Source: Enterobacter cloacae complex sp. R_G8
Lineage (GTDB): Bacteria > Pseudomonadota > Gammaproteobacteria > Enterobacterales > Enterobacteriaceae
Length of the DNA: 64,000 nt
Direction of reading: 5' to 3'
Assembly (NCBI RefSeq): GCF_024599795.1
Contig: NZ_CP102246.1
Location: 2,418,001-2,482,000 of the forward strand
Within the stretch, counting starts at the first letter, position 1. The number at the start of each line of letters is the position of its first letter. The position numbers and the translations under genes are program-made. The notes under the pieces are model-generated. The model was not told the origin of the DNA, searched no databases, and saw only the letters and a list, made by a program, of their open reading frames with translations. This document shows positions 1 to 64,000 of the stretch, in pieces.

Positions 1-1944
1 ATTCAGTCGATTAAGGGCAATAAGGTGACCGTTACGACGGCTTACAGTGAAACGCCTGTGGCTGAGGCCGTATGGGTCATTGAGTCTGATGAGCTCTACG
101 CACAGCAGTATCGCGTTATTACGGTAACTGATAATAACGACGGCACGTTCACAATCGTCGGTGCAAATCACGATCCGGATAAATTCGATCGCATTGATAC
201 CGGAGCAATCATTGACCAGCGGCCGGTGAGCGTGATCCCGCCGGGCAACCAGTCGCCGCCTGCGAACATCGTGATCAGCTCGTTTTCTGTGGTGCAGCAA
301 AATATCAGCGTCGAAACGATGCGCGTGAGCTGGGACCAGGCGCAGAACGCTATCGCCTATGAAGCGCAATGGCGCCGCAACGACGGGAACTGGGTTAACG
401 TGCCGCGCAGCTCCACCACGTCATTCGACGTCCCCGGGATTTATGCCGGGCGCTACCTTGTGCGCGTGCGCGCAATCAATGCCGCAGAAATTTCATCCGG
501 ATGGGGCTATTCAGAAGAGAAAACGCTGGCGGGTAAAGTGGGCAACCCACCGAAGCCGGTTGGCTTCATCGCTTCTGAAAACGTGGTATTCGGTATCGAG
601 TTGAACTGGGGATTCCCCGCGAATACCGACGACACGCTGAAGACGGAAATTCAGTACAGCCTGACCGGTACCGAAGACGATGCGATGCTGCTGGCCGATG
701 TGCCTTACCCGCAGCGCAAATATCAGCAGATGGGCCTTAAGGTTGGGCAGATTTTCTGGTACCGCGCGCAGTTGGTGGACCGCAGCGGCAACGAATCAGG
801 TTACACAGAATGGGCGCGCGGTCAGGCCAGTATCGATGTGTCCGACATCACCGATGTGATCCTGGAGGAGATTAAAGACTCGGATACGTTCAAAGACCTG
901 ATCGAGAACGCGGTGGACAGCAACGAAAAAATTGCTGGTATGGCTGACGACATCAAACAGGCCAACGACGAACTGGAGCAGCAGGCGAAGGATATCGCCA
1001 AAAATGCTCAGGACGTCGGGAAGGTTCAGACCAGCGTTAATGAGCTTTCGAGTACGGTCGGTGAAGTGTCGTCTTCCCTCTCAGAGCTTGAGCAGACCGT
1101 TGCGACGGCTGATACCGCGCTGGGCCAGCGAATTGACAGCATCAGTGTTTCTATGGAAGGCATGACGGGCGGGGTTAAGAACTCAGCCATTGCCATTATC
1201 CAGAACGGGCTGGCACAGGTGGCTGCGCGTAAAACCCTGTCTGCATCGGTCGCCGGCAACAGCGCGAATCTGGACCGTATTGATGAGGTGATTGTCAACG
1301 ACAGGGAGGCAACGGCGCGCTCGTTGCTGAGCCTGCAGACGGACGTCAACGGCAACAAGGCATCCATCAACAGCCTGAATCAGACGTTCTCCGACTATCA
1401 GCAGGCTACGGCCACTCAGATAAACGGCATAACGGCGACGGTGAACGGGCATACCTCAGCCATTACAACAAACGCTCAGGCCATCGCGAACGTAAATGGT
1501 GACCTCAAAGCAATGTACAACATCAAAGTTGGTGTCTCCAGTAACGGGCAGTATTACGCCGCAGGTATGGGGATCGGCGTTGAGAATACGCCATCCGGGA
1601 TGCAGTCACAGGTTATCTTCCTGGCTGACCGCTTCGCTGTTACTCACCAGGCCGGCGCGACCGTTACGCTTCCGTTCGTGATTCAAAACGGGCAGGTAAT
1701 TATCAGGGATACGGTAATAGGTGATGCCACTATTACACGAGCGAAGCTTGCTGAAACAATCAGCTCGGTAAACTACGTTCAGAACCAGGCTGGCCTGTCC
1801 ATAAACTTTAGAACGGGCACGCTTGAGAACTACGGTTCAACCGCGGGCGAGGGGGCCATGAAGCAAACCAATCAGACCATCAGCGTTAAGGACGCGAACA
1901 ATGTGTTGAGGGTGCAGATCGGGAGAATCACTGGTACATGGTGA
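1..1944 (+). CDS. Phage host-specificity protein J (gpJ-like), C-terminal part
   Basis: The reading frame is open from base 1, so the N-terminal half of this usually about 1100-residue protein is outside the window. It corresponds to lambda gpJ, the tail-tip protein that binds the outer-membrane receptor and sits at the end of the tail. Visible are two fibronectin type III-like modules in roughly the first 270 residues, then a long helical, probably coiled-coil stretch rich in Asp, Asn, Gln and Ser, and near the end the DUF1983-type segment with the typical words AAGMGIGVENTPSGMQSQV and FLADRFAV. The last 60 residues should be the receptor-binding tip. The next gene starts 41 bases downstream after a good ribosome-binding site. 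The family call is firm; receptor specificity cannot be read from sequence. Confidence 0.93.
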   Translation: MQSIKGNKVTVTTAYSETPVAEAVWVIESDELYAQQYRVITVTDNNDGTFTIVGANHDPDKFDRIDTGAIIDQRPVSVIPPGNQSPPANIVISSFSVVQQNISVETMRVSWDQAQNAIAYEAQWRRNDGNWVNVPRSSTTSFDVPGIYAGRYLVRVRAINAAEISSGWGYSEEKTLAGKVGNPPKPVGFIASENVVFGIELNWGFPANTDDTLKTEIQYSLTGTEDDAMLLADVPYPQRKYQQMGLKVGQIFWYRAQLVDRSGNESGYTEWARGQASIDVSDITDVILEEIKDSDTFKDLIENAVDSNEKIAGMADDIKQANDELEQQAKDIAKNAQDVGKVQTSVNELSSTVGEVSSSLSELEQTVATADTALGQRIDSISVSMEGMTGGVKNSAIAIIQNGLAQVAARKTLSASVAGNSANLDRIDEVIVNDREATARSLLSLQTDVNGNKASINSLNQTFSDYQQATATQINGITATVNGHTSAITTNAQAIANVNGDLKAMYNIKVGVSSNGQYYAAGMGIGVENTPSGMQSQVIFLADRFAVTHQAGATVTLPFVIQNGQVIIRDTVIGDATITRAKLAETISSVNYVQNQAGLSINFRTGTLENYGSTAGEGAMKQTNQTISVKDANNVLRVQIGRITGTW

Positions 1945-1985
1945 CTGGAGGCCTCTCACGGGGCCTCTTTTTTTCAGGAGATACG

Positions 1986-2300
1986 ATGGCGGAATACGGT
2001 GTTCAAACATGGGACGCATCAGGCAAGGTTAACAACTATGGAATTAAGCCAGTCAGCGTTTGTGGCTTTCTGCAGCTGGCCGTTAACCAGAAAACAGGTT
2101 CTTTTTCCGTTGACCTTCCACCGGGTTGCAAACTGACCTACTTTCAGGTCATGAACGATGATAAGTGGGGAACGGGAAGGAGGAAGATCTCCATCTCTGG
2201 TGGTACTGCAACGGTGTCCTCAGTAGGGGATACCGACTATTCCGCAGGGACTGAACCCGCAGTTGCAGCTTTTCTCATTTTCCAGATCGAGAGGGCATAA
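1986..2300 (+). CDS. Small phage tail-associated protein (DUF6453-like)
   Basis: A 104-residue protein lies directly after gpJ. The ATG at 1986 is chosen because CAGGAG sits 5 bases upstream; the longer frame from 1938 would overlap the gpJ stop and has no ribosome-binding site. Its N-terminus (MAEYGVQTWDASGKV) matches an internal segment of the next protein (DYGMAVWDASGTL), so the two neighbours look like partial paralogues. It resembles the DUF6453 proteins often encoded between gpJ and the tail fibre in lambdoid phages. A role at the tail tip is inferred from position only. The stop at 2300 is immediately followed by the next ATG, which suggests translational coupling. Confidence 0.7.
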   Translation: MAEYGVQTWDASGKVNNYGIKPVSVCGFLQLAVNQKTGSFSVDLPPGCKLTYFQVMNDDKWGTGRRKISISGGTATVSSVGDTDYSAGTEPAVAAFLIFQIERA

Positions 2301-2972
2301 ATGGCGCAGTACGGCGGTTTACTGACGACGACGAGCGGTGAGGTATGGGTTACCGCGAACAGCTCGCCAATTGCATTACAGGCGCGAAAGACAGCGGCAC
2401 TGCAGGGAACATCGGGTTTCAATACAAAGGTGACGCACACCTTTCCCTCAGGTCAGCCCGTTGTGGCCTTCGTTCATTGCACGGTCGAGGTGGAAATCAC
2501 CCAGACTGTAAGCGGTAACACCATCACGATTGATTTTCTGAGACCTAATGCAACCGGCACAGCGTACGTTTATTTTTTCACAATTTTCCCCCAGACAAAG
2601 CCAGATTACGGGATGGCCGTGTGGGATGCATCGGGGACCCTGATTTTAACCCACGAGACGCGCACGCTCGGCGATGTCGTTACCATAGGTACTGCCGGAG
2701 TAGATGCAAGCTCAGGCTACAACATCAACACAACCCGGGCGGGGAAGTGGGCTTGCATGCCTGTTATGCTCGGTCTGATCACAGGGGTAGTTTCAGCGGG
2801 AGGGCAACCGCAGCCATATGTGGCAATTTACAAAAGCATGGCGAAACTTGAGGGAAGTAACACCCGAATTTACGCCAGACCGCAAACAACCCCCTCCGGA
2901 GGGCTGCAAAACGTCGCGTACTCAAACATGAGAAACGTCATCATGGCCATCAATTGCGCCAACTACGATTGA
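2301..2972 (+). CDS. Phage tail-associated protein (DUF6453-like)
   Basis: A 223-residue protein starts on the base after the previous stop, so the two are probably translationally coupled. The N-terminal about 95 residues are a beta-rich module of their own; residues from about 98 on repeat the YGxxxWDASG pattern that opens the preceding 104-residue protein. There is no signal peptide or membrane segment. The family is common between gpJ and the side-tail fibre in lambdoid prophages, and its function is unknown. A structural or receptor-accessory role at the tail tip is an inference from gene order. A hairpin spans its stop codon. Confidence 0.7.
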   Translation: MAQYGGLLTTTSGEVWVTANSSPIALQARKTAALQGTSGFNTKVTHTFPSGQPVVAFVHCTVEVEITQTVSGNTITIDFLRPNATGTAYVYFFTIFPQTKPDYGMAVWDASGTLILTHETRTLGDVVTIGTAGVDASSGYNINTTRAGKWACMPVMLGLITGVVSAGGQPQPYVAIYKSMAKLEGSNTRIYARPQTTPSGGLQNVAYSNMRNVIMAINCANYD

Positions 2973-2994
2973 TCGTTTTCAGCGATCAATTTCT
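2968..2994 (+). terminator. Hairpin at the end of the tail-gene run
   Basis: An 8-bp perfect stem (ATTGATCG / CGATCAAT, 2968-2975 and 2983-2990) with a 7-base loop overlaps the stop codon and is followed by TTTC only. The weak U-tract makes it a possible but not strong rho-independent terminator separating the late tail operon from the lipoprotein gene. Confidence 0.4.
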
Positions 2995-3079
2995 AATAAT
3001 TGATCTACCAAATCAATTATATCCCGTTGATTCATATTGTTATTGTGTAACCTTGTGAATGCCCTGGGATATAACCACT

Positions 3080-3313
3080 ATGAAAAACATGATTCTTTGC
3101 CTGGCGGTGGCGGTTTTGCTCTCCGGTTGCGCTGGCGTTATTGAGAAACAGCAACCCGTGTGTTCCGGTACCGCCCTTATCGGCGGGCAGGAAAACAGCG
3201 TCCAGATTTACGGAGTGCGTAAACAAAACAATCAGACCCAGTACCGCGCCGGTTATCCCTTTAACTGGACCTGGGTTAGCGCCAACACATTCACCAGCAC
3301 CACCTGCCATTAA
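3080..3313 (+). CDS. cor: Cor-like phage lipoprotein, superinfection exclusion
   Basis: A 77-residue lipoprotein: a short hydrophobic signal ends in the lipobox LSGC, so the mature protein starts at that Cys and is probably tethered to a membrane. The mature part (conserved words QPVCSGTALIGGQ, GYPFNWTWVS and FTSTTC) resembles the Cor proteins of phages phi80 and N15. Known: Cor blocks superinfection by FhuA-dependent phages by interfering with the FhuA receptor. The ATG at 3080 is chosen over 3059 because it starts the signal peptide. The gene sits between two hairpins and is therefore likely expressed from its own promoter in the lysogen, as expected for a moron. Confidence 0.75.
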   Translation: MKNMILCLAVAVLLSGCAGVIEKQQPVCSGTALIGGQENSVQIYGVRKQNNQTQYRAGYPFNWTWVSANTFTSTTCH

Positions 3314-3334
3314 CTCATTCTGTTTCAAAATAAA

Positions 3335-3359
3335 CCTCGCTCCGGCGGGGTTTTTTATT
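3335..3359 (+). terminator. Rho-independent terminator after cor
   Basis: The stem CCTCGC/GCGGGG (one G-U pair) closes a TCCG tetraloop and is followed by six T residues. It lies 22 bases after the cor stop and just before the ribosome-binding site of the tail-fibre gene. Confidence 0.75.
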
Positions 3360-3372
3360 GCCTGGAGAAAAT

Positions 3373-4620
3373 ATGCTTTATAACACTGGCACCATAGCCA
3401 TTAACGGAAATACCGCAACCGGCACCGGAACTAACTGGACAGCACCCGCCAGCCAGGTCCGCGCTGGCCAGACGATTATTGTCATGTCTAACCCGGTCCA
3501 GATGTTCCAGATTTCATCCGTGAACAGCGCTACATCAATGACGGTAACGCCTGCTGCATCACCGGCGCTGAGCGGCCAGAAGTACGGCATTCTGGTATCA
3601 GACAATATCTCGGTCGATGGGCTGGCGCAGGCCATGTCTCAGCTCATTAAAGAGTATGACGAGAATATTGGCGCATGGGAGACGTTCGCTACTACCTCAG
3701 CAAACCAGAGCATAACGGTAACCATTAACGGCACCCCCGTGACTATCCCCGGCATCGGTAAGTTGGCGCAGAAAGGGCCCAACGGTGCTCTCCCGATTGA
3801 CCAGGGCGGGACCGGTGCAACGAACGCTGCAGACGTTCGCACAAACCTCGGTTTGGGAAATAGCGCTTTATTGGATGCTCAAAGTTCCTGGGGTGATTCC
3901 GGTCAAAAGAAAGTTCTAACTGTGGGGGCTTTTGGTCTGGGGCGTGAAATTACTGAATCAGTTCCACTTAATACTATGAGCGAGTCCTACCCCTCATCGT
4001 TTATATGGTCAGTAGAGGACGCCAGCTACATGGGGGTCTCAGGAAGTCAGAGCATTACCTCAATCGTAATAGCTCGTGGAGGTAGACCAACTCGCATTCA
4101 TCAAATCTACACGTTAGGGCGGACTTTCTTCAGTTACCGAACACCTACAGGGTGGCTGTATCAGGAAGCCTACACAACGGGGAACACCACTAAGGCGAGC
4201 GATGGCACGCTAAAAGCGGCCTCACCAGTTGCCCGCATAGTAACGAGTCGCGATGCATGCCAGCGCGCTGACGTAGCCGAAGATGGTTTCTCCTGGTGCG
4301 GCTGCGGGACAGCAAACGCAGAGGCGGAGGGCATAACCCTTTCTCGCCTTGAGGCGGGCGTTTACCTGCTGATAGGTTCAGCAGGACTGGCTTCAGAGGG
4401 ATGGCAGCTACTGCCACCGATGGACCCTGGTGGCATGGGAGAACTTGGCGTGGTTGAAGCTGAGCAGACGGAAAGCGGTGGCCTGACAATCCGTCTTTTC
4501 AAGCAAAAATACATCCTGAGCGGTGAAGGTGAGATCATTAAAACCAAAGGTGAACCGATGGACGTACCGGCGAACAGCTGGATCGATGTTCGCCTTGATA
4601 TGCCTGACGATTCCTATTAA
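3373..4620 (+). CDS. Phage tail fibre protein with invertible C-terminus
   Basis: A 415-residue fibre protein in its currently expressed orientation. The ATG at 3373 follows GGAG with proper spacing; a TTG at 3358 lies inside the terminator T-run and is less likely. Residues 1-158 form the constant part, ending in the collagen-like linker word DQGGTGATNAADVRTNLGL that is typical of lambdoid and Mu-like fibres. Residues 159-333 lie in a 524-bp inverted repeat, and residues 334-415 are unique to this orientation. The crossover point falls in the word RTNLGLGN, the classic position for Gin/Pin-type fibre switching. The C-terminal part, with WCGCG and ending DVRLDMPDDSY, is presumed to contact the host surface. 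Inversion would replace the last 82 residues by 38 different ones. Confidence 0.88.
   Translation: MLYNTGTIAINGNTATGTGTNWTAPASQVRAGQTIIVMSNPVQMFQISSVNSATSMTVTPAASPALSGQKYGILVSDNISVDGLAQAMSQLIKEYDENIGAWETFATTSANQSITVTINGTPVTIPGIGKLAQKGPNGALPIDQGGTGATNAADVRTNLGLGNSALLDAQSSWGDSGQKKVLTVGAFGLGREITESVPLNTMSESYPSSFIWSVEDASYMGVSGSQSITSIVIARGGRPTRIHQIYTLGRTFFSYRTPTGWLYQEAYTTGNTTKASDGTLKAASPVARIVTSRDACQRADVAEDGFSWCGCGTANAEAEGITLSRLEAGVYLLIGSAGLASEGWQLLPPMDPGGMGELGVVEAEQTESGGLTIRLFKQKYILSGEGEIIKTKGEPMDVPANSWIDVRLDMPDDSY
3836..3861 (+). other. Invertase crossover site (gix/dix-like), left
   Basis: The 26 bases have the imperfect dyad AAACC-TC-GGTTT around a TC core and TTC / GAAA ends, matching the pattern of gix and hix sites recognised by Gin/Hin-type recombinases. 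The site overlaps the start of the left inverted-repeat arm at 3848, and sequence identity between the two arms begins exactly at the core dinucleotide, as expected if strand exchange occurs there. Confidence 0.8.
3848..4371 (+). repeat. 524-bp inverted repeat, left arm
   Basis: This arm is the reverse complement of 4734-5257. The encoded 174 residues are identical in both arms and every stretch compared base by base was identical. It encodes fibre residues 159-333. Arms this long are unusual for Gin-type switches, which normally share only the 26-bp site plus a short homology. Confidence 0.92.
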
Positions 4621-5257
4621 CCAGCGGATGAGCCAGGAGCCGCAACGTTGATCACTTCCTCTAAGGCGCTGACGCGGACAGCCAGCGCTTTGATTGCCGC
4701 CAGCGCATCGAGCATCAGAGGATTGAGGTCAAGCAGCAGGTAAACGCCCGCCTCAAGGCGAGAAAGGGTTATGCCCTCCGCCTCTGCGTTTGCTGTCCCG
4801 CAGCCGCACCAGGAGAAACCATCTTCGGCTACGTCAGCGCGCTGGCATGCATCGCGACTCGTTACTATGCGGGCAACTGGTGAGGCCGCTTTTAGCGTGC
4901 CATCGCTCGCCTTAGTGGTGTTCCCCGTTGTGTAGGCTTCCTGATACAGCCACCCTGTAGGTGTTCGGTAACTGAAGAAAGTCCGCCCTAACGTGTAGAT
5001 TTGATGAATGCGAGTTGGTCTACCTCCACGAGCTATTACGATTGAGGTAATGCTCTGACTTCCTGAGACCCCCATGTAGCTGGCGTCCTCTACTGACCAT
5101 ATAAACGATGAGGGGTAGGACTCGCTCATAGTATTAAGTGGAACTGATTCAGTAATTTCACGCCCCAGACCAAAAGCCCCCACAGTTAGAACTTTCTTTT
5201 GACCGGAATCACCCCAGGAACTTTGAGCATCCAATAAAGCGCTATTTCCCAAACCGA
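4617..5257 (-). CDS. Silent alternative tail-fibre C-terminus cassette
   Basis: On the minus strand a promoterless, start-less fibre segment repeats fibre residues 159-333 exactly and then ends in a different 38-residue tail beginning LDLNPLMLDALAAIKAL, probably a short coiled coil. It is convergent with the expressed fibre gene, the two ending 4 bases apart in overlapping stop codons (4617-4620). Inversion between the two crossover sites would join this tail to the constant N-terminus, giving a 371-residue fibre. No ribosome-binding site precedes it in the present orientation, so it is expected to be silent. Confidence 0.82.
4734..5257 (-). repeat. 524-bp inverted repeat, right arm
   Basis: This is the reverse complement of 3848-4371. 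Together with the 362-bp unique centre (4372-4733) it makes an invertible segment of about 1.4 kb. Confidence 0.92.
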
Positions 5258-5269
5258 CGTTTTATAGAT
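5244..5269 (-). other. Invertase crossover site (gix/dix-like), right
   Basis: Read on the minus strand the site keeps the TC core and the right half-site (GGTTTGGGAAAT) exactly, while the outer half is degenerate (AAAACG in place of AAACC). It lies in inverted orientation to the site at 3836, as needed for inversion rather than deletion. Confidence 0.7.
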
Positions 5270-5334
5270 TGCTCTTGAGCGGCCTGGCCGATAACTTCAC
5301 CTGATTTTTTTGCAGAAATAATTGGGTGAAAAAT

Positions 5335-5892
5335 ATGCAAATTGGCTATGTAAGGGTGTCAACAAATGACCAAAATACGGATCTTCAGCGACAAGCGCTC
5401 GAACGCGCAGGATGTGAGCAAATTTTCGAAGAAAAAATGAGCGGAACAGTGGCGAACCGGCCAGCACTGAAAAAGCTTCTTAAGACGCTGAAAGAGGGAG
5501 ATACGCTGGTGGTGTGGAAGCTTGATCGCCTTGGGCGAAGCATGCGGAACTTGGTACTGCTGGTCGACGAACTACGGCAGCGCGGCATCCACTTCAAAAG
5601 TCTTACGGACAGCATCGATACTTCCAGCCCAATGGGGCGTTTCATTTTCCACATCATGTCTGCCCTGGCCGAGATGGAGAGGGAGTTGATAGTGGAGCGC
5701 ACTCGCGCTGGGTTAGCCGCAGCTCGGGAGAAAGGGCGAATCGGCGGCAGGCGTCCGAAACTTACCCAGGAACAATGGGACCAGGCGGGCCGACTGATTG
5801 CGAACGGCGTGGACAGGAAGCAGGTGGCGATCATCTACGATGTAGCTGTATGCACACTGTATAAAAAATTCCCCGTTTCAAAAGCGGCTTAA
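5335..5892 (+). CDS. pin: DNA invertase, Pin/Gin/Hin serine recombinase
   Basis: A 185-residue serine recombinase very close in length and sequence to Pin of E. coli e14 (184 residues). The start at 5335 gives the family N-terminus MQIGYVRVST with the catalytic Ser9; a GTG at 5326 is an alternative. The resolvase catalytic core covers residues 1-135, with the typical words VVWKLDRLGRSM, TDSIDTSSPMGRF and ALAEMERELIVERT; the C-terminal helix-turn-helix ends KQVAIIYDVAVCTLYKKFP. Known: these enzymes act with the host Fis protein on a supercoiled enhancer complex to invert DNA between two 26-bp sites. It lies 66 bases from the right crossover site and so is almost certainly the enzyme that flips the fibre cassette. 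Confidence 0.95.
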   Translation: MQIGYVRVSTNDQNTDLQRQALERAGCEQIFEEKMSGTVANRPALKKLLKTLKEGDTLVVWKLDRLGRSMRNLVLLVDELRQRGIHFKSLTDSIDTSSPMGRFIFHIMSALAEMERELIVERTRAGLAAAREKGRIGGRRPKLTQEQWDQAGRLIANGVDRKQVAIIYDVAVCTLYKKFPVSKAA

Positions 5893-6029
5893 ATCTGCGC
5901 ACAAAGGGTTACGGGCATAAAATTTACAAAACTCATAATTCGAAGCGACATAGAAACTTAGAAACGAAACGGCGAAGCTTTAAGCAGTGACAGTTGAGCC
6001 CGGATCTTGCGGTCACTTACAAATAAAAC

Positions 6030-6049
6030 TACTGTATATAAAAACAGTA
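6030..6049 (+). promoter_or_regulatory. LexA (SOS) box of umuDC
   Basis: TACTGTATATAAAAACAGTA contains the full LexA consensus CTGT-N8-ACAG and lies 15 bases before the umuD start codon, so LexA binding here would block transcription until DNA damage. Only a few bases differ from the ideal E. coli sequence, so repression should be tight. Confidence 0.93.
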
Positions 6050-6064
6050 TTTGAGGTGTGCAAC

Positions 6065-6484
6065 ATGGAATTTATCAGGCCTGCAGAACTGCGAGAAATT
6101 ATCGCTCTCCCGCTTTTCAGTGATTTAGTGCAGTGTGGTTTCCCAAGCCCTGCGGCTGATTATGTTGAACAGCGTATCGATCTCAATGAGTTACTGGTTT
6201 CCCACCCGAGCTCAACATATTTCGTTAAGGCCGCTGGCGACTCAATGATTGAGGCGGGAATAAGCGACGGTGATCTGCTGGTAGTGGACAGCTCGCGCAC
6301 AGCTGAGCACGGTGACATTGTCATCGCCGCGGTAGAAGGGGAATTTACTGTTAAACGCCTGCAGCTACGCCCGACAGTCCAACTCATCCCAATGAATAGC
6401 GCCTACAGTCCGATTGTTGTAGGCAGCGAAGATACGCTGGACGTTTTCGGCGTCGTGACTTTCATCGTTAAATCGGCGAGCTGA
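6065..6484 (+). CDS. umuD: UmuD, self-cleaving subunit of DNA polymerase V
   Basis: The 139 residues from the ATG at 6065 match the exact length of E. coli UmuD, which decides this start over the GTG at 5987. The cleavage site Cys24-Gly25 and the catalytic dyad Ser60 (GDSM) and Lys97 (VKR) are at the canonical positions. Known: RecA filaments trigger cleavage to UmuD', which joins UmuC to form translesion polymerase V. The gene lies under an SOS box and 2 bases from umuC, so the two form an operon. As part of the prophage it can supply extra error-prone synthesis to the lysogen. Confidence 0.95.
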
Positions 6485-6486
6485 AC

Positions 6487-7755
6487 ATGTTTGCGCTCTG
6501 TGATGTGAATTCGTTCTACGCATCATGCGAGACTGTATTCAGGCCGGACCTAAAAGGGCGGCCGGTTGTCGTTCTCTCCAACAATGACGGCTGCGTAATC
6601 GCACGCAGCGCCGAGGCCAAGGCGGCTGGAATTACCATGGGAGAGCCGTTCTTTAAGCAAAAGGATTTATTCCGGCGCGCTGGGGTTGTTTGCTTCAGCA
6701 GCAACTATGAGCTGTATGCTGATATGTCGAACCGGGTAATGGCTACGCTCGAGGAAATGAGCCCTCGCGTCGAAATTTACAGCATCGATGAAGCTTTTTG
6801 CGACCTGACAGGTGTGCGTAATTGCCGGGACCTGACGGAGTTCGGCAAAGAGATCCGCGCTACGGTTCTGAAGCGTACGCACTTGACGGTTGGTGTTGGC
6901 ATTGCTCAAACCAAAACCCTTGCCAAACTTGCTAACCACGCGGCAAAAAAATGGCAGCGGCAGACTGGTGGGGTAGTTGATTTATCGAACATCGACCGCC
7001 AGCGGCGACTGCTTGCCCTAGTTCCAGTCGAAGACGTCTGGGGCGTCGGCCGACGCATTAGCAAAAAGCTCAACGCGATGGGTATCAAAACCGCTCTGGA
7101 CCTCTCAGAACAAAGCACATGGATTATTCGCAAACACTTCAATGTCGTGCTGGAGCGAACTGTCCGGGAGTTGCGCGGCGAGCCTTGTCTTGAGCTGGAA
7201 GAGTTTGCGCCAGCAAAGCAGGAAATCGTATGCAGCCGGTCATTTGGCGAACGCGTCACCGAGTACGAACAGATGCGGCAGGCTATTTGTAGTTATGCGG
7301 CACGTGGTGCCGAAAAGCTTCGTGGTGAGCACCAGTATTGCCGCTTTATCTCGGCGTTCGTGAAAACCTCTCCATTTGCGCTTAACGAACCGTATTACGG
7401 TAACAGTGCGTCAATGATGCTTCTCACCCCTACACAGGATTCCCGAGACATTATCAACGCCGCGGTAAAATGCCTGGACAAGATCTGGAAGGATGGTCAC
7501 CGGTACCAGAAAGCCGGCATTATGCTGGGTGATTTCTTCAGCCAAGGCGTGGCGCAGCTGAACCTTTTCGATGAGAACGCGCCGCGAGCTGGTAGCGAAA
7601 GATTGATGGAAGTGCTCGATCACCTGAACGCGAAGGATGGAAAGGGAACGCTTTACTTTGCCGGCCAGGGCATACAGCAGCAGTGGCAGATGAAGCGTGA
7701 AATGCTTTCACCGCGGTATACTACTAGGTATTCAGATCTTCTTAGAATTCGATAA
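6487..7755 (+). CDS. umuC: UmuC, Y-family DNA polymerase V catalytic subunit
   Basis: At 422 residues it has the same length as E. coli UmuC. The Y-family polymerase core opens with [14 protein letters not shown] (metal-binding Asp6) and has the catalytic SIDEAFCDL motif near residue 100; helix-hairpin-helix and little-finger domains follow, and the C-terminal region holds the UmuC-specific domain with QLNLFDE, a clamp-binding-type motif. It is cotranscribed with umuD from the LexA-controlled promoter. No truncation or missing catalytic residue is visible, so the pair appears functional. Confidence 0.95.
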
Positions 7756-7832
7756 GTATTTGAATACCTACATACTCTAAATGCCCAAAATAGATATAAC
7801 TATCATTCATCTAAAATTTTAGCTGAAAAATG

Positions 7833-8456
7833 TCACCATTGCATTTTTGATAAGTCAGTGGCTGCATTGTCAATTAATCCATTATATGTTACTCCCAGTT
7901 GACCTATGCTTTTAATTTTAGAAAGGTTCAATGCGGTAATTTTTTGATGAGGTGTGTTTTTCCCTCCCCATGAATATTCATATTCAACATACCCTTTGAT
8001 TTTAAAAGCTCTATTAATTATTTCCTTTCTAAAGAAGTCATCAATGTCAGGGCGTTGTGTATATTTAAAAAGACAATTTTGTGCTTTTGTTTCTATTTTT
8101 CTAAACAGTGAAGGTAAATCCATTTCTTTGTTTAATACTTTTCCATAATATATAGTGCCATCATTGCAATGAGCGAAGATCTCATTGAAGTATACGGATG
8201 CTCCTCGCCAATCACCAGAGCTTAGAGACTCTCCGCTGAGGTGATTATGATGTAAAACATTCTCAGGTAAATTATCGATTAAGTACCGTAATGTTGAAGA
8301 TGGATTGGCTTGGTAATCTAGCATTTCTGTGCTGAATTCAAGTAGCGGTCCTTCAGGACATACCAATGAAGCAGAGTACTCCCAAGCAGCACTCTCTCCG
8401 GCTACGACTAACAATGAGGCGGTTTTTTCTTCTAACTCTGTAATTGCTCTTAACAT
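7833..8456 (-). CDS. Uncharacterised prophage protein with JAMM-like motif
   Basis: A 207-residue soluble protein on the minus strand, lower in GC than its neighbours, with TGAGGGT placed properly before the ATG. I do not recognise the full-length family. Residues 69-83 read HHNHLSGESLSSGDW, which matches the JAMM/MPN+ metal site HxH-x6/7-SxxD seen in RadC (HNHPSG...S..D), with His70, His72, Ser79 and Asp82 as candidate zinc ligands or catalytic residues and an upstream Glu (26 or 40) as the possible general base. The spacing is one residue shorter than in RadC. The gene is monocistronic and lies between umuDC and the SRAP gene, the place where phages carry accessory defence or conversion genes. 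Peptidase or deubiquitinase-like activity is speculative. Confidence 0.6.
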   Translation of the reverse strand: MLRAITELEEKTASLLVVAGESAAWEYSASLVCPEGPLLEFSTEMLDYQANPSSTLRYLIDNLPENVLHHNHLSGESLSSGDWRGASVYFNEIFAHCNDGTIYYGKVLNKEMDLPSLFRKIETKAQNCLFKYTQRPDIDDFFRKEIINRAFKIKGYVEYEYSWGGKNTPHQKITALNLSKIKSIGQLGVTYNGLIDNAATDLSKMQW

Positions 8457-8657
8457 GTTTTACCCTCAGAATTGATTAGATAATATTTATCGGCAGGTCT
8501 GCCCAAAACTTTAGACTCATTGCATAGTTAGCTAATTGATGTAAGAGTATCAAGTCTGATTACATGTTCATTGATATTAATTGTTTTCAATACAAATATT
8601 AAATAATTAAATATAGTATCTTTCAACTCACACTCAAAGAGAATCGAATCTGATTCT

Positions 8658-9329
8658 TTATTCGGATATTTTGATTAGATCCGGCCCCTGATTCTTCACA
8701 TTACCCACAGCACGTGTCACAGCATGCCAGATAAACTTGTCTGCGGGAACAGCACCGTCGCCAACAATCTCTTCAGCTTCTTTCCCATCAACATCTTGGC
8801 GCATCCACTCGCGCGCTGCTTCTGGCGACAGAACCAGTGGCCGGCGGTCATGAATGTCGACTAGACCTTTATCAGCCGCAGACGTTACGATGAGAAAACC
8901 TTCGGCTTCGTCGCCGCGCTCGAATGGCGTGCTGCCAATCGCTGCCATGAAAATGGGCTGGCCATCTGCCCGGTGAATAAAGTAGGGCTGTTTCTTGTCG
9001 CCTTCCTTTTTCCATTCGAACCATCCATCGGCGAAGCAGATCGCACGGCCATGCTGCCAGAGGGGCTTAAACATCCTGCTGGTTGCAGCGGTTTCGACAC
9101 GCGCATTAATAAGTGGCGGTTTATCCCACCACCCGGGCGCGTAACCCCAGAAAACAGGATCGAGGTGCAACTGCTCGTCTCGTTCGCTCAACAGCAGGAC
9201 TTTAGTACCGGGAGCCACGTTGTACCGACCAATAGGTTCAGGTTCATAGGCAATGTCACGATCAGCTCCGTCGGCTAGGTAAGCCAGATACTCTTCACGG
9301 GTTTGAGCTTGTGCAAAACGTCCGCACAT
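8658..9329 (-). CDS. yedK: SRAP-domain abasic-site protein (YedK/HMCES family)
   Basis: A 223-residue SRAP protein. All active-site residues known from E. coli YedK are at the same numbers: Cys2 (after Met removal the N-terminal nucleophile), Asn75 in NARVET, Glu105 in WFEWK and His160 in IHDRRPLVL. Known: YedK and human HMCES form a stable thiazolidine crosslink with abasic sites in single-stranded DNA and protect them. The gene faces away from umuDC and has its own ribosome-binding site (GGAGG). Its neighbourhood with an SOS polymerase suggests a phage-carried damage-tolerance module. It is the last intact gene before the attachment site. Confidence 0.93.
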   Translation of the reverse strand: MCGRFAQAQTREEYLAYLADGADRDIAYEPEPIGRYNVAPGTKVLLLSERDEQLHLDPVFWGYAPGWWDKPPLINARVETAATSRMFKPLWQHGRAICFADGWFEWKKEGDKKQPYFIHRADGQPIFMAAIGSTPFERGDEAEGFLIVTSAADKGLVDIHDRRPLVLSPEAAREWMRQDVDGKEAEEIVGDGAVPADKFIWHAVTRAVGNVKNQGPDLIKISE

Positions 9330-9386
9330 GATTACCTCCAGTCGTCAAACTGAAAGTATAGAAGAAACGAAGAGGGGGGAATCGTA

Positions 9387-9424
9387 GCTCCAACAGCCCA
9401 TGTTTCGATTGAGACTGTTGGAGC
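9387..9424. repeat. 10-bp perfect inverted repeat next to the prophage end
   Basis: GCTCCAACAG and CTGTTGGAGC flank an 18-base loop and are followed on the plus strand by eight A residues. The tract is on the wrong side for a terminator of either neighbouring gene, so this may be a protein-binding palindrome near the attachment site. Confidence 0.5.
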
Positions 9425-9511
9425 AAAAAAAACAATGTGTACAAATTTGCGTATTAAAACTCAAAATCGATAGCGGATTTATTAACTATCACATTGATTT
9501 TAAATGAAAAG

Positions 9512-9544
9512 CTATGCAGTCTTATAGCCGCTATCGTAAGGCAT
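9512..9544 (-). pseudogene. sapC: sapC start interrupted by prophage; attachment site
   Basis: As in E. coli, the sapC ATG (9542-9544) lies inside the last codons of sapB. The frame reads [10 protein letters not shown] and stops; E. coli SapC begins MPYDSVYSEKR, so only the first five codons are sapC and the rest is phage DNA. The attachment core must therefore include about 9528-9544, which also contains the sapB stop region. SapC is the second permease of the SapABCDF transporter. The remainder of sapC, with sapD and sapF, should lie beyond the other prophage end outside the window, possibly with a phage-supplied start. Confidence 0.82.
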
Positions 9545-10496
9545 ACCATTCCTTATGCTTCAACGGGTTGGCCATTGCACCCAAAATATCGGAAATCACG
9601 TTAACAATAATCACCAGCGAACCAATCACCATCACGCCGGCCGATATGGCAGCGTAATCCTGCTGACGAATAGCGTTAATCAGCCAACGTCCAAGACCCG
9701 GCCAGCTAAAGACCATCTCGGTGATCATCGCCAGAGTCAGCATGGTCGAAAACTGCAGCCCAAGACGCGGGATGACAGGAGGGAGCGCGTTGTGCAGGAC
9801 ATGACGACGCAGGATCGTCAGGCGAGAGAGTCCCCGCGTGGCAGCCGCTTTGACATAGTTCTGATCAAACACGTCCATGGTGCTCAGACGCATCAGACGG
9901 ATGACTTCTGTGGTGGGTGCCACCGCAAGTGTCAGCACCGGCAATACCATATGACGCAGGGCGCTGACGATCATTTCATGACGCCAGACGGAGTCAGACA
10001 GCCATGCATCTATAATGGCAAATCCGGTTACCGATTTAACCGTGTAAAGCAGATCAAAGCGGCCCGATACCGGCAGCCAGCCCATCGTCAGCGAGAAGAA
10101 CATCGTCAGTAACAGCGCCAGCCAGAAGACCGGGATAGAAAAACCGAGCAGGGCGAGGGCGCTGATAAATTTATCCTGCCATTTGTTGCGATAAATCCCC
10201 GCCAGCATGCCTACCGGAATACCGACCATCAGGGCAAAGCCGAAGGCCAGAATACAGAGCTCCATCGTGGCCGGAAAAACCTCCTTCAACTGCTCAGAGA
10301 TAAGCTGTCCGTTGATACTGGAGACGCCAAAATCCCAGTGCAGCAGGCCGTTAAACCAGAACAGCCAGGCATCCCACAGCGACGACCCCTGAAGCGGGGC
10401 GTGTGGCGTAAAATAGCTCAGACTGAAGCCAACAAAGGTCAGTAAAAAGAGGGTCACCAGCAGCAACAGGAGTCGACGCAAGGTAAAAATAATCAT
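9531..10496 (-). CDS. sapB: SapB, ABC transporter permease
   Basis: A 321-residue inner-membrane permease identical in length to E. coli SapB, ending KHKEWYALR as expected, so the prophage has not damaged it. Six hydrophobic segments are visible and the permease EAA-type loop lies around [15 protein letters not shown] to [14 protein letters not shown]. Known: SapBCDF takes part in antimicrobial-peptide resistance in several enterobacteria and exports putrescine in E. coli. Its start overlaps the end of sapA by 4 bases, the usual operon arrangement. Because sapC is cut off, this permease may lack its partner in the lysogen. Confidence 0.95.
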
Positions 10497-12133
10497 GGTT
10501 TTTTCACCTCTTGTTCTTTTTCGCGGGCAACCCCGGCGAAGGAGGCGTTGCCGAACGGGCTCAACACCAGGCCTTTAATATCGTAACGATAGGCCTGCAG
10601 ACGCAGGGATGAGGCCAGCGGCAGCACGGGCAGATCCTGAGCCAGGATCTTTTGCGCTTCATCATAGGCATCAATGCGTGACGAGAGCTGTTGTGATGCC
10701 AGTGCTTTTTGCAGTACGGCGTCGAACTCACGGTTACACCAGTGAGCGTAGTTGGTCTGCGAGTTTATTGCCGCGCAGCTCAGTAACGGACGGAAGAAAC
10801 TGTCCGGGTCGTTACTGTCAGTCGCCCAGCCCGTCAGCGTGAGGTCATGGTTCATATCCATCAGGCGCGCTTCCTGGAAACGCCCCTCAACCGGTACGAT
10901 GATTACTTTTACCCCTACCTGCGCCATATCTGCCTGTAGCAGCTCGGCGGTTTTCAGTGGGCTTGGGTTCCAGGCCTGGGAGCTGGTCGGCACCCAAAGT
11001 TGCAGCGTCAGGTTTTCAGCCCCCAGGGCTTTAAGCTGTTCGCGCGCTTTTGCGGGATTGTATTCGGTGATTTTGGCTTCACCGTCATACGCCCACGAAG
11101 CGCGCGGTAAAATAGAGGCAGCGGTTTCCGCGGTGCCGTAATAAATCGACTGCATCAGACGCTGGTTGTTAATGGCCAGCGCCAGCGCGTGACGGACGGC
11201 CGGGTTATTCAGCGGCGGCTTATCGGTGTTAAAGGCGAGGTAGGCAATGTTCATGCCCGGGCGCAGCGTCAGACGCAGGCGCGGATCGTCACGTAAAATG
11301 GTGAGCTGACTGGCGGCAGGCCAGGCCAGCACGTCGCATTCGCCGGTCAGCAGTTTCGACAGTCTTCCCGTTCCGCCAGAACCCAGGTCGACCACTACCT
11401 GCGGCATCAGCGGCGTGCCGCGCCAGAAGTGCTCATGGCGCTGCAGACGAATGTATTGCCCGGCGCGGTATTCGGCCAGCTGGAACGGACCGGTGCCCAC
11501 TGGCTGGCGGTCAAGCAGCTCCTGACGATCCTGCTTGTTCAGGTTTGCCGCATACTCAGCAGACATGACGGACGCATAGTGGGTGGCCAGATGCCAGAGG
11601 AAAGAGGCATCCGGGCGCGTCAGAGAAAATTCGACCGTCCGGTTATCCAGTTTACGCACGCTTTTAACGGTGTCGGCAAACTGCAGGCTGTCGAAATAGG
11701 GGAAATTCCCCCCGTTGACGTTATGCCACGGATGATTGCGGTTGAAGATCCGCTGGAACGTAAAGACCACATCGTCTGCATTCAGTTTGCGCGTAGGGGT
11801 AAACCACGGCGTATGCTGAAACGCAACGTCATCACGCAGACGGAAACGGTAGGTTGCGCCGTTGTCCAGCACTTCCCAGCTTTCCGCCAGTTCAGGAACC
11901 AGACGGTAGGTGTACGGATCAACATCAAGCAGACGATCATAAAGCTGAGCGGCAAGGGTATCCACAATCAGGCCGCTGCCCGCTTTCTGCGGGTTGAAGG
12001 TATCAACCTGGCCGCTGACGCAGTAGACGAAGCCGCTGTCACGAATATCAGGCTGCTCAGCCGGCTCGGGTGCAGCGAAGGCCTGGCTACTGAACAGACT
12101 GAGTGCAAAAAAGGACGATAAAACCAGACGCAT
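10493..12133 (-). CDS. sapA: SapA, periplasmic peptide-binding protein
   Basis: A 546-residue extracytoplasmic solute-binding protein of family 5, one residue shorter than in E. coli. The signal peptide [20 protein letters not shown] is followed by the mature protein, which keeps the family features ([41 protein letters not shown]). Known: SapA binds antimicrobial peptides or heme in Haemophilus and Salmonella studies. It is the first gene of the sap operon and overlaps sapB. No clear Shine-Dalgarno sequence precedes the ATG. Confidence 0.95.
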
Positions 12134-12199
12134 AATTTTTAAGGTATTGTATGTTAAGTGGCTATCTTACTAATATTAAACGAAATTATCCAGTGTCGT

Positions 12200-12430
12200 T
12201 TATCCCTGAGGGCATCCTGGGGGCAGTAGCGCTTGCAGTCGCTCATTCAGCATACCAACCTGATCGGCGTTCATACCGACTCTCCACTTTGAATATACCT
12301 CATTAACCATCTTAGCATTTTCATGCCCTGTCTGACTCGCGATAAACGAAGGATTCGCCCCGACAGACCGTATGCGGTTAGCAACTGCGTGCGTGATTGG
12401 CTGATGGAACTCACGGCAGACATCTTCCCG
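12200..12430 (-). pseudogene. Phage-type tyrosine integrase, 3' remnant
   Basis: Read on the minus strand, 76 codons encode the C-terminal end of a lambdoid-type integrase: ITHAVANRIRSVGANP, then FIASQTGHENAKMVNEVYSKW and NADQVGMLNERL. These match the region from the catalytic His/Arg helix through the xGHxxxxMV..VY motif and the tail of such enzymes. An in-frame TAA at 12431-12433 closes the frame upstream and no start or N-terminal domains remain. A 76-residue ORF in another frame (12271-12501) is not the real frame. The remnant marks a former integrative element between sapA and the type I secretion operon. Confidence 0.75.
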
Positions 12431-12433
12431 TTA

Positions 12434-12774
12434 CCTCGCGATGCGATATTGAGTGGGCAATAAAACCCCATAATAAAGTGCGCGCTGTTTATCTTGTGCA
12501 AGCAGGATGCGATAGCGTGAATTATTATTGAGGCGATGCATTACAATAAGAAATATTCACTAAACGTATTCTTTTTTAATTAATGGTTGCGTTGCGAGTA
12601 ACGTTGATTTATATACTGATCCTCTGATTCTGCAATTTGGCAGGGCGAAAGGAAAAAAGAATAAAATGAATCGTCATAACATCTAAGAAAATTACAGTTT
12701 TCTGTTGGGGCATACCGATCGGCACTGCACCTGGTTGTCTGCTTTTTTATATTTATTGTTAAATCTTTTTCATC
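12434..12774. other. AT-rich intergenic region before the secretion operon
   Basis: I see no convincing gene here. The stretch is AT-rich and presumably carries the promoter of the type I secretion operon, but I cannot assign -35/-10 elements or operators with confidence. No Shine-Dalgarno sequence is evident before the ATG at 12775. Confidence 0.5.
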
Positions 12775-14559
12775 ATGAACGTCTCGCGTCTTTCTCATGG
12801 CATGAGAATTGACCAAAACATCAGAGGGTTAGGGGTGATTGAACCTTTGGGGCTAATTAAGAATTTTGCACGCGTTCGCACACGCATATTCGTGACGATT
12901 GCGTTTTTCTCATCGGTCATAAATATACTGATGCTGGCGCCATCTATTTATATGTTGCAGGTTTACGATCGCGCGCTGTCATCCGGGAATACCACAACGC
13001 TTTTTATGTTGACGCTGCTGGTGTTATTTATGTTTGCCGTCATGGCACTCCTTGATTACGCGCGTGGCATCGTTATCATCCGATTGGGTAATCAATTTGA
13101 TAATGCGCTTTCGCCTGCACTCTATACCGCTGCATGTGAAAGTAATCTCGTTAAGCACAGCCCGAATGCCGGGCAGGCTATCAGCGACCTCACCGTTATA
13201 CGCCAGTTTGTTACCGGCCCGGCGTTATTTGCGGTTTTTGATTCCATTTGGTTTCCCGTGTATCTCGGCGTTATTTTCCTTTTTAACACCTGGCTCGGGG
13301 TGTTCTCGCTTTCAGGCGCATGTCTGCTGCTGGCCCTGGCGTTTATCAACGAAAAAACGACGCGTCAGCTTTTGAATGAAGCCGGGGGGTATGCCTTGAT
13401 CTCAAATCACCAGGCTAACAGCACCTTACAATCTGCCGAGACGCTGCATGCCCTGGGGATGACTGACAACGTTAAGGCGCGCTGGTGGCGTGGGCATCTT
13501 CAGTTCCTTTACTGCCAGAGTGCGGCCAGTGAACGCGCTGTATTGATGTCTGCCGTCACCAAAACCGTACGTATGGCGCTTCAGTCCCTCATGCTGGGGC
13601 TGGGTTGCTGGCTGGCGATCCTGGGGGACATCTCGCCGGGCATGATGATCGCGGGGTCGATTTTGCTCGGAAGAGCGCTTTCACCGGTGGAACAACTCAT
13701 CAGCGTGGCGAAAGGCTACCGGTCAGCTCGTCTGGCATGGGAACGCGTGGTTCGTCTGACGGGAGACTTTCCCCCGGCGCAGGAGAGCATTCGCCTGCCG
13801 GCTGCGCAGGGTGTGCTCACGGTGGAAAATGTCACCGTTTTCCCCCCGGTAAACCCCCGGCAGCCCATATTGCAAAACATCACTCTGCGGGTAAACCCGG
13901 GTGAGGTGCTGGGAATTGTGGGAGCCAGCGCATCGGGGAAATCCTGTCTCGCCAGAGTGTTGTGCGGTGTCTGGCCTGCCGGAGAGGGGGATGTCAGGCT
14001 GGATGGGGCGGATATTTATCAGTGGCAGAAGCAGAAGCCGGGTCCCGGAATCGGCTACTTGCCGCAGGACGTTACGCTTTTCACGGGAACCCTCGCTGAG
14101 AATATTGCCCAGTTTGGTGAGATTGATTCAACACAACTGATCGCCACGGCAAAGATGGCCGGGATCCACGACATGATTTTGCGTATGCCTGACGGGTATA
14201 ACACCCTGACCGGCGAGCAGGGCATGGCCCTGTCGGGTGGGCAAAAACAGCGCATTGGCCTGGCCCGGGCGCTGTACGGCAATCCGGCACTGGTGATCCT
14301 TGATGAGCCCAACGCTCACCTCGATGAATCGGGTGAGCAGGCTTTGCAGCAGGTTATCCGGCAGCTCCGGCAGCAGAAAAAAAGCGTTGTCATCATTTCT
14401 CATCGTCCGGGAATATTGCCGCTGACCAGCCATCTGCTCGTCCTGGAAGGCGGAAAAACCAAGCTTTATGGCCCAACGGCACAACTCTTACAGCAATCAG
14501 CCCGCCCGGTAAATAAGACAAACAGCGTCCCTGCTGAACAAGGAAAAGCCCATGCATAA
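12775..14559 (+). CDS. Type I secretion ABC exporter (LipB/PrtD-like)
   Basis: A 594-residue inner-membrane ABC exporter half-transporter of the PrtD/LipB group. The N-terminal about 320 residues form the membrane domain, opening with hydrophobic segments and APSIYMLQVYDR, the family hallmark. The nucleotide-binding domain has Walker A GASASGKS near residues 383-390, signature LSGGQKQR near 485, Walker B LVILDEP and the H-loop IISHR. There is no C39 peptidase or C39-like domain. It overlaps the next gene by 8 bases. Known: such exporters recognise an uncleaved C-terminal signal of RTX proteases or lipases. The ATG at 12802 is an alternative start. The substrate is almost certainly the lipase encoded last in this operon. 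Confidence 0.9.
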   Translation: MNVSRLSHGMRIDQNIRGLGVIEPLGLIKNFARVRTRIFVTIAFFSSVINILMLAPSIYMLQVYDRALSSGNTTTLFMLTLLVLFMFAVMALLDYARGIVIIRLGNQFDNALSPALYTAACESNLVKHSPNAGQAISDLTVIRQFVTGPALFAVFDSIWFPVYLGVIFLFNTWLGVFSLSGACLLLALAFINEKTTRQLLNEAGGYALISNHQANSTLQSAETLHALGMTDNVKARWWRGHLQFLYCQSAASERAVLMSAVTKTVRMALQSLMLGLGCWLAILGDISPGMMIAGSILLGRALSPVEQLISVAKGYRSARLAWERVVRLTGDFPPAQESIRLPAAQGVLTVENVTVFPPVNPRQPILQNITLRVNPGEVLGIVGASASGKSCLARVLCGVWPAGEGDVRLDGADIYQWQKQKPGPGIGYLPQDVTLFTGTLAENIAQFGEIDSTQLIATAKMAGIHDMILRMPDGYNTLTGEQGMALSGGQKQRIGLARALYGNPALVILDEPNAHLDESGEQALQQVIRQLRQQKKSVVIISHRPGILPLTSHLLVLEGGKTKLYGPTAQLLQQSARPVNKTNSVPAEQGKAHA

Positions 14560-15865
14560 TAGCGATGCGCAGAAGACGCCCCTTGTTGACGTCGTTCCGT
14601 TTGTCCGCCTGGGCTGGGTAGTGTTGCTGGCAGGGCTGGGATCTTTCTTGCTCTGGGCGGCACTGGCGCCGCTGGATAAAGGTGTTGTTTCCACCGGAAC
14701 CGTGGTGGTGGACGGCTACCGTAAGGCCGTACAGGCACCCACAGGCGGTGTGGTGACAAGCATCGCCGTCAAAGAGGGACAGACGGTACATAAAGGCGAC
14801 CTGCTGGTGCTGCTCAGCCAGCAATCGACGCTCGCCCAACTCTCCGCTGCGCGCCAGCATTATCTGACGTCGCTCATTGCTGAAAACCGCCTGCAGTCTG
14901 AGCTGGCGGGCATGCAAACGCTGACCTTACCCCCTGAGACAGAAGACGAAGCCCTGCGGGATGCGATCGAGCCCATTGTGGTTCAGCAACGCCAGCTTAT
15001 GCATGCCCGGCAGGAAGCGCTAAAAAATGCTCAGGAAAACGATGCTCAGGCCATCGCTGGGCTGGCACGTCAGCGCGATTCGCTTGCCAGAACCTGCGAG
15101 ACGAAAGCGCAAGGGCTTGCGTTGTTAAATCGTCAACTCAGAGACCTGAAGCCACTGATGGAAGAGGGCTATTTCCCTCGTAACCGCTTCCTCGATATCC
15201 AGGTGCAATCGGCGTCTCTGGCGGGCGAGGTGGGCGAAACCCGCAGTAAAATAGTGGAGTTAGGTAATCAAATAGCGCAGCTCGAACGCGGCATGCAACA
15301 GCGTTTGGTTGACAACCGGAAAGATATAGAAACGCAAATTGACCAGCTTCGCCTGCAGGTCAGCGAGAGTAAAAAACAGCTGACGCTCTCTGATGTCGAT
15401 CTCTCCCTGACCCGCGTCGTCGCACCGCAGGACGGTGTGGTGATGAACCTCGCGCTTGTGAGCGATAGCGCGGTGGTGAGTGCCGGAGAGCAGCTGTTGG
15501 AAATTGTCCCACAGACATCTCCCCTGATTATCGACTCACAGATTGACGTCGCCCTGATCGATAAAGTCCATAAGGGTATGCCCGTCACTCTGATGTTCAC
15601 CGCCTTCAACCAGCAAAGCACACCGAAAATCCCGGCCCGGGTAGCGCTGGTGTCCGCGGATCGCCAGACCGATCCCACGACTCAGCAGCCGTACTACAAG
15701 ATTCAGATCGCCGTTACGCCGGAGGGCATGAAAAAACTGGAACGTGAGGATATTAAACCGGGCATGCCAGTAGAGGTCTTTATAAAAGCCGGAGAGCGCT
15801 CGCTGTTGAGCTATCTGTTGAAACCCATCATGGATCGTGCGTCGCGGTCGTTCATCGAGGAGTAA
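14552..15865 (+). CDS. HlyD-type membrane fusion protein (LipC/PrtE-like)
   Basis: A 437-residue periplasmic adaptor with one N-terminal membrane anchor (residues about 20-42), a biotinyl-lipoyl-like half-motif (VQAPTGGVVTSIAVKEGQTV), a long coiled-coil hairpin of about 200 residues, and the returning half (RVVAPQDGVVMNL) followed by the beta-barrel domain. This is the HlyD/PrtE architecture that bridges the ABC exporter and the outer-membrane channel. The start overlaps the exporter gene and the stop overlaps the next start (TAATG), so the three genes are translationally coupled. Confidence 0.92.
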   Translation: MHNSDAQKTPLVDVVPFVRLGWVVLLAGLGSFLLWAALAPLDKGVVSTGTVVVDGYRKAVQAPTGGVVTSIAVKEGQTVHKGDLLVLLSQQSTLAQLSAARQHYLTSLIAENRLQSELAGMQTLTLPPETEDEALRDAIEPIVVQQRQLMHARQEALKNAQENDAQAIAGLARQRDSLARTCETKAQGLALLNRQLRDLKPLMEEGYFPRNRFLDIQVQSASLAGEVGETRSKIVELGNQIAQLERGMQQRLVDNRKDIETQIDQLRLQVSESKKQLTLSDVDLSLTRVVAPQDGVVMNLALVSDSAVVSAGEQLLEIVPQTSPLIIDSQIDVALIDKVHKGMPVTLMFTAFNQQSTPKIPARVALVSADRQTDPTTQQPYYKIQIAVTPEGMKKLEREDIKPGMPVEVFIKAGERSLLSYLLKPIMDRASRSFIEE

Positions 15866-17226
15866 TGATGTTTACCGCAAAATTAATACCTGTTGTGTAT
15901 CTGCTCGCGCTGATGACGTCCTTTTCAGCAGCTGCGCTGACACTGACCCAGGGCTGGTTCATGGCGCTGGACAACGATCCGCAGTACCGCGCTGCCGTGA
16001 AGGATCAGCTTGCCGGAGAAGAGTACATCCCCATTGGTCGCGCCGGGTTACTGCCAAAAGTCAGCGTTAGTTATCAGCGTGCACCGCGTAACTGGCAACG
16101 GCAGCAGTACCAGCAGACAAATTTGTTGGGGGAGCGTTCTGAGGTGGTGCAGCATCAACAATATGACAGTTATTCGGGATCGGTTACCGTTGTTCAGCCG
16201 CTGTTTGATTATGATGCCTACGCGGGATATCGCATCGGCATCATCAAAAAAATGCAGTCAGATGAACGCTACCGAAGCAGTCTGATTGATCTGCAAGACC
16301 GTTTCATTACCGCCTGGCTGGATCTTACCGAGGCGCATCAGCGGCTCCAGCTTGCGACTCTGCATCGTCAGGGGCTGGAAGAACAGAAAAAGCAGGCTCA
16401 GCGACAGTTTGAGGCCGGTGAGGGCGCAGTAACGGATGTCACAGAGACCGCCTCTGCGCTCAGTCTGGCGATTGCGGATGAGGTGGAGGCGCGCGATACG
16501 CTGGATACGGCTAACGTTGCGCTATCGGCGATCGTGGGCATGGATCTTTCGCAGACGGCAGCGCTGCCGATACTCGGTGAAAAGCCGCTTAAGCTGCCGC
16601 TGGCATCAAAAGACTATCGATACTGGGAACAAAAGGCGGCCGCGCATAATCCCGATATCCTTTCTGCCGGACATAGCGTGGAAGAAAAACGCTATGAAAT
16701 TGAACGCAGCCGCGCTGGTGCGCTTCCCCGGGTACAGCTTTACGCGATGCATTCGGAGAACGACTCAAGCAACGACAATACCATTCACCAGAAATATCGT
16801 ACCGACAGCATAGGTTTGCGCGTCAGCATGGATCTGTTCTCCGGGGGCGGCGTTTCCGCCTCCATTCGTCAGGCGGCGGCCCGCTATGAGCAGGCAAAAT
16901 ATCTTCATGATGCACAGCGGCTGGCGACCTACAGCGAAATTAAAAAATCCTTAAATAAATGCCTCCATGCGTCAGAGCGCCTGGCTGCCTATGCTTCCGC
17001 GGTGGAGGCCGCCAGGCGACAAATTGAAGCGACGAAAAAAAGCATTCAGGCAGGTCAGCGCATGAATATCGATTTATTAAATGCAGAACAATCTTTCTAT
17101 AAAACCAAAGTTGAGCTTACTGCAGAAAAACATGCTGTCATTAAGGCATGGGTCAGTTTGCTCGCGCAGACGGGCGAAATAAACAATGATAACGTTATGT
17201 TACTTGATTCGTATTTTGCTCAATGA
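15865..17226 (+). CDS. TolC-family outer-membrane channel (LipD/PrtF-like)
   Basis: A 453-residue TolC-family protein with a signal peptide ending near ALMTSFSAAA, then the duplicated outer-membrane efflux repeat with long helices and a variable-length beta region (residues about 60-110). It resembles the dedicated PrtF/LipD channels rather than housekeeping TolC. The ATG at 15865 overlaps the preceding stop; ATG at 15868 is equally possible. Presence of a dedicated channel means the operon is self-sufficient for export of its lipase. Confidence 0.92.
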   Translation: MMFTAKLIPVVYLLALMTSFSAAALTLTQGWFMALDNDPQYRAAVKDQLAGEEYIPIGRAGLLPKVSVSYQRAPRNWQRQQYQQTNLLGERSEVVQHQQYDSYSGSVTVVQPLFDYDAYAGYRIGIIKKMQSDERYRSSLIDLQDRFITAWLDLTEAHQRLQLATLHRQGLEEQKKQAQRQFEAGEGAVTDVTETASALSLAIADEVEARDTLDTANVALSAIVGMDLSQTAALPILGEKPLKLPLASKDYRYWEQKAAAHNPDILSAGHSVEEKRYEIERSRAGALPRVQLYAMHSENDSSNDNTIHQKYRTDSIGLRVSMDLFSGGGVSASIRQAAARYEQAKYLHDAQRLATYSEIKKSLNKCLHASERLAAYASAVEAARRQIEATKKSIQAGQRMNIDLLNAEQSFYKTKVELTAEKHAVIKAWVSLLAQTGEINNDNVMLLDSYFAQ

Positions 17227-17253
17227 TTGTTGATAATAAACAGAGGGACGACT

Positions 17254-18987
17254 ATGCCTGTATTCGATTATCAGGGCGAGAAAAACACGCAGCTTATTAA
17301 GGATGCACTGACCATTGAAAGTATCAATTTTGGTGCAGCCACGTATGCTGATTATACCTATACAGAAGAAAATGGCTGGAAAGTATTAGACGGGACAACG
17401 CTTAACTACAGCGGCTGTACTAATCCCTATGGTGCTTTTTATGGCGAAAGTCTTCTTGAAACCAGCGCCGAATGCAACGTTATGGGAAAATATGACGCCA
17501 ATGGCAAGCTGGTCAATATAGGCATTAGCTTCTGGGGGACGGGCACTTACGCCAGCGCGCCTTCACTTCAGCATACCATCAATACCGCGATGGATACCGT
17601 CAGCGACGTATTGTCGGCACTGGTCGACGGCTATGCGGATAACTATGTTCTCAACGCGTATAAAAACCTCATGAGTTCGGTGGCCGCGTTTGCCACGGCA
17701 AATGGCCTGACCGGGAATGACATCATCATTACCGGACATAGTCTTGGCGGACTGGCCGTGAATAGCATGGCAACTCTGTCCGCACAGGGCCAGTGGGGTG
17801 GTTTCTTTGAGGACGCGAGCTACGTCGCATTTGCCTCCCCGACCCAGAACCTGGCCGACGATAAAGTGCTTAATATCGGTTATGAGAACGATCCGGTGTT
17901 TCGTGTGTTAACGGGTCATAGCCTGACGCTGGACAGTTTCTTTAACCACGACACGCCGCTTGAAACCTGCACCAATAACATCGTCTCCTTTAATGATTAC
18001 TATGCTGGCCTGACCAGCGATTGTAAGTTCTTTTCGATTGCGAATATGGCGTCATGGGCCGGGCACTCCGGTCAGGGCTATACGGACGGTGCATTACGAA
18101 TTATGGATTCTGAAATCTATGATTTCACCCATCAAAACTCCAACATTATTGTTTCTAATCTTTCTGAAGCCTACCGTTCGACGACCTGGGTTTCGGATCT
18201 CAATAAATCCGTAACGCATGTGGGGTCGACATTTATTATTGGTACCGAAACGAACGATTTATTGCAAGGCGGGAAGGGTAACGATTATCTCTGCGGTGGC
18301 GGGGGAGATGACAGTTTTAAAGATCACAGTGGCTACAATGTTATTTATGGTGGCGCAGGGACCAACACCTACGTAACGGAATGTAATATCGCCGATTTCA
18401 ATTTTAGTCACGATGCAGAAGGAACGCTGTACTTTAAGTATTCCACCGGGGATATTACCCGGGCGGAAGATATCCATTACGTTAATGCTGACCACACATT
18501 ATTCAGTCTGTTTGGTATTAACATTAACCAGAATGCGACATGGCAGGTTACAGATTATGGGTTAGAAGGTGATAGTGGCTCCATCGCGTATGCGAAAAGC
18601 TATTACGCCGATACGGAGAACAGCTTTACTATCTCGACCGCCAGTAATGACAGCTGGTTCTATTCAGGAGCCAACGACAGTGAGATCAGCGTAAACGGTA
18701 ACAATAACAATGTGGTTTCCGGGTATGCCGATGACGCCATTCACCTCAACGGCAGCGAAAATACGCTTCTCTTCTATGGTGATTTTGGTCATGACACGGT
18801 CTATAACCTCTCCGCTAGCGACAGCCTGATCTTTATGGCTAACCAGAACATTGCCGATAATGACAGCTATCTCAACCATCTGTCGTTTGACGGTGATAAT
18901 GCGTTACTCACCTGGGGCGACAGCAGCGTCACGCTGGTCGGTGTTAATAACGATATGCTTTCGCAGATGCATATTGCGGTAGCATAA
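17254..18987 (+). CDS. lipA: Secreted RTX lipase, family I.3 (LipA-like)
   Basis: A 577-residue protein closely related to Serratia marcescens LipA and Pseudomonas family I.3 lipases. The ATG at 17254 follows GAGGGA and is preferred over TTG 17227. The N-terminal half is an alpha/beta hydrolase lipase with the nucleophile Ser163 in GHSLGG and the family words GISFWGTG, VAFASPTQN and IGYENDPVFR. Around residues 331-372 are a few calcium-binding RTX-type repeats (GGKGNDYL, GGGGDDSF, GGAGTN), far fewer than in alkaline proteases. The end (MHIAVA) resembles the hydrophobic C-terminal type I signal. There is no Sec signal. Six cysteines are present, which is unusual for type I substrates. It closes the export operon, so synthesis and secretion are coupled. 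Confidence 0.9.
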   Translation: MPVFDYQGEKNTQLIKDALTIESINFGAATYADYTYTEENGWKVLDGTTLNYSGCTNPYGAFYGESLLETSAECNVMGKYDANGKLVNIGISFWGTGTYASAPSLQHTINTAMDTVSDVLSALVDGYADNYVLNAYKNLMSSVAAFATANGLTGNDIIITGHSLGGLAVNSMATLSAQGQWGGFFEDASYVAFASPTQNLADDKVLNIGYENDPVFRVLTGHSLTLDSFFNHDTPLETCTNNIVSFNDYYAGLTSDCKFFSIANMASWAGHSGQGYTDGALRIMDSEIYDFTHQNSNIIVSNLSEAYRSTTWVSDLNKSVTHVGSTFIIGTETNDLLQGGKGNDYLCGGGGDDSFKDHSGYNVIYGGAGTNTYVTECNIADFNFSHDAEGTLYFKYSTGDITRAEDIHYVNADHTLFSLFGININQNATWQVTDYGLEGDSGSIAYAKSYYADTENSFTISTASNDSWFYSGANDSEISVNGNNNNVVSGYADDAIHLNGSENTLLFYGDFGHDTVYNLSASDSLIFMANQNIADNDSYLNHLSFDGDNALLTWGDSSVTLVGVNNDMLSQMHIAVA

Positions 18988-18992
18988 GTCTT

Positions 18993-19017
18993 ATCCCCGC
19001 GGGACCCTCGCGGGGAT
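18993..19017 (+). terminator. Hairpin after the lipase operon
   Basis: A 9-bp perfect stem (ATCCCCGCG / CGCGGGGAT) lies 6 bases after the lipase stop. It lacks a T-run on the plus strand, so termination efficiency is uncertain; it may serve as a shared barrier between the convergent lipase operon and pspF. Confidence 0.55.
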
Positions 19018-19057
19018 ACGTTACTTCTGAACGTCTCTGCCAACACAGCCCTGACAG

Positions 19058-20035
19058 TCAGCGCATCTGATGCTTTTTGAGCAATGCCCTTAACTGGTGG
19101 TAGGTCAGCCCCAGCAGTTCAGCCGCCCCTTTCTGATTATATTTCGCTAACTTCAGGCTCTGCTCCAGCAGCTGTTGTTCCTGCTTATGCTGGAACTGAC
19201 GCAAATCAACAGGGAGTGAAGGCACATCGTCCGGGCTCGCCGGCGCGGTAACAGAGGGCGCGTTACGCTGAAAAGGATCGAGAATAATGTTATCCAGTTC
19301 CGTGTCACTGCTGCCGTGACGGTAGACAGAGCGTTCGACGACGTTCTTCAGTTCACGAATATTTCCCGGCCAGGGATAATTGAGCAGCGTCTCCTGGGCA
19401 TTATCGCTAAACCCCGGGAAAAGCGGCAGGCCGAGCTCACGGCACATCTGAATGGCAAACTGTTCTGCCAGCAGCATGATGTCACTGCGCCGCTCACGCA
19501 GCGGCGGAAGCTGGACGACATCAAAAGCAAGGCGGTCAAGCAGGTCGGCGCGAAATTTATCCTCCGCCACCATTTCCGGCAGGTTGGCATTCGTCGCACA
19601 GACAAGACGAACGTTGACCTGCAGCGGCTGACTGCCGCCGACGCGTTCCAGTTCGCCGTACTCAATGACGCGCAGTAATTTTTCCTGGACCAGCATTGGC
19701 GCGGTGGCCAGTTCGTCGAGGAACAACGTGCCACCATCGGCGCGCTCAAAACGACCCGGATGGCGTTTTTGCGCGCCGGTAAACGCGCCCGCTTCATGCC
19801 CAAACAGCTCAGTATCGAGAAGGTTTTCATTCAGCGCGGCACAGTTGAGTGAAATGAACGGGCCATCCCAGCGCCCGGACAGATAGTGGAGTCGGTTGGC
19901 AATCAGCTCCTTACCCGTACCGCGTTCACCGATAATCAACACCGGTTTATTGAGCGGGGCGAGGCGCGAAACCTGCTCCAGGACTTCGAGAAAGCTGTTG
20001 GCTTCACCGAGTAAATTGTCTTTATATCCAGCCAT
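19058..20035 (-). CDS. pspF: PspF, sigma-54 enhancer-binding activator of psp
   Basis: A 325-residue AAA+ activator identical in length to E. coli PspF when started at the ATG at 20033-20035 (MAGYKDN). It has no receiver domain, as known for PspF, whose activity is held down by PspA. Walker A (GERGTGKE), the sigma-54-contacting GAFTGA loop and Walker B (GGTLFLDEL) are intact, and the C-terminus carries the Fis-type helix-turn-helix (KGAAELLGLTYHQLRALLKKH). It is divergent from pspA, with a sigma-54 promoter for the latter in the shared gap. Confidence 0.96.
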   Translation of the reverse strand: MAGYKDNLLGEANSFLEVLEQVSRLAPLNKPVLIIGERGTGKELIANRLHYLSGRWDGPFISLNCAALNENLLDTELFGHEAGAFTGAQKRHPGRFERADGGTLFLDELATAPMLVQEKLLRVIEYGELERVGGSQPLQVNVRLVCATNANLPEMVAEDKFRADLLDRLAFDVVQLPPLRERRSDIMLLAEQFAIQMCRELGLPLFPGFSDNAQETLLNYPWPGNIRELKNVVERSVYRHGSSDTELDNIILDPFQRNAPSVTAPASPDDVPSLPVDLRQFQHKQEQQLLEQSLKLAKYNQKGAAELLGLTYHQLRALLKKHQMR

Positions 20036-20133
20036 GATGAAATTAACCACTCTTTAGCGAGATTCACCAGGTGAGCTTAGTTCCATGGTGGGTGAAAATC
20101 AATCACATTTAATAAAATCAATAAGATAAAAAG

Positions 20134-20150
20134 TTGGCATGAGAATTGTA
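20134..20150 (+). promoter_or_regulatory. Sigma-54 promoter of pspA
   Basis: TTGGCATGAGAATTGTA carries the -24 GG and -12 TTGT elements with the right spacing and closely resembles the E. coli pspA promoter. It lies 52 bases before pspA and about 100 bases from pspF, leaving room for PspF upstream sites, which I could not delimit. Confidence 0.85.
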
Positions 20151-20198
20151 TTGTCTGTACAGCAGGGCACCGCCCGATAACAGAAATGTGAGGATTGA

Positions 20199-20870
<672 letters not shown>

Positions 20871-20924
20871 TAATTTATGCGGCACCTGAGCGTGCCGCCA
20901 CGCATCGTACGACAAGGAGTACAC

Positions 20925-21149
20925 ATGAGCGCGCTTTTTCTGGCTATTCCCCTGACCATTTTCGTGCTGTTTGTTCTGCCGATCTGGTTATGGCTGCACT
21001 ACAGCAACCGTTCTTCACGGGACTCGCTTTCCCAGAGTGAGCAACAACGTCTGGTTCAGCTGTCCGATCAGGCGAATAAGATGCGTGAACGCATTCAGGC
21101 GCTGGAAGATATCCTGGATGCGGAACATCCGAACTGGAGGGAGCGTTAA
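20925..21149 (+). CDS. pspB: PspB, inner-membrane phage shock sensor
   Basis: The 74-residue protein from ATG 20925 matches E. coli PspB exactly in length; the start follows AAGGAGT, whereas 20877 has no ribosome-binding site. One N-terminal membrane helix (ALFLAIPLTIFVLFVLPIWLW) is followed by a cytoplasmic coiled-coil with a leucine-zipper-like pattern. Known: PspB works with PspC to bind PspA and relieve PspF inhibition. Its stop overlaps the pspC start (TAATG). Confidence 0.96.
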   Translation: MSALFLAIPLTIFVLFVLPIWLWLHYSNRSSRDSLSQSEQQRLVQLSDQANKMRERIQALEDILDAEHPNWRER

Positions 21150-21508
21150 TGTCTGGACTGAATTTGAATAAAAAATTGTGGCGGATCCCACAGCAGGGCA
21201 TGGTTCGCGGCGTCTGTGCGGGGCTTGCCCACTATCTGGATGTACCCGTTAAGCTGGTGCGCGTGGTAACGGTGTTATCGATTTTCTTCGGTCTGGCGTT
21301 TATCACGCTGGTGGCATACATCGTTCTGTCGTTTGTGCTTGATCCTATGCCGGAAGGCGAACTGGCTGCAGAAGGGGCACCACGTAGTGGCGATATTCTC
21401 AACCAGGTGGATGCTGAACTGGCCGCAGGTGAAAGGCGCCTTCGCGAAATGGAACGCTACGTGACATCTGACACCTTTACGCTGAGAAGTCGTTTTCGTC
21501 AGCTTTAA
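21149..21508 (+). CDS. pspC: PspC, inner-membrane phage shock sensor
   Basis: A 119-residue protein, the same length as in E. coli, with the PspC domain (WRIPQQGMVRGVCAGLAHYL), a central membrane region and a basic C-terminus ending TLRSRFRQL. It overlaps pspB by one base. Known: PspC protects against secretin toxicity and transduces membrane stress to PspA. Confidence 0.96.
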   Translation: MSGLNLNKKLWRIPQQGMVRGVCAGLAHYLDVPVKLVRVVTVLSIFFGLAFITLVAYIVLSFVLDPMPEGELAAEGAPRSGDILNQVDAELAAGERRLREMERYVTSDTFTLRSRFRQL

Positions 21509-21520
21509 GAGAGAGCTTTA

Positions 21521-21742
21521 ATGAATAAAAACTGGCAACAGGCCGGTCAGAAGGTAAAACCCGGCCTGAAAATCGCAGGTAAACTGGTCCTGCTGACGGC
21601 ATTACGCTATGGCCCGGCAGGGGTGGCTGGCTGGGCAATAAAATCTGTTGCCCGTAAGCCGGTGAGAATGCTGCTGGCCTTGGCGCTGGAGCCGCTGTTG
21701 CAAAAACTGGCAAAACGCGTTTCACGCCGATACCTCTCCTGA
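21521..21742 (+). CDS. pspD: PspD, phage shock peripheral membrane protein
   Basis: A 73-residue protein of the same length as E. coli PspD, with the conserved centre [26 protein letters not shown]. It is the last gene of the operon here; the thiosulfate sulfurtransferase gene pspE that follows in E. coli is absent, and a hairpin follows directly. Confidence 0.95.
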
Positions 21743-21754
21743 TCCTCTTGTGTG

Positions 21755-21788
21755 CGTCAGCCTTTCTTTTTTGAGAGAAAGGCTGACG
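21755..21788 (+). terminator. Terminator of the psp operon
   Basis: A 13-bp perfect stem (CGTCAGCCTTTCT and its complement) closes an 8-base T-rich loop 12 bases after pspD and is followed by a T-rich but interrupted tract. Confidence 0.75.
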
Positions 21789-21888
21789 TCATTTCTGTGC
21801 ATTTTCTTCGTTTCTCTCCTTTCTTTGCGGCAGCTCACATTACTGCGTAGCGCCGCGTTGAGATCGCGTTTTTATGCGCTCAGGTCCG

Positions 21889-21917
21889 TTGACAGATATT
21901 TTTCATGGGAGTAGATT
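21889..21917 (+). promoter_or_regulatory. Sigma-70 promoter of the ycj operon
   Basis: TTGACA (21889-21894) and TAGATT (21912-21917) are separated by exactly 17 bases. The predicted start of transcription is at about 21924, just before the operator-like site. Confidence 0.75.
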
Positions 21918-21925
21918 GCCTTTCG

Positions 21926-21939
21926 TGGGACCGCTACCA
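21926..21939 (+). promoter_or_regulatory. Operator-like site for the LacI-type repressor YcjW
   Basis: TGGGACCGCTACCA fits the LacI/GalR-family dyad TGGnAnCGnTnCCA with a central CG. It covers roughly +2 to +15 of the predicted transcript and touches the ycjM ATG, an ideal place for repression. The same 14 bases recur at 31873-31886. Confidence 0.75.
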
Positions 21940-23636
21940 TGGGAAATAAAGTGAACGCGAAAATTAAAAGTTTAATTAGTCTTGTTTACGGTGATTCGTT
22001 TTCTGAGATGCAACTGGAAAGTTTGTCAGAGAAAATCTCCAGTGCTGCTAACGTTATTAGTGAAAAGCGTAAATCCGGTTGGGATGAAAAAGATGTCGTC
22101 CTGATTACCTATGCCGATCAGTTTTACAATGAAGGGGGGAATGCGCTGCCTGTTTTTACCCGTTTTTATAACAAATGGCTTTCTCGTTCATTTTCTCATG
22201 TGCATCTTTTACCTTTTTACCCGTGGTCCTCTGATGATGGTTTTTCCGTTATCGATTACCATGACGTTGCGCCTGAAACGGGAACATGGCAAGACGTTGC
22301 TGAATTAAAGCAGTATGCCAGTTTAATGTTCGATTTTGTTTGCAACCATATGTCAGCGAAAAGCCAATGGTTCGCTCATTATCTTGCGCAAAAACCGGGC
22401 TATGAAGATTTCTTTATTTCCGTGGATCCGCAAACCGATTTATCTGCTGTGACACGGCCTCGCGCATTGCCTCTCCTGACACCTTTTACACTTGATGATG
22501 GCAGCGTCCGGTATCTGTGGACGACCTTCAGCGATGACCAGGTTGACCTCAATTTTGCCTCTCCTCAGGTGTTGATCGCGATGGTGGATGTGCTTCTCCA
22601 TTACCTGGTAGAAGGGGCGCGCTATATCCGCCTTGATGCAGTCGGTTTTATGTGGAAGATCCCCGGAACACGCTGCATCCATCTTGAACAAACGCACCGT
22701 TTGATTCAGCTCTTCCGCGCCATTACGGACGCTGTGGCACCGGGTACGGTGATTATCACTGAGACCAATGTCCCGCATAACGACAACGTTTCTTACTTTG
22801 GTGACGGCAAGAATGAAGCGCAGATGGTGTATCAGTTCTCGTTACCACCGCTGGTTCTGCATGCCGTTCATCGTCAGGATGTCCGGGCACTTTGTCAATG
22901 GGCCTCATCGCTGGAACTGCCGTCAAAGCAAACCACCTGGTTTAACTTTTTGGCTTCGCACGACGGGATTGGACTTAATCCGTTACGCGGAATTTTACCG
23001 GAATCGGAAATTCTGTCGCTGGTAGAAACACTCCAGCAGGAAGGCGCGCTGGTTAACTGGAAAAATAACCCTGACGGAACGCGCAGCCCGTATGAAATCA
23101 ATGTGACTTACCTCGATGCATTAAGTTATCAGGACTGTGAGGATAGTCTGCGCATAGCCCGTTTTATATTGGCTCATGCCGTACTGTTGAGTTTTCCGGG
23201 TGTGCCTGCAATCTATATTCAGAGCATCATTGGCTCCCGCAATGATTACAATGGGGTGGAGCGGTTAGGGTATAACAGGGCAATAAACCGTAAGAAATAC
23301 TGTGCCGGAGAAATTGACGGCGAGCTTGAAGATAAAAACGGCCTGCGTAATAAGGTTTATTGCCAGTTAAGCGCATTAATAGCATTACGACGACAAGAGA
23401 AAGCATTCCATCCAGACAGTGAGGCATTCTTCGAAACCTCAGGTGAACATGTTTTTAAAATAGTTCGCATTGCCGATAACGGCGAGCGAATTACAGCACT
23501 CTTTAATTTCAGTAATGATATTCAACACCTCCCTTCAAATAGTCAGTCAGGAAAAGATTTAATAACCGGGATCAATATTAACGATACGACGTTGACCCTA
23601 AATCCATGGCAGGTTATGTGGATTAAAGAAAACTAA
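21939..23636 (+). CDS. ycjM: Glucosylglycerate phosphorylase YcjM (GH13)
   Basis: A 565-residue GH13 enzyme matching E. coli YcjM (559 residues), which phosphorolyses 2-O-alpha-glucosyl-glycerate. The catalytic nucleophile is Asp233 in YIRLDAVGF and the acid/base Glu275 in IITETN; HLLPFYPWSSDDGFSVIDY is the sucrose-phosphorylase-type substrate loop. The ATG at 21939 overlaps the operator; a GTG at 21951, preceded by GGGA, aligns exactly with the E. coli start and is a good alternative (561 residues). It is the first gene of the ycjMNOPQRSTUV operon and would release glucose 1-phosphate for YcjU and central metabolism. Confidence 0.95.
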   Translation: MGNKVNAKIKSLISLVYGDSFSEMQLESLSEKISSAANVISEKRKSGWDEKDVVLITYADQFYNEGGNALPVFTRFYNKWLSRSFSHVHLLPFYPWSSDDGFSVIDYHDVAPETGTWQDVAELKQYASLMFDFVCNHMSAKSQWFAHYLAQKPGYEDFFISVDPQTDLSAVTRPRALPLLTPFTLDDGSVRYLWTTFSDDQVDLNFASPQVLIAMVDVLLHYLVEGARYIRLDAVGFMWKIPGTRCIHLEQTHRLIQLFRAITDAVAPGTVIITETNVPHNDNVSYFGDGKNEAQMVYQFSLPPLVLHAVHRQDVRALCQWASSLELPSKQTTWFNFLASHDGIGLNPLRGILPESEILSLVETLQQEGALVNWKNNPDGTRSPYEINVTYLDALSYQDCEDSLRIARFILAHAVLLSFPGVPAIYIQSIIGSRNDYNGVERLGYNRAINRKKYCAGEIDGELEDKNGLRNKVYCQLSALIALRRQEKAFHPDSEAFFETSGEHVFKIVRIADNGERITALFNFSNDIQHLPSNSQSGKDLITGININDTTLTLNPWQVMWIKEN

Positions 23637-23651
23637 AAAAGGACCTTAACA

Positions 23652-24944
23652 ATGAAAATGCCGAGAATTGTGCTGATTTCAGCACTGGTTTCGTGCGCCC
23701 TGTTATCAGGCTGCAAGGACGACACACAATCTTCTGTGACCATCGAGTTTATGCATTCATCGGTTGAACAGGAGCGCCAGGCCGTCATTACGAAACTGAT
23801 TGAGAAATTCGAGAAAGAGAATCCGTCCATCACGGTGAAACAGGTACCGGTCGAAGAGGACGCATACAACACCAAGGTGATAACCCTGGCCCGAACCGGC
23901 GCTCTGCCGGAAGTGATTGAGGTCAGCCATGACTATGCAAAAGTGATGGATAAGGAGCAGTTACTGGATCGCAAGGCCATTGGCGAAGCCATTAAAGCGG
24001 TTGGTGAAAACACCTTCTACGAGGGCATTCTGCGTGTTGTTCGCACGGAAGACGGCACCGCGTGGACGGGTGTGCCAATTAGCGCCTGGCTGTCAGGTGT
24101 CTGGTACCACAAAGATGTTCTCGCCGCGGCGGGTATTAAAGAGCCGCATAACTGGCAACAGCTGCTGAAAGCCAGTCAGATGCTCAACGACCCGGCTAAG
24201 AAACACTACGGTATTGCGCTTCCTACTGCTGAAAGTGTCATGACCGAGCAGGCGTTCTCCCAGTTTGCGCTCTCAGGTGGAGCCAATGTCTTCGACGCGC
24301 AGGGCAACATCCAGATTGATACGCCGGCCATGTCAAACGCACTGGCGTTTTATAAAGAGCTGGCGAAGAACACGATGCCTGGCTCGAACGATGTCATGGA
24401 GATCAAAGACGCGTTCATGAACGGTTCCGCGCCAATGGCGGTTTACTCCACCTACATTCTGCCTGCCGTGTTTAAAGAAGGGGATCCTGCCAACCTGGGC
24501 TTCGTGGTCCCAACGGAAAAATCGTCTGCCGTTTACGGCATGGTGACGTCGCTGACGATCACGACCGGCCAGACTGAAGAAGAAACCAAAGCCGCCGAAA
24601 AATTTGTGACCTGGATGGAGCAGGCTCAAAACGCGTCGGACTGGGTCATGATGTCTCCGGGGGCGGCGTTACCGGTGAACAAACTGGTGGTGGATACCGA
24701 GAGCTGGAAAAACAACGAGGTCATCAAAGCCTTTGGTCAACTGCCTTATGAGCTGATCGCACAGTTCCCGAACGTGCAGGTATTTGGGGCCGTGGGCGAC
24801 AAAAACTTTACCCGCATGGGCGACGTGACAGGTTCCGGCATCATCAGTTCGATGGTGCATAACGTGACGGTAGGTCAGCAAGACCTCAACACCACGTTAA
24901 GCAACAGCCAGAAACGCCTGACTGACCTGGTTTCACAACGATAG
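23652..24944 (+). CDS. ycjN: YcjN, lipoprotein sugar-binding protein of ABC importer
   Basis: A 430-residue family 1 solute-binding protein, the same length as in E. coli. The signal peptide ends in the lipobox LSGC, so the mature protein is anchored by a lipid on Cys21. It lies between the phosphorylase and the two permeases, and with YcjO, YcjP and the ATPase YcjV forms a carbohydrate importer of the CUT1 (maltose-type) class. The substrate is not established; the operon context points to an alpha-glucoside. Confidence 0.95.
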   Translation: MKMPRIVLISALVSCALLSGCKDDTQSSVTIEFMHSSVEQERQAVITKLIEKFEKENPSITVKQVPVEEDAYNTKVITLARTGALPEVIEVSHDYAKVMDKEQLLDRKAIGEAIKAVGENTFYEGILRVVRTEDGTAWTGVPISAWLSGVWYHKDVLAAAGIKEPHNWQQLLKASQMLNDPAKKHYGIALPTAESVMTEQAFSQFALSGGANVFDAQGNIQIDTPAMSNALAFYKELAKNTMPGSNDVMEIKDAFMNGSAPMAVYSTYILPAVFKEGDPANLGFVVPTEKSSAVYGMVTSLTITTGQTEEETKAAEKFVTWMEQAQNASDWVMMSPGAALPVNKLVVDTESWKNNEVIKAFGQLPYELIAQFPNVQVFGAVGDKNFTRMGDVTGSGIISSMVHNVTVGQQDLNTTLSNSQKRLTDLVSQR

Positions 24945-24967
24945 GAGCGCTTCTGCGGAAGGAAATT

Positions 24968-25849
24968 ATGAAGACGTTGTTTTCTGGTCGTTCAGATATG
25001 CCTTTCGCCATGCTGCTGTTGGCCCCCAGCCTGATTTTGCTGGGGGGCCTTGTGGCCTGGCCAATGATTTCCAACATTGAAATCAGTTTCTTACGCTTGC
25101 CGCTCAACCCGCGCATTAGCGCGGTGTTTGTTGGGCTGGATAACTACATCCGTATTTTGAGTGATGCAGCGTTCTGGCACTCCCTGTGGATGACCTTCTG
25201 GTATACGACACTGGTCGTTATGGGTAGCACAGCGTTGGGATTGGTTGTCGCCATCTTTTTTAACCGGGAGTTTCGGCTGCGTAAAACGGCGCGTTCGCTG
25301 GTGATTTTGTCCTACGTCACGCCCTCTATTTCACTGGTGTTTGCCTGGAAGTACATGTTCAACAACGGCTACGGCATTGTGAACTACCTGGGCGTAGACC
25401 TGCTGCATCTGTATGACCAGGCGCCGCTATGGTTCGACAACCCCGGCAGCAGCTTTGTGCTGGTGGTGCTGTTCGCCATCTGGCGCTACTTCCCGTATGC
25501 GTTTATCTCGTTTCTCGCGATCTTACAAACGATTGATAAATCGTTATACGAAGCCGCAGAAATGGATGGCGCGAATGGCTGGCAACGTTTTCGTATCGTC
25601 ACGCTGCCCGCGATTATGCCGGTGCTGGCCACGGTCATCACGCTGCGAACCATCTGGATGTTCTACATGTTTGCGGACGTGTATCTGCTGACCACTAAGG
25701 TCGATATTTTGGGCGTCTATCTCTACAAAACGGCCTTTGCCTTTAACGATTTGGGTAAAGCTGCGGCTATCTCAGTGGTGCTGTTTGTGATCATTTTCGC
25801 CGTCATTCTGCTGACCAGAAAAAGGGTAAACCTCAATGGCAACAAATAA
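24968..25849 (+). CDS. ycjO: YcjO, sugar ABC transporter permease (MalF-type)
   Basis: A 293-residue permease with six membrane segments, the same length as E. coli YcjO. The EAA loop reads YEAAEMDGANGWQRFRIVTLP, the site for docking the ATPase. It overlaps ycjP by 14 bases, so translation is coupled. Confidence 0.95.
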   Translation: MKTLFSGRSDMPFAMLLLAPSLILLGGLVAWPMISNIEISFLRLPLNPRISAVFVGLDNYIRILSDAAFWHSLWMTFWYTTLVVMGSTALGLVVAIFFNREFRLRKTARSLVILSYVTPSISLVFAWKYMFNNGYGIVNYLGVDLLHLYDQAPLWFDNPGSSFVLVVLFAIWRYFPYAFISFLAILQTIDKSLYEAAEMDGANGWQRFRIVTLPAIMPVLATVITLRTIWMFYMFADVYLLTTKVDILGVYLYKTAFAFNDLGKAAAISVVLFVIIFAVILLTRKRVNLNGNK

Positions 25850-26678
25850 ACGCATACTGGGACGTATTGGCTTTTATCTGGGGCTCGCGGCGTTCCTGAT
25901 TATCACGCTGTTCCCGTTTTTCGTGATGCTGATGACCTCCTTTAAAAGCGCCAGAGAGGCGATATCGCTGCATCCGACCATTTTGCCGCAGGAATGGACG
26001 TTACAGCATTACATCGACATCTTTAACCCGCTGATTTTCCCGTTTGTGGATTACTTCCGTAACAGCATGGTGGTGTCACTGACTTCGTCGATCGTTGCGG
26101 TGTTTCTCGGCACGCTGGGGGCTTACGCCTTATCCAAACTGCGTTTTAAAGGGCGCACGACGATCAACGCTAGTTTCTACACCGTCTACATGTTCTCAGG
26201 GATTCTACTGGTGGTGCCGCTGTTCAAAATCATCACCGCGCTCGGCATCTATGACACCGAACTGGCGCTGATTATCACCATGGTGACTCAGACGTTACCC
26301 ACGGCGGTATTTATGCTGCGCAGCTATTTCGACACCATCCCGGACGAAATAGAAGAAGCCGCGATGATGGATGGCCTTAACCGCCTGCAAATCATCTTTC
26401 GCATCACCGTTCCGTTGGCGATTTCGGGCCTGGTGTCGGTCTTTGTCTACTGCTTTATGGTGGCGTGGAACGACTATCTGTTTGCCTCCATTTTCCTGTC
26501 CAGCGCCAGCAACTTCACCTTGCCGGTAGGGCTGAACACGCTTTTCAGTACGCCAGATTACATCTGGGGCCGCATGATGGCGGCGTCGCTGGTGACGGCA
26601 CTGCCGGTGGTCATCATGTATGCGCTGTCTGAACGTTTTATTAAAAGTGGTTTGACCGCCGGTGGCGTTAAGGGCTGA
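25836..26678 (+). CDS. ycjP: YcjP, sugar ABC transporter permease (MalG-type)
   Basis: A 280-residue permease with six membrane segments and the EAA loop IEEAAMMDGLNRLQIIFRITVP. It is the partner of YcjO in the ycj importer. The start lies inside the ycjO 3' end. Confidence 0.95.
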   Translation: MATNKRILGRIGFYLGLAAFLIITLFPFFVMLMTSFKSAREAISLHPTILPQEWTLQHYIDIFNPLIFPFVDYFRNSMVVSLTSSIVAVFLGTLGAYALSKLRFKGRTTINASFYTVYMFSGILLVVPLFKIITALGIYDTELALIITMVTQTLPTAVFMLRSYFDTIPDEIEEAAMMDGLNRLQIIFRITVPLAISGLVSVFVYCFMVAWNDYLFASIFLSSASNFTLPVGLNTLFSTPDYIWGRMMAASLVTALPVVIMYALSERFIKSGLTAGGVKG

Positions 26679-26706
26679 GGCGGCCAATTTTAACAAGGAG
26701 TGAGTC

Positions 26707-27759
26707 ATGAAGAAGTTAGTTGCGACAGCGCCGCGTGTGGCAGCGCTGGTCGAATATGAAGACCGTCCCGTTGCCGTTCATGAAGTGAAAATTCGCGCCC
26801 GCTTTGGCGCACCGAAACACGGCACCGAAGTGGTGGATTTCAGGGCGGCGAGTCCGTTTATCGACGAAGAGTTTAACCCTGACTGGCAGCTGTTTACGCC
26901 GCGTGAAGAGGGGGCCGCTCGCGGGATCGAGTTTGGCACATTCCAGCTCGGGAACATGATTGTCGGGGACATCATTGAGTGTGGCGCTGACGTAACGGAA
27001 TACCGTGTCGGAGACCGCGTTTGCTGTTATGGACCGCTGCAGGAGACGGTCATTGTGAATGCCGTCAACAACTACAAACTGCGCAAAATGCCTCAGGGCG
27101 CCTCCTGGAAAAATGCGGTCTGCTACGACCCGGCACAATTCGCAATGAGCGGCGTACGTGACGCCAATGTGCGGGTAGGGGATTTCGTCGTCGTCGTTGG
27201 GCTTGGCGCGATTGGTCAGATAGCCATCCAGCTGGCAAAGAAAGCCGGTGCGTCAATCGTTATTGGTGTCGACCCTATCGCGCACCGATGCGACATCGCC
27301 CGTCGCCATGGGGCAGACCACTGTCTGGATCCGATTGGCACGGATGTGGGTCTGGAAATCAAAAAACTGACCGGCAGGCAGGGCGCGGATGTGATTATCG
27401 AAACCAGTGGCTTTGCTGATGCGCTGCAGTCTGCGCTGCGCGGACTCGCTTACGGCGGCACCATCTCATACGTGGCCTTTGCGAAACCGTTCGCGGAAGG
27501 CTTTAACCTCGGCCGCGAAGCGCATTTCAATAACGCGAAAATTGTCTTCTCCCGCGCCTGCAGTGAGCCAAATCCTGATTACCCACGCTGGAACCGTAAG
27601 CGTATTGAAGAGACCTGCTGGGAATTGCTGATGAACGGTTATCTCAATTGCGAAGATTTAATCGACCCGGTCGTAACGTTTACCACCAGCGCTGAGAGCT
27701 ACATGACCTATGTCGATCAGCATCCTGAATTGAGTATCAAAATGGGCGTCACGTTCTGA
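26707..27759 (+). CDS. ycjQ: YcjQ, guloside 3-dehydrogenase (Zn-dependent MDR)
   Basis: A 350-residue medium-chain dehydrogenase with a Rossmann domain showing the glycine motif GLGAIGQ near residue 165. Known from E. coli: YcjQ oxidises D-gulosides at C3, acting with YcjS and YcjR to interconvert glucosides and gulosides through 3-keto intermediates. AAGGAG precedes the ATG. The length and order match E. coli. Confidence 0.93.
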   Translation: MKKLVATAPRVAALVEYEDRPVAVHEVKIRARFGAPKHGTEVVDFRAASPFIDEEFNPDWQLFTPREEGAARGIEFGTFQLGNMIVGDIIECGADVTEYRVGDRVCCYGPLQETVIVNAVNNYKLRKMPQGASWKNAVCYDPAQFAMSGVRDANVRVGDFVVVVGLGAIGQIAIQLAKKAGASIVIGVDPIAHRCDIARRHGADHCLDPIGTDVGLEIKKLTGRQGADVIIETSGFADALQSALRGLAYGGTISYVAFAKPFAEGFNLGREAHFNNAKIVFSRACSEPNPDYPRWNRKRIEETCWELLMNGYLNCEDLIDPVVTFTTSAESYMTYVDQHPELSIKMGVTF

Positions 27760-27777
27760 GCTAAGGAGAGCATGAAA

Positions 27778-28566
27778 ATGAAAATCGCAACGCAAAACCA
27801 GGCCTTTTTCCCGGCTGATATCCTGGCAAAATTCCAGTACATCAAAGCCATGGGCTTTGACGGGTACGAAATCGACGGCAAGCTGCTGGTGGAAAACCTC
27901 GATGAGGTTAAAGCGGCCATTCACGCCACAGGGCTGCCGGTCACCACCGCCTGCGGCGGGTACGATGGCTGGATTGGTGACTTTATCGAAGAGCGTCGCC
28001 TGAACGGATTAACGCAGATCGAACGCATCCTTGAAGCGTTAGCAGAGGTAGGCGGAAAAGGAATCGTGGTTCCTGCCGCCTGGGGGATGTTTACCTTCCG
28101 CCTGCCGCCGATGACGTCGCCGCGTAGCCTTGAAGGAGACCGCAAGGCGGTGAGCGCCTCGCTGCGCTGGCTGGATGAGGTGGCGGCGCGTACCGGCACC
28201 ACCGTTTACCTGGAGCCGCTGAACCGCTATCAGGATCACATGATCAACACCCTCGCGGATGCACGTCGTTACATCGAAGAGAATGGGCTGAAACATGTGC
28301 AGATTATTGGCGATTTCTACCATATGAACATTGAAGAAGACTCGCTGACGGAAGCGCTGCACCAAAACCGCGACCTGCTTGGCCATGTACATATTGCCGA
28401 TAACCATCGTTATCAGCCGGGAAGCGGCTCTCTTGATTTTGCCGCTCTGTTCGACCAGTTGCGTGCCGATCGTTATCAGGGCTACGTAGTCTACGAGTGC
28501 CGCGTCCGCGCTGACGATCCTGCGCAGGCCTATCAGGACTCACTCACTTATCTGCGTGAATGCTAA
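27778..28566 (+). CDS. ycjR: YcjR, 3-keto-glucoside/guloside 4-epimerase
   Basis: A 262-residue TIM-barrel of the xylose-isomerase-like family, the same length as E. coli YcjR if started at the second ATG (27778), which is also 9 bases from AAGGAG; the ATG at 27772 is too close. Metal-binding carboxylates and histidines are visible in YLEPLNRY, IGDFYHMN and HVHIADNHRYQPG. Known: YcjR epimerises C4 of 3-keto-glucosides and 3-keto-gulosides, the central step between YcjS and YcjQ. Confidence 0.94.
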   Translation: MKIATQNQAFFPADILAKFQYIKAMGFDGYEIDGKLLVENLDEVKAAIHATGLPVTTACGGYDGWIGDFIEERRLNGLTQIERILEALAEVGGKGIVVPAAWGMFTFRLPPMTSPRSLEGDRKAVSASLRWLDEVAARTGTTVYLEPLNRYQDHMINTLADARRYIEENGLKHVQIIGDFYHMNIEEDSLTEALHQNRDLLGHVHIADNHRYQPGSGSLDFAALFDQLRADRYQGYVVYECRVRADDPAQAYQDSLTYLREC

Positions 28567-28580
28567 GGATGACCAGCGTG

Positions 28581-29636
28581 ATGAGTGCTTTAACACCTTC
28601 GCCTCTGCGTGTCGCCATTATTGGTGCCGGGCAGGTCGCGGACAACGTACATGCCTCGTATTATTCCACGCGCAGCGATGTTCAGATGGTGGCTGTCATG
28701 GACAGCCACCTTGAACAGGCTCAGGCGTTTGCTGAACGCCACGCTATTCCTTCGGCATGGCAGGACGTGAATGAAATGCTGCAGGCGGTCAAACCGGATG
28801 TGGTGAGCGTCTGTTCGCCCAATCGCTTTCATTTTGAACATGTGATGGCAGCCCTGGAAGCCGGTTGCCATGTTATGTGCGAAAAACCCCCGGCCATGAC
28901 ACCACAAGAGGCTGAGCTAATGCGGATTGCGGCCCGAACGGCGGGAAAGGTGCTGGCCTATGATTTTCACCACCGCTTTGCACGTGATACGCAACTGCTG
29001 CGCGAGGCGGTAATAAACGGGACGTTGGGGGAGATCTACTTTACCACGGCACAGGCGTTACGCCGCTGCGGTGTACCCGGCTGGGGTGTATTCACCAACA
29101 AAGCACTGCAGGGCGGGGGACCGCTGATTGATATTGGCATTCATATGCTTGATGCCGCGATGTATGTGCTGGGTTTCCCGGCGGTAAAACGGGTGACGGC
29201 GCACAGCTTTCAAAAACTGGGTACCCGGAAAAACAGCGGCCAGTTTGGGGAGTGGGATCCTGCGCAGTTTACCGTTGAGGATGCTCTGTTTGGCACGATT
29301 GAATTCTGCAATGGCGGCATTCTGCGTCTGGATACCTCCTTTGCGCTCAATATCCGTGAGCAGTCCATCATGAATGTCGCCTTTTGCGGTGACAAAGCCG
29401 GGGCAACGCTGTTCCCGGCTCATATCTACAACGATGAGGGCGGTATGTTGCAGACGCTCACCTTGCGCGAAGAGGCAGACGATCGGCGGCATTTACGCAG
29501 CATGGATGCGTTTGTCCGTCACGTCATGGGAGAGCCGGTAATGATTGCCGATGCCGAACAAGGGCTGGTGATCCAGCAACTGGTCGCCGCACTGTACGAG
29601 GCGGCAGAAAAAGGGGAAAGCGTAACGTTATGCTGA
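28581..29636 (+). CDS. ycjS: YcjS, glucoside 3-dehydrogenase (GFO/IDH/MocA)
   Basis: A 351-residue NAD-dependent oxidoreductase with the N-terminal Rossmann motif IIGAGQVAD and the family motif CEKPPA. The start at ATG 28581 gives the E. coli length and follows TAAGGA; GTG 28578 and ATG 28560 are alternatives. Known: YcjS oxidises D-glucosides at C3. It starts close to the ycjR stop and overlaps ycjT by 7 bases. Confidence 0.93.
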   Translation: MSALTPSPLRVAIIGAGQVADNVHASYYSTRSDVQMVAVMDSHLEQAQAFAERHAIPSAWQDVNEMLQAVKPDVVSVCSPNRFHFEHVMAALEAGCHVMCEKPPAMTPQEAELMRIAARTAGKVLAYDFHHRFARDTQLLREAVINGTLGEIYFTTAQALRRCGVPGWGVFTNKALQGGGPLIDIGIHMLDAAMYVLGFPAVKRVTAHSFQKLGTRKNSGQFGEWDPAQFTVEDALFGTIEFCNGGILRLDTSFALNIREQSIMNVAFCGDKAGATLFPAHIYNDEGGMLQTLTLREEADDRRHLRSMDAFVRHVMGEPVMIADAEQGLVIQQLVAALYEAAEKGESVTLC

Positions 29637-31909
29637 ACCTGTCTGTATTAAACGATCCGGGTTTTAGCCCTCACAGCCTCAATAAATACGCGTCAATCAT
29701 GGCCTGCGGCAACGGCTATATGGGCATACGTGCGACGCATGAGGAAAACTACACGCAGCAGACCCGGGGAATGTATCTTGCCGGGCTTTATCATCGTGCT
29801 GGTCGTAATGAGACCAACGAGCTGATCAACGTGCCTGACATCACCGGCATGGATATCGAACTGGACGGCATCAATTTCACCTTGCTGTCAGGGGAGATTA
29901 TTGACTGGCAGCGGGAGCTGGATTTTGCCAATGGCGAACTGCGTCGTCGCGTAGTGTGGCGCTCGCCAGACGAAAAGCGCTACCGTGTGGAAAGCCGCCG
30001 TTTTGTCTCACTGGATCAACTGCCGTTGGTGGCAATGCAGCTCTCCGTCACTCCGCTGGATGCCTCATCAGACGTTATGCTGAGCACGGGGATTGATGCG
30101 ACGCAAACCAACAGCGGCCGTCAGCATCTGGATGAAATCTCGGTAAGAGTCTTTGACCAGCACTACATGCAGGGCGTGTATGAAACGCAGGATCGCGCTG
30201 CGGATGTGGTGATATCGGCATGCTGTCGTCTCTCAACCACCAGCGACAGCTGCTTTACCGCGAAAAACCGGCGTATCACGGTTCATCACGCCGTGAAGGT
30301 TGCTCAGGGTGACACTGTCACGCTTGAGAAACTGGTCTGGGTGACGCATCGCAGCAATAAAGCGCTTTCCCAGGACACCTTTGCCCGCAATGCGCTGTCT
30401 GAGTTCAAGGTCTGTGCCACTAGAGGATATGCTGCGTTACTCGAACGCTCTGCGTGTGCCTGGAAAAAGGTCTGGCATGACTGCCGGGTGGACGTCACGT
30501 CGACGGAGCATCAGGATCAGCTGGCGCTGGATTACGCGGTCTGGCATCTCACGGCCATGACGCCTGCCCATGATGAACGGAGCAGTATTGCGGCTAAAGG
30601 CCTGACCGGGGAGGGCTATAAAGGCCACGTCTTCTGGGATACCGAAATTTTCCTGCTGCCTTTCCATCTCTTTACCCGACCCGAGGTTGCCCGTCGTCTG
30701 CTGCGCTACCGCTGGCTTAACCTGCCGGGGGCACGGGAAAAAGCGCGTCGTAACGGCTGGCCTGGCGCCCTGTTCCCCTGGGAGAGTGCCGCGAGCGGTC
30801 AGGAAGAGACGCCGGAATTCGCGGCGATCAACATCCGCACGGGCGTTCGTCAGAAAGTGGCCTCCGCGCTGGCTGAACATCATATCGTGGCGGATATTGC
30901 GTGGGCGGTTGTCGCCTACTGGCAGGCAACACACGATGACGCCTTTATGCGCAATGAAGGCCTGGCGCTGCTGATGGAAACCGCGTCGTTCTGGATGGGA
31001 CGCGCGACGGAAGTTGGCGACCGTCTGGAGATCCATGACGTAATTGGGCCGGATGAGTACACGGAGCACGTGAACAACAACGCGTATACCAACTATCTGG
31101 CCTGGCACAATGTCGCCAGTGCCTGCCGGTTTATGTCGATGTTTGCGCGTGAAGACGGGCGATTTACGCAAAACGCGGAACGGTTCCTGGCGCGCTTATG
31201 GCTGCCTGAGGCAAACACCGACGGGGTCATACCGCAGGACGACACCTTTATGTCCAAACCCGCTATCGATCTGAGCCGCTATAAAGCAAAAGCGGGTAAG
31301 CAGACCATACTGCTGGATTATTCGCGCGCCGAAGTGAACGAGATGCAAATCCTTAAACAGGCCGACGTGGTAATGCTTAACTACCTGTTGCCGGAACGCT
31401 TTACGCCGCAGCAGTGCGCGGCCAACCTGGCATTCTATGAGCCGCGCACTATTCATGACTCGTCCCTGAGCAAAGCCATTCACGGGATTGTGAAAGCGCG
31501 TTGTGGTGATACAGAAGGGGCTTACGCCTTCTGGCGTGATGGCATTGCCATCGATCTGGGCGACGATCCGCACAGCAGTGATGACGGTATTCATGCTGCC
31601 GCAACGGGCGCGATCTGGTCAGGTGTTATTCAGGGATTTGCCGGTCTGCAGATCGTCGACGGGGAGTTACATCTGGCATCCAGGATGCCTGCGCACTGGC
31701 AAAGGCTGGCGTTTCCGCTGCGTTGGCAGAATGCGCAGCTGCACTTCATCGTTACGAAAGAGGCACTTACGGTGACCAGTTCTGCTCCCGTCACGCTAAC
31801 GCTCTGGGGTAAAACCCTTCAGCTTTCGGGACGGCAGGTCTTGTCCTGCAAGGATTTTCTAACGTCTGTTACTGGGACCGCTACCACGGAGGGAAGGGAT
31901 GGAGCTTAA
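29630..31909 (+). CDS. ycjT: YcjT, kojibiose phosphorylase (GH65)
   Basis: A 759-residue GH65 inverting phosphorylase, four residues longer than E. coli YcjT. The (alpha/alpha)6 catalytic domain holds the general acid Glu in the conserved [17 protein letters not shown] region and the phosphate-binding stretch near [12 protein letters not shown]. Known: it phosphorolyses kojibiose to glucose and beta-glucose 1-phosphate, the substrate of YcjU. It overlaps both neighbours, and an operator-like 14-mer lies within its last codons. Confidence 0.94.
31873..31886 (+). promoter_or_regulatory. Second copy of the operator-like 14-mer
   Basis: TGGGACCGCTACCA is identical to the site at 21926-21939 and lies within ycjT, 12 bases before the ycjU ATG. 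An internal repressor site could roadblock transcription or act with the upstream site by DNA looping; this is inference. Confidence 0.6.
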
Positions 31910-32576
31910 AGCTGTTGTATTCGATCTGGATGGCGTGATCACCGACACCGCACACCTGCATTTTCTGGCCTGGCGTGCGGTGGCGATGGAGATTGGGATC
32001 ACCATTGATGAGAGCTTCAACGAAGGGCTGAAGGGAATCAGCCGCATGGATTCCCTGCAGCGGATCCTGCGTCACGGTGGCAAAGAAGACGCGTTCGACG
32101 AAAAGCAGCGCCTGGCGCTTGCGGGGAAAAAGAACGATCTCTATGTCCGGTCGCTGGCTTCGCTTACGCAGGCGTCACTGCTTCCGGGCATTCGTGACGT
32201 GTTGTCCGATATCCGCGCGGCAAACGTCAAAATTGGGCTGGCGTCTGTTTCACTCAACGCTCCCGGTATTTTGCACGCGTTGGGGATCCACTGGGCGTTT
32301 GATTTCTGTGCCGATGCGTCCTGCATTGCCCGCTCCAAACCGGACCCGGAAATCTTCCTTGCCGCCTGCACGGGTCTTAACGTCCGCCCGGAAGAGGCTA
32401 TCGGGATTGAGGATGCTGCCTCCGGCGTTGAGGCGATCAACGCCGCAGGGATGTTGTCGGTGGGAATAGGGGCAGGCCTCAACCATGCGGGACTTCAACT
32501 TCATTCAACGCGGGAGCTGACCTGGAAATGCCTGACCGATTTCTGGGCTTCCCGGACGGTACTGATAAGGAATTAA
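31899..32576 (+). CDS. ycjU: YcjU, beta-phosphoglucomutase
   Basis: A 225-residue HAD-superfamily mutase with the phosphoaspartate motif [14 protein letters not shown] (nucleophile Asp9, acid/base Asp11), the LASVSLNAP motif II, and the KPDPEIF and [11 protein letters not shown] motifs III/IV. It converts beta-glucose 1-phosphate from YcjT to glucose 6-phosphate. Good ribosome-binding bases (GGAGGGAAGGG) lie directly after the operator-like site; ycjT overlaps by 11 bases. Confidence 0.95.
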
Positions 32577-32578
32577 GA

Positions 32579-33661
32579 ATGGCGCAACTTTCGCTTAAAC
32601 ACGTCCAGAAGATCTATGACAACCAGGTTCATGTGGTCAAAGATTTTAACCTCGACATTGAGGATAAAGAATTTATCGTTTTCGTCGGGCCATCGGGCTG
32701 CGGTAAATCGACGACGCTGCGCATGATCGCCGGGCTGGAAGAGATCAGCGCCGGTGAGCTGGTGATTGACGGTGTCTGTATGAATGATGTCCCGGCTAAG
32801 TCTCGTGATATCGCGATGGTTTTTCAGAACTATGCGCTCTATCCCCACATGACGGTGTACGACAACATGGCTTTCGGGCTGAAGATGCAGAAAATCGCGC
32901 CCGCCGTCATTGAAGAGCGGGTTAACTGGGCCGCTCAGATCCTGGGCCTGCGTGAGTACCTCACGCGTAAGCCCGGCGCGTTGTCTGGTGGCCAACGCCA
33001 GCGCGTGGCGTTAGGCAGGGCGATTGTGCGTGAAGCGGGGGTATTCCTGATGGATGAACCGCTTTCAAACCTTGACGCCAAACTGCGTGTTCAAATGCGT
33101 GCCGAAATCAGCAAGCTGCATCAAAAGCTGAATACCACCATGATTTATGTGACGCACGATCAGACCGAAGCCATGACGATGGCGACCCGCATTGTGATTC
33201 TCAAAGATGGATACATTCAGCAGGTGGGCGCACCGAAGCAGGTCTATAACGAACCGGCAAATATGTTTGTGGCAGGTTTCATTGGTTCGCCAGCAATGAA
33301 CTTTATTCGGGGGGCGATCAATGAACGCTACTTCGTGACGGAAACGCTGCGCCTGGAAATCCCCGAAGACAGGCTCTCGGTACTTAACGCTCAGGGATAT
33401 CAACGTAAAGCCGTGGTCTTTGGCATCCGACCGGAGGATATTTTCACCTCGCAAGCCAGCGGTGAGGCGATTGCCGCCAAAATCAGCGTTGCCGAACTGA
33501 CCGGCGCTGAATTTATGCTGTATGCCACCGTCGGGGGCCACGAACTGGTCGTCCGGGCAGGGGCTGCCACTGATTATGCTGCAGGGGATAATATCGGCAT
33601 TCAGTTCGATATGAATAAGTGTCATTTTTTTGACGCGGAAACAGAAGCGGCAATCAGATAA
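32579..33661 (+). CDS. ycjV: YcjV, ABC transporter ATPase (UgpC/MalK-type), intact
   Basis: A 360-residue ATPase. The start at ATG 32579 (MAQLSLKHVQ) is chosen over 32528, which lies within ycjU. Walker A GPSGCGKST, signature LSGGQRQR, Walker B GVFLMDEP and the C-terminal TOBE domains are all present. It energises the YcjNOP importer. In E. coli K-12 the corresponding gene is regarded as disrupted, so the full-length copy here suggests a working transporter. Confidence 0.94.
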   Translation: MAQLSLKHVQKIYDNQVHVVKDFNLDIEDKEFIVFVGPSGCGKSTTLRMIAGLEEISAGELVIDGVCMNDVPAKSRDIAMVFQNYALYPHMTVYDNMAFGLKMQKIAPAVIEERVNWAAQILGLREYLTRKPGALSGGQRQRVALGRAIVREAGVFLMDEPLSNLDAKLRVQMRAEISKLHQKLNTTMIYVTHDQTEAMTMATRIVILKDGYIQQVGAPKQVYNEPANMFVAGFIGSPAMNFIRGAINERYFVTETLRLEIPEDRLSVLNAQGYQRKAVVFGIRPEDIFTSQASGEAIAAKISVAELTGAEFMLYATVGGHELVVRAGAATDYAAGDNIGIQFDMNKCHFFDAETEAAIR

Positions 33662-33673
33662 TAAAAATGTTCG

Positions 33674-33700
33674 CCGGGAATATTAATTTCCGGTTTTTTT
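33674..33700 (+). terminator. Terminator between ycjV and ompG
   Basis: The stem CCGGGAA/TTTCCGG (one G-U pair) with a 6-base loop is followed by seven T residues, so ompG probably receives only read-through or uses its own promoter. Confidence 0.75.
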
Positions 33701-33727
33701 GTTTGTCCATTATAAAGGAATATTTTA

Positions 33728-34642
33728 ATGAGTACTCTACTAAGAAGTGCTGCGCTTATTCTATGCGCAGGGGTTAGCTACGCACACGCCTCAGAACCGG
33801 CACCACACTGGAATTTTAATATAGGTGCCATGTATGAAATTGAAAACGTCGAAGGTCAGGGGGATGATAAAGACGGATTATATGAACCCTCCGTGTGGTT
33901 TAACGCCACATGGGATGCGTGGACGATTTCCCTTGCCATGTATCAGGAAGGTCCCGTTGATTACAGCAGTATGACCCGCGGGACCTATTTTGATCGTCCC
34001 GAATTCGAGCTGCGCTATCGTTTTATTGGAACCGATGATTTTACCCTCGGCCTGACCGGCGGTTTCCGTAATTACGGTTATCATTTCAAAGATGAACACG
34101 GCGCGAAAGACGGTAGCGCCAATATGCAGCGCTACAAAATACAACCAGACTGGGATATTAAGTTAAGCGATGACTGGCGTTTCGGCGGCTGGTTTGCCAT
34201 GTATCAGTTTGCGAACGACCTGGAAAAAACGGGTTATGCCGACAGTCGTGTTGAAACAGAAACGGGCTTTACCTGGACCATTAATGAAACCTTCGCGGCA
34301 AAAGTGAATTACTATTTAGAGCGTGGTTTTAATATGGATAGTTCACGTAATAACGGTGAGTTTTCAACGCAGGAGATCCGCGCCTATTTACCCATTTCAT
34401 TAGGTAACACCACGCTGACGCCGTATACCCGCCTGGGGCTCGACCGCTGGTCAAACTGGGACTGGCGAGACGATCCTGAGCGTGAAGGGCATGATTTTAA
34501 CCGACTGGGACTGCTCTATGCCTACGATTTCAGTAACGGCCTTTCAATGACGCTGGAGTATGCCTATGAATGGGAAAACCATGACGAAAGCGAAAACGAT
34601 CGTTTCCATTATGCAGGCGTGGGCGTGAATTACGCCTTCTGA
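33728..34642 (+). CDS. ompG: OmpG, monomeric outer-membrane porin
   Basis: A 304-residue protein with a signal peptide ending at SYAHA and a 14-stranded beta-barrel pattern ending in the required C-terminal Phe (GVGVNYAF). The length is close to E. coli OmpG (301). Known: it is a monomeric, pH-gated porin passing mono- to trisaccharides. Its place at the end of the ycj operon fits outer-membrane uptake of the oligosaccharide handled by the operon. Confidence 0.95.
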   Translation: MSTLLRSAALILCAGVSYAHASEPAPHWNFNIGAMYEIENVEGQGDDKDGLYEPSVWFNATWDAWTISLAMYQEGPVDYSSMTRGTYFDRPEFELRYRFIGTDDFTLGLTGGFRNYGYHFKDEHGAKDGSANMQRYKIQPDWDIKLSDDWRFGGWFAMYQFANDLEKTGYADSRVETETGFTWTINETFAAKVNYYLERGFNMDSSRNNGEFSTQEIRAYLPISLGNTTLTPYTRLGLDRWSNWDWRDDPEREGHDFNRLGLLYAYDFSNGLSMTLEYAYEWENHDESENDRFHYAGVGVNYAF

Positions 34643-34652
34643 TCGGCTATTC

Positions 34653-34679
34653 ACCAGGGGCTGTCTGCCCCTGGTTTTA
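34653..34679. terminator. Terminator between convergent ompG and ycjW
   Basis: The stem ACCAGGGGC/GCCCCTGGT with a 5-base loop is followed by TTTTAG on the plus strand. It overlaps the ycjW stop and can serve ompG. Confidence 0.75.
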
Positions 34680-35687
34680 GCGAAGAGAATCAGCGAACGA
34701 AAAGTGGGTCTCAATCAGCACCTTATGCGGGGCGGGTTTACCGGAGATACGCCTGAAAAGCAGGTCGCAGCTCTCTTCGCCCAGCTTGCGGGTGGGAATA
34801 TCAAATCCAGCTGGCGCAGGCGTCAGAATCAGGGAGAGCATCGGGTCGCTGTAACCCGCCACGGCAACCTGCTCAGGTAGCATCAAATTTAATTCATCCG
34901 CAGCGCGATAAAGACTCAGCAATTTCATGCTGTCGGTGGCGAATACCGCATCCGGCGGGGTGGAAGAAGACAACAACTTAATGGCCGCTGAAAGTGCGCT
35001 CTCATGGGTATATCCGCCGTCAATGATCCAGTCCGGATTAACAGTAATATTATGCTTTTCCAGACTGGCTTTATAACCTGCAAGACGATCAATAGAAACG
35101 TGATAATCGAGAGGGGCGTGCAGGCAGGCAATTTTTTTGCGGCCGTTTTGAATAAACGTGTCGGTCAGCATCGCGCTGTCATGAAAATTGTCGGTGTCGA
35201 CGGAATAAATATTCTGAAAATCACCTTCCACTTTCCCGATGACAACAACCGGGACGCCGTAGGCATCAAGTCGCGAGAAAAAGGCTTCATTTGCTGGCGA
35301 ACTCAGCATAATGACCCCTTTAATCATTTTCTGCTTTATTTTGCTTTCGCATTTGAGCAGGTCATCTTCACTGCTCTTTGACGTTTGCAAAATAACATCA
35401 AACCCTTCCTCTTCTGCTTTTGCGGTTATGGCGTGCAGAACATCAGAGAAAAAAGGATTACCGGCGGTGGTTTTCGTTGAGCGGGTAGATATCACCATAA
35501 TGGCGTCAAAGCCAGAAGAGGTCAGGGCGCGGGCAAGTTTATTGGGTTGATAATTTAATTCTTCAATCGCTTTTAGCACTTTCTCCCGTGCTTCAGGAGA
35601 AATATTGGTTTGTTTATTCAACACTCTGGACACGGTTGATTTTGAAACGCCAGCAACGCGCGCAATATCATAGATGGTGGGTGACAT
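34677..35687 (-). CDS. ycjW: YcjW, LacI-family repressor
   Basis: A 336-residue LacI/GalR regulator: the N-terminal helix-turn-helix ([21 protein letters not shown]) and hinge are followed by the periplasmic-binding-like sensor domain. It matches E. coli YcjW (332 residues). Known in E. coli: it represses the ycj operon and pspE. Here it sits at the far end of the operon it should control, convergent with ompG, and its likely operators are the two TGGGACCGCTACCA sites. Confidence 0.95.
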
Positions 35688-35838
35688 ACACCTTACTCAC
35701 TCCGGGACGGCAATGTCGTTCATCTTACTGGAGAAAAAACGACAATGGCAATAATTATGAATTGATAATCAACGATCTGCCCCCATTTATTGTATTCTGA
35801 AGCAAGTCATTCCAGGCTTCCAGCAACGAAGGACGGCG

Positions 35839-37236
35839 ATGAAGCGACTTAAAAACGAACTCAATTCTCTGGTGAACCGCGGCGTCGATCGCCATTTGCG
35901 CCTGGCGGTCACCGGGCTTAGCCGCAGTGGCAAAACGGCGTTTATCACGGCGATGGTTAACCAGTTGCTGAACCTGCACGCCGGGGCACGCCTGCCGCTG
36001 CTCAGCGCGGTGCGGGAAGAGCGTCTGCTGGGCGTTAAGCGTGTTCCCCAGCGCGATTTCGGTATCCCGCGTTTTACCTACGATGAAGGGCTGGCACAGC
36101 TGTACGGCGACCCACCCGCCTGGCCGACGCCCACGCGCGGGGTGAGCGAAATCCGCCTCGCGCTGCGTTTTCGTTCCAATGAATCGTTGATGCGCCACTT
36201 TAAAGATACCTCCACGCTGTACCTCGAGATTGTTGATTATCCGGGCGAATGGCTGCTCGATTTACCCATGCTGGCGCAGGATTATCTCAGCTGGTCGCGA
36301 CAAATGACCGGTTTGTTACAGGGTCACCGCGCGGAGTGGTCGGCAAAATGGCGACAGTTATGCGCAGGATTAGATCCGCTGGCGCCCGCAGATGAGAACC
36401 GCCTGGCGGCGATTGCCGAAGCCTGGACGGATTATCTGCATCAGTGCAAACAGGAAGGGCTGCACTTCATCCAGCCGGGACGGTTTGTTTTGCCGGGCGA
36501 CCTGGCGGGTGCGCCTGCGTTGCAGTTCTTCCCGTGGCCCGACGTGGATGGCGTCGGAGAGGCAAAACTGGCGCAGGCAGATAAGCACACCAACGCCGGG
36601 ATGCTGCGCGAGCGCTACAACTACTACTGTGAAAAAGTGGTGAAAGGTTTTTATAAAAACCACTTTTTACGTTTCGATCGTCAGATTGTGCTGGTGGACT
36701 GCCTGCAACCGCTCAACAGCGGGCCGCAGGCTTTCAACGATATGCGCCTGGCGCTGACGCAACTGATGCAAAGTTTTCACTACGGACAGCGTACGCTGTT
36801 TCGCCGCCTCTTTTCTCCGGTGATCGACAAACTGCTGTTTGCGGCCACCAAGGCCGATCACGTAACGGTTGATCAGCATGCCAACATGGTGTCGCTGTTA
36901 CAGCAACTGGTGCAGGACGCCTGGCAAAATGCGGCGTTCGAAGGGATCAGCATGGATTGCCTCGGGCTGGCTTCCGTGCAGGCGACGCAAAGTGGGTTGA
37001 TTGACCTCAACGGCGAGAAAATCCCGGCCTTGCGCGGGAATCGCCTTAGCGACGGCGAACCGCTGACCGTATATCCCGGCGAAGTGCCCGCGCGTCTGCC
37101 GGGGCAGGCATTCTGGCAGAGCCAGGGCTTCCAGTTTGAAGCCTTCCGCCCACAGGTTATGACCGTCGATCAGCCGTTACCGCACATTCGTCTGGATGCG
37201 GCGCTGGAGTTTTTGATTGGAGATAAATTGCGATGA
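35839..37236 (+). CDS. ycjX: YcjX, P-loop NTPase of the DUF463 family
   Basis: A 465-residue protein, the same length as in E. coli, with a Walker A-type loop [10 protein letters not shown] near residue 30. Known: YcjX is a stress-induced GTPase-like protein of unknown cellular role, heat-shock (sigma-32) regulated in E. coli. It overlaps ycjF by 4 bases and is divergent from ycjW. Confidence 0.95.
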
Positions 37237-38285
37237 CGGAACCGTTAAAACCCCGGATTGATTTTACCGGGACGCTTGAGCAGGCGCAGCAGGAGGCCTT
37301 CAAAGCGGCGCAGACGTTCAGCGGCACGCAGGCGGAACATTTCGCCCCGGCGCTAACAGACGAGCCGTCCGTCGAGGAAGGCCAGGCGGAAGCAGTCGTT
37401 GAGGCTGCTTTACGTCCGAAACGCAGCCTGTGGCGTAAGATGGTCGCGGCCGGGCTGGCGCTGTTTGGCGTGAGCGTGGTTGGGCAGGGGATGCAGTGGG
37501 GTATCAACGCCTGGCAAACTCAGGACTGGGTGGCGCTGGGCGGTTGTGCCGCAGGGGCCCTGATCGTGGGAGCGGGCGTCGGGTCCGTTGTGACTGAATG
37601 GCGTCGGCTGTGGCGTCTGCGACAGCGAGCGCATGAGCGGGATGAAGCTCGCGATCTGCTGCACAGCCACGGTACCGGAAAAGGCCGCGCATTCTGCGAA
37701 AAGCTGGCGGCGCAGGCCGGGATAGACCAGTCACACCCGGCGCTGCAGCGCTGGTATGCCGCTATTCATGAAACCCAAAATGACCGGGAAGTCGTGACGC
37801 TTTACTCCCACATGGTGCAGCCTGTACTGGATGCTCAGGCGCGACGCGAGATTAGCCGCTCTGCCGCGGAATCAACGCTGATGATCGCGGTCAGCCCGCT
37901 GGCTTTGGTGGATATGGCGTTCATCGCCTGGCGTAACCTGCGGCTGATAAACCGTATCGCCAGTCTTTATGGTATTGAGCTTGGCTACTACAGCCGACTG
38001 CGGCTGTTTAAGCTGGTGTTGCTGAATATCGCCTTTGCCGGTGCCAGTGAGTTGGTGCGCGAAGTCGGCATGGACTGGATGTCTCAGGATCTGGCGGCTC
38101 GTCTCTCAGCGCGTGCCGCGCAGGGAATTGGGGCAGGGTTGTTAACCGCACGTCTGGGCATTAAGGCGATGGAAGTCTGCCGACCACTGCCGTGGATCGA
38201 CGGAGATAAACCGCGCCTGGGGGATTTCCGCCGTGAATTGATTGGGCAGCTCAAAGAGACGCTCAATAAAAAACCGGTTCAGTAA
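37233..38285 (+). CDS. ycjF: YcjF, inner-membrane protein (UPF0283/DUF697)
   Basis: A 350-residue protein (E. coli 353) with an acidic N-terminal 60 residues, two adjacent membrane segments near residues 70-125, and a C-terminal DUF697 domain with hydrophobic stretches. It is always paired with ycjX and likely acts with it at the membrane; function unknown. Confidence 0.94.
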
Positions 38286-38297
38286 CCGGTTTGTTTA
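38271..38297 (+). terminator. Terminator of ycjXF
   Basis: A 9-bp perfect stem AAACCGGTT/AACCGGTTT with a 4-base loop covers the ycjF stop and is followed by a T-rich tract. Confidence 0.7.
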
Positions 38298-38311
38298 CTT
38301 ATCGTGCTGGC

Positions 38312-38329
38312 TGTCAATCTTTCTTGACA
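38312..38329 (+). promoter_or_regulatory. TyrR box upstream of tyrR (autoregulation)
   Basis: TGTCAATCTTTCTTGACA is a perfect 6-bp dyad with a 6-base spacer, matching the TyrR-box pattern TGTnnA-N6-TnnACA and closely resembling the operator known before E. coli tyrR. It lies 70 bases before the start codon and implies negative autoregulation. Confidence 0.75.
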
Positions 38330-38398
38330 GCCATCTTCCGCATCACCGTGTTCTGACATATCATTTTAAGGTTATTGGCTTAAAACGGTGAATTTCCC

Positions 38399-39940
38399 AT
38401 GCGTCTTGAAGTCTTCTGTGAAGACCGTCTCGGTCTGACCCGCGAGTTACTCGATCTCCTTGTTTTACGTAGCATTGATTTACGTGGCATTGAGATCGAT
38501 CCTGTCGGGCGAATTTACCTCAATTTTGCCGAAATTGAATTTAATACGTTCAGCAGCCTGATGGCTGAAATACGCCGTATCGCTGGCGTTACGGATGTCC
38601 GCACTATCCCCTGGATGCCGTCTGAACGTGAACATCTCGCGTTGAGCGCCTTGCTGGAAGCCATGCCGGAGCCTTTCCTGTCACTGGATCTGAAAAGCAA
38701 AGTCGAGCGGGTAAACCATGCGAGCTGCCAGCTGTTCGCCCAGAGCCAGGACAAGCTCAGTCACCACCACGCCGCGCAGCTGATCCCGGGGTTTAACTTC
38801 CAGCGCTGGCTGGACAGTAACCCGCAAAATACGCACAGCGAGCATGTGGTGATCAACGGGCAGAATTTCCTTATGGAGATTACGCCGGTGTATCTGAAAG
38901 GGGAGAATGACGCCCGCGTACTGACCGGTGCCGTGATCATGCTGCGCTCGACCGTGCGGATGGGCCGTCAGCTGCAAAATCTCTCCAGTCAGGATGTGGG
39001 GGCGTTCAGCCAGATCATTGCCGTCAGCCCGAAAATGCGTCATGTAGTTGATCAGGCCCGTAAGCTTGCCAGTTTGACCGCGCCGCTGCTGATTACCGGC
39101 GATACCGGGACCGGAAAGGATCTGCTGGCCCACGCCGTACATCTGGCCAGCCCGCGCGCCGCAAAACCGTATCTGGCGCTGAACTGTGCCTCTATTCCAG
39201 AGGATGCCGTCGAGAGCGAGTTGTTTGGCCACGCCCCGGAAGGCAAGAAAGGCTTCTTCGAGCAGGCTAACGGCGGCTCTGTACTGCTGGACGAGATAGG
39301 CGAAATGTCGCCACGCATGCAGGCCAAACTGCTGCGCTTCCTGAACGATGGTACGTTCCGTCGGGTCGGTGAGGATCATGAAGTTCATGTGGATGTGCGC
39401 GTGATTTGTGCCACCCAGAAAAACCTCGTTGAGCTGGTACAGAAAGGGATGTTCCGCGAAGATCTCTACTATCGACTGAACGTGTTGACGCTAAACATTC
39501 CGCCGCTGCGCGATTGTCCGCAAGATATCATTCCACTGACAGAGCTGTTTGTGGCGCGCTTTGCCGACGAGCAGGGTGTACCGCGTCCGAAACTGTCAGC
39601 CGATCTGGGGACGGTGCTGACGCGCTACGGCTGGCCGGGTAATATTCGTCAGTTGAAAAATGCCGTCTATCGGGCGCTGACGCAACTGGAAGGGTACGAG
39701 CTGCGACCGCAGGATATCCTGTTACCGGATTACGATGCCGGAACGGTATCGGTGGGCGAAGAGGCGATGGAAGGCTCGCTGGATGATATTACGAGCCGTT
39801 TCGAGCGCTCCGTGCTGACTCAGCTGTATCGCAGCTACCCAAGCACGCGTAAGCTGGCAAAACGCCTGGGCGTATCCCATACCGCGATTGCGAATAAGCT
39901 TCGCGAATATGGACTCAACCACAAGAAGGGTGACGAATAA
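38399..39940 (+). CDS. tyrR: TyrR, regulator of aromatic amino acid genes
   Basis: A 513-residue regulator of exactly the E. coli length: an N-terminal ACT domain (MRLEVFCEDRLGLTRELLDLL), a PAS domain (residues about 78-190), an AAA+ domain with Walker A GDTGTGKD, and a C-terminal Fis-type helix-turn-helix. The sigma-54 contact motif GAFTGA is replaced (GHAPEGKKGFFE), as is known for TyrR, which regulates sigma-70 promoters. Known targets include aroF, tyrP, mtr and aroP. Confidence 0.97.
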   Translation: MRLEVFCEDRLGLTRELLDLLVLRSIDLRGIEIDPVGRIYLNFAEIEFNTFSSLMAEIRRIAGVTDVRTIPWMPSEREHLALSALLEAMPEPFLSLDLKSKVERVNHASCQLFAQSQDKLSHHHAAQLIPGFNFQRWLDSNPQNTHSEHVVINGQNFLMEITPVYLKGENDARVLTGAVIMLRSTVRMGRQLQNLSSQDVGAFSQIIAVSPKMRHVVDQARKLASLTAPLLITGDTGTGKDLLAHAVHLASPRAAKPYLALNCASIPEDAVESELFGHAPEGKKGFFEQANGGSVLLDEIGEMSPRMQAKLLRFLNDGTFRRVGEDHEVHVDVRVICATQKNLVELVQKGMFREDLYYRLNVLTLNIPPLRDCPQDIIPLTELFVARFADEQGVPRPKLSADLGTVLTRYGWPGNIRQLKNAVYRALTQLEGYELRPQDILLPDYDAGTVSVGEEAMEGSLDDITSRFERSVLTQLYRSYPSTRKLAKRLGVSHTAIANKLREYGLNHKKGDE

Positions 39941-39945
39941 CGATA

Positions 39946-39971
39946 AAAGCCTCTGTAAAGAGGCTTTTTTT
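39946..39971. terminator. Terminator between tyrR and the DUF4432 gene
   Basis: AAAGCCTCT-GTAA-AGAGGCTTT followed by a run of T residues; the reverse strand also ends in TTTTA, so it can serve both convergent genes. Confidence 0.9.
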
Positions 39972-39976
39972 CGCAC

Positions 39977-41185
39977 TTACTCTTTCGCCAGAGGCGTGGT
40001 ATCTACCTCGACTTTTGTTTCGCCCTGAATCCCCGCAATTTTCTGTTCAACCTCTTTCACCTGTTCCTTGCTGTGAAGCAGGGTATAGGTCAGGTCGAAT
40101 TGCGTGCTGGCGCCAGGTTGTAACTGCTTAACGCGTTTCTGCTCGCGTTCAATGGTGACAGGATAGGCGTAGCTGGTTCCCGGCTCAATACCCGTGACAT
40201 AACCCTGTTTAAGCGTGTCGGTATTTTTCCATAAGGTCAGGACAGGCAACTGCCGCGTGTCGAACTGAATTGACGCGCCTTTGTCTCCCGCCTTATTGAT
40301 CACGGCTGCCAGGGTCTCATGGTTATTATCCGCGAGCGGTTTGATATTGAAGACCATTTCATCAAAGCCCTGAGTGGGGCCGGCGTAGGTTTGCCAGTTA
40401 TCCAGACCCGCTTTAGCATAATCATTGAAAGGACCAATACTGGCTGCAGGTGCAAGGAAACGGGCACCTTCTTCGAGGATTGGCGTACCAAAGTTGCTGT
40501 GGTAGATAATCTGATAATCATGAGGATAATCAGCATGGTTGGTCAGAACATCATGCAGGCTGAACTGGTTGCTGCCCGGCACGTAGCGCAGTTCGGTCAT
40601 GGTCTGCAAATCCGCTTTTTTAAACGTGCTCTCTTTAATTAAACCGCGAATGCGGATTTCATGTGGTGCGGCATCTGCAACCTCCACTTCCACCTGCGAC
40701 GCTGGCGTATTTCCCGCCTTGCCGTGCAGGGTATAAATCTGGCCGTCTGCCGTGACCGGGTGGCCTGTCCATTCATAGCCACAGCGAACCATCATCTCGT
40801 TGAAACCTTCCAGCCAGCCAAGACCGTTTCGACTTTCCAGATTGATAAAGGCCGGATTCACGACCTCTTTCACCGGAGAGGACCATCCCATTTGGGTGCC
40901 AAAACCCTCGACATGCAGCAGATTCATCCCGCGCGTCGGGCTAAGGGTGATTGTCAGGCCGTTTTTACTGCTGATAACGATTACCTTGCTGCCTTCCTGC
41001 TTACCGCCATGCAGGACTTTTTGTTCGATGCTGAAAGGCTGACCCTGAAATTTCAGCTCATTGCTGGAAATTTTCCAGTTTCCTTTCTCCATGCTGCTTT
41101 CAGCGCTTGTCAGCACCCAGGTTTTAGCTGCAGCATGTCCAGAGATCAGTACCGCAAGGACCGTAAACGCCAGTTTTATCTTCAT
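39977..41185 (-). CDS. Periplasmic aldose 1-epimerase-like protein (DUF4432)
   Basis: A 402-residue protein with a clear Sec signal peptide (MKIKLAFTVLAVLISGHAAA) followed by a galactose-mutarotase-like beta-sandwich of the DUF4432 type, with words TLSPTRGMNLLHVEG, GYEWTGHPVTADG, YHSNFGTPILEEG and TGIEPGTSYAYP. The His and Glu residues in these words are candidate sugar-binding or catalytic residues. Related cytoplasmic proteins act on sugars or sugar derivatives; the substrate of this exported version is unknown. The gene is absent from the tyrR-tpx interval in E. coli, so it is a lineage-specific insertion or a loss in E. coli. Confidence 0.78.
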   Translation of the reverse strand: MKIKLAFTVLAVLISGHAAAKTWVLTSAESSMEKGNWKISSNELKFQGQPFSIEQKVLHGGKQEGSKVIVISSKNGLTITLSPTRGMNLLHVEGFGTQMGWSSPVKEVVNPAFINLESRNGLGWLEGFNEMMVRCGYEWTGHPVTADGQIYTLHGKAGNTPASQVEVEVADAAPHEIRIRGLIKESTFKKADLQTMTELRYVPGSNQFSLHDVLTNHADYPHDYQIIYHSNFGTPILEEGARFLAPAASIGPFNDYAKAGLDNWQTYAGPTQGFDEMVFNIKPLADNNHETLAAVINKAGDKGASIQFDTRQLPVLTLWKNTDTLKQGYVTGIEPGTSYAYPVTIEREQKRVKQLQPGASTQFDLTYTLLHSKEQVKEVEQKIAGIQGETKVEVDTTPLAKE

Positions 41186-41400
41186 GTTCTATCCCTTTTG
41201 CTGAAACGATTTTTTATTTCGTAAGCAAATCTAATGTTTAGTCGGGGAGGGAAATGTGATGGGCTTCACTGGTGGAGAAGTTGCGTTTTTTTAACCTTTA
41301 TTGTGTGTGAATGATCTCGTTTATGGCGAGTGTTTGCACATTTATTTCATAAAAAAGCGTGAGGTTATCCCAATGCAGCTTTAACGATTCAGCTGCGCGG
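41186..41400. other. Intergenic region upstream of the DUF4432 gene
   Basis: No ORF of interest is visible. It should contain the minus-strand promoter of the DUF4432 gene; I could not assign elements with confidence. The tpx terminator follows at 41401-41430, and 41431-41505 holds only the tpx 3' untranslated stretch. Confidence 0.5.
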
Positions 41401-41430
41401 GTAATAAAAAACCCCGCATCGGCGAGGTTT
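41401..41430 (-). terminator. Terminator of tpx
   Basis: On the minus strand AAACCTCGC-CGAT-GCGGGGTTT (one G-U pair) is followed by a T-rich tract (TTTTTATTAC), about 75 bases after the tpx stop. Confidence 0.8.
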
Positions 41431-41505
41431 GGAAAGTAAGGTGTACTCTTAAATAAACCTTTTATTTCATTACATTGCTAAGCTTTATAGAATGCCTGCT
41501 AATGA

Positions 41506-42012
41506 TCAGGCTTTCAGCGCGTCCAGCGCAGCAGTGTAATCAGGTTCAGTGGTGATTTCGTTGACCAGTTCGCTGAACACGACGTTATCGTTTTCATCGA
41601 TCACCAGCACGGCACGCGCCGCCAGGCCTTTCAATGGGCCTTCAGCAATGCCTACACCGTATTTCTCAAGGAAATCCGGGCTGCGCAGAGTGGAGAGGGT
41701 GATGACGTTGCTCAGACCTTCTGCACCGCAGAAGCGGGACTGCGCAAATGGCAGGTCAGCTGAAACGCACAGCACCACGGTGTTGTCCATTTCAGTCGCC
41801 AGCTGGTTGAATTTACGCACGGATGCGGCGCACACGCCGGTATCAATGCTTGGGAAAATGTTCAGTACTTTGCGTTTGCCAGCAAACTGGCCCAGTGTGA
41901 CGTCAGACAGATCTTTAGCCACCAGAGTAAAAGCCTGCGCTTTGCTGCCAGCCTGCGGAATGGAACCTGCTACAGCAACCGGGTTGCCCTGGAAATGAAC
42001 GAGTTGTGACAT
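41506..42012 (-). CDS. tpx: Tpx, thiol peroxidase
   Basis: A 168-residue atypical 2-Cys peroxiredoxin of the same length as in E. coli. The peroxidatic Cys61 lies in [14 protein letters not shown] and the resolving Cys95 in QSRFCG. Known: it reduces lipid and alkyl hydroperoxides with thioredoxin. It is monocistronic, divergent from ycjG. Confidence 0.97.
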
Positions 42013-42118
42013 AGATATCTTCCTGTTTACATATAGTTAACGTCGAGGCTAGTGTATGCCATCAGCGGATAACACGGCAAACCAATTTTTCGCCTTACCG
42101 GGCCGCAAGGAGTCAGTG

Positions 42119-43084
42119 ATGAGAAGCGTTAAGGTCTATGAAGAAGCCTGGCCATTGCACACCCCGTTTGTCATCTCCCGTGGCAGCAGAAGTGAAGCAA
42201 GCGTGGTAGTGGTTGAAATAGAAGAAGAGGGGGTTAAAGGTGTTGGCGAATGCACGCCTTATCCTCGCTATGGAGAAAGCCTGGCCTCGGTGATGGCGCA
42301 AATTATGACCCTGGTGCCTGAGTTGCAAACCGGGTTAACGCGTGAGGCGTTACAGCAGCGTTTGCCTGCCGGCGCGGCGCGTAACGCGATTGACTGCGCG
42401 CTGTGGAGCCTGGAGGCGGCGAAGCAGCAGACATCCTTACCTGCGTTTGTCGGCGTGACGCTCCCTCAGGAAGTCATTACCGCGCAAACCGTGGTGATTG
42501 GCGAGCCGGAGCAGATGGCTGCCAGTGCAAAAGCGCTCTTTGAGGCTGGCGCCACGCTGTTGAAGGTGAAACTCGACGATCGCTTGATCAGTGAACGCAT
42601 GGTCGCCATTCGCGCGGCGGTACCGGAGGCTACTCTGATTGTGGATGCCAACGAGTCATGGCATCCGGAAGGGCTGGCCGCGCGCTGCCAGCTGCTGGCC
42701 GATCTGGGGGTCGCCATGCTGGAGCAACCCCTTCCGGCGCAGGATGATGCGGCGCTGAAGAACTTTATCCACCCACTGCCCATCTGCGCTGATGAAAGCT
42801 GTCATACCCGCGACAGCCTCGACGGCTTAGCGGGCTGCTATGAAATGGTCAATATCAAGCTCGATAAAACGGGGGGGCTGACCGAGGCGCTGGCGCTGGC
42901 TTCCGAGGCGCAGGCGCAGGGATTTTCGTTAATGCTGGGGTGCATGCTCTGTACTTCCCGGGCGATTAATGCGGCGCTACCGTTGGTCAATCAGGTCAGT
43001 TTTGCCGATCTCGATGGCCCGACGTGGCTGGCGGTTGACGTTTCGCCAGCACTCACTTTCACCAGCGGAGTGCTTCATCTCTGA
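42119..43084 (+). CDS. ycjG: YcjG, L-Ala-D/L-Glu epimerase
   Basis: The 321-residue enolase-superfamily enzyme from ATG 42119 has the exact E. coli length and follows AAGGAG; the upstream ATG at 42056 lies in the promoter gap. The catalytic lysine motif LKVKLD, metal ligands in VDANESW, LEQP and ADES, and the second lysine in VNIKLDKTGG are intact. Known: it epimerises L-Ala-D-Glu from murein peptides to L-Ala-L-Glu. It is convergent with mpaA, overlapping by 10 bases, and both serve murein-peptide breakdown. Confidence 0.96.
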   Translation: MRSVKVYEEAWPLHTPFVISRGSRSEASVVVVEIEEEGVKGVGECTPYPRYGESLASVMAQIMTLVPELQTGLTREALQQRLPAGAARNAIDCALWSLEAAKQQTSLPAFVGVTLPQEVITAQTVVIGEPEQMAASAKALFEAGATLLKVKLDDRLISERMVAIRAAVPEATLIVDANESWHPEGLAARCQLLADLGVAMLEQPLPAQDDAALKNFIHPLPICADESCHTRDSLDGLAGCYEMVNIKLDKTGGLTEALALASEAQAQGFSLMLGCMLCTSRAINAALPLVNQVSFADLDGPTWLAVDVSPALTFTSGVLHL

Positions 43085-43788
43085 GGCTGCCAGCGCAGAA
43101 GATCTACCATCGCTTTCAGGTATTTTTCGCTGGCTTCGTCGGAAGATATCGGGGGGAATTCCGCGGTGATGCAGTGCAAATCCAGATCGGCGCACCAGCT
43201 ACCAAATGACCCCGGTGTTTCATAGCCGACGCTGCTGACCAGAGGCAGGGCAAAGGCATCGGCAAGCCACTGTCCCAGCGCGGAGTGACGGGGATCTTCA
43301 ATACAGGCCAGCGGATCGTGAAATGAGACAACCCATGCGGGGTGGATCTTGTGGATTAACTGACAGAGCGCTTGTGTTTCTGGCTCTGAGCCGGGTTTTT
43401 CTCCCGTCAGTAACACCACGTCACGCTCTTCAGCCGAGCTATTCCAGCGGTAGACCGTTTCACCCTCACGCCAGTTGGCCGCCGGGAAGTTGCGGTTTAA
43501 GTCTATCCCTCTCGCATTCGCCCTCAGCCCAAGCTGACAGCCATCCGGGTTGACGGTCAGGATCACATGATGCCGGCGTAGTGTCGGTGCAAGGGTGCGT
43601 AACGCGCAGGAGAGGGTGACAATCGAGGAGTTCTCATCGCCGTGCGTTCCCGCAATAATCAGGCCGCTATGACGATCGGCATCCGGTGCGGGAAACCAGA
43701 TCAGCGGGGCACCTAAGAAAGAGTGGCCATAATGTTCGGTGCCTGGCGGGAAAGCGCCACGTTCCGTTCTTGGTCGGGTAACTGCCAT
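43075..43788 (-). CDS. mpaA: MpaA, gamma-D-Glu-mDAP amidase
   Basis: A 237-residue zinc carboxypeptidase-like amidase started at ATG 43788 (MAVTRPRT), which follows AGGA and matches the E. coli N-terminus; the 43848 start adds residues absent in relatives. Zinc ligands are visible in GTHGDENSS and SFHDPL, with a catalytic Glu in ITAEFPP. Known: it cleaves the gamma-D-Glu-diaminopimelate bond of the murein tripeptide, producing the dipeptide used by YcjG. Confidence 0.94.
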   Translation of the reverse strand: MAVTRPRTERGAFPPGTEHYGHSFLGAPLIWFPAPDADRHSGLIIAGTHGDENSSIVTLSCALRTLAPTLRRHHVILTVNPDGCQLGLRANARGIDLNRNFPAANWREGETVYRWNSSAEERDVVLLTGEKPGSEPETQALCQLIHKIHPAWVVSFHDPLACIEDPRHSALGQWLADAFALPLVSSVGYETPGSFGSWCADLDLHCITAEFPPISSDEASEKYLKAMVDLLRWQPQR

Positions 43789-43970
43789 AGGAAATCCTGA
43801 TAAAGAAGAGCTTACTGGCAGTGTTGTGCAAAACTCGCGTTTAATCAAATAGTTTCATCGAAGGGCGAACATTGCCTGATATCAACTTTTCGGCATAAGG
43901 TATTTGCATTACGCTGTTTCGAAACAAATAATTACGCATCCGCGTATTACCGATTTTAAAAGGGGATCTC

Positions 43971-45587
43971 ATGAAGCATCCTGTTTCGCTGCTTTTTACT
44001 GCGCTGTGCCTTTGCGGGCTATCGTCATATTCTTACGCTGCTGATGTGCCAAAGGGCACGGTACTGGCACAAAAACAGGAGCTGGTCAGACACATCAAAG
44101 ACGAACCCGCATCTCTTGACCCGGCCAAAGCCGTGGGGTTACCCGAGATTCAGGTGATTCGCGATCTGTTTGAAGGCCTGGTCAATCAAAATGAGAAAGG
44201 GGAGCTGACACCGGGCGTGGCGACGCGCTGGCAGAGTAACGATAACCGCATCTGGACATTTACCTTACGTGATGATGCGAAATGGTCTGACGGTACGCCG
44301 GTCACGGCGCAGGATTTTGTCTACAGCTGGCAGCGTCTGGTTGACCCGAAAACCACCTCGCCGTTTGCCTGGTTTGCTGCTCTGGCAGGCATTAACAACG
44401 CTCAGTCGATTATTGATGGCAAAGCCGCGCCCGATACGCTGGGAGTCACGGCGGTGGATGCCAGAACGTTACGCGTTCAGCTCGATAAACCGCTGCCGTG
44501 GTTCAGCAACCTGACGGCAAACTTCGCGTTCTATCCGGTTCAGAAAGGGAACGTCGAAAGCGGTAAAGAGTGGACGCGTCCGGGATCCCTGGTGGGCAAT
44601 GGGGCCTACGTGCTGAAAGATCGTGTGGTGAATGAGAAGCTGGTCGTTGTGCCGAATACCCACTACTGGGATAACGCGAAAACTGTTCTTCAAAAAGTGA
44701 CGTTTATTCCGATCAACCAGGAGTCTTCCGCCACCAAACGCTATCTGGCAGGGGATATTGATATCACCGAGTCGTTCCCGAAAAACCTGTATCAGAAGTT
44801 ACTCAAGGATATTCCCGGACAGGTTTACACACCGCCGCAGCTGGGAACGTATTACTATGCATTTAACACGCAAAAGGGTCCGACAGCCGATTCCCGCGTG
44901 CGTCTGGCGCTGAGTATGACCATCGATCGCCGGATTATGGCGGAGAAAGTGTTAGGTACGGGAGAAAAACCCGCCTGGCATTTCACGCCTGATGTGACGG
45001 CAGGTTTCACGCCAGAGACATCACTGTTTGAGCAGATGTCGCAGCAGGAGCTAAACGCACAGGCCAAAACCTTGCTGCAGGCGGCGGGGTATGGTCCTCA
45101 GCGTCCACTGAAGCTGACCCTGTTGTATAACACGTCAGAGAACCATCAGAAAATCGCGATTGCGGTGGCGTCGATGTGGAAGAAGAACCTGGGTGTAGAC
45201 GTCAAACTGCAAAACCAGGAGTGGAAAACCTATATCGATAGCCGAAACACAGGGAATTTTGATGTGATCCGTGCGTCCTGGGTCGGGGACTACAACGAGC
45301 CATCGACCTTCCTGTCGCTGCTGACGTCCACCCACAGCGGCAATATCTCCCGCTTCAACGACCCGGCCTACGATAAGATCATCAATCAGGCGACGCTTGA
45401 AACCACCGCGGAAGCCCGTAATGCGGATTACAACCGGGCGGAGAAGATCCTCACGGAAAAAGCGCCAATTGCGCCGATCTACCAGTATACCAACGGACGT
45501 CTGATTAAACCCTGGGTGAAGGGATATCCGATCAATAACCCTGAAGACGTGGCGTACAGCCGTACGATGTATATTGTGAAGCACTGA
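43971..45587 (+). CDS. mppA: MppA, murein tripeptide-binding protein
   Basis: A 538-residue family 5 periplasmic binding protein (E. coli 537) with a signal peptide ending SSYSYAADV. It delivers L-Ala-gamma-D-Glu-mDAP to the Opp permease; this fits its neighbours mpaA and ycjG. The family words LVGNGAYVLKDRVV and RLALSMTIDRRIM are present. A strong hairpin follows. Confidence 0.96.
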   Translation: MKHPVSLLFTALCLCGLSSYSYAADVPKGTVLAQKQELVRHIKDEPASLDPAKAVGLPEIQVIRDLFEGLVNQNEKGELTPGVATRWQSNDNRIWTFTLRDDAKWSDGTPVTAQDFVYSWQRLVDPKTTSPFAWFAALAGINNAQSIIDGKAAPDTLGVTAVDARTLRVQLDKPLPWFSNLTANFAFYPVQKGNVESGKEWTRPGSLVGNGAYVLKDRVVNEKLVVVPNTHYWDNAKTVLQKVTFIPINQESSATKRYLAGDIDITESFPKNLYQKLLKDIPGQVYTPPQLGTYYYAFNTQKGPTADSRVRLALSMTIDRRIMAEKVLGTGEKPAWHFTPDVTAGFTPETSLFEQMSQQELNAQAKTLLQAAGYGPQRPLKLTLLYNTSENHQKIAIAVASMWKKNLGVDVKLQNQEWKTYIDSRNTGNFDVIRASWVGDYNEPSTFLSLLTSTHSGNISRFNDPAYDKIINQATLETTAEARNADYNRAEKILTEKAPIAPIYQYTNGRLIKPWVKGYPINNPEDVAYSRTMYIVKH

Positions 45588-45626
45588 AAAACGAGAGTCC
45601 GCTAATTTATTTCCCCTCCTGATACT

Positions 45627-45659
45627 GCGCTGGCCCGATATCACGTGCCAGCGCTTTTC
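45627..45659 (+). terminator. Terminator of mppA
   Basis: An 8-bp stem GCGCTGGC/GCCAGCGC with a 12-base loop is followed by TTTTCTGTTCTTT. Confidence 0.75.
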
Positions 45660-45853
45660 TGTTCTTTGTCGATCGTGAAGACGGCGCTGCATTGATACTG
45701 TGTGTTACAGCGCTGGGTATTGCTCTGTTTTTTTAAATTAAGAGAAATATTCATATTTTGAATATATTCCATCTCGTAAAAAAACTGTCCATTATTGGAC
45801 TTTTTAATGGGTGTCGCCTCTTGCGGAAGCGTGTAAATATTGATGCGGGTCAT
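45641..45853 (-). CDS. Possible small hypothetical protein
   Basis: A 70-residue minus-strand ORF (MTRINIYTLPQEATPIKKS...) lies between mppA and the type VI locus. Composition is plausible for a soluble protein and it does not shadow another gene, but there is no Shine-Dalgarno sequence and its 3' end runs into the mppA terminator. I do not recognise it. Confidence 0.3.
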   Translation of the reverse strand: MTRINIYTLPQEATPIKKSNNGQFFYEMEYIQNMNISLNLKKQSNTQRCNTQYQCSAVFTIDKEQKSAGT

Positions 45854-46170
45854 ATTATTAGGTGGCGCTGTAGATATTTTCTCTCGTATTGATTTAAATC
45901 AATGACGTTGCTTTGTTTGGATATGGATCTTCATTTTTTTCACAGAAATAGCCACTTATACTGACTATTTTCGGCGTTGTGGTTGATATTTCTTTATGAA
46001 AAGGCACGCTGCAAACCATATTTTAACTAAATAGAGTAAAGTTCTTAAGGAATGTCTTAATTTGGGCTTTGGTTCCAGGTAGTTGATCTATTGCAGAGTT
46101 TTGTTCTAATATCGATTTATTCAGAAACGTCGTTAACTTCAACAAACATTCCTTAAGGAAAGGGACTGCT
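45854..46170. other. AT-rich region upstream of the type VI secretion operon
   Basis: The 317 bases before tssB have no supported gene on the plus strand. They should carry the promoter of the tss operon. I looked for a sigma-54 -24/-12 element and found no acceptable match. AAGGAAAGG precedes the tssB start. Confidence 0.5.
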
Positions 46171-46662
46171 ATGGCTGATACGTTCCAGAACGAGGTGCCT
46201 AAGGCACGCATTAATTTAAAACTTGCATTGCATACCGGAGGGGCGCAGAAGAAAGTTGAATTACCCCTTAAATTACTCGCTGTCGGTGATTTCAGTAACG
46301 GTAAAGAGAGCCGACCATTATCTGAAAGAAAGAAAATTAACGTCAACAAAAATAACCTAAACAGTGTACTTTCGGAATTTAACCCGGAGGTCAACATGAC
46401 GGTTCCGAATACGCTGGCGGGTGAGCGTACGGAAGAGAATGTAACGCTGCGCTTTTCAGATATGAAAGATTTTGAACCCGAACAGGTGGCCCGACAAATT
46501 CCCCAACTTCGTGCCATGCTGGCGATGCGTAATTTATTACGTGACCTCAAGTCCAATCTGCTGGATAACGCCACTTTCAGAAAAGAGCTCGAGAAAATTC
46601 TTAAGGACCCGGCGCTGTCTCAGGAATTACGTAACGAAATGAGTGCCCTGGCCCCGAAATAA
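46171..46662 (+). CDS. tssB: TssB (VipA), type VI sheath small subunit
   Basis: A 163-residue protein with the family words ELPLKLLAVGDFSNG and FEPEQVARQIPQLRAMLAMRNLLRDLK (shown in part by position, residues 101-130). It pairs with TssC to build the contractile sheath. The C-terminal helices are complete. It opens the tss operon, with tssC 41 bases downstream. Confidence 0.95.
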   Translation: MADTFQNEVPKARINLKLALHTGGAQKKVELPLKLLAVGDFSNGKESRPLSERKKINVNKNNLNSVLSEFNPEVNMTVPNTLAGERTEENVTLRFSDMKDFEPEQVARQIPQLRAMLAMRNLLRDLKSNLLDNATFRKELEKILKDPALSQELRNEMSALAPK

Positions 46663-46703
46663 AAACGGGCGCGTCTTTTAATGGATTAAACGAGAGAATG
46701 CTG

Positions 46704-48239
46704 ATGTCTGTTAATACTGAAAATGGCTCCGCGCAGGGGCAGACCACTGTGCTGGAAAAAGAGAGCGTCTACGCCTCCCTGTTCGACAAAATCAACCTGA
46801 CCCCGGCCACAAGCCTGGGCGATATCAATGCGTTTCTGGACGATGCTGCACTGTCTGATGCTCCGGCAGGTGAGCGCCTGACGGCCGCGATGCAGGTATT
46901 TATGGACTGCATCCGCAAATCCGGCCAGCCTGTGGAAAAACTCGATAAAACCCTGATTGACCACCATATCGCGGAGCTGGATTTCCAAATCAGCCGCCAG
47001 CTGGATGCGGTGATGCATCATGCAGAATTCCAGAAAGTAGAATCCCTGTGGCGCGGCCTGAAGCAGCTGGTGGACAACACCGACTACCGCCAGAACGTGA
47101 AAACGGAAATTCTGGATGTGTCAAAAGAGGATCTGCGCCAGGACTTCGAAGATGCGCCGGAACTTATCCAGAGCGGCCTGTACTGGCACACCTATACCGC
47201 TGAATACGACACCCCGGGCGGCGAGCCGATTGGCTCGGTTATTTCAGCGTACGAATTTGACGCAAGTCCGCAGGACGTGGCGCTGTTGCGCAATATCTCG
47301 AAAGTCTCTGCCGCCGCGCATATGCCGTTTATCGGTGCCGTCGGGCCGAAATTCTTCCTCAAGGAATCGATGGAAGAGGTAGCCGCGATTAAGGACATCG
47401 GTAACTACTTCGACCGTGCCGAATACATCAAATGGAAATCGTTCCGCGACACCGACGATGCCCGTTATATTGGCCTGGTGATGCCGCGCGTGCTGGGGCG
47501 TCTGCCTTATGGTCCGGACACGGTGCCGGTGCGCAGTTTCAACTACGTTGAGCAGGTGAAAGGTCCGGACCACGAAAAATACCTGTGGACAAGCGCCTCT
47601 TTCTCCTTCGCCTCCAACATGGTGAAGAGCTTCATCAACAACGGCTGGTGCGTGCAAATTCGTGGCCCGCAGGCTGGTGGGGCCGTGAAAGACCTGCCGA
47701 TCCACCTGTACGATCTGGGTACCGGCAACCAGGTGAAGATCCCGTCAGAGGTGATGATCCCGGAAACCCGCGAATTTGAATTCGCTAACCTGGGCTTTAT
47801 ACCGCTGTCGTACTACAAGAACCGTGATTACGCCTGCTTCTTCTCGGCGAACTCGGCGCAGAAACCGGCGCTGTACGACACCGCCGATGCCACCGCCAAC
47901 AGCCGCATCAACGCCCGTCTGCCGTATATCTTCCTGCTGTCGCGCATCGCGCATTACCTGAAGCTGATTCAGCGCGAGAACATCGGCACCACCAAAGATC
48001 GCCGTCTGCTGGAGCTGGAACTCAATACCTGGGTACGCAGTCTGGTGACCGAAATGACCGATCCGGGCGACGAACTGCAGGCCTCGCACCCGCTGCGCGA
48101 CGCGAAGGTGGTGGTGGAAGATATCGAGGACAACCCGGGCTTCTTCCGCGTGAAGCTGTTCGCGGTGCCGCACTTCCAGGTGGAAGGCATGGACGTGAAC
48201 CTGTCGCTGGTGAGCCAGATGCCGAAAGCGAAAGCGTAA
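46704..48239 (+). CDS. tssC: TssC (VipB), type VI sheath large subunit
   Basis: A 511-residue sheath protein. The ATG at 46704 (MSVNTENG) is preferred because GAGAG is 8 bases upstream; ATG 46698 is too close. It contains the family core (FQKVESLWRGLKQLVDNTDY, GAVGPKFFLKESMEEV) and the C-terminal handshake region. Cytoplasmic sheath assembles around Hcp and is recycled by ClpV encoded downstream. Confidence 0.96.
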   Translation: MSVNTENGSAQGQTTVLEKESVYASLFDKINLTPATSLGDINAFLDDAALSDAPAGERLTAAMQVFMDCIRKSGQPVEKLDKTLIDHHIAELDFQISRQLDAVMHHAEFQKVESLWRGLKQLVDNTDYRQNVKTEILDVSKEDLRQDFEDAPELIQSGLYWHTYTAEYDTPGGEPIGSVISAYEFDASPQDVALLRNISKVSAAAHMPFIGAVGPKFFLKESMEEVAAIKDIGNYFDRAEYIKWKSFRDTDDARYIGLVMPRVLGRLPYGPDTVPVRSFNYVEQVKGPDHEKYLWTSASFSFASNMVKSFINNGWCVQIRGPQAGGAVKDLPIHLYDLGTGNQVKIPSEVMIPETREFEFANLGFIPLSYYKNRDYACFFSANSAQKPALYDTADATANSRINARLPYIFLLSRIAHYLKLIQRENIGTTKDRRLLELELNTWVRSLVTEMTDPGDELQASHPLRDAKVVVEDIEDNPGFFRVKLFAVPHFQVEGMDVNLSLVSQMPKAKA

Positions 48240-48256
48240 GTTTAGGCAGGAAGCCA

Positions 48257-49597
48257 ATGAAAACGGAACAACCGTTATGGGGCAGGGGCCAGATGGTCTC
48301 TCCCCAACACTTCCAGCAACAGGCCGCGTATGCGGCCTGGTCTGCGGAATGCATCGCCCGGTTAGGTCTCTCCCATCCCTGGGGAGTGATTGATGCCACT
48401 TTCGAACCGGATGCACTGAAACTGGGCCGCCTGCAGGCTCGTCATCTGCACATTCGTTTCCCTGACGGGACGCTTATCGACACTGATAATGCTGACGATT
48501 TGCCGCCGGTGCTGGCGCTTGAGAGTGGATCACAGGATGCGGTGGTGGTGCTGGCCCTCCCGCTGCTGCGGGCGAATGGCGGCAACTGTCTTACACCCGA
48601 TGCGGTGGCCGAACGCCCTGTTCGCTATCGCCAGCGCTGGCGGGATATCCGCAACGCTTATGGGGACGACACCCGCCAGATTGCGGTGATGAAACCTGAG
48701 TTGACGCTGCGGTTTGCCTGTCAGGACAACAGCGATTATCTGACCTGCCCGGTTGCCCGCCTGCAGCAGGATTCGCAGGGGGCATGGTTACTGGATGAGA
48801 CGTTTCTTCCGCCACTGCTGGCTCTGCAGGGCAGTCGCTGGCTGATGACCCAGCTGGAACAGCTGATGAGCCAGCTACGTGTACGCCTGAGTCGGCTGAT
48901 GGCCATGCGCCGGGAAAGTAATGAGCGGATGGCCGATTTTGCCGTGGCGGATGTGTCCCTGTTCTGGCTGCTCAATGCCCTGAACAGCGCTGAACCCGTG
49001 CTCGGACAGTTTCAGCGCCACCCGCAAAGCCCGCCGGAGCGTCTGTATCCGGAACTGGCACGCCTGGCGGGCAGTCTGCTGACTTTCTCGCTGGAGCATC
49101 AGGTGAGTGCGATCCCGGTCTGGCAGCACGAGCAACAAAATAACGTATTCCCGCCGCTGTTTGATTTACTGGGTGACCTGTTGGAAGCCAGCCTACCGTC
49201 GCGGGTGGTAGCGATTGAGCTTGAGCATGATGCCCGGCTTCACTTCTGGCAGGCCCGTCTGCATGACCCACGTCTGCGTGAAGGGGCTGATTACTACCTC
49301 TCGGTGCGTTCAACGGTACCGGTGGCACAACTGCAGGAGCAGTTCCCGCGCCAGTGCAAGATCGGCAACCCCGATCATGTCAGAAGTATCGTCAATTCAT
49401 CGCGGGTCGGCGTGCCTCTGACGCCGCTGCGCCATGTACCGGCAGCCATTCCGTTACGTCTGGAAAATCAGTATTTCAGTCTTGATGTCTCTCATCCTCA
49501 GGCCACTGAAATGCTTCAGGGCGGTACCTGCATGTTTTACGTTCCGGGCATGCTCGGCGAGCCTGAACTTGAACTCTTTGCGGTGTTGAGAACATGA
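48257..49597 (+). CDS. tssK: TssK, type VI baseplate protein
   Basis: A 446-residue protein of the TssK family, with the typical N-terminus (PLWGRGQMVSPQHFQQQA). It links the baseplate to the TssJLM membrane complex. It overlaps tssL by 4 bases, as expected for this co-ordinated pair. Confidence 0.95.
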   Translation: MKTEQPLWGRGQMVSPQHFQQQAAYAAWSAECIARLGLSHPWGVIDATFEPDALKLGRLQARHLHIRFPDGTLIDTDNADDLPPVLALESGSQDAVVVLALPLLRANGGNCLTPDAVAERPVRYRQRWRDIRNAYGDDTRQIAVMKPELTLRFACQDNSDYLTCPVARLQQDSQGAWLLDETFLPPLLALQGSRWLMTQLEQLMSQLRVRLSRLMAMRRESNERMADFAVADVSLFWLLNALNSAEPVLGQFQRHPQSPPERLYPELARLAGSLLTFSLEHQVSAIPVWQHEQQNNVFPPLFDLLGDLLEASLPSRVVAIELEHDARLHFWQARLHDPRLREGADYYLSVRSTVPVAQLQEQFPRQCKIGNPDHVRSIVNSSRVGVPLTPLRHVPAAIPLRLENQYFSLDVSHPQATEMLQGGTCMFYVPGMLGEPELELFAVLRT

Positions 49598-50286
49598 GTG
49601 AACGTAAACGCGGCACTGCCGCGGCCATTGATATTGATGCCCTGCTGCAGGACACCTGGCTTCAGGTGATCAGCCTGCGTCACGGTCCGACGTTTCAGGA
49701 GGGCGAAGGGCGCACGCTGTGGGAGCGCTGTATTGCTGATGTCGAACGTGTGCAGCGTGAGCTGAAAGCGAGCGAACTCGATGAAGCCAGCTGTCAGCAT
49801 ATTCTTACCGCACAGTGCGCCCTGCTCGATGAGGCGGTGAAAGGTCGTGGTGTGGAAGATGACGCCTGTGTGCAGTGGTATGACATTCCCCTGCAGGGGC
49901 ACTTCCTCGGCACTATGGACGCCGGCGACACACTGTGCGATCGGATGCGCGATGTGCTGCGTGAACCAGCGCCTGACCATGTCGTCGTGACCTGCTTCCA
50001 GCGGGTCATGATGCTGGGTTTTCTCGGCAGTTACCGCTCATTGAATGACCCGGAGCGCCAGAAGCTTGTCAACGCACTCAGTGAATATGTCACACCGTTC
50101 AGCTATCCACAGTCCTACCCCGTACTGGCGGAAAGTCATACCGGGCGGGGAATCATGGGCGGCTGGCTGGCGTCATGGCCCGTACGTATTGGTCTGAGTG
50201 TGATAGTGGTCGCTGCACTCTGGTGGGGACTGGATCGCTGGCTGGATCAGTTGCTGCTAACCCTGTTGCCGGGGGCCGTGAAATGA
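49594..50286 (+). CDS. tssL: TssL (DotU family), type VI membrane-complex protein
   Basis: A 230-residue DotU-type protein: cytoplasmic helical domain with CALLDEAV and FLGSYRSLNDPERQ, then one C-terminal membrane anchor near residues 193-215. It is the short form without a fused peptidoglycan-binding domain; the OmpA domain is supplied by the next gene, which overlaps by 4 bases. Confidence 0.94.
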   Translation: MSERKRGTAAAIDIDALLQDTWLQVISLRHGPTFQEGEGRTLWERCIADVERVQRELKASELDEASCQHILTAQCALLDEAVKGRGVEDDACVQWYDIPLQGHFLGTMDAGDTLCDRMRDVLREPAPDHVVVTCFQRVMMLGFLGSYRSLNDPERQKLVNALSEYVTPFSYPQSYPVLAESHTGRGIMGGWLASWPVRIGLSVIVVAALWWGLDRWLDQLLLTLLPGAVK

Positions 50287-51989
50287 GTCCTGCACAACGG
50301 CGCGGGCTGGCGTTGTGGGCCGTCCTGCTGAGTGCCGTGGTCTGCCTGAGTTTTCTGCCTGTATCCAGGTGGGTTTCTGTGCTCATTCTGTTGGTGGTAC
50401 TGGGGCTTATCGTGGCGTTCTGGACTGTCGCCAGTCGCCGTGAACAGCATGATGTCACCCTGCGCCTGGAGGACCTGCCTGACGCTACTTACCGTCAGCC
50501 CGTAGTGCTGGTTTGTGGCGATCTGCCTCTGGCCTGGCCGCATTCGTCACCGGTACTCACTGTCACGCAGGGATGCTGGATCCGCGTGGAGGATCATCAT
50601 GATCTGGCGCAGGCCGCCCGTCAGATACTGTGGTTACGTCCTGACTGGGGACGTCAGCTTTCGGTGATGATCAGCGTCTGCCCGCAGCAGCACCCTGACA
50701 GCGAAGCCCTGACCAGTCGACTGCTGACCCTGCGCTGGCACATCAGCCAACTGCGTAAAGCAACCGGTCACTCTGTGCCGCTGGTACTGAATGGTCAGGT
50801 CGGCAGCGCGATGACGAATGACATGTTCTGGCAGGCGGTTTTCCCGGGAGAACGGGTGAGGGTCTGGCGTGAATCTTCAGCCCCGGGTTCTGTTGCTGAA
50901 TGGGTTACCTCCGGCGGAACGCCTGCGGTTCAGCAACAGGTGCTGATGAATAGTCTGATGAACTGGTTCCGTCAGCATGTCCAGGCAGTCTTTATGGATG
51001 AGAACCCCGATGTGCCGGTCATTGCACCTGTTGCGGTGCTGTGGGGAATGGGGCCGATCCTGGCCGGAAGCCTGGCCACATCGGCCTGGACGACGTGGCT
51101 TTCCCGTCACACCGCGATGCAGCAGGTGTCTGGCTGGCAGCCAGTGGGAACGGACAGTACGGTCATCTCCCTGTTCCCGGATTTTATTCTGCCATTACTG
51201 CCGGAAGGGCGGGGCCTGACACCGCGTGAGCGAACCTGGCGTTGTGCGCTCGGGATTTTCACGCTAGCGGCCATTGCTGCACTGCTCAGCAGTGGCTGGA
51301 ACAACCGCCAGCTGCTGCAACGCGTGAGCTTCGATATTGTCCGTTACAACAGCATCGCCATGGATGATTACGGTCCTAAAGCCAGCGCCGTACAGGTGCT
51401 GCGCGAGGATGCGGCGCTGCTGGATGAGCATGCACGGAATGGTGTACCGGCCCGGCTGGGCCTGGGGCTTTATCGGGGGGGACGTCTGCGAATACCGGTG
51501 CTGGAAGCGATCCGCTCGTATGTGCCACCACCTCCTCCACCGAAGCCTGTGGAAAAGGTCGCGCCGAAAATCATCCGCCTCGACAGCATGTCGCTGTTCG
51601 ACACCGGCAAATGGGCGCTGAAACCCGGCACCACGAAGCTGCTGGTGAATTCGCTGGTGGGCATTAAGGCGAAGCCCGGCTGGCTGATTGTGATAGCGGG
51701 TCATACCGACAGCACGGGCGATGACCCGTCCAACCAGGTGCTGTCGCTTAAGCGTGCGGAGTCTGTGCGCAACTGGATGCGCGACACCGGCGATGTGCCG
51801 GAGAGCTGCTTTGCGGTGCAGGGCTACGGCGAAAGCCGTCCTGTCGCCACCAACGACACGGCGGAAGGCCGGGCGCTGAACCGCCGTGTCGAAATCAGTC
51901 TGGTGCCGCAGGCGAATGCCTGTCAGCTGCCGGGCAACACACCCGCGCCATCGCAGGATGATGGCGTCTCAAAAAATGAAATGGAGTAA
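50283..51989 (+). CDS. OmpA-domain type VI anchor protein (TagL-like)
   Basis: A 568-residue protein started at ATG 50283, which overlaps the tssL stop; the ORF upstream of it is within tssL. Two N-terminal membrane segments (residues about 8-50) are followed by a large periplasmic or cytoplasmic region, a further hydrophobic segment near residue 320, a proline-rich hinge (VPPPPPPKP) and a C-terminal OmpA domain with the peptidoglycan-binding words GHTDSTGDDPSNQVLSLKRA and NRRVEISLVP. Inferred role: anchoring the TssL-containing membrane complex to the cell wall. Confidence 0.9.
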   Translation: MSPAQRRGLALWAVLLSAVVCLSFLPVSRWVSVLILLVVLGLIVAFWTVASRREQHDVTLRLEDLPDATYRQPVVLVCGDLPLAWPHSSPVLTVTQGCWIRVEDHHDLAQAARQILWLRPDWGRQLSVMISVCPQQHPDSEALTSRLLTLRWHISQLRKATGHSVPLVLNGQVGSAMTNDMFWQAVFPGERVRVWRESSAPGSVAEWVTSGGTPAVQQQVLMNSLMNWFRQHVQAVFMDENPDVPVIAPVAVLWGMGPILAGSLATSAWTTWLSRHTAMQQVSGWQPVGTDSTVISLFPDFILPLLPEGRGLTPRERTWRCALGIFTLAAIAALLSSGWNNRQLLQRVSFDIVRYNSIAMDDYGPKASAVQVLREDAALLDEHARNGVPARLGLGLYRGGRLRIPVLEAIRSYVPPPPPPKPVEKVAPKIIRLDSMSLFDTGKWALKPGTTKLLVNSLVGIKAKPGWLIVIAGHTDSTGDDPSNQVLSLKRAESVRNWMRDTGDVPESCFAVQGYGESRPVATNDTAEGRALNRRVEISLVPQANACQLPGNTPAPSQDDGVSKNEME

Positions 51990-51994
51990 TTAAC

Positions 51995-52486
51995 ATGGCA
52001 ATTCCTGTTTATCTGTGGCTGAAGGACGATGGCGGCGCGGACATCAAAGGTTCCGTGGACGTTCAGGATCGTGAAGGCAGCATCGAAGTGGTGGCTCAGG
52101 AACACAACCTGTACATCCCGACCGACAACAACACCGGCAAGCTGACCGGCACCCGTATCCACACGCCGTTCCTGTTCACCAAGGAGATCGACTCCTCCAG
52201 CCCGTATCTGTACAAGGCGGTGACCACCGGCCAGACCCTGAAATCGGCTGAGTTCAAGTGGTACAAAATCAACGATGCCGGCCAGGAAGTGGAGTACTTC
52301 AACACCAGACTGGAAAATGTGAAGGTCGTGAAGGTGAATCCGGTGATGCATGACATCAAGGATCCGTCTTTCGAGAAGCACAACCATCTGGAGCAGATTG
52401 AGCTGCGCTACGAAAAAATCACCTGGACCTACAAGGACGGCAACATCATTCATTCCGATTCCTGGAACGAACGCGCCACCGCCTGA
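51995..52486 (+). CDS. hcp: Hcp (TssD), type VI tube protein
   Basis: A 163-residue Hcp1-family protein (MAIPVYLWLKDDGGADIKGSV) forming hexameric rings of the inner tube. It starts 6 bases after the OmpA-domain gene. No C-terminal toxin extension is present. A strong terminator follows, likely giving high Hcp level relative to downstream genes. Confidence 0.96.
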   Translation: MAIPVYLWLKDDGGADIKGSVDVQDREGSIEVVAQEHNLYIPTDNNTGKLTGTRIHTPFLFTKEIDSSSPYLYKAVTTGQTLKSAEFKWYKINDAGQEVEYFNTRLENVKVVKVNPVMHDIKDPSFEKHNHLEQIELRYEKITWTYKDGNIIHSDSWNERATA

Positions 52487-52493
52487 GTCTTGT

Positions 52494-52522
52494 GCGGACG
52501 GGTTTTCCCGTCCGCCGTTTTT
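52494..52522 (+). terminator. Terminator after hcp
   Basis: A 9-bp GC-rich stem GCGGACGGG/CCCGTCCGC with a TTTT loop is followed by CGTTTTTG. It would end most transcripts after hcp and reduce read-through into clpV. Confidence 0.85.
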
Positions 52523-52658
52523 GCTGAACGCCTGTAACCGCGGACGTTCAGCAAAGAAAAACACAATCTGCCTGCCCGACCTTATGCGCTTTGGGTTCCT
52601 GAATACCAGGAAAAGCGACGGGCGGTAGCGTGTCCGGAACTGATAAAGAGAGAGTCTC

Positions 52659-55295
52659 ATGGAAAATCCAGCCAGCCTGTTACGTCGTCTGAACCCCTAC
52701 TGCGCCCTTGCGATGGAAGGCGCGGCCTCCCTGTGCCAGACCCGCGCCCATGCGGAAATCCTGCCCGAGCACTGGCTGCTGAAGCTGCTGGAGCAGGGTG
52801 AAGGCGATCTCACCGTGCTGGCCCGCCGTTATGAATGGGATATGGACGGGATATGGCAGGATTTGCTGAATTTTCTGGAGAAGCTGCCCCGTTCAGTGCG
52901 CAGCCGCCCGCAGCTTTCGGACAGCACTCAGACCCTGATGCAGGACGCGTGGCTGCGCGCCTCGCTGGCAGGCGAAGCGCAGATCCGCAGCCAGCACCTG
53001 CTGATGGCGCTGGTGGACAGGCAGAACCTGGTACGCTGCGACGGTTTATGGCCGCTGCTGACGCTGGGGGTGAGCCAGCTTGAGCGTCTGCGACCGCTGC
53101 TGGATGCACAGTCAGATGAGCGCGAAGAGGTACAACAGGAAGAAGAACTGGCGCAGGGCGGCAGCGTGCCGCTGTCCGGCAGTGAGGTGAAAGAGGGCGA
53201 ACTGTCACCTGCGTTACAGAATGCACTGGATAAATTCACCCTTGATGTCACCGCTAACGCGCGTGAGGGCAAAATTGACCCGGTTTTCGGCCGTGATACG
53301 GAAATCCGCCAGATGGTGGACATTCTCTCGCGGCGTCGCAAGAACAACCCGATTCTGGTGGGGGAGCCGGGCGTGGGGAAAACCGCGCTGGTCGAAGGGC
53401 TGGCGCTGCGCATCGCCGAAGGGAATGTACCGGAAACCCTGAAAACGGTGAGCCTGCGCACGCTGGACCTCGGTCTGTTACAGGCGGGGGCAGGCGTGAA
53501 GGGGGAGTTTGAACAGCGCCTGAAAAACGTCATTGATGCGGTACAGCAGTCTCCGTCCCCGGTGCTGCTGTTCATCGACGAAGCGCATACCATTATCGGC
53601 GCAGGCAACCAGGCGGGCGGCGCGGATGCGGCCAACCTGCTGAAACCGGCGCTCGCCCGCGGCGAACTGCGGACCATCGCGGCCACCACCTGGAGCGAAT
53701 ACAAGCAGTATTTTGAGCGCGACGCGGCACTGGAGCGGCGTTTCCAGATGGTGAAGGTGGACGAGCCGGACGACGACACCGCCTGCCTGATGCTGCGGGG
53801 GCTGAAATCCCGCTACGCGCAGCACCACGGGGTGCACATTACCGATGAGGCGGTCAGGGCGGCGGTGACCCTTTCCCGTCGTTACCTGACCGGCCGTCAG
53901 TTGCCGGACAAGGCGGTTGACCTGCTGGATACCGCCTCGGCCCGCGTACGTATGAGCCTCGACACCGTGCCGGAGACGCTGACCCGGATGAAGGCGCAGC
54001 TCACGGCACTGGCGATGGAAAAGCAGGCGTTACTGGAAGATATCGCGGTGGGTAACCTCACCCACGGTGAACGTCTGGCGGCCATCGAACAGGATGAAGT
54101 CAGCATTATTCTGGAGCTCGACGAACGGGAAGCGCAGTACGGCCAGGAGCTGAAAATCACGGAAGAACTGCTCGCCTGCCGTGCGGACCTTTCCCGTCAG
54201 GCGGAGATTGCCGGCCTGCAACAGCAACTGAGTGAAGTCCAGCAGGGTAACCCGCTGCTGGGGCTGGATGTGGACGCGAGTACTGTCGCCACCGTGATTG
54301 CCGACTGGACCGGTGTGCCGCTCTCCTCATTAATGAAGGATGAGCAGACGGAACTGTTACGCCTCGAAGAGCACCTCGGTAAACGCGTGGTGGGCCAGGA
54401 CGCGGCGCTGAGCGCCGTGGCACAGCGCCTGCGTGCATCCAGAGCCGGCCTGACGCCGGAGAACGGGCCGCAGGGCGTCTTCCTGCTGGCGGGGCCGAGC
54501 GGTACAGGGAAAACCGAAACTGCGCTCACACTCGCCGATGCGCTTTATGGCGGCGAAAAGTCGCTGATTACCATCAACCTCTCCGAATACCAGGAGCCGC
54601 ACACCGTGTCCCAGCTCAAGGGTTCCCCGCCGGGCTACGTCGGTTACGGTCAGGGCGGTATTCTGACTGAGGCGGTGCGCAAGCGCCCGTACAGCGTGGT
54701 GCTGCTGGACGAGGTGGAAAAGGCCCACCGTGACGTGATGAACCTGTTCTATCAGGTCTTTGACCGCGGCTTTATGCGCGACGGCGAGGGGCGTGAAATC
54801 GACTTCCGTAACACGGTAATTCTGATGACCTCGAACCTCGGCAGCGACCACATCATGCAACTGCTGGATGAACAGCCGGAGGCCACCGAAGGTGACCTGC
54901 ACGAACTGCTGCGCCCAATCCTGCGTGACCACTTCCAGCCAGCCTTACTCGCCCGTTTCCAGACGGTGATTTACCGTCCGCTCACGCAGGAAGCCATGCG
55001 TACCATCGTGGAGATGAAGCTCGCACAGGTCAGTAAGCGCCTGAACCGACACTACGACCTGACCACGCAGATTGACGAGAGCCTGTATGACGCCCTGACC
55101 GCCGCCTGCCTGCTGCCGGACACCGGGGCGCGCAACGTTGACAGCCTGCTGAACCAGCAGATTTTACCGGTGCTGAGCCAGCAGTTGCTGACGCATAAGG
55201 CGGCGGGGCAAAAGCCACAGCACCTGACCCTGAACTGGAGTGAGGAGGCGGGGATCGGACTGGAGTTTGACTGCACAGAAGGAGTGCACGCATGA
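52659..55295 (+). CDS. clpV: ClpV (TssH), type VI AAA+ disaggregase
   Basis: An 878-residue Clp ATPase. The N-terminal domain is followed by AAA1 with Walker A GEPGVGKT (about residue 235), a middle coiled-coil domain (about 440-540), and AAA2 with Walker A GPSGTGKT (about residue 612). It strips contracted TssBC sheath for reuse. It overlaps vgrG by 4 bases. Confidence 0.96.
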   Translation: MENPASLLRRLNPYCALAMEGAASLCQTRAHAEILPEHWLLKLLEQGEGDLTVLARRYEWDMDGIWQDLLNFLEKLPRSVRSRPQLSDSTQTLMQDAWLRASLAGEAQIRSQHLLMALVDRQNLVRCDGLWPLLTLGVSQLERLRPLLDAQSDEREEVQQEEELAQGGSVPLSGSEVKEGELSPALQNALDKFTLDVTANAREGKIDPVFGRDTEIRQMVDILSRRRKNNPILVGEPGVGKTALVEGLALRIAEGNVPETLKTVSLRTLDLGLLQAGAGVKGEFEQRLKNVIDAVQQSPSPVLLFIDEAHTIIGAGNQAGGADAANLLKPALARGELRTIAATTWSEYKQYFERDAALERRFQMVKVDEPDDDTACLMLRGLKSRYAQHHGVHITDEAVRAAVTLSRRYLTGRQLPDKAVDLLDTASARVRMSLDTVPETLTRMKAQLTALAMEKQALLEDIAVGNLTHGERLAAIEQDEVSIILELDEREAQYGQELKITEELLACRADLSRQAEIAGLQQQLSEVQQGNPLLGLDVDASTVATVIADWTGVPLSSLMKDEQTELLRLEEHLGKRVVGQDAALSAVAQRLRASRAGLTPENGPQGVFLLAGPSGTGKTETALTLADALYGGEKSLITINLSEYQEPHTVSQLKGSPPGYVGYGQGGILTEAVRKRPYSVVLLDEVEKAHRDVMNLFYQVFDRGFMRDGEGREIDFRNTVILMTSNLGSDHIMQLLDEQPEATEGDLHELLRPILRDHFQPALLARFQTVIYRPLTQEAMRTIVEMKLAQVSKRLNRHYDLTTQIDESLYDALTAACLLPDTGARNVDSLLNQQILPVLSQQLLTHKAAGQKPQHLTLNWSEEAGIGLEFDCTEGVHA

Positions 55296-57733
55296 GCAGT
55301 AATCCCCCGCTGAGATTCAGCCACAGCCATCACCTGCTTTCGGTGAAGGGCTGTGACGCAGGGCTTGATGTGCTGGCGTTTGAGGGCGATGAAGCCCTGA
55401 GCAAACCCTTCCGCTACCGTATTGAATTCACCAGCGCGGACCATGCCATCAGCAAAGAGATGATGCTGATGAAAGCGGCTTCCCTGACGCTGCAGGCTCC
55501 GGTTGACCAGGGTTACGGCATCAAAATCCAGCAGCCCGTGCGGGTGATACAGGGGATGGTGAGCGGGCTTGAGCGCCTGGGCACCTCAAAAGATGAAACC
55601 CGCTACGCGGTAACGCTTGAGCCGCGTCTGGCACTGCTTGACCGCTCGCACCAGAACGCCATTTACCAGGACATGTCCGTCCCGCAGATTGTGGAGAAAA
55701 TCCTGCGCGAGCGCCACGGCATGCGCGGCCAGGATTTCCTGTTTTCGCTCACCAGAGAGTATCCACGCCGTGAGCAGGTGATGCAGTACGGTGAGAACGA
55801 CCTGCACTTTATCACCCGCCTGCTGGGTGAAGTCGGTATCTGGTTCCGCTTCACCACCGACACGCGGCTGAACATCGACGTGGTGGAGTTTTACGACAGC
55901 CAGCAGGGGTATGAGAAAGGCCTGACGCTGCCGTCGGTGCCGCCGTCCGGGCAGCACTCACAGGGTGTGGACTCGGTGTGGGAAATGAAGAGCCACCATA
56001 ACGTGGTGCAGAAGGCGGTCAGCACCCGCGACTACAACTACCGTCAGGCCACGGAAGACATGAATACCCTGGTGGATGCGACCGGCGGGGATACCACCAC
56101 CTGTGGTGAGGCCTATCACTGGGCCGATAACTACCTGACACCCGGCAGCGCGTATGACCGCAACCCGGCGCCGGAGTCCGGGGCGTTTTACGCCCGCATT
56201 CGTCACGAGCGCTACCTGAATGGCCAGACGAAGACCAGGGCTTTCACCAGCTGCCCGGTGCTCTCTCCGGGGCAGGTAGTGAAAGTCACCGGTGGGTACG
56301 AAGTGGCCGAGGTGTTTGCGCAGGGCGTGGTTGTCACGGCGATGCACAGCCATGCCCGGCGTGATGAAGATTTTGGCGTCAGGTTTGACGGTATCCCGGA
56401 CAGCCCTGATTTTTGTTTCCGCCCGGCGCCAGGCAGCCGTCCGGTGATGGCCGGCACCTTACCGGCCCGCGTCACCAGTACCACCGAAAATGACACCTAC
56501 GGGCATATCGATAAGGACGGCCGCTACCGCGTCAACATGCTGTTTGACCGGGACAACTGGGAGACCGGATTCGAGAGCCTGTGGGTCCGTCAGTCCCGCC
56601 CGTATGCCGGCGACACGTACGGCCTGCACCTGCCGCTGCTGGCGGGTACCGAGGTGGCGATTGGTTTTGAAGACGGCAACCCGGACCGGCCGTACATTGC
56701 CGGCGTGCTGCACGACTCGGCGCACGGTGACCACGTCACCATCCGCAACTACAAACGTAACGTCCTGCGCACCCCGGCGAACAACAAAATCCGCCTCGAC
56801 GACGAGCGCGGGAAAGAGCATATCAAGGTCAGCACGGAATACGGCGGCAAGAGCCAGCTGAATCTCGGCCACCTGGTCGACAGCGAAAAACAGCAGCGCG
56901 GCGAGGGGTTTGAGCTCAGGACGGACAGCTGGGGCGCCATCCGGGCGCAGAAAGGGATTTTTATCAGTGCTGACGGCCAGGCCAGGGCGCAGGGCCAGGT
57001 GCTGGAGATGCAGCCGGCGGTCAGCAATCTCGGCGATGCCCGGGAGCAGATGACAGCCATCTCCGGTGATGCGCAGAAGGCGACCGCGAACCCGGCCGAT
57101 CTTCAGGCGCAAATCACCCTGCTGGAACAGCAGCTGACAGATCTCAAAAAATCGGTGCTGTTGATGAGCGCACCGGACGGTATGGCACTGACCAGCGGAC
57201 AACACCTGCAGGTATCGGCCGGGCAGAACCTGATTGCCACGGCCGGTAAAAATGCGGACATCAGCGTGGTGAAAAATCTGTTCATTGGGGTGGGCAATGC
57301 CCTGAGCGTGTTTGTGCGCAAACTGGGGATCAGGCTCATCGCGAACCAGGGGGCGGTGCAGGTACAGGCACAGAACGATCTGATGGAATTGCTGGCACGA
57401 AAAGCAATCAGCATCGTCAGCACGGAAGATGAAATCCAGATCCTTGCGAAGAAGAAGATCACGCTGAACGGCGGCGGGAGCTATATCACGCTGGATGCGA
57501 ATGCGATTGAGGCGGCGACGCTCGGGGATTACCGGACACGGGCAGGATTTTATGATCGTCAGCAGAAGGCAAATAAACCAGAAGATTTTCCGAGTGTTGC
57601 TCCGGTAGTAGCAGAGCCTGCCAGCTCCGGTAACAACCAGCAAGAAAAAACAGACAAAGATGAAGATGTCCCGGGTGCTGGTCCTGCTGGTCCGGAAGCA
57701 ACAGCGCCAGCCAGTTATTTCCTTTTTTCCTGA
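55292..57733 (+). CDS. vgrG: VgrG (TssI), type VI spike protein
   Basis: An 813-residue VgrG: gp27-like domain (residues about 1-380), gp5 OB-fold region near 390-480 (YGHIDKDGRYRV), needle beta-helix and DUF2345-type repeats to about 730, then a Gly/Pro/Ala-rich, acidic tail of about 60 residues. No enzymatic domain is fused. The effector starts only 14 bases downstream and no adaptor (DUF4123, DUF1795 or DUF2169) gene lies between, so the tail or DUF2345 region may bind the effector directly; this is inference. Confidence 0.95.
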   Translation: MSSNPPLRFSHSHHLLSVKGCDAGLDVLAFEGDEALSKPFRYRIEFTSADHAISKEMMLMKAASLTLQAPVDQGYGIKIQQPVRVIQGMVSGLERLGTSKDETRYAVTLEPRLALLDRSHQNAIYQDMSVPQIVEKILRERHGMRGQDFLFSLTREYPRREQVMQYGENDLHFITRLLGEVGIWFRFTTDTRLNIDVVEFYDSQQGYEKGLTLPSVPPSGQHSQGVDSVWEMKSHHNVVQKAVSTRDYNYRQATEDMNTLVDATGGDTTTCGEAYHWADNYLTPGSAYDRNPAPESGAFYARIRHERYLNGQTKTRAFTSCPVLSPGQVVKVTGGYEVAEVFAQGVVVTAMHSHARRDEDFGVRFDGIPDSPDFCFRPAPGSRPVMAGTLPARVTSTTENDTYGHIDKDGRYRVNMLFDRDNWETGFESLWVRQSRPYAGDTYGLHLPLLAGTEVAIGFEDGNPDRPYIAGVLHDSAHGDHVTIRNYKRNVLRTPANNKIRLDDERGKEHIKVSTEYGGKSQLNLGHLVDSEKQQRGEGFELRTDSWGAIRAQKGIFISADGQARAQGQVLEMQPAVSNLGDAREQMTAISGDAQKATANPADLQAQITLLEQQLTDLKKSVLLMSAPDGMALTSGQHLQVSAGQNLIATAGKNADISVVKNLFIGVGNALSVFVRKLGIRLIANQGAVQVQAQNDLMELLARKAISIVSTEDEIQILAKKKITLNGGGSYITLDANAIEAATLGDYRTRAGFYDRQQKANKPEDFPSVAPVVAEPASSGNNQQEKTDKDEDVPGAGPAGPEATAPASYFLFS

Positions 57734-57747
57734 CACGGAGTCATAAC

Positions 57748-59940
57748 ATGATTATCAGCCCACCGTTTCTGAGAAACAGAACTGCATCCCAGACTGATGC
57801 CGACTGGACTGGCGCAATGATGCCGGTAAATACAGACCAGGGGTTCCCGTTGAACGGAGCAGAATCCTGGCATGGGGGTGCTCATATTACACATACAGAC
57901 GAAGGAAATTCTCCTGAAAAAATACGGGCAATTGCTGATGGCGTGGTGGTTTCGTTCCGCCAGCCATCGTCGTCTAAAGATGCAGAACCACTCAATTATC
58001 GCGGACCGACAGATGACGGTTATGTGTTGCTGAAGCATGAAACGGAGATAGGAAGCGGAGAAGACGGGAAGGTCGTATTCTATTCACTGTATATGCATAT
58101 GAAATTTCTGGAGGCAGAAATCAAACAGGATGCAAAAATATACCGTAAAGCCCCCCTGGGCTCTTCAGGAATGTGCAGTGGTCAGAATGAATTCCATTTC
58201 CAGATTTTTTGTGATGACGACAATATCAGCAAGCTGGCGGGCAGAACGACCCGTGAACTGGATGTGTCGAAAGATGGCCGAACCGATGCAGTTTACGGCG
58301 ATATTCACTTTTATCTTCCGGCCGGAACGAAGTTTTATGACAAGGCTCCCGCAGATAACAGTACTTCCATAACCGGTCTTTCGGAGTTGTATACCAGCAG
58401 TGCGCCGCTGTATGTCAGTATGACTCTGGCACAAGGCAGCTGCACGATGGTGACCCGCCAGAAAAATACACAGACTGACGGGAAGTATGATCTGCTGGGC
58501 GACCCTCTGGTGAATGCTGACGGTGAAGACTACGAATATAATCTTTATAAAACCGCGATGCGGAATTATATGGAAAGCCCCAGCGCGGGGTTTGAACTGC
58601 TTCGTTTTGGCCGGGTGATCAATACGGAGCACGAAACGCTGGCACCGGCAGATGCGCCATTATGGATGACCGTGAATTACCCGGGTGGCAAAGGGATGGT
58701 TAATCTCGCTGACGCGAACATCAAAAAGTTCAGTGACGCTGATTTTCCTCACTGGACGGGCTGGCAGCTGGTCGATGACGATGCTGACAGTAATAGTCAG
58801 TGTAGCTCGGCCATAATCAGGAAGCTGCAGGAGGACGGTGAGTACAATAATCAGTGTGGAAAGTTAATCTGTCATTTCCCGTTCGAATGGGAAAAAAGTA
58901 CGATCGACACCCGTTTTTCATGGCTGAAAACGGGAGATGATAAGCGTGCTCCGATGACGGAAGCAGATTATGCAAAATTTAAAGCTCATGCAGAAGCGTT
59001 GTGCTTTGATTCCGGAGCATTCAGTAGTGGCAGGCTGTGGCACTTCAATTCCACCGAATTTATCAAGCATTTAAGAAGATGCGGCTGGCTTAGTCATGAA
59101 GAACTTTCCTCCATGATTCCAAGAAAATATTACGAAGGCTACCCCAGCAAGCCTGTTAATGTGACAGTTCCATGGGCTACTTCTTTTGGTCGATGGGAAA
59201 AATATGTGAAAGATTTTAACAATGCATGTAATAAGTACAATATAATATCTCCGCTTAGACGTTCTGCATTTTTAGGACAGATTTATATTGAAACTGGCAT
59301 GCTCAGGACAATGACTGAAGGCGGGAAGGGACAAAAAAATAGTAAAGGTAAATTTGTATCCCCTGCAGCTGAGTATTATCAGCCATTTTATGGTAGAGGT
59401 TTCATGCAGTTAACTTGGCCTCAAAATTTTGATGATTATAGAAAATTTAGAACTGTAGAAAAACTACCTGATGAATCCTCTGAATATGTTTACGATGATG
59501 ACCGAATAACAAATGTAAGTGAACATTATTGGGCTGACCCCAGAAAAACAGTTGTAGATAAGAAAACCCGTGAAAAGCATACTGTTATTGATGATGATCT
59601 CTTAAAAAAATGGCACCCACGCTACGATCCTAAAATTATTGCAGAAGATTCATTCTGTGCAACTGATAGTGCAGGTTTTTATTGGGTTTCAAAACATCAT
59701 AGTCACGAAATTAATATAAATCGAGTTCCGGATAATGGTATTACATCAGATACAATCGGCAAATGTTCTGTTCTTGTTAATGGTGGAGGGTATGGGTATT
59801 TTGAAAGACAGGCTTATACACGATTTGCATTCTACTATTTAAATGATGCTGTAAATACAGATTCTAAGGAGATAATAAATGTGCAAAAAGGAAGAAATAC
59901 GGTAAAAATTACAGTTGATTATACAAAACAGTGTGAATGA
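57748..59940 (+). CDS. Type VI peptidoglycan-hydrolase effector (M23-like plus GH19-like)
   Basis: A 730-residue protein without signal peptide directly after vgrG. Residues about 30-200 look like a degenerate M23 (lysostaphin-type) domain: WHGGAHI, then GSSGMCSGQ and EFHFQIF, where the usual HxH has only one His. Residues about 470-710 resemble GH19 chitinase/endolysin domains, with the candidate catalytic Glu515 in IYIETGMLRTM and the word YGRGFMQLTWPQNF. The likely target is peptidoglycan of competitor cells, delivered to the periplasm on VgrG. Base composition drops clearly from about 59150 on, so the lysozyme module seems to be a later acquisition. The next gene is a secreted immunity candidate overlapping or within 15 bases. 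Confidence 0.82.
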   Translation: MIISPPFLRNRTASQTDADWTGAMMPVNTDQGFPLNGAESWHGGAHITHTDEGNSPEKIRAIADGVVVSFRQPSSSKDAEPLNYRGPTDDGYVLLKHETEIGSGEDGKVVFYSLYMHMKFLEAEIKQDAKIYRKAPLGSSGMCSGQNEFHFQIFCDDDNISKLAGRTTRELDVSKDGRTDAVYGDIHFYLPAGTKFYDKAPADNSTSITGLSELYTSSAPLYVSMTLAQGSCTMVTRQKNTQTDGKYDLLGDPLVNADGEDYEYNLYKTAMRNYMESPSAGFELLRFGRVINTEHETLAPADAPLWMTVNYPGGKGMVNLADANIKKFSDADFPHWTGWQLVDDDADSNSQCSSAIIRKLQEDGEYNNQCGKLICHFPFEWEKSTIDTRFSWLKTGDDKRAPMTEADYAKFKAHAEALCFDSGAFSSGRLWHFNSTEFIKHLRRCGWLSHEELSSMIPRKYYEGYPSKPVNVTVPWATSFGRWEKYVKDFNNACNKYNIISPLRRSAFLGQIYIETGMLRTMTEGGKGQKNSKGKFVSPAAEYYQPFYGRGFMQLTWPQNFDDYRKFRTVEKLPDESSEYVYDDDRITNVSEHYWADPRKTVVDKKTREKHTVIDDDLLKKWHPRYDPKIIAEDSFCATDSAGFYWVSKHHSHEININRVPDNGITSDTIGKCSVLVNGGGYGYFERQAYTRFAFYYLNDAVNTDSKEIINVQKGRNTVKITVDYTKQCE

Positions 59941-59954
59941 GTTCTGGAGTGATT

Positions 59955-60557
59955 ATGAAAAATGCAATTATATTGCTGAGCTTAGCTGGTGTGATTAATT
60001 TTTATTCACCAGGTGTGCTTGCGAATGCTGCGGATGTATCAGCTGCAGTAAAAAACTATACTTTTAAAGAAGGGGAGCCTTACGGCTTATCTCAAGTATA
60101 CAAGGTTAATGCTCCAGATGTTGGGTTTCCTCCTTATTATATTTTTATGAAATTAGGTGTTGAGTATGCATATCCTTTTGTTTTTAACCGCGAGGGTGTA
60201 CCAGGGAAAGATGAGCCTTATAGCCGGTGCAATGTAGTACTTAACTTTAATGCCCAATATCTTATACCGGACAGGAAATATAATTCAGGATATGCGGAAG
60301 ATTCTGAACAATGTCTCGGCATGGAAAAATTGTGGATTATTAAAGGTAGTAAAGATATTAAATGGTTTGTGACTGATACTTTATACAAATCTGAAGGTGA
60401 TACTCCGGAGAAAACAGAAGAGGTTTACTTTTATACAAATGGTAATTTTTGCTTCTCTCAAGAGGCAAGTGTAAAGCTAGCAGCAAATAAAATTACTATG
60501 GAAGGCCTAAAAAATCTAGCCTTAGATAAGAAAGATTTCGAGCAATGCGCAAAGTAA
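59955..60557 (+). CDS. Periplasmic immunity protein candidate for the GH19 effector
   Basis: A 200-residue protein with a Sec signal peptide (MKNAIILLSLAGVINFYSPGVLANA). ATG 59955 follows CTGGAG; ATG 59937 lacks one and would add residues before the signal. Four Cys in the mature part could form two disulfides, fitting a periplasmic location. I do not recognise a named family. Position immediately after a periplasm-acting effector strongly suggests it is the cognate inhibitor. Confidence 0.72.
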   Translation: MKNAIILLSLAGVINFYSPGVLANAADVSAAVKNYTFKEGEPYGLSQVYKVNAPDVGFPPYYIFMKLGVEYAYPFVFNREGVPGKDEPYSRCNVVLNFNAQYLIPDRKYNSGYAEDSEQCLGMEKLWIIKGSKDIKWFVTDTLYKSEGDTPEKTEEVYFYTNGNFCFSQEASVKLAANKITMEGLKNLALDKKDFEQCAK

Positions 60558-60698
60558 ATTGATTTTTAAATATTATGTTAAATAAGTATAATGTTAACGC
60601 TAGTAATAGAGTTGGCCTGTTTTTAGGTTAAGGAGTTGTTGGGTCTGGTTATTTATTGTCGATCTAGGGAGTTAGTTAGTAACAGGTAAAAAAAGACA
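60558..60698. other. AT-rich spacer without gene
   Basis: No coding signal is visible between the immunity gene and the following remnant. Confidence 0.5.
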
Positions 60699-60986
60699 GT
60701 GAAGAAAAATGGTGTAAATATTGATATAACTATTGGTGGCAAATTAATTCCTGAATCTAAGAAAAATAAAAATACAGAGCTTGGCCATTGGTATGGCAGT
60801 GTTCAGGATGAAGTTGATGAATACTATTCTGGTATTAAATATAACTCCAAATGTGGGCGTATTGCTGGTGCGTATAGCTGGATAATAGGGTAACAGCGGA
60901 GACTTAGATGTTCACAAATTTCGAGGAAGAGAATTTAAAATGCTTACTGGGTTGGACACGTATTGCTCGGTAGTATAATATATAAT
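60699..60986 (+). pseudogene. Frameshifted remnant of unknown protein
   Basis: A GTG-initiated 64-codon frame (KKNGVNIDITIGGKLIPES... ending AYSWIIG) stops at about 60893, but an adjacent frame continues with GNSGDLDVHKFRGREFKML... to a stop near 60979. The pair reads like one gene broken by a frameshift. I do not recognise it; by position it may be a former effector part. No ribosome-binding site is convincing. Confidence 0.45.
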
Positions 60987-61128
60987 TTCCTAATGAATTG
61001 CACCCTTGATAATCAATTTCTGTAAGCAAAAGTGGTAGCAATACTACTGATTAGTCTGAAGAACCAGCAGTTAATCCTCCAGCCTCAAAATCAGTGAATA
61101 AAAAACCACAACAAAATAGATAGGTAAG

Positions 61129-61740
61129 CACCAGTAAAAAATACTGGAATCGGTTGGGGGGGGGGCGGAAATCCAATTGCGTTACTCCCCAATGAACAGA
61201 GAGAGGCTCCATGGATGACAGTTGCATTCGAGGAAGGAGATACTCGATGGAAATGGAAGCGTGTAAAGGAAGGAGATGGTGGAATAAACTACCATAAGAA
61301 GACTGGCATTAATATAGCATCAACGGTTGGTTTTGGTCGGAATATGCAGGTAGGGTAGCGCCAGTTCTCAATCCTTCAAAAAAAACAAAAATTTCATAAA
61401 TATATCTGAGCCTATATATGGTGCAATAGTTGTTTTGCAGAAAAAAGGCTCCTGGACAGGGCATGTTGCTTTTATATACTGTCTTTTTGAAGATGGTTAA
61501 ATAGGTGTGCTTGGCGGAAATCAAGGAAATAGTGTTACAATAAATCCATTATATCAATTTTATATAAATGGGCGTTTAAATTATGAACTGATTGGATTCT
61601 TTATACCTAAGTCATATTACCCTTATGCACAAAAAATAATAAGTTCAGATATGAGGGAAACTACGATGTCTAATATTGCAGAGTTGCGTGAAAGCCTTAG
61701 AGTCAATCTACCCTCGAATGAGGATGAAAGAACGAGGTAA
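61129..61740 (+). pseudogene. Degraded TIGR02594-type peptidase effector
   Basis: Pieces in two frames reconstruct a TIGR02594 (CHAP/NlpC-like) protein: EAPWMTVAFEEGD and INYHKKTGINIASTVG in one frame to a stop at about 61357, then PIYGAIVVLQKKGSWTGHVAFIYC and, after an in-frame stop near 61500, LGGNQGNSVTINPLYQF to the stop at 61740. The segment that should carry the catalytic Cys (normally WCA.FVNWCL) between the two parts is missing, while the GHVAF His is kept. Upstream, a Pro/Lys/Gln-rich tail (EEPAVNPPASKSVNKKPQQNR) ends before the remnant and may be a former VgrG or linker end. Known: TIGR02594 proteins occur as type VI cell-wall effectors in Enterobacteriaceae. This copy cannot be active as read. 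Confidence 0.75.
61156..61165 (+). repeat. Ten-G homopolymer tract
   Basis: Ten consecutive G residues lie just upstream of the effector remnant, in the frame that leads into EAPWMTV. Such a tract is prone to slippage in replication and in sequencing. Confidence 0.9.
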
Positions 61741-61757
61741 TAAATAAGGGAGGCAAC

Positions 61758-62252
61758 ATGGAGTGTTATTTTGTTTTAGCGGTGTTCCTTGGTTACAGTT
61801 CCTGCGTACTGGCAGAAGAGTGTATGGATAATGCAAATATAAATTCTTTAAGAGAGATATTTAAGGAAAACAATAAAAAGTTGCTGATTGAAATGTCTTT
61901 ACAAGAAGTAAGGCATTATATTGAAAGTGATTTATTGATCAAAAATGAATACAGTACACTTGTTAATGTATCTGAGGTTTACTATGGCTGGGGTGTTGAC
62001 AAAAAAACAAAGTATCCTGTTAACACCTCGGCAGTTTACCCAAAAGAAAAAGTGTGTGTATGGAATATATCTTTTGCGCTACCAGAGTACATGAGAAAAA
62101 AATGTGATGATGATGGTGCGTATGGATATTTTATTGAATTTAAGAAAGTTAATGGAAAAATAGTTCTGTATAATTACACCTCTTTATTTGATACTCTTCC
62201 TGACGGAACTTTAGCTTGCAAAGCTGCAAATAAATTCATGCTGGGAAAATAG
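61758..62252 (+). CDS. Secreted immunity-like protein next to the broken effector
   Basis: A 164-residue protein with an N-terminal signal peptide (MECYFVLAVFLGYSSCVLA) and a good ribosome-binding site (GGGAGG, 61748-61753). The mature part has several Cys (EECMD, KVCVWN, KKCDDD, LACKA), fitting an oxidised periplasmic fold. I do not recognise a named family. It directly follows the TIGR02594-type remnant and is likely its former immunity partner, now orphaned but intact. Confidence 0.65.
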   Translation: MECYFVLAVFLGYSSCVLAEECMDNANINSLREIFKENNKKLLIEMSLQEVRHYIESDLLIKNEYSTLVNVSEVYYGWGVDKKTKYPVNTSAVYPKEKVCVWNISFALPEYMRKKCDDDGAYGYFIEFKKVNGKIVLYNYTSLFDTLPDGTLACKAANKFMLGK

Positions 62253-62296
62253 CTTGTGAGTATTGAAGTAAGCATCTCGTTATAAAGGGAGATGTA

Positions 62297-62860
62297 TTGT
62301 TGATAAATCATTATTTGACACCTTTCCTGATTATTAGGATAAGTTGTATGTTACTTATTTATCCAATGAACTCTACTTTTGCTAAGGATCTTATTTCCAA
62401 TGCAAAGTGGAACGACGATTCTGGCGAACATTTTCTGGTGATAGAAAAGGAAATCAATAAAAATAACACGGGAGAGCATCTATCTGTAAAACAGGTGACG
62501 AAGAGAAAGGTTGATTGGGTACTAAATGATTATGTTAATAACTGTGATGTAGACATTAATCTGAATGTGATAAAAGAATCAATTGAAGTAAACAATAGTT
62601 TCACCGATGGTGAAGGGACAGTTTTATTTGCTTATAAAATTGGATGTATTGGTGGGATAGATCCAGTAACTGTAAAATACTTTGCGTATAAAAATGGAGT
62701 GAAGCATGCTTTAAGAGGGGAAGAGCACATCATTGTTGCAAACGAGGGTTATGGTGGTGAAAACCCTCCAATTCCAGATCATAATCTAAAAAACGATATA
62801 CCTCTGTTAAATTACATGTTGAAAAAATGGAAGGCTATTTCAACAACAAAAATAAATTAA
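62297..62860 (+). CDS. Secreted protein of the M949_RS01915-like immunity type
   Basis: A 187-residue protein. The TTG at 62297 follows GGGAG with usable spacing; ATG 62348 is the alternative but would shorten the signal peptide. After the signal (ending NSTFA) come DDSGEHFLVIEKE, a WVLNDYVNNC word, DGEGTVLFAYKIGCIGGIDPVTVK and KHALRGEE, a pattern I associate with M949_RS01915-type proteins found in type VI effector/immunity islands. The pattern includes a calcium-like acidic loop. Role as immunity protein is inferred from position and export. Confidence 0.6.
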   Translation: MLINHYLTPFLIIRISCMLLIYPMNSTFAKDLISNAKWNDDSGEHFLVIEKEINKNNTGEHLSVKQVTKRKVDWVLNDYVNNCDVDINLNVIKESIEVNNSFTDGEGTVLFAYKIGCIGGIDPVTVKYFAYKNGVKHALRGEEHIIVANEGYGGENPPIPDHNLKNDIPLLNYMLKKWKAISTTKIN

Positions 62861-62994
62861 CGCAATTACTCTTTATTAAACGAGCGTTCATTTATTTAAA
62901 TGTGGGTTTTAATGGGGTGGTAATGCAATGGGTCTAATCTTCACCTCATTTTCATTTCAAGCCAGTTTAGCTATTCTGTAATATGAGAAAATGA
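62861..62994. other. AT-rich spacer before the membrane-protein gene
   Basis: Nothing coding is visible. A weak GAGAAA precedes the ATG at 62995. Confidence 0.4.
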
Positions 62995-64000
62995 ATGTCA
63001 TATACACTTAAATATTTGCCAGAACGCTATCCCAGACCTGAACCTCTGAGATTTTCTCGTTGGTTTGTTGCTCTGGTTGTTATGCTTTCTATCAGTGTTA
63101 TCTTAATGCGTATATTTGGGCGTTATGTCGGAAATCTGTACTTTTGGAAATTGGCTTTAGGTTTACCTATTTCTTTGTGGAGTATTCTGTTTGCTTGTTG
63201 TTTTCTTCTTTGGGCATTGCGGGATAGCAAAGCAAATGCTTTTGACAAACAGCGAGAACAGTGGATTCTTCGAGAAACCCGTAAGGCTCGACGTGCGCTG
63301 CAGGTGCTGAATGCAACTTTTATTACCGGCCACTCATCTGTTGCACAGAAAGATATAGCTATTGCCATGCAAAAAAACGATAGCATTATTGTTTCACAGG
63401 TCGACCGGGATGGTAATGAAAGTACCAGAATGAGCCAAATTTCATCTAGCCCGCAGGACTCGTCAAAATTCGTGATAACTAATATTTTTTCCCAGTTGAT
63501 TGCTGACATTCCTTTTGCACAACTCCCTGACAAAGTCCCACTGATTGTTGTTTTTGATATAACAACATCTCTGCCCCTTGAGAGTATTCGCCATTACTGG
63601 GACGAGGCCTGGCAAAAAAATAATATTACCCATCCTGTTGAATATGGTGAAGGGAGTGGACTCAGCATAATTGACCGCTGGCTGAACGTATGTATTAAAG
63701 ATAAAGCAATGTTATTAATTGTGGGGCTCCAGTTTAATCCGGCCGATTCTGACAACACAGCTGAGGCCGGTGTAGCGCTGCTTCTTGGCAACCGCCTGAC
63801 ACAGGAGGCACTCGAACCTCTCGCGTTGTTACACCGGCCAGATGCTTCCCCTCCAGGGGAACTGAGCGAGGGAATGAACATGGCCGCCTGGAACGTCCCG
63901 CTCAAAGAAAATATCGTTAAAAATTTATGGCTTGCCGGGATGACGGGTGAGCAACGCGCAGAAGTGATCGCGTGCCAGAATGCGCATCCTGCGCAGTCTG
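62995..64000 (+). CDS. Type VI-associated inner-membrane protein, N-terminal part
   Basis: The frame opens at ATG 62995 (MSYTLKYLPERYPRPEPLRF) and stays open to the window end, so at least 335 residues are encoded. Two membrane segments (about residues 25-45 and 58-80) are followed by a large domain with PLIVVFDITTSLPLESIRHYW and AMLLIVGLQFNPADSDNTAEAG. I do not recognise an established Tss family; TssM (IcmF) is not supported because no P-loop is seen. Its place suggests a type VI accessory gene ahead of the remaining tss genes. Base composition is AT-rich at the start and becomes GC-rich after about 63700. Confidence 0.65.
   Translation, partial: MSYTLKYLPERYPRPEPLRFSRWFVALVVMLSISVILMRIFGRYVGNLYFWKLALGLPISLWSILFACCFLLWALRDSKANAFDKQREQWILRETRKARRALQVLNATFITGHSSVAQKDIAIAMQKNDSIIVSQVDRDGNESTRMSQISSSPQDSSKFVITNIFSQLIADIPFAQLPDKVPLIVVFDITTSLPLESIRHYWDEAWQKNNITHPVEYGEGSGLSIIDRWLNVCIKDKAMLLIVGLQFNPADSDNTAEAGVALLLGNRLTQEALEPLALLHRPDASPPGELSEGMNMAAWNVPLKENIVKNLWLAGMTGEQRAEVIACQNAHPAQS

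What the first reader, a model, noticed from the sequence alone, without database searches (positions are those of the whole stretch)
3836..5892. Invertible tail-fibre cassette with unusually long (524-bp) inverted-repeat arms
The expressed fibre gene and a silent minus-strand copy share 524 bp in inverted orientation, encoding 174 identical residues, and differ only in the last 82 versus 38 residues. Gix-like sites with a TC core lie exactly at the outer ends and a Pin-type invertase gene is 66 bases away. Classical Gin/Pin/Cin switches share only the short crossover site plus slight homology and swap whole fibre halves. Here the switch changes just the extreme C-terminus, and the arms also allow RecA-mediated inversion or gene conversion, which would keep them identical.
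Basis: partly seen in the sequence, partly recalled or inferred. Interest (0 to 1): 0.75.

Follow-up and report, generated by a model that had tools for sequence, protein, structure and literature searches.

The report
Phage fibre switch, spare gene overwritten
In this prophage's predicted flip-switch for tail fibres, the spare fibre gene is a copy of the active one joined to the last 38 codons of a different fibre, so flipping it would likely give a cut-short fibre; this is probably a scar of recombination rather than a new kind of switch.

Summary
Arms 3843-4371 and 4734-5262 are 529 nt with one mismatch, inside the crossover site; the inner 524 nt are identical. C-termini are 82 and 38 aa, the left site's 12-bp core equals Mu gix, and a Gin-like invertase starts 66 bases away.

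The claim that classical switches lack long arms is wrong: phage P1 has 636-nt arms (98.3%), and other long-armed cassettes turned up. Among close invertase relatives the window is still the outlier (median arm 24 nt, 81 distinct cassettes).

A sibling cassette, L098, explains it. It has the same gene A (99.3%) in the opposite orientation, facing a complete gene B with an S74 chaperone domain; B ends in exactly the window's 38 residues. In the window, B's body and chaperone are replaced by A's body, through an in-frame join sharing 1 nt. Right of the join the window is collinear with L098; from the left site to the join it is inverted.

Most likely the two orientations recombined and duplicated A. 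The silent gene keeps 49 of 133 positions of A's C-terminal domain and no S74 core, so inversion would probably give a defective fibre. Inversion in this strain and fibre function are untested.

The parts
3373..4620 (+). Expressed tail fibre gene (type A), 415 aa, with the PF25670 C-terminal domain
   Evidence: ORF; PF25670 1-132 of 133; PHROG tail fibre families; 99% identical to an Enterobacter fibre of 426 aa
3836..3861 (+). Left crossover site, 12-mer AAACCTCGGTTT at 3843, TC core
   Evidence: Same 12-mer as Mu gix; one of two in the window
3843..4371 (+). Left arm of the inverted repeat (529 nt, 1 mismatch)
4372..4733 (.). Unique middle, 362 nt: the 3' end of gene A and, on the minus strand, the last 38 codons from a type-B fibre
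   Evidence: inverted in the sibling L098
4617..5255 (-). Silent chimeric ORF: body of A (174 aa from the site) plus the 38-aa tail of B; PF25670 cut at profile position 49 of 133, no S74 domain
   Evidence: B tail identical to L098's
4733..4734 (.). Illegitimate in-frame join between A body and B tail, 1 nt shared
   Evidence: Comparison with L098; not found elsewhere
4734..5262 (-). Right arm of the inverted repeat
5244..5269 (-). Right crossover site, 12-mer AAACCGACGTTT at 5251
5335..5892 (+). Gin/Pin-type serine DNA invertase, 185 aa
   Evidence: PF00239 and PF02796; 76% to Gin and Cin, 78% to PinE; Gin structures 3uj3 and 4m6f

Best explanation
This is a Gin-type tail-fibre cassette, predicted to be invertible, whose silent gene consists of a second copy of the expressed gene's body joined in frame to the last 38 codons of a different, S74-chaperone fibre gene, most likely because the two opposite orientations of the cassette recombined with each other. 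Shown: the arms, sites and invertase gene; the un-rearranged sibling L098 in the opposite orientation with a complete gene B; the absence of B's body and S74 core from the window; inverted pairs among close relatives. Inferred: an ancestor like L098 was held in both orientations by the invertase; a nearly homology-free crossover then joined the left part of an A-expressed copy to the right part of an A-silent copy, which duplicated A's body (the long arms) and deleted B's. The invertase would still flip the 1.4-kb segment, now between a full fibre A and a version cut inside its C-terminal domain that is likely non-functional. General recombination between the arms could also invert the 362-nt middle; that is untested.
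For: L098 maps to the window in three pieces: 1-3866 collinear 94.6%, 3843-4734 inverted 99.3%, 4734-7737 collinear 96.0%, with 99.6-100% per 250 nt from 4734 to about 6733, as a crossover between opposite orientations predicts. L098 expresses a 368-aa B with PF13884 (265-320) and the identical 38-residue tail, and has a full A opposite, PF25670 1-132 of 133. B-type genes with the same kind of tail carry PF13884 in 5 of 5 other relatives scanned. Both window arms share the base that differs from L098 (4077 and 5028), so both come from one A allele. The join shares 1 nt. 4 of 11 clusters of near-identical segments hold both orientations. Among 81 distinct cassettes only the window has arms above 200 nt at 95% or more.
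Against: The product cannot tell crossover between orientations from one-ended gene conversion. No reciprocal product was found. L098's left flank is only 94.6% identical, so it is a cousin, not the ancestor. The order of events rests on one sibling. The two long-armed cassettes L225 and L300 have other maps with repeated constant regions and do not repeat this event. That the chimeric product is defective is not shown: the structure models were poor and a coiled-coil-like tail might still cap a fibre.
Confidence: 0.55

Rival explanations
1. Same outcome by one-ended gene conversion or template switching in a single molecule: repair near the right site copied about 529 nt of gene A into the silent place and rejoined illegitimately inside gene B.
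For: Homology at the site end (short arms of 12-90 nt in nearly all of the surveyed relatives) and almost none at the other end is what one-ended copying would leave.
Against: Nothing in the sequence favours it over a crossover between orientations; the collinearity right of the join fits both.
Confidence: 0.25
2. One reading: a working switch of only the extreme C-terminus, with long arms kept identical on purpose by RecA.
For: Both ORFs are intact and in frame, the sites and the invertase gene look intact, and P1 shows that long arms can persist in a working switch.
Against: The 38-residue tail is the end of an S74 fibre whose chaperone core is missing, and PF25670 is cut at 49 of 133. Among the proteins listed and inspected the chimera occurs only as the window's own, and the join pattern only in the own genome.
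Confidence: 0.12
3. Assembly artefact: mixed orientations in the culture were collapsed so that gene A was written twice and B lost.
For: A culture with both orientations would contain A on either side; the small deletion against L098 near 4615 shows that base-level errors are conceivable.
Against: The join shares 1 nt, so an assembler has no overlap on which to merge A's body with B's tail; the assembly is a single contig of 4,952,526 bases. No reads were available, so this is not excluded.
Confidence: 0.06

Closest known systems
Phage P1 C segment (Cin/cix)
   Same: Serine invertase (76% identical), inverted sites at the outer ends of long near-identical arms (636 nt, 98.3%, mismatches only in the site and the innermost 67 nt), fibre gene with constant and variable parts
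   Different: P1's middle holds full variable fibre halves and two assembly genes, both alternatives complete (annotation); here the middle is 362 nt and the silent copy is truncated. I did not compare the fibre sequences of P1 and the window.
Phage Mu G segment (Gin/gix)
   Same: Same 12-bp core AAACCTCGGTTT; Gin 76% identical
   Different: Arms 39 nt; full fibre variable parts and assembly genes U and U'
e14 P segment (PinE)
   Same: Invertase 78% identical, inverted fibre genes
   Different: Arms 21 nt; assembly genes tfaP and tfaE inside
Lambdoid fibre cassettes with the same invertase (viral contig L098, phage LLS, E. coli ABWA45 prophage)
   Same: Same position in the tail module, same sites, invertase 95-100% identical, fibres of PF25670 or S74 type
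   Different: Two different fibre variable parts in each and short arms: 24, 57 and 16 nt

Membership tests
Hin/Gin/Cin/Pin serine DNA invertases | Resolvase N-terminal domain plus C-terminal HTH_7 | tested here: met
   PF00239 E 9.7e-51 and PF02796 E 3.3e-13
Hin/Gin/Cin/Pin serine DNA invertases | Close sequence identity to Gin, Cin, PinE, with the serine at position 9 (its catalytic role is recalled) | tested here: met
   76%, 76%, 78%; serine aligned with Gin 4m6f
Hin/Gin/Cin/Pin serine DNA invertases | Two inverted 26-bp sites with a matching 2-bp core around the segment | tested here: met
Hin/Gin/Cin/Pin serine DNA invertases | Fis-bound enhancer in the 5' part of the gene | tested here: inconclusive
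   5' ends align with gin, cin and pinE, but a crude Fis-site scan is not decisive
Hin/Gin/Cin/Pin serine DNA invertases | Catalysed inversion | not testable with these tools
   No reads or cultures; in relatives 4 of 11 near-identical clusters hold both orientations
G/C/P-type tail-fibre switch | Constant fibre N-terminus outside, alternative C-terminal parts inside the segment | tested here: met
G/C/P-type tail-fibre switch | Both alternatives carry a complete C-terminal domain | tested here: not met
   Silent ORF: PF25670 1-49 of 133, no PF13884; L098 has both complete
G/C/P-type tail-fibre switch | Fibre assembly genes inside the segment (Mu, P1, e14) | tested here: not met
   The 362-nt middle holds only the two fibre ends
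P1-type long-arm switch | Arms above 500 nt with sites at the outer ends | tested here: met
   529 nt against 636 nt in P1
S74-chaperone fibres (silent ORF) | Peptidase_S74 domain PF13884 near the C-terminus | tested here: not met
   Absent from the window's silent ORF up to E 1; present in L098's B

The most novel reading that the evidence does not exclude
Phase-variable fibre switches erode themselves: by keeping both orientations in one phage population the invertase supplies the partners for crossover between orientations, which duplicates one fibre allele, deletes the other and leaves long arms. Long arms in general, P1's included, would be footprints of such events, and they open a second, RecA-driven way to invert the middle.
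Probability: 0.3. Interest if true: 0.55.

Novelty: new variant of a known kind. Interest (0 to 1): 0.38.

Why it matters
It shows, with a close un-rearranged cousin to compare, how a two-fibre switch can lose one fibre and gain long inverted arms, which may explain why arm length varies so much from cassette to cassette (about 12 to 880 nt in the two surveys). It also warns against reading every pair of convergent fibre ORFs as two working host-range alternatives.

Tried and rejected
Structure: AlphaFold models of the fibre (mean pLDDT 53.3) and of the silent ORF (54.8) were poor. A Foldseek search with the fibre model gave 0 matches at E <= 0.001; the best was an R2-type pyocin fibre, E 0.016. 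I draw nothing from them.

Enhancer: a crude Fis-site scan was inconclusive.

Independent cases: L225 and L300 have long near-identical arms (618 nt 100%; 882 nt 99.9%), but their maps include repeated constant regions and L225's left arm starts at base 1 of its locus, so I do not count them as the same event. Among P1-like elements arm length varies from about 150 to 700 nt; I could not decide the direction of change.

Literature: eight searches listed no paper whose title or abstract start concerns growth of switch arms by recombination between orientations; only three papers were opened, for passages. Two P1 papers are not held, so what they say of the repeats is not used.

Considered and dropped: chance (a 524-nt perfect repeat); an ancestral P1-like design (close relatives have short arms).

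Full report
Setting. The window is part of a 4.95-Mb single-contig genome. The genus is very probably Enterobacter: genomes that the search calls same-genus share exact contig lengths with records titled Enterobacter vonholyi and E. quasihormaechei (40466 and 271526 bases), although one same-genus contig (1256082 bases) is titled Lelliottia nimipressuralis. The cassette lies at the end of a tail module: a J-type tail protein, two small proteins, a Cor superinfection-exclusion protein, then the fibre gene, the silent gene and the invertase, much as in phages mEpX1 and LLS.

Observation. Everything measurable in the finding holds: arms of 529 nt with one mismatch, inside the site; 174 shared residues and tails of 82 and 38 residues; two inverted sites with TC/GA cores, the only such 12-mers in the window. 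The invertase is a Gin relative (76% to Gin and Cin, 78% to PinE) with Resolvase and HTH_7 domains and the serine at position 9.

Are long arms new? No. The P1 C segment has 636-nt arms at 98.3%, with mismatches only in the site and in the innermost 67 nt; Mu has 39 nt and e14 21 nt. I surveyed relatives in two sets. Set 1: the window, 20 stretches of same-genus genomes, 36 genome contigs, 80 viral contigs (the best 80 of 599) and 5 phage or E. coli records, 142 loci in all. 88 of 142 had the 5' end of the invertase and both sites of the expected form within 4 kb, 81 of them distinct; the rest were dropped before the count. Where a cassette has three sites, the outermost left one was used. Median arm 24 nt; above 100 nt only the window (529, 99.8%), L113 (426, 76.1%) and L155 (181, 99.4%). 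Set 2: viral contigs found with Gin, Cin and PinE (80 listed per search, overlapping), 166 loci, 98 with an inverted repeat anchored at the invertase, 88 distinct; three had at least 200 nt at 95% or more: L300 (882), L267 (702, P1-like) and L225 (618). Long arms are rare but recurrent, and the window is the outlier of its own family.

What the silent gene is. In relatives the 38-residue kind of tail belongs to a different fibre gene, B, with a Peptidase_S74 domain before it (5 of 5 scanned: L041, L044, L007, L008, L009). Gene A, with the PF25670 C-terminus, lies opposite a B-type tail in L041, L007, L008 and L059; L044 and L009 carry other partners. The closest relative is the viral contig L098. 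Its expressed gene is a complete B (368 aa, PF13884 at 265-320) whose last 38 residues equal the window's letter for letter; its silent gene is a full A (PF25670 1-132 of 133). The window maps to it in three pieces: 1-3866 collinear (94.6%), 3843-4734 inverted (99.3%), 4734-7737 collinear (96.0%, but 99.6-100% per 250 nt to about 6733). B's body and S74 core are missing from the window, where a second body of A stands. The join shares a single base and is in frame. Both window arms carry the same base where L098 differs (4077 and 5028), so both come from one A allele.

Is the chimera found elsewhere? The exact 23-mer across the join is in no viral contig. A degenerate pattern for the join matched only the own genome among 392 family genomes and among 61 genus genomes (overlapping sets). 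Of 290 proteins similar to the silent ORF, 120 were listed; of 3561 similar to the expressed fibre, 120 were listed, each with PF25670 and full coverage of the query. Among these 240 sequences the LDLNP-like motif of the B tail occurs in one, P0004, the window's own. Proteins outside the listed rows were not inspected, and a full-length chimera of 371 aa would have been at the length limit of the first search.

Does this family switch? Among near-identical segments (at least 95% over at least 95% of length), 4 of 11 clusters hold both orientations, for example L114 and L120, 99.7% identical over all 1401 nt in opposite orientation. At least four of the other seven clusters contain the same genome fetched twice, so 4 of 11 is a low figure. 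Inversion of the related e14 segment in cultures is reported (PMC4272514, passages; PMC12529663, passages). PMC6906374 (passages) reports P1-like plasmids whose C segment is incomplete or greatly modified, so decay of such switches has been seen before.

Mechanism. A population that holds both orientations contains molecules with A on the left and others with A on the right. One crossover, between B in an A-left molecule and A in an A-right molecule, gives exactly the window: left flank, full A, tail of B, body of A, right site, invertase. One-ended copying of A into the silent place gives the same product and cannot be excluded. Either way the arms are a by-product. The invertase would still invert the whole segment (inferred from intact sites and gene), but the alternative product would keep only 49 of 133 profile positions of the C-terminal domain and no chaperone core, so I expect a defective fibre; this is untested.

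Verdict. A known kind of switch with a real, unusual lesion: the silent fibre gene carries the expressed gene's body in place of its own. The long arms are explained by that event, and P1 is a clear precedent for arms of this length.

Noticed in passing
window 4610-4620: Gene A ends 11 residues earlier than in L098 and in the closest listed protein (415 against 426 aa); the alignment shows a net loss of two bases near 4615. Real truncation or base-calling error cannot be told apart without reads.
   Followed up: partly
G000:C1:3907020-3907654 (L004): A second, diverged invertase-like ORF (134 aa) with a site-like stretch 91% identical over 32 nt to the window's right site lies elsewhere in the same genome.
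   Followed up: partly
L007, L042, L047, L122, L127, L155, L156, L164: Cassettes with three crossover sites, so possibly more than two arrangements, in the manner of multi-site shufflers.
   Followed up: no
L010 (phage HK75): HK75 carries fibre A (body 97% identical in protein) as a single gene with no invertase match in the fetched stretch, so the allele also exists outside switches.
   Followed up: partly
window 6065-7755: A UmuDC-like pair (S24 peptidase PF00717; Y-family polymerase domains PF00817, PF11799, PF13438) follows the invertase; an SRAP-family gene lies at 8658-9329.
   Followed up: partly
window near 6733: Identity to L098 drops from 99.6-100% to 85-92% at about 6733, a mosaic boundary.
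   Followed up: no
L225, L300, L330: Other cassettes with long near-identical repeats have repeated stretches of the constant fibre region between or beside the sites; geometry not resolved.
   Followed up: partly
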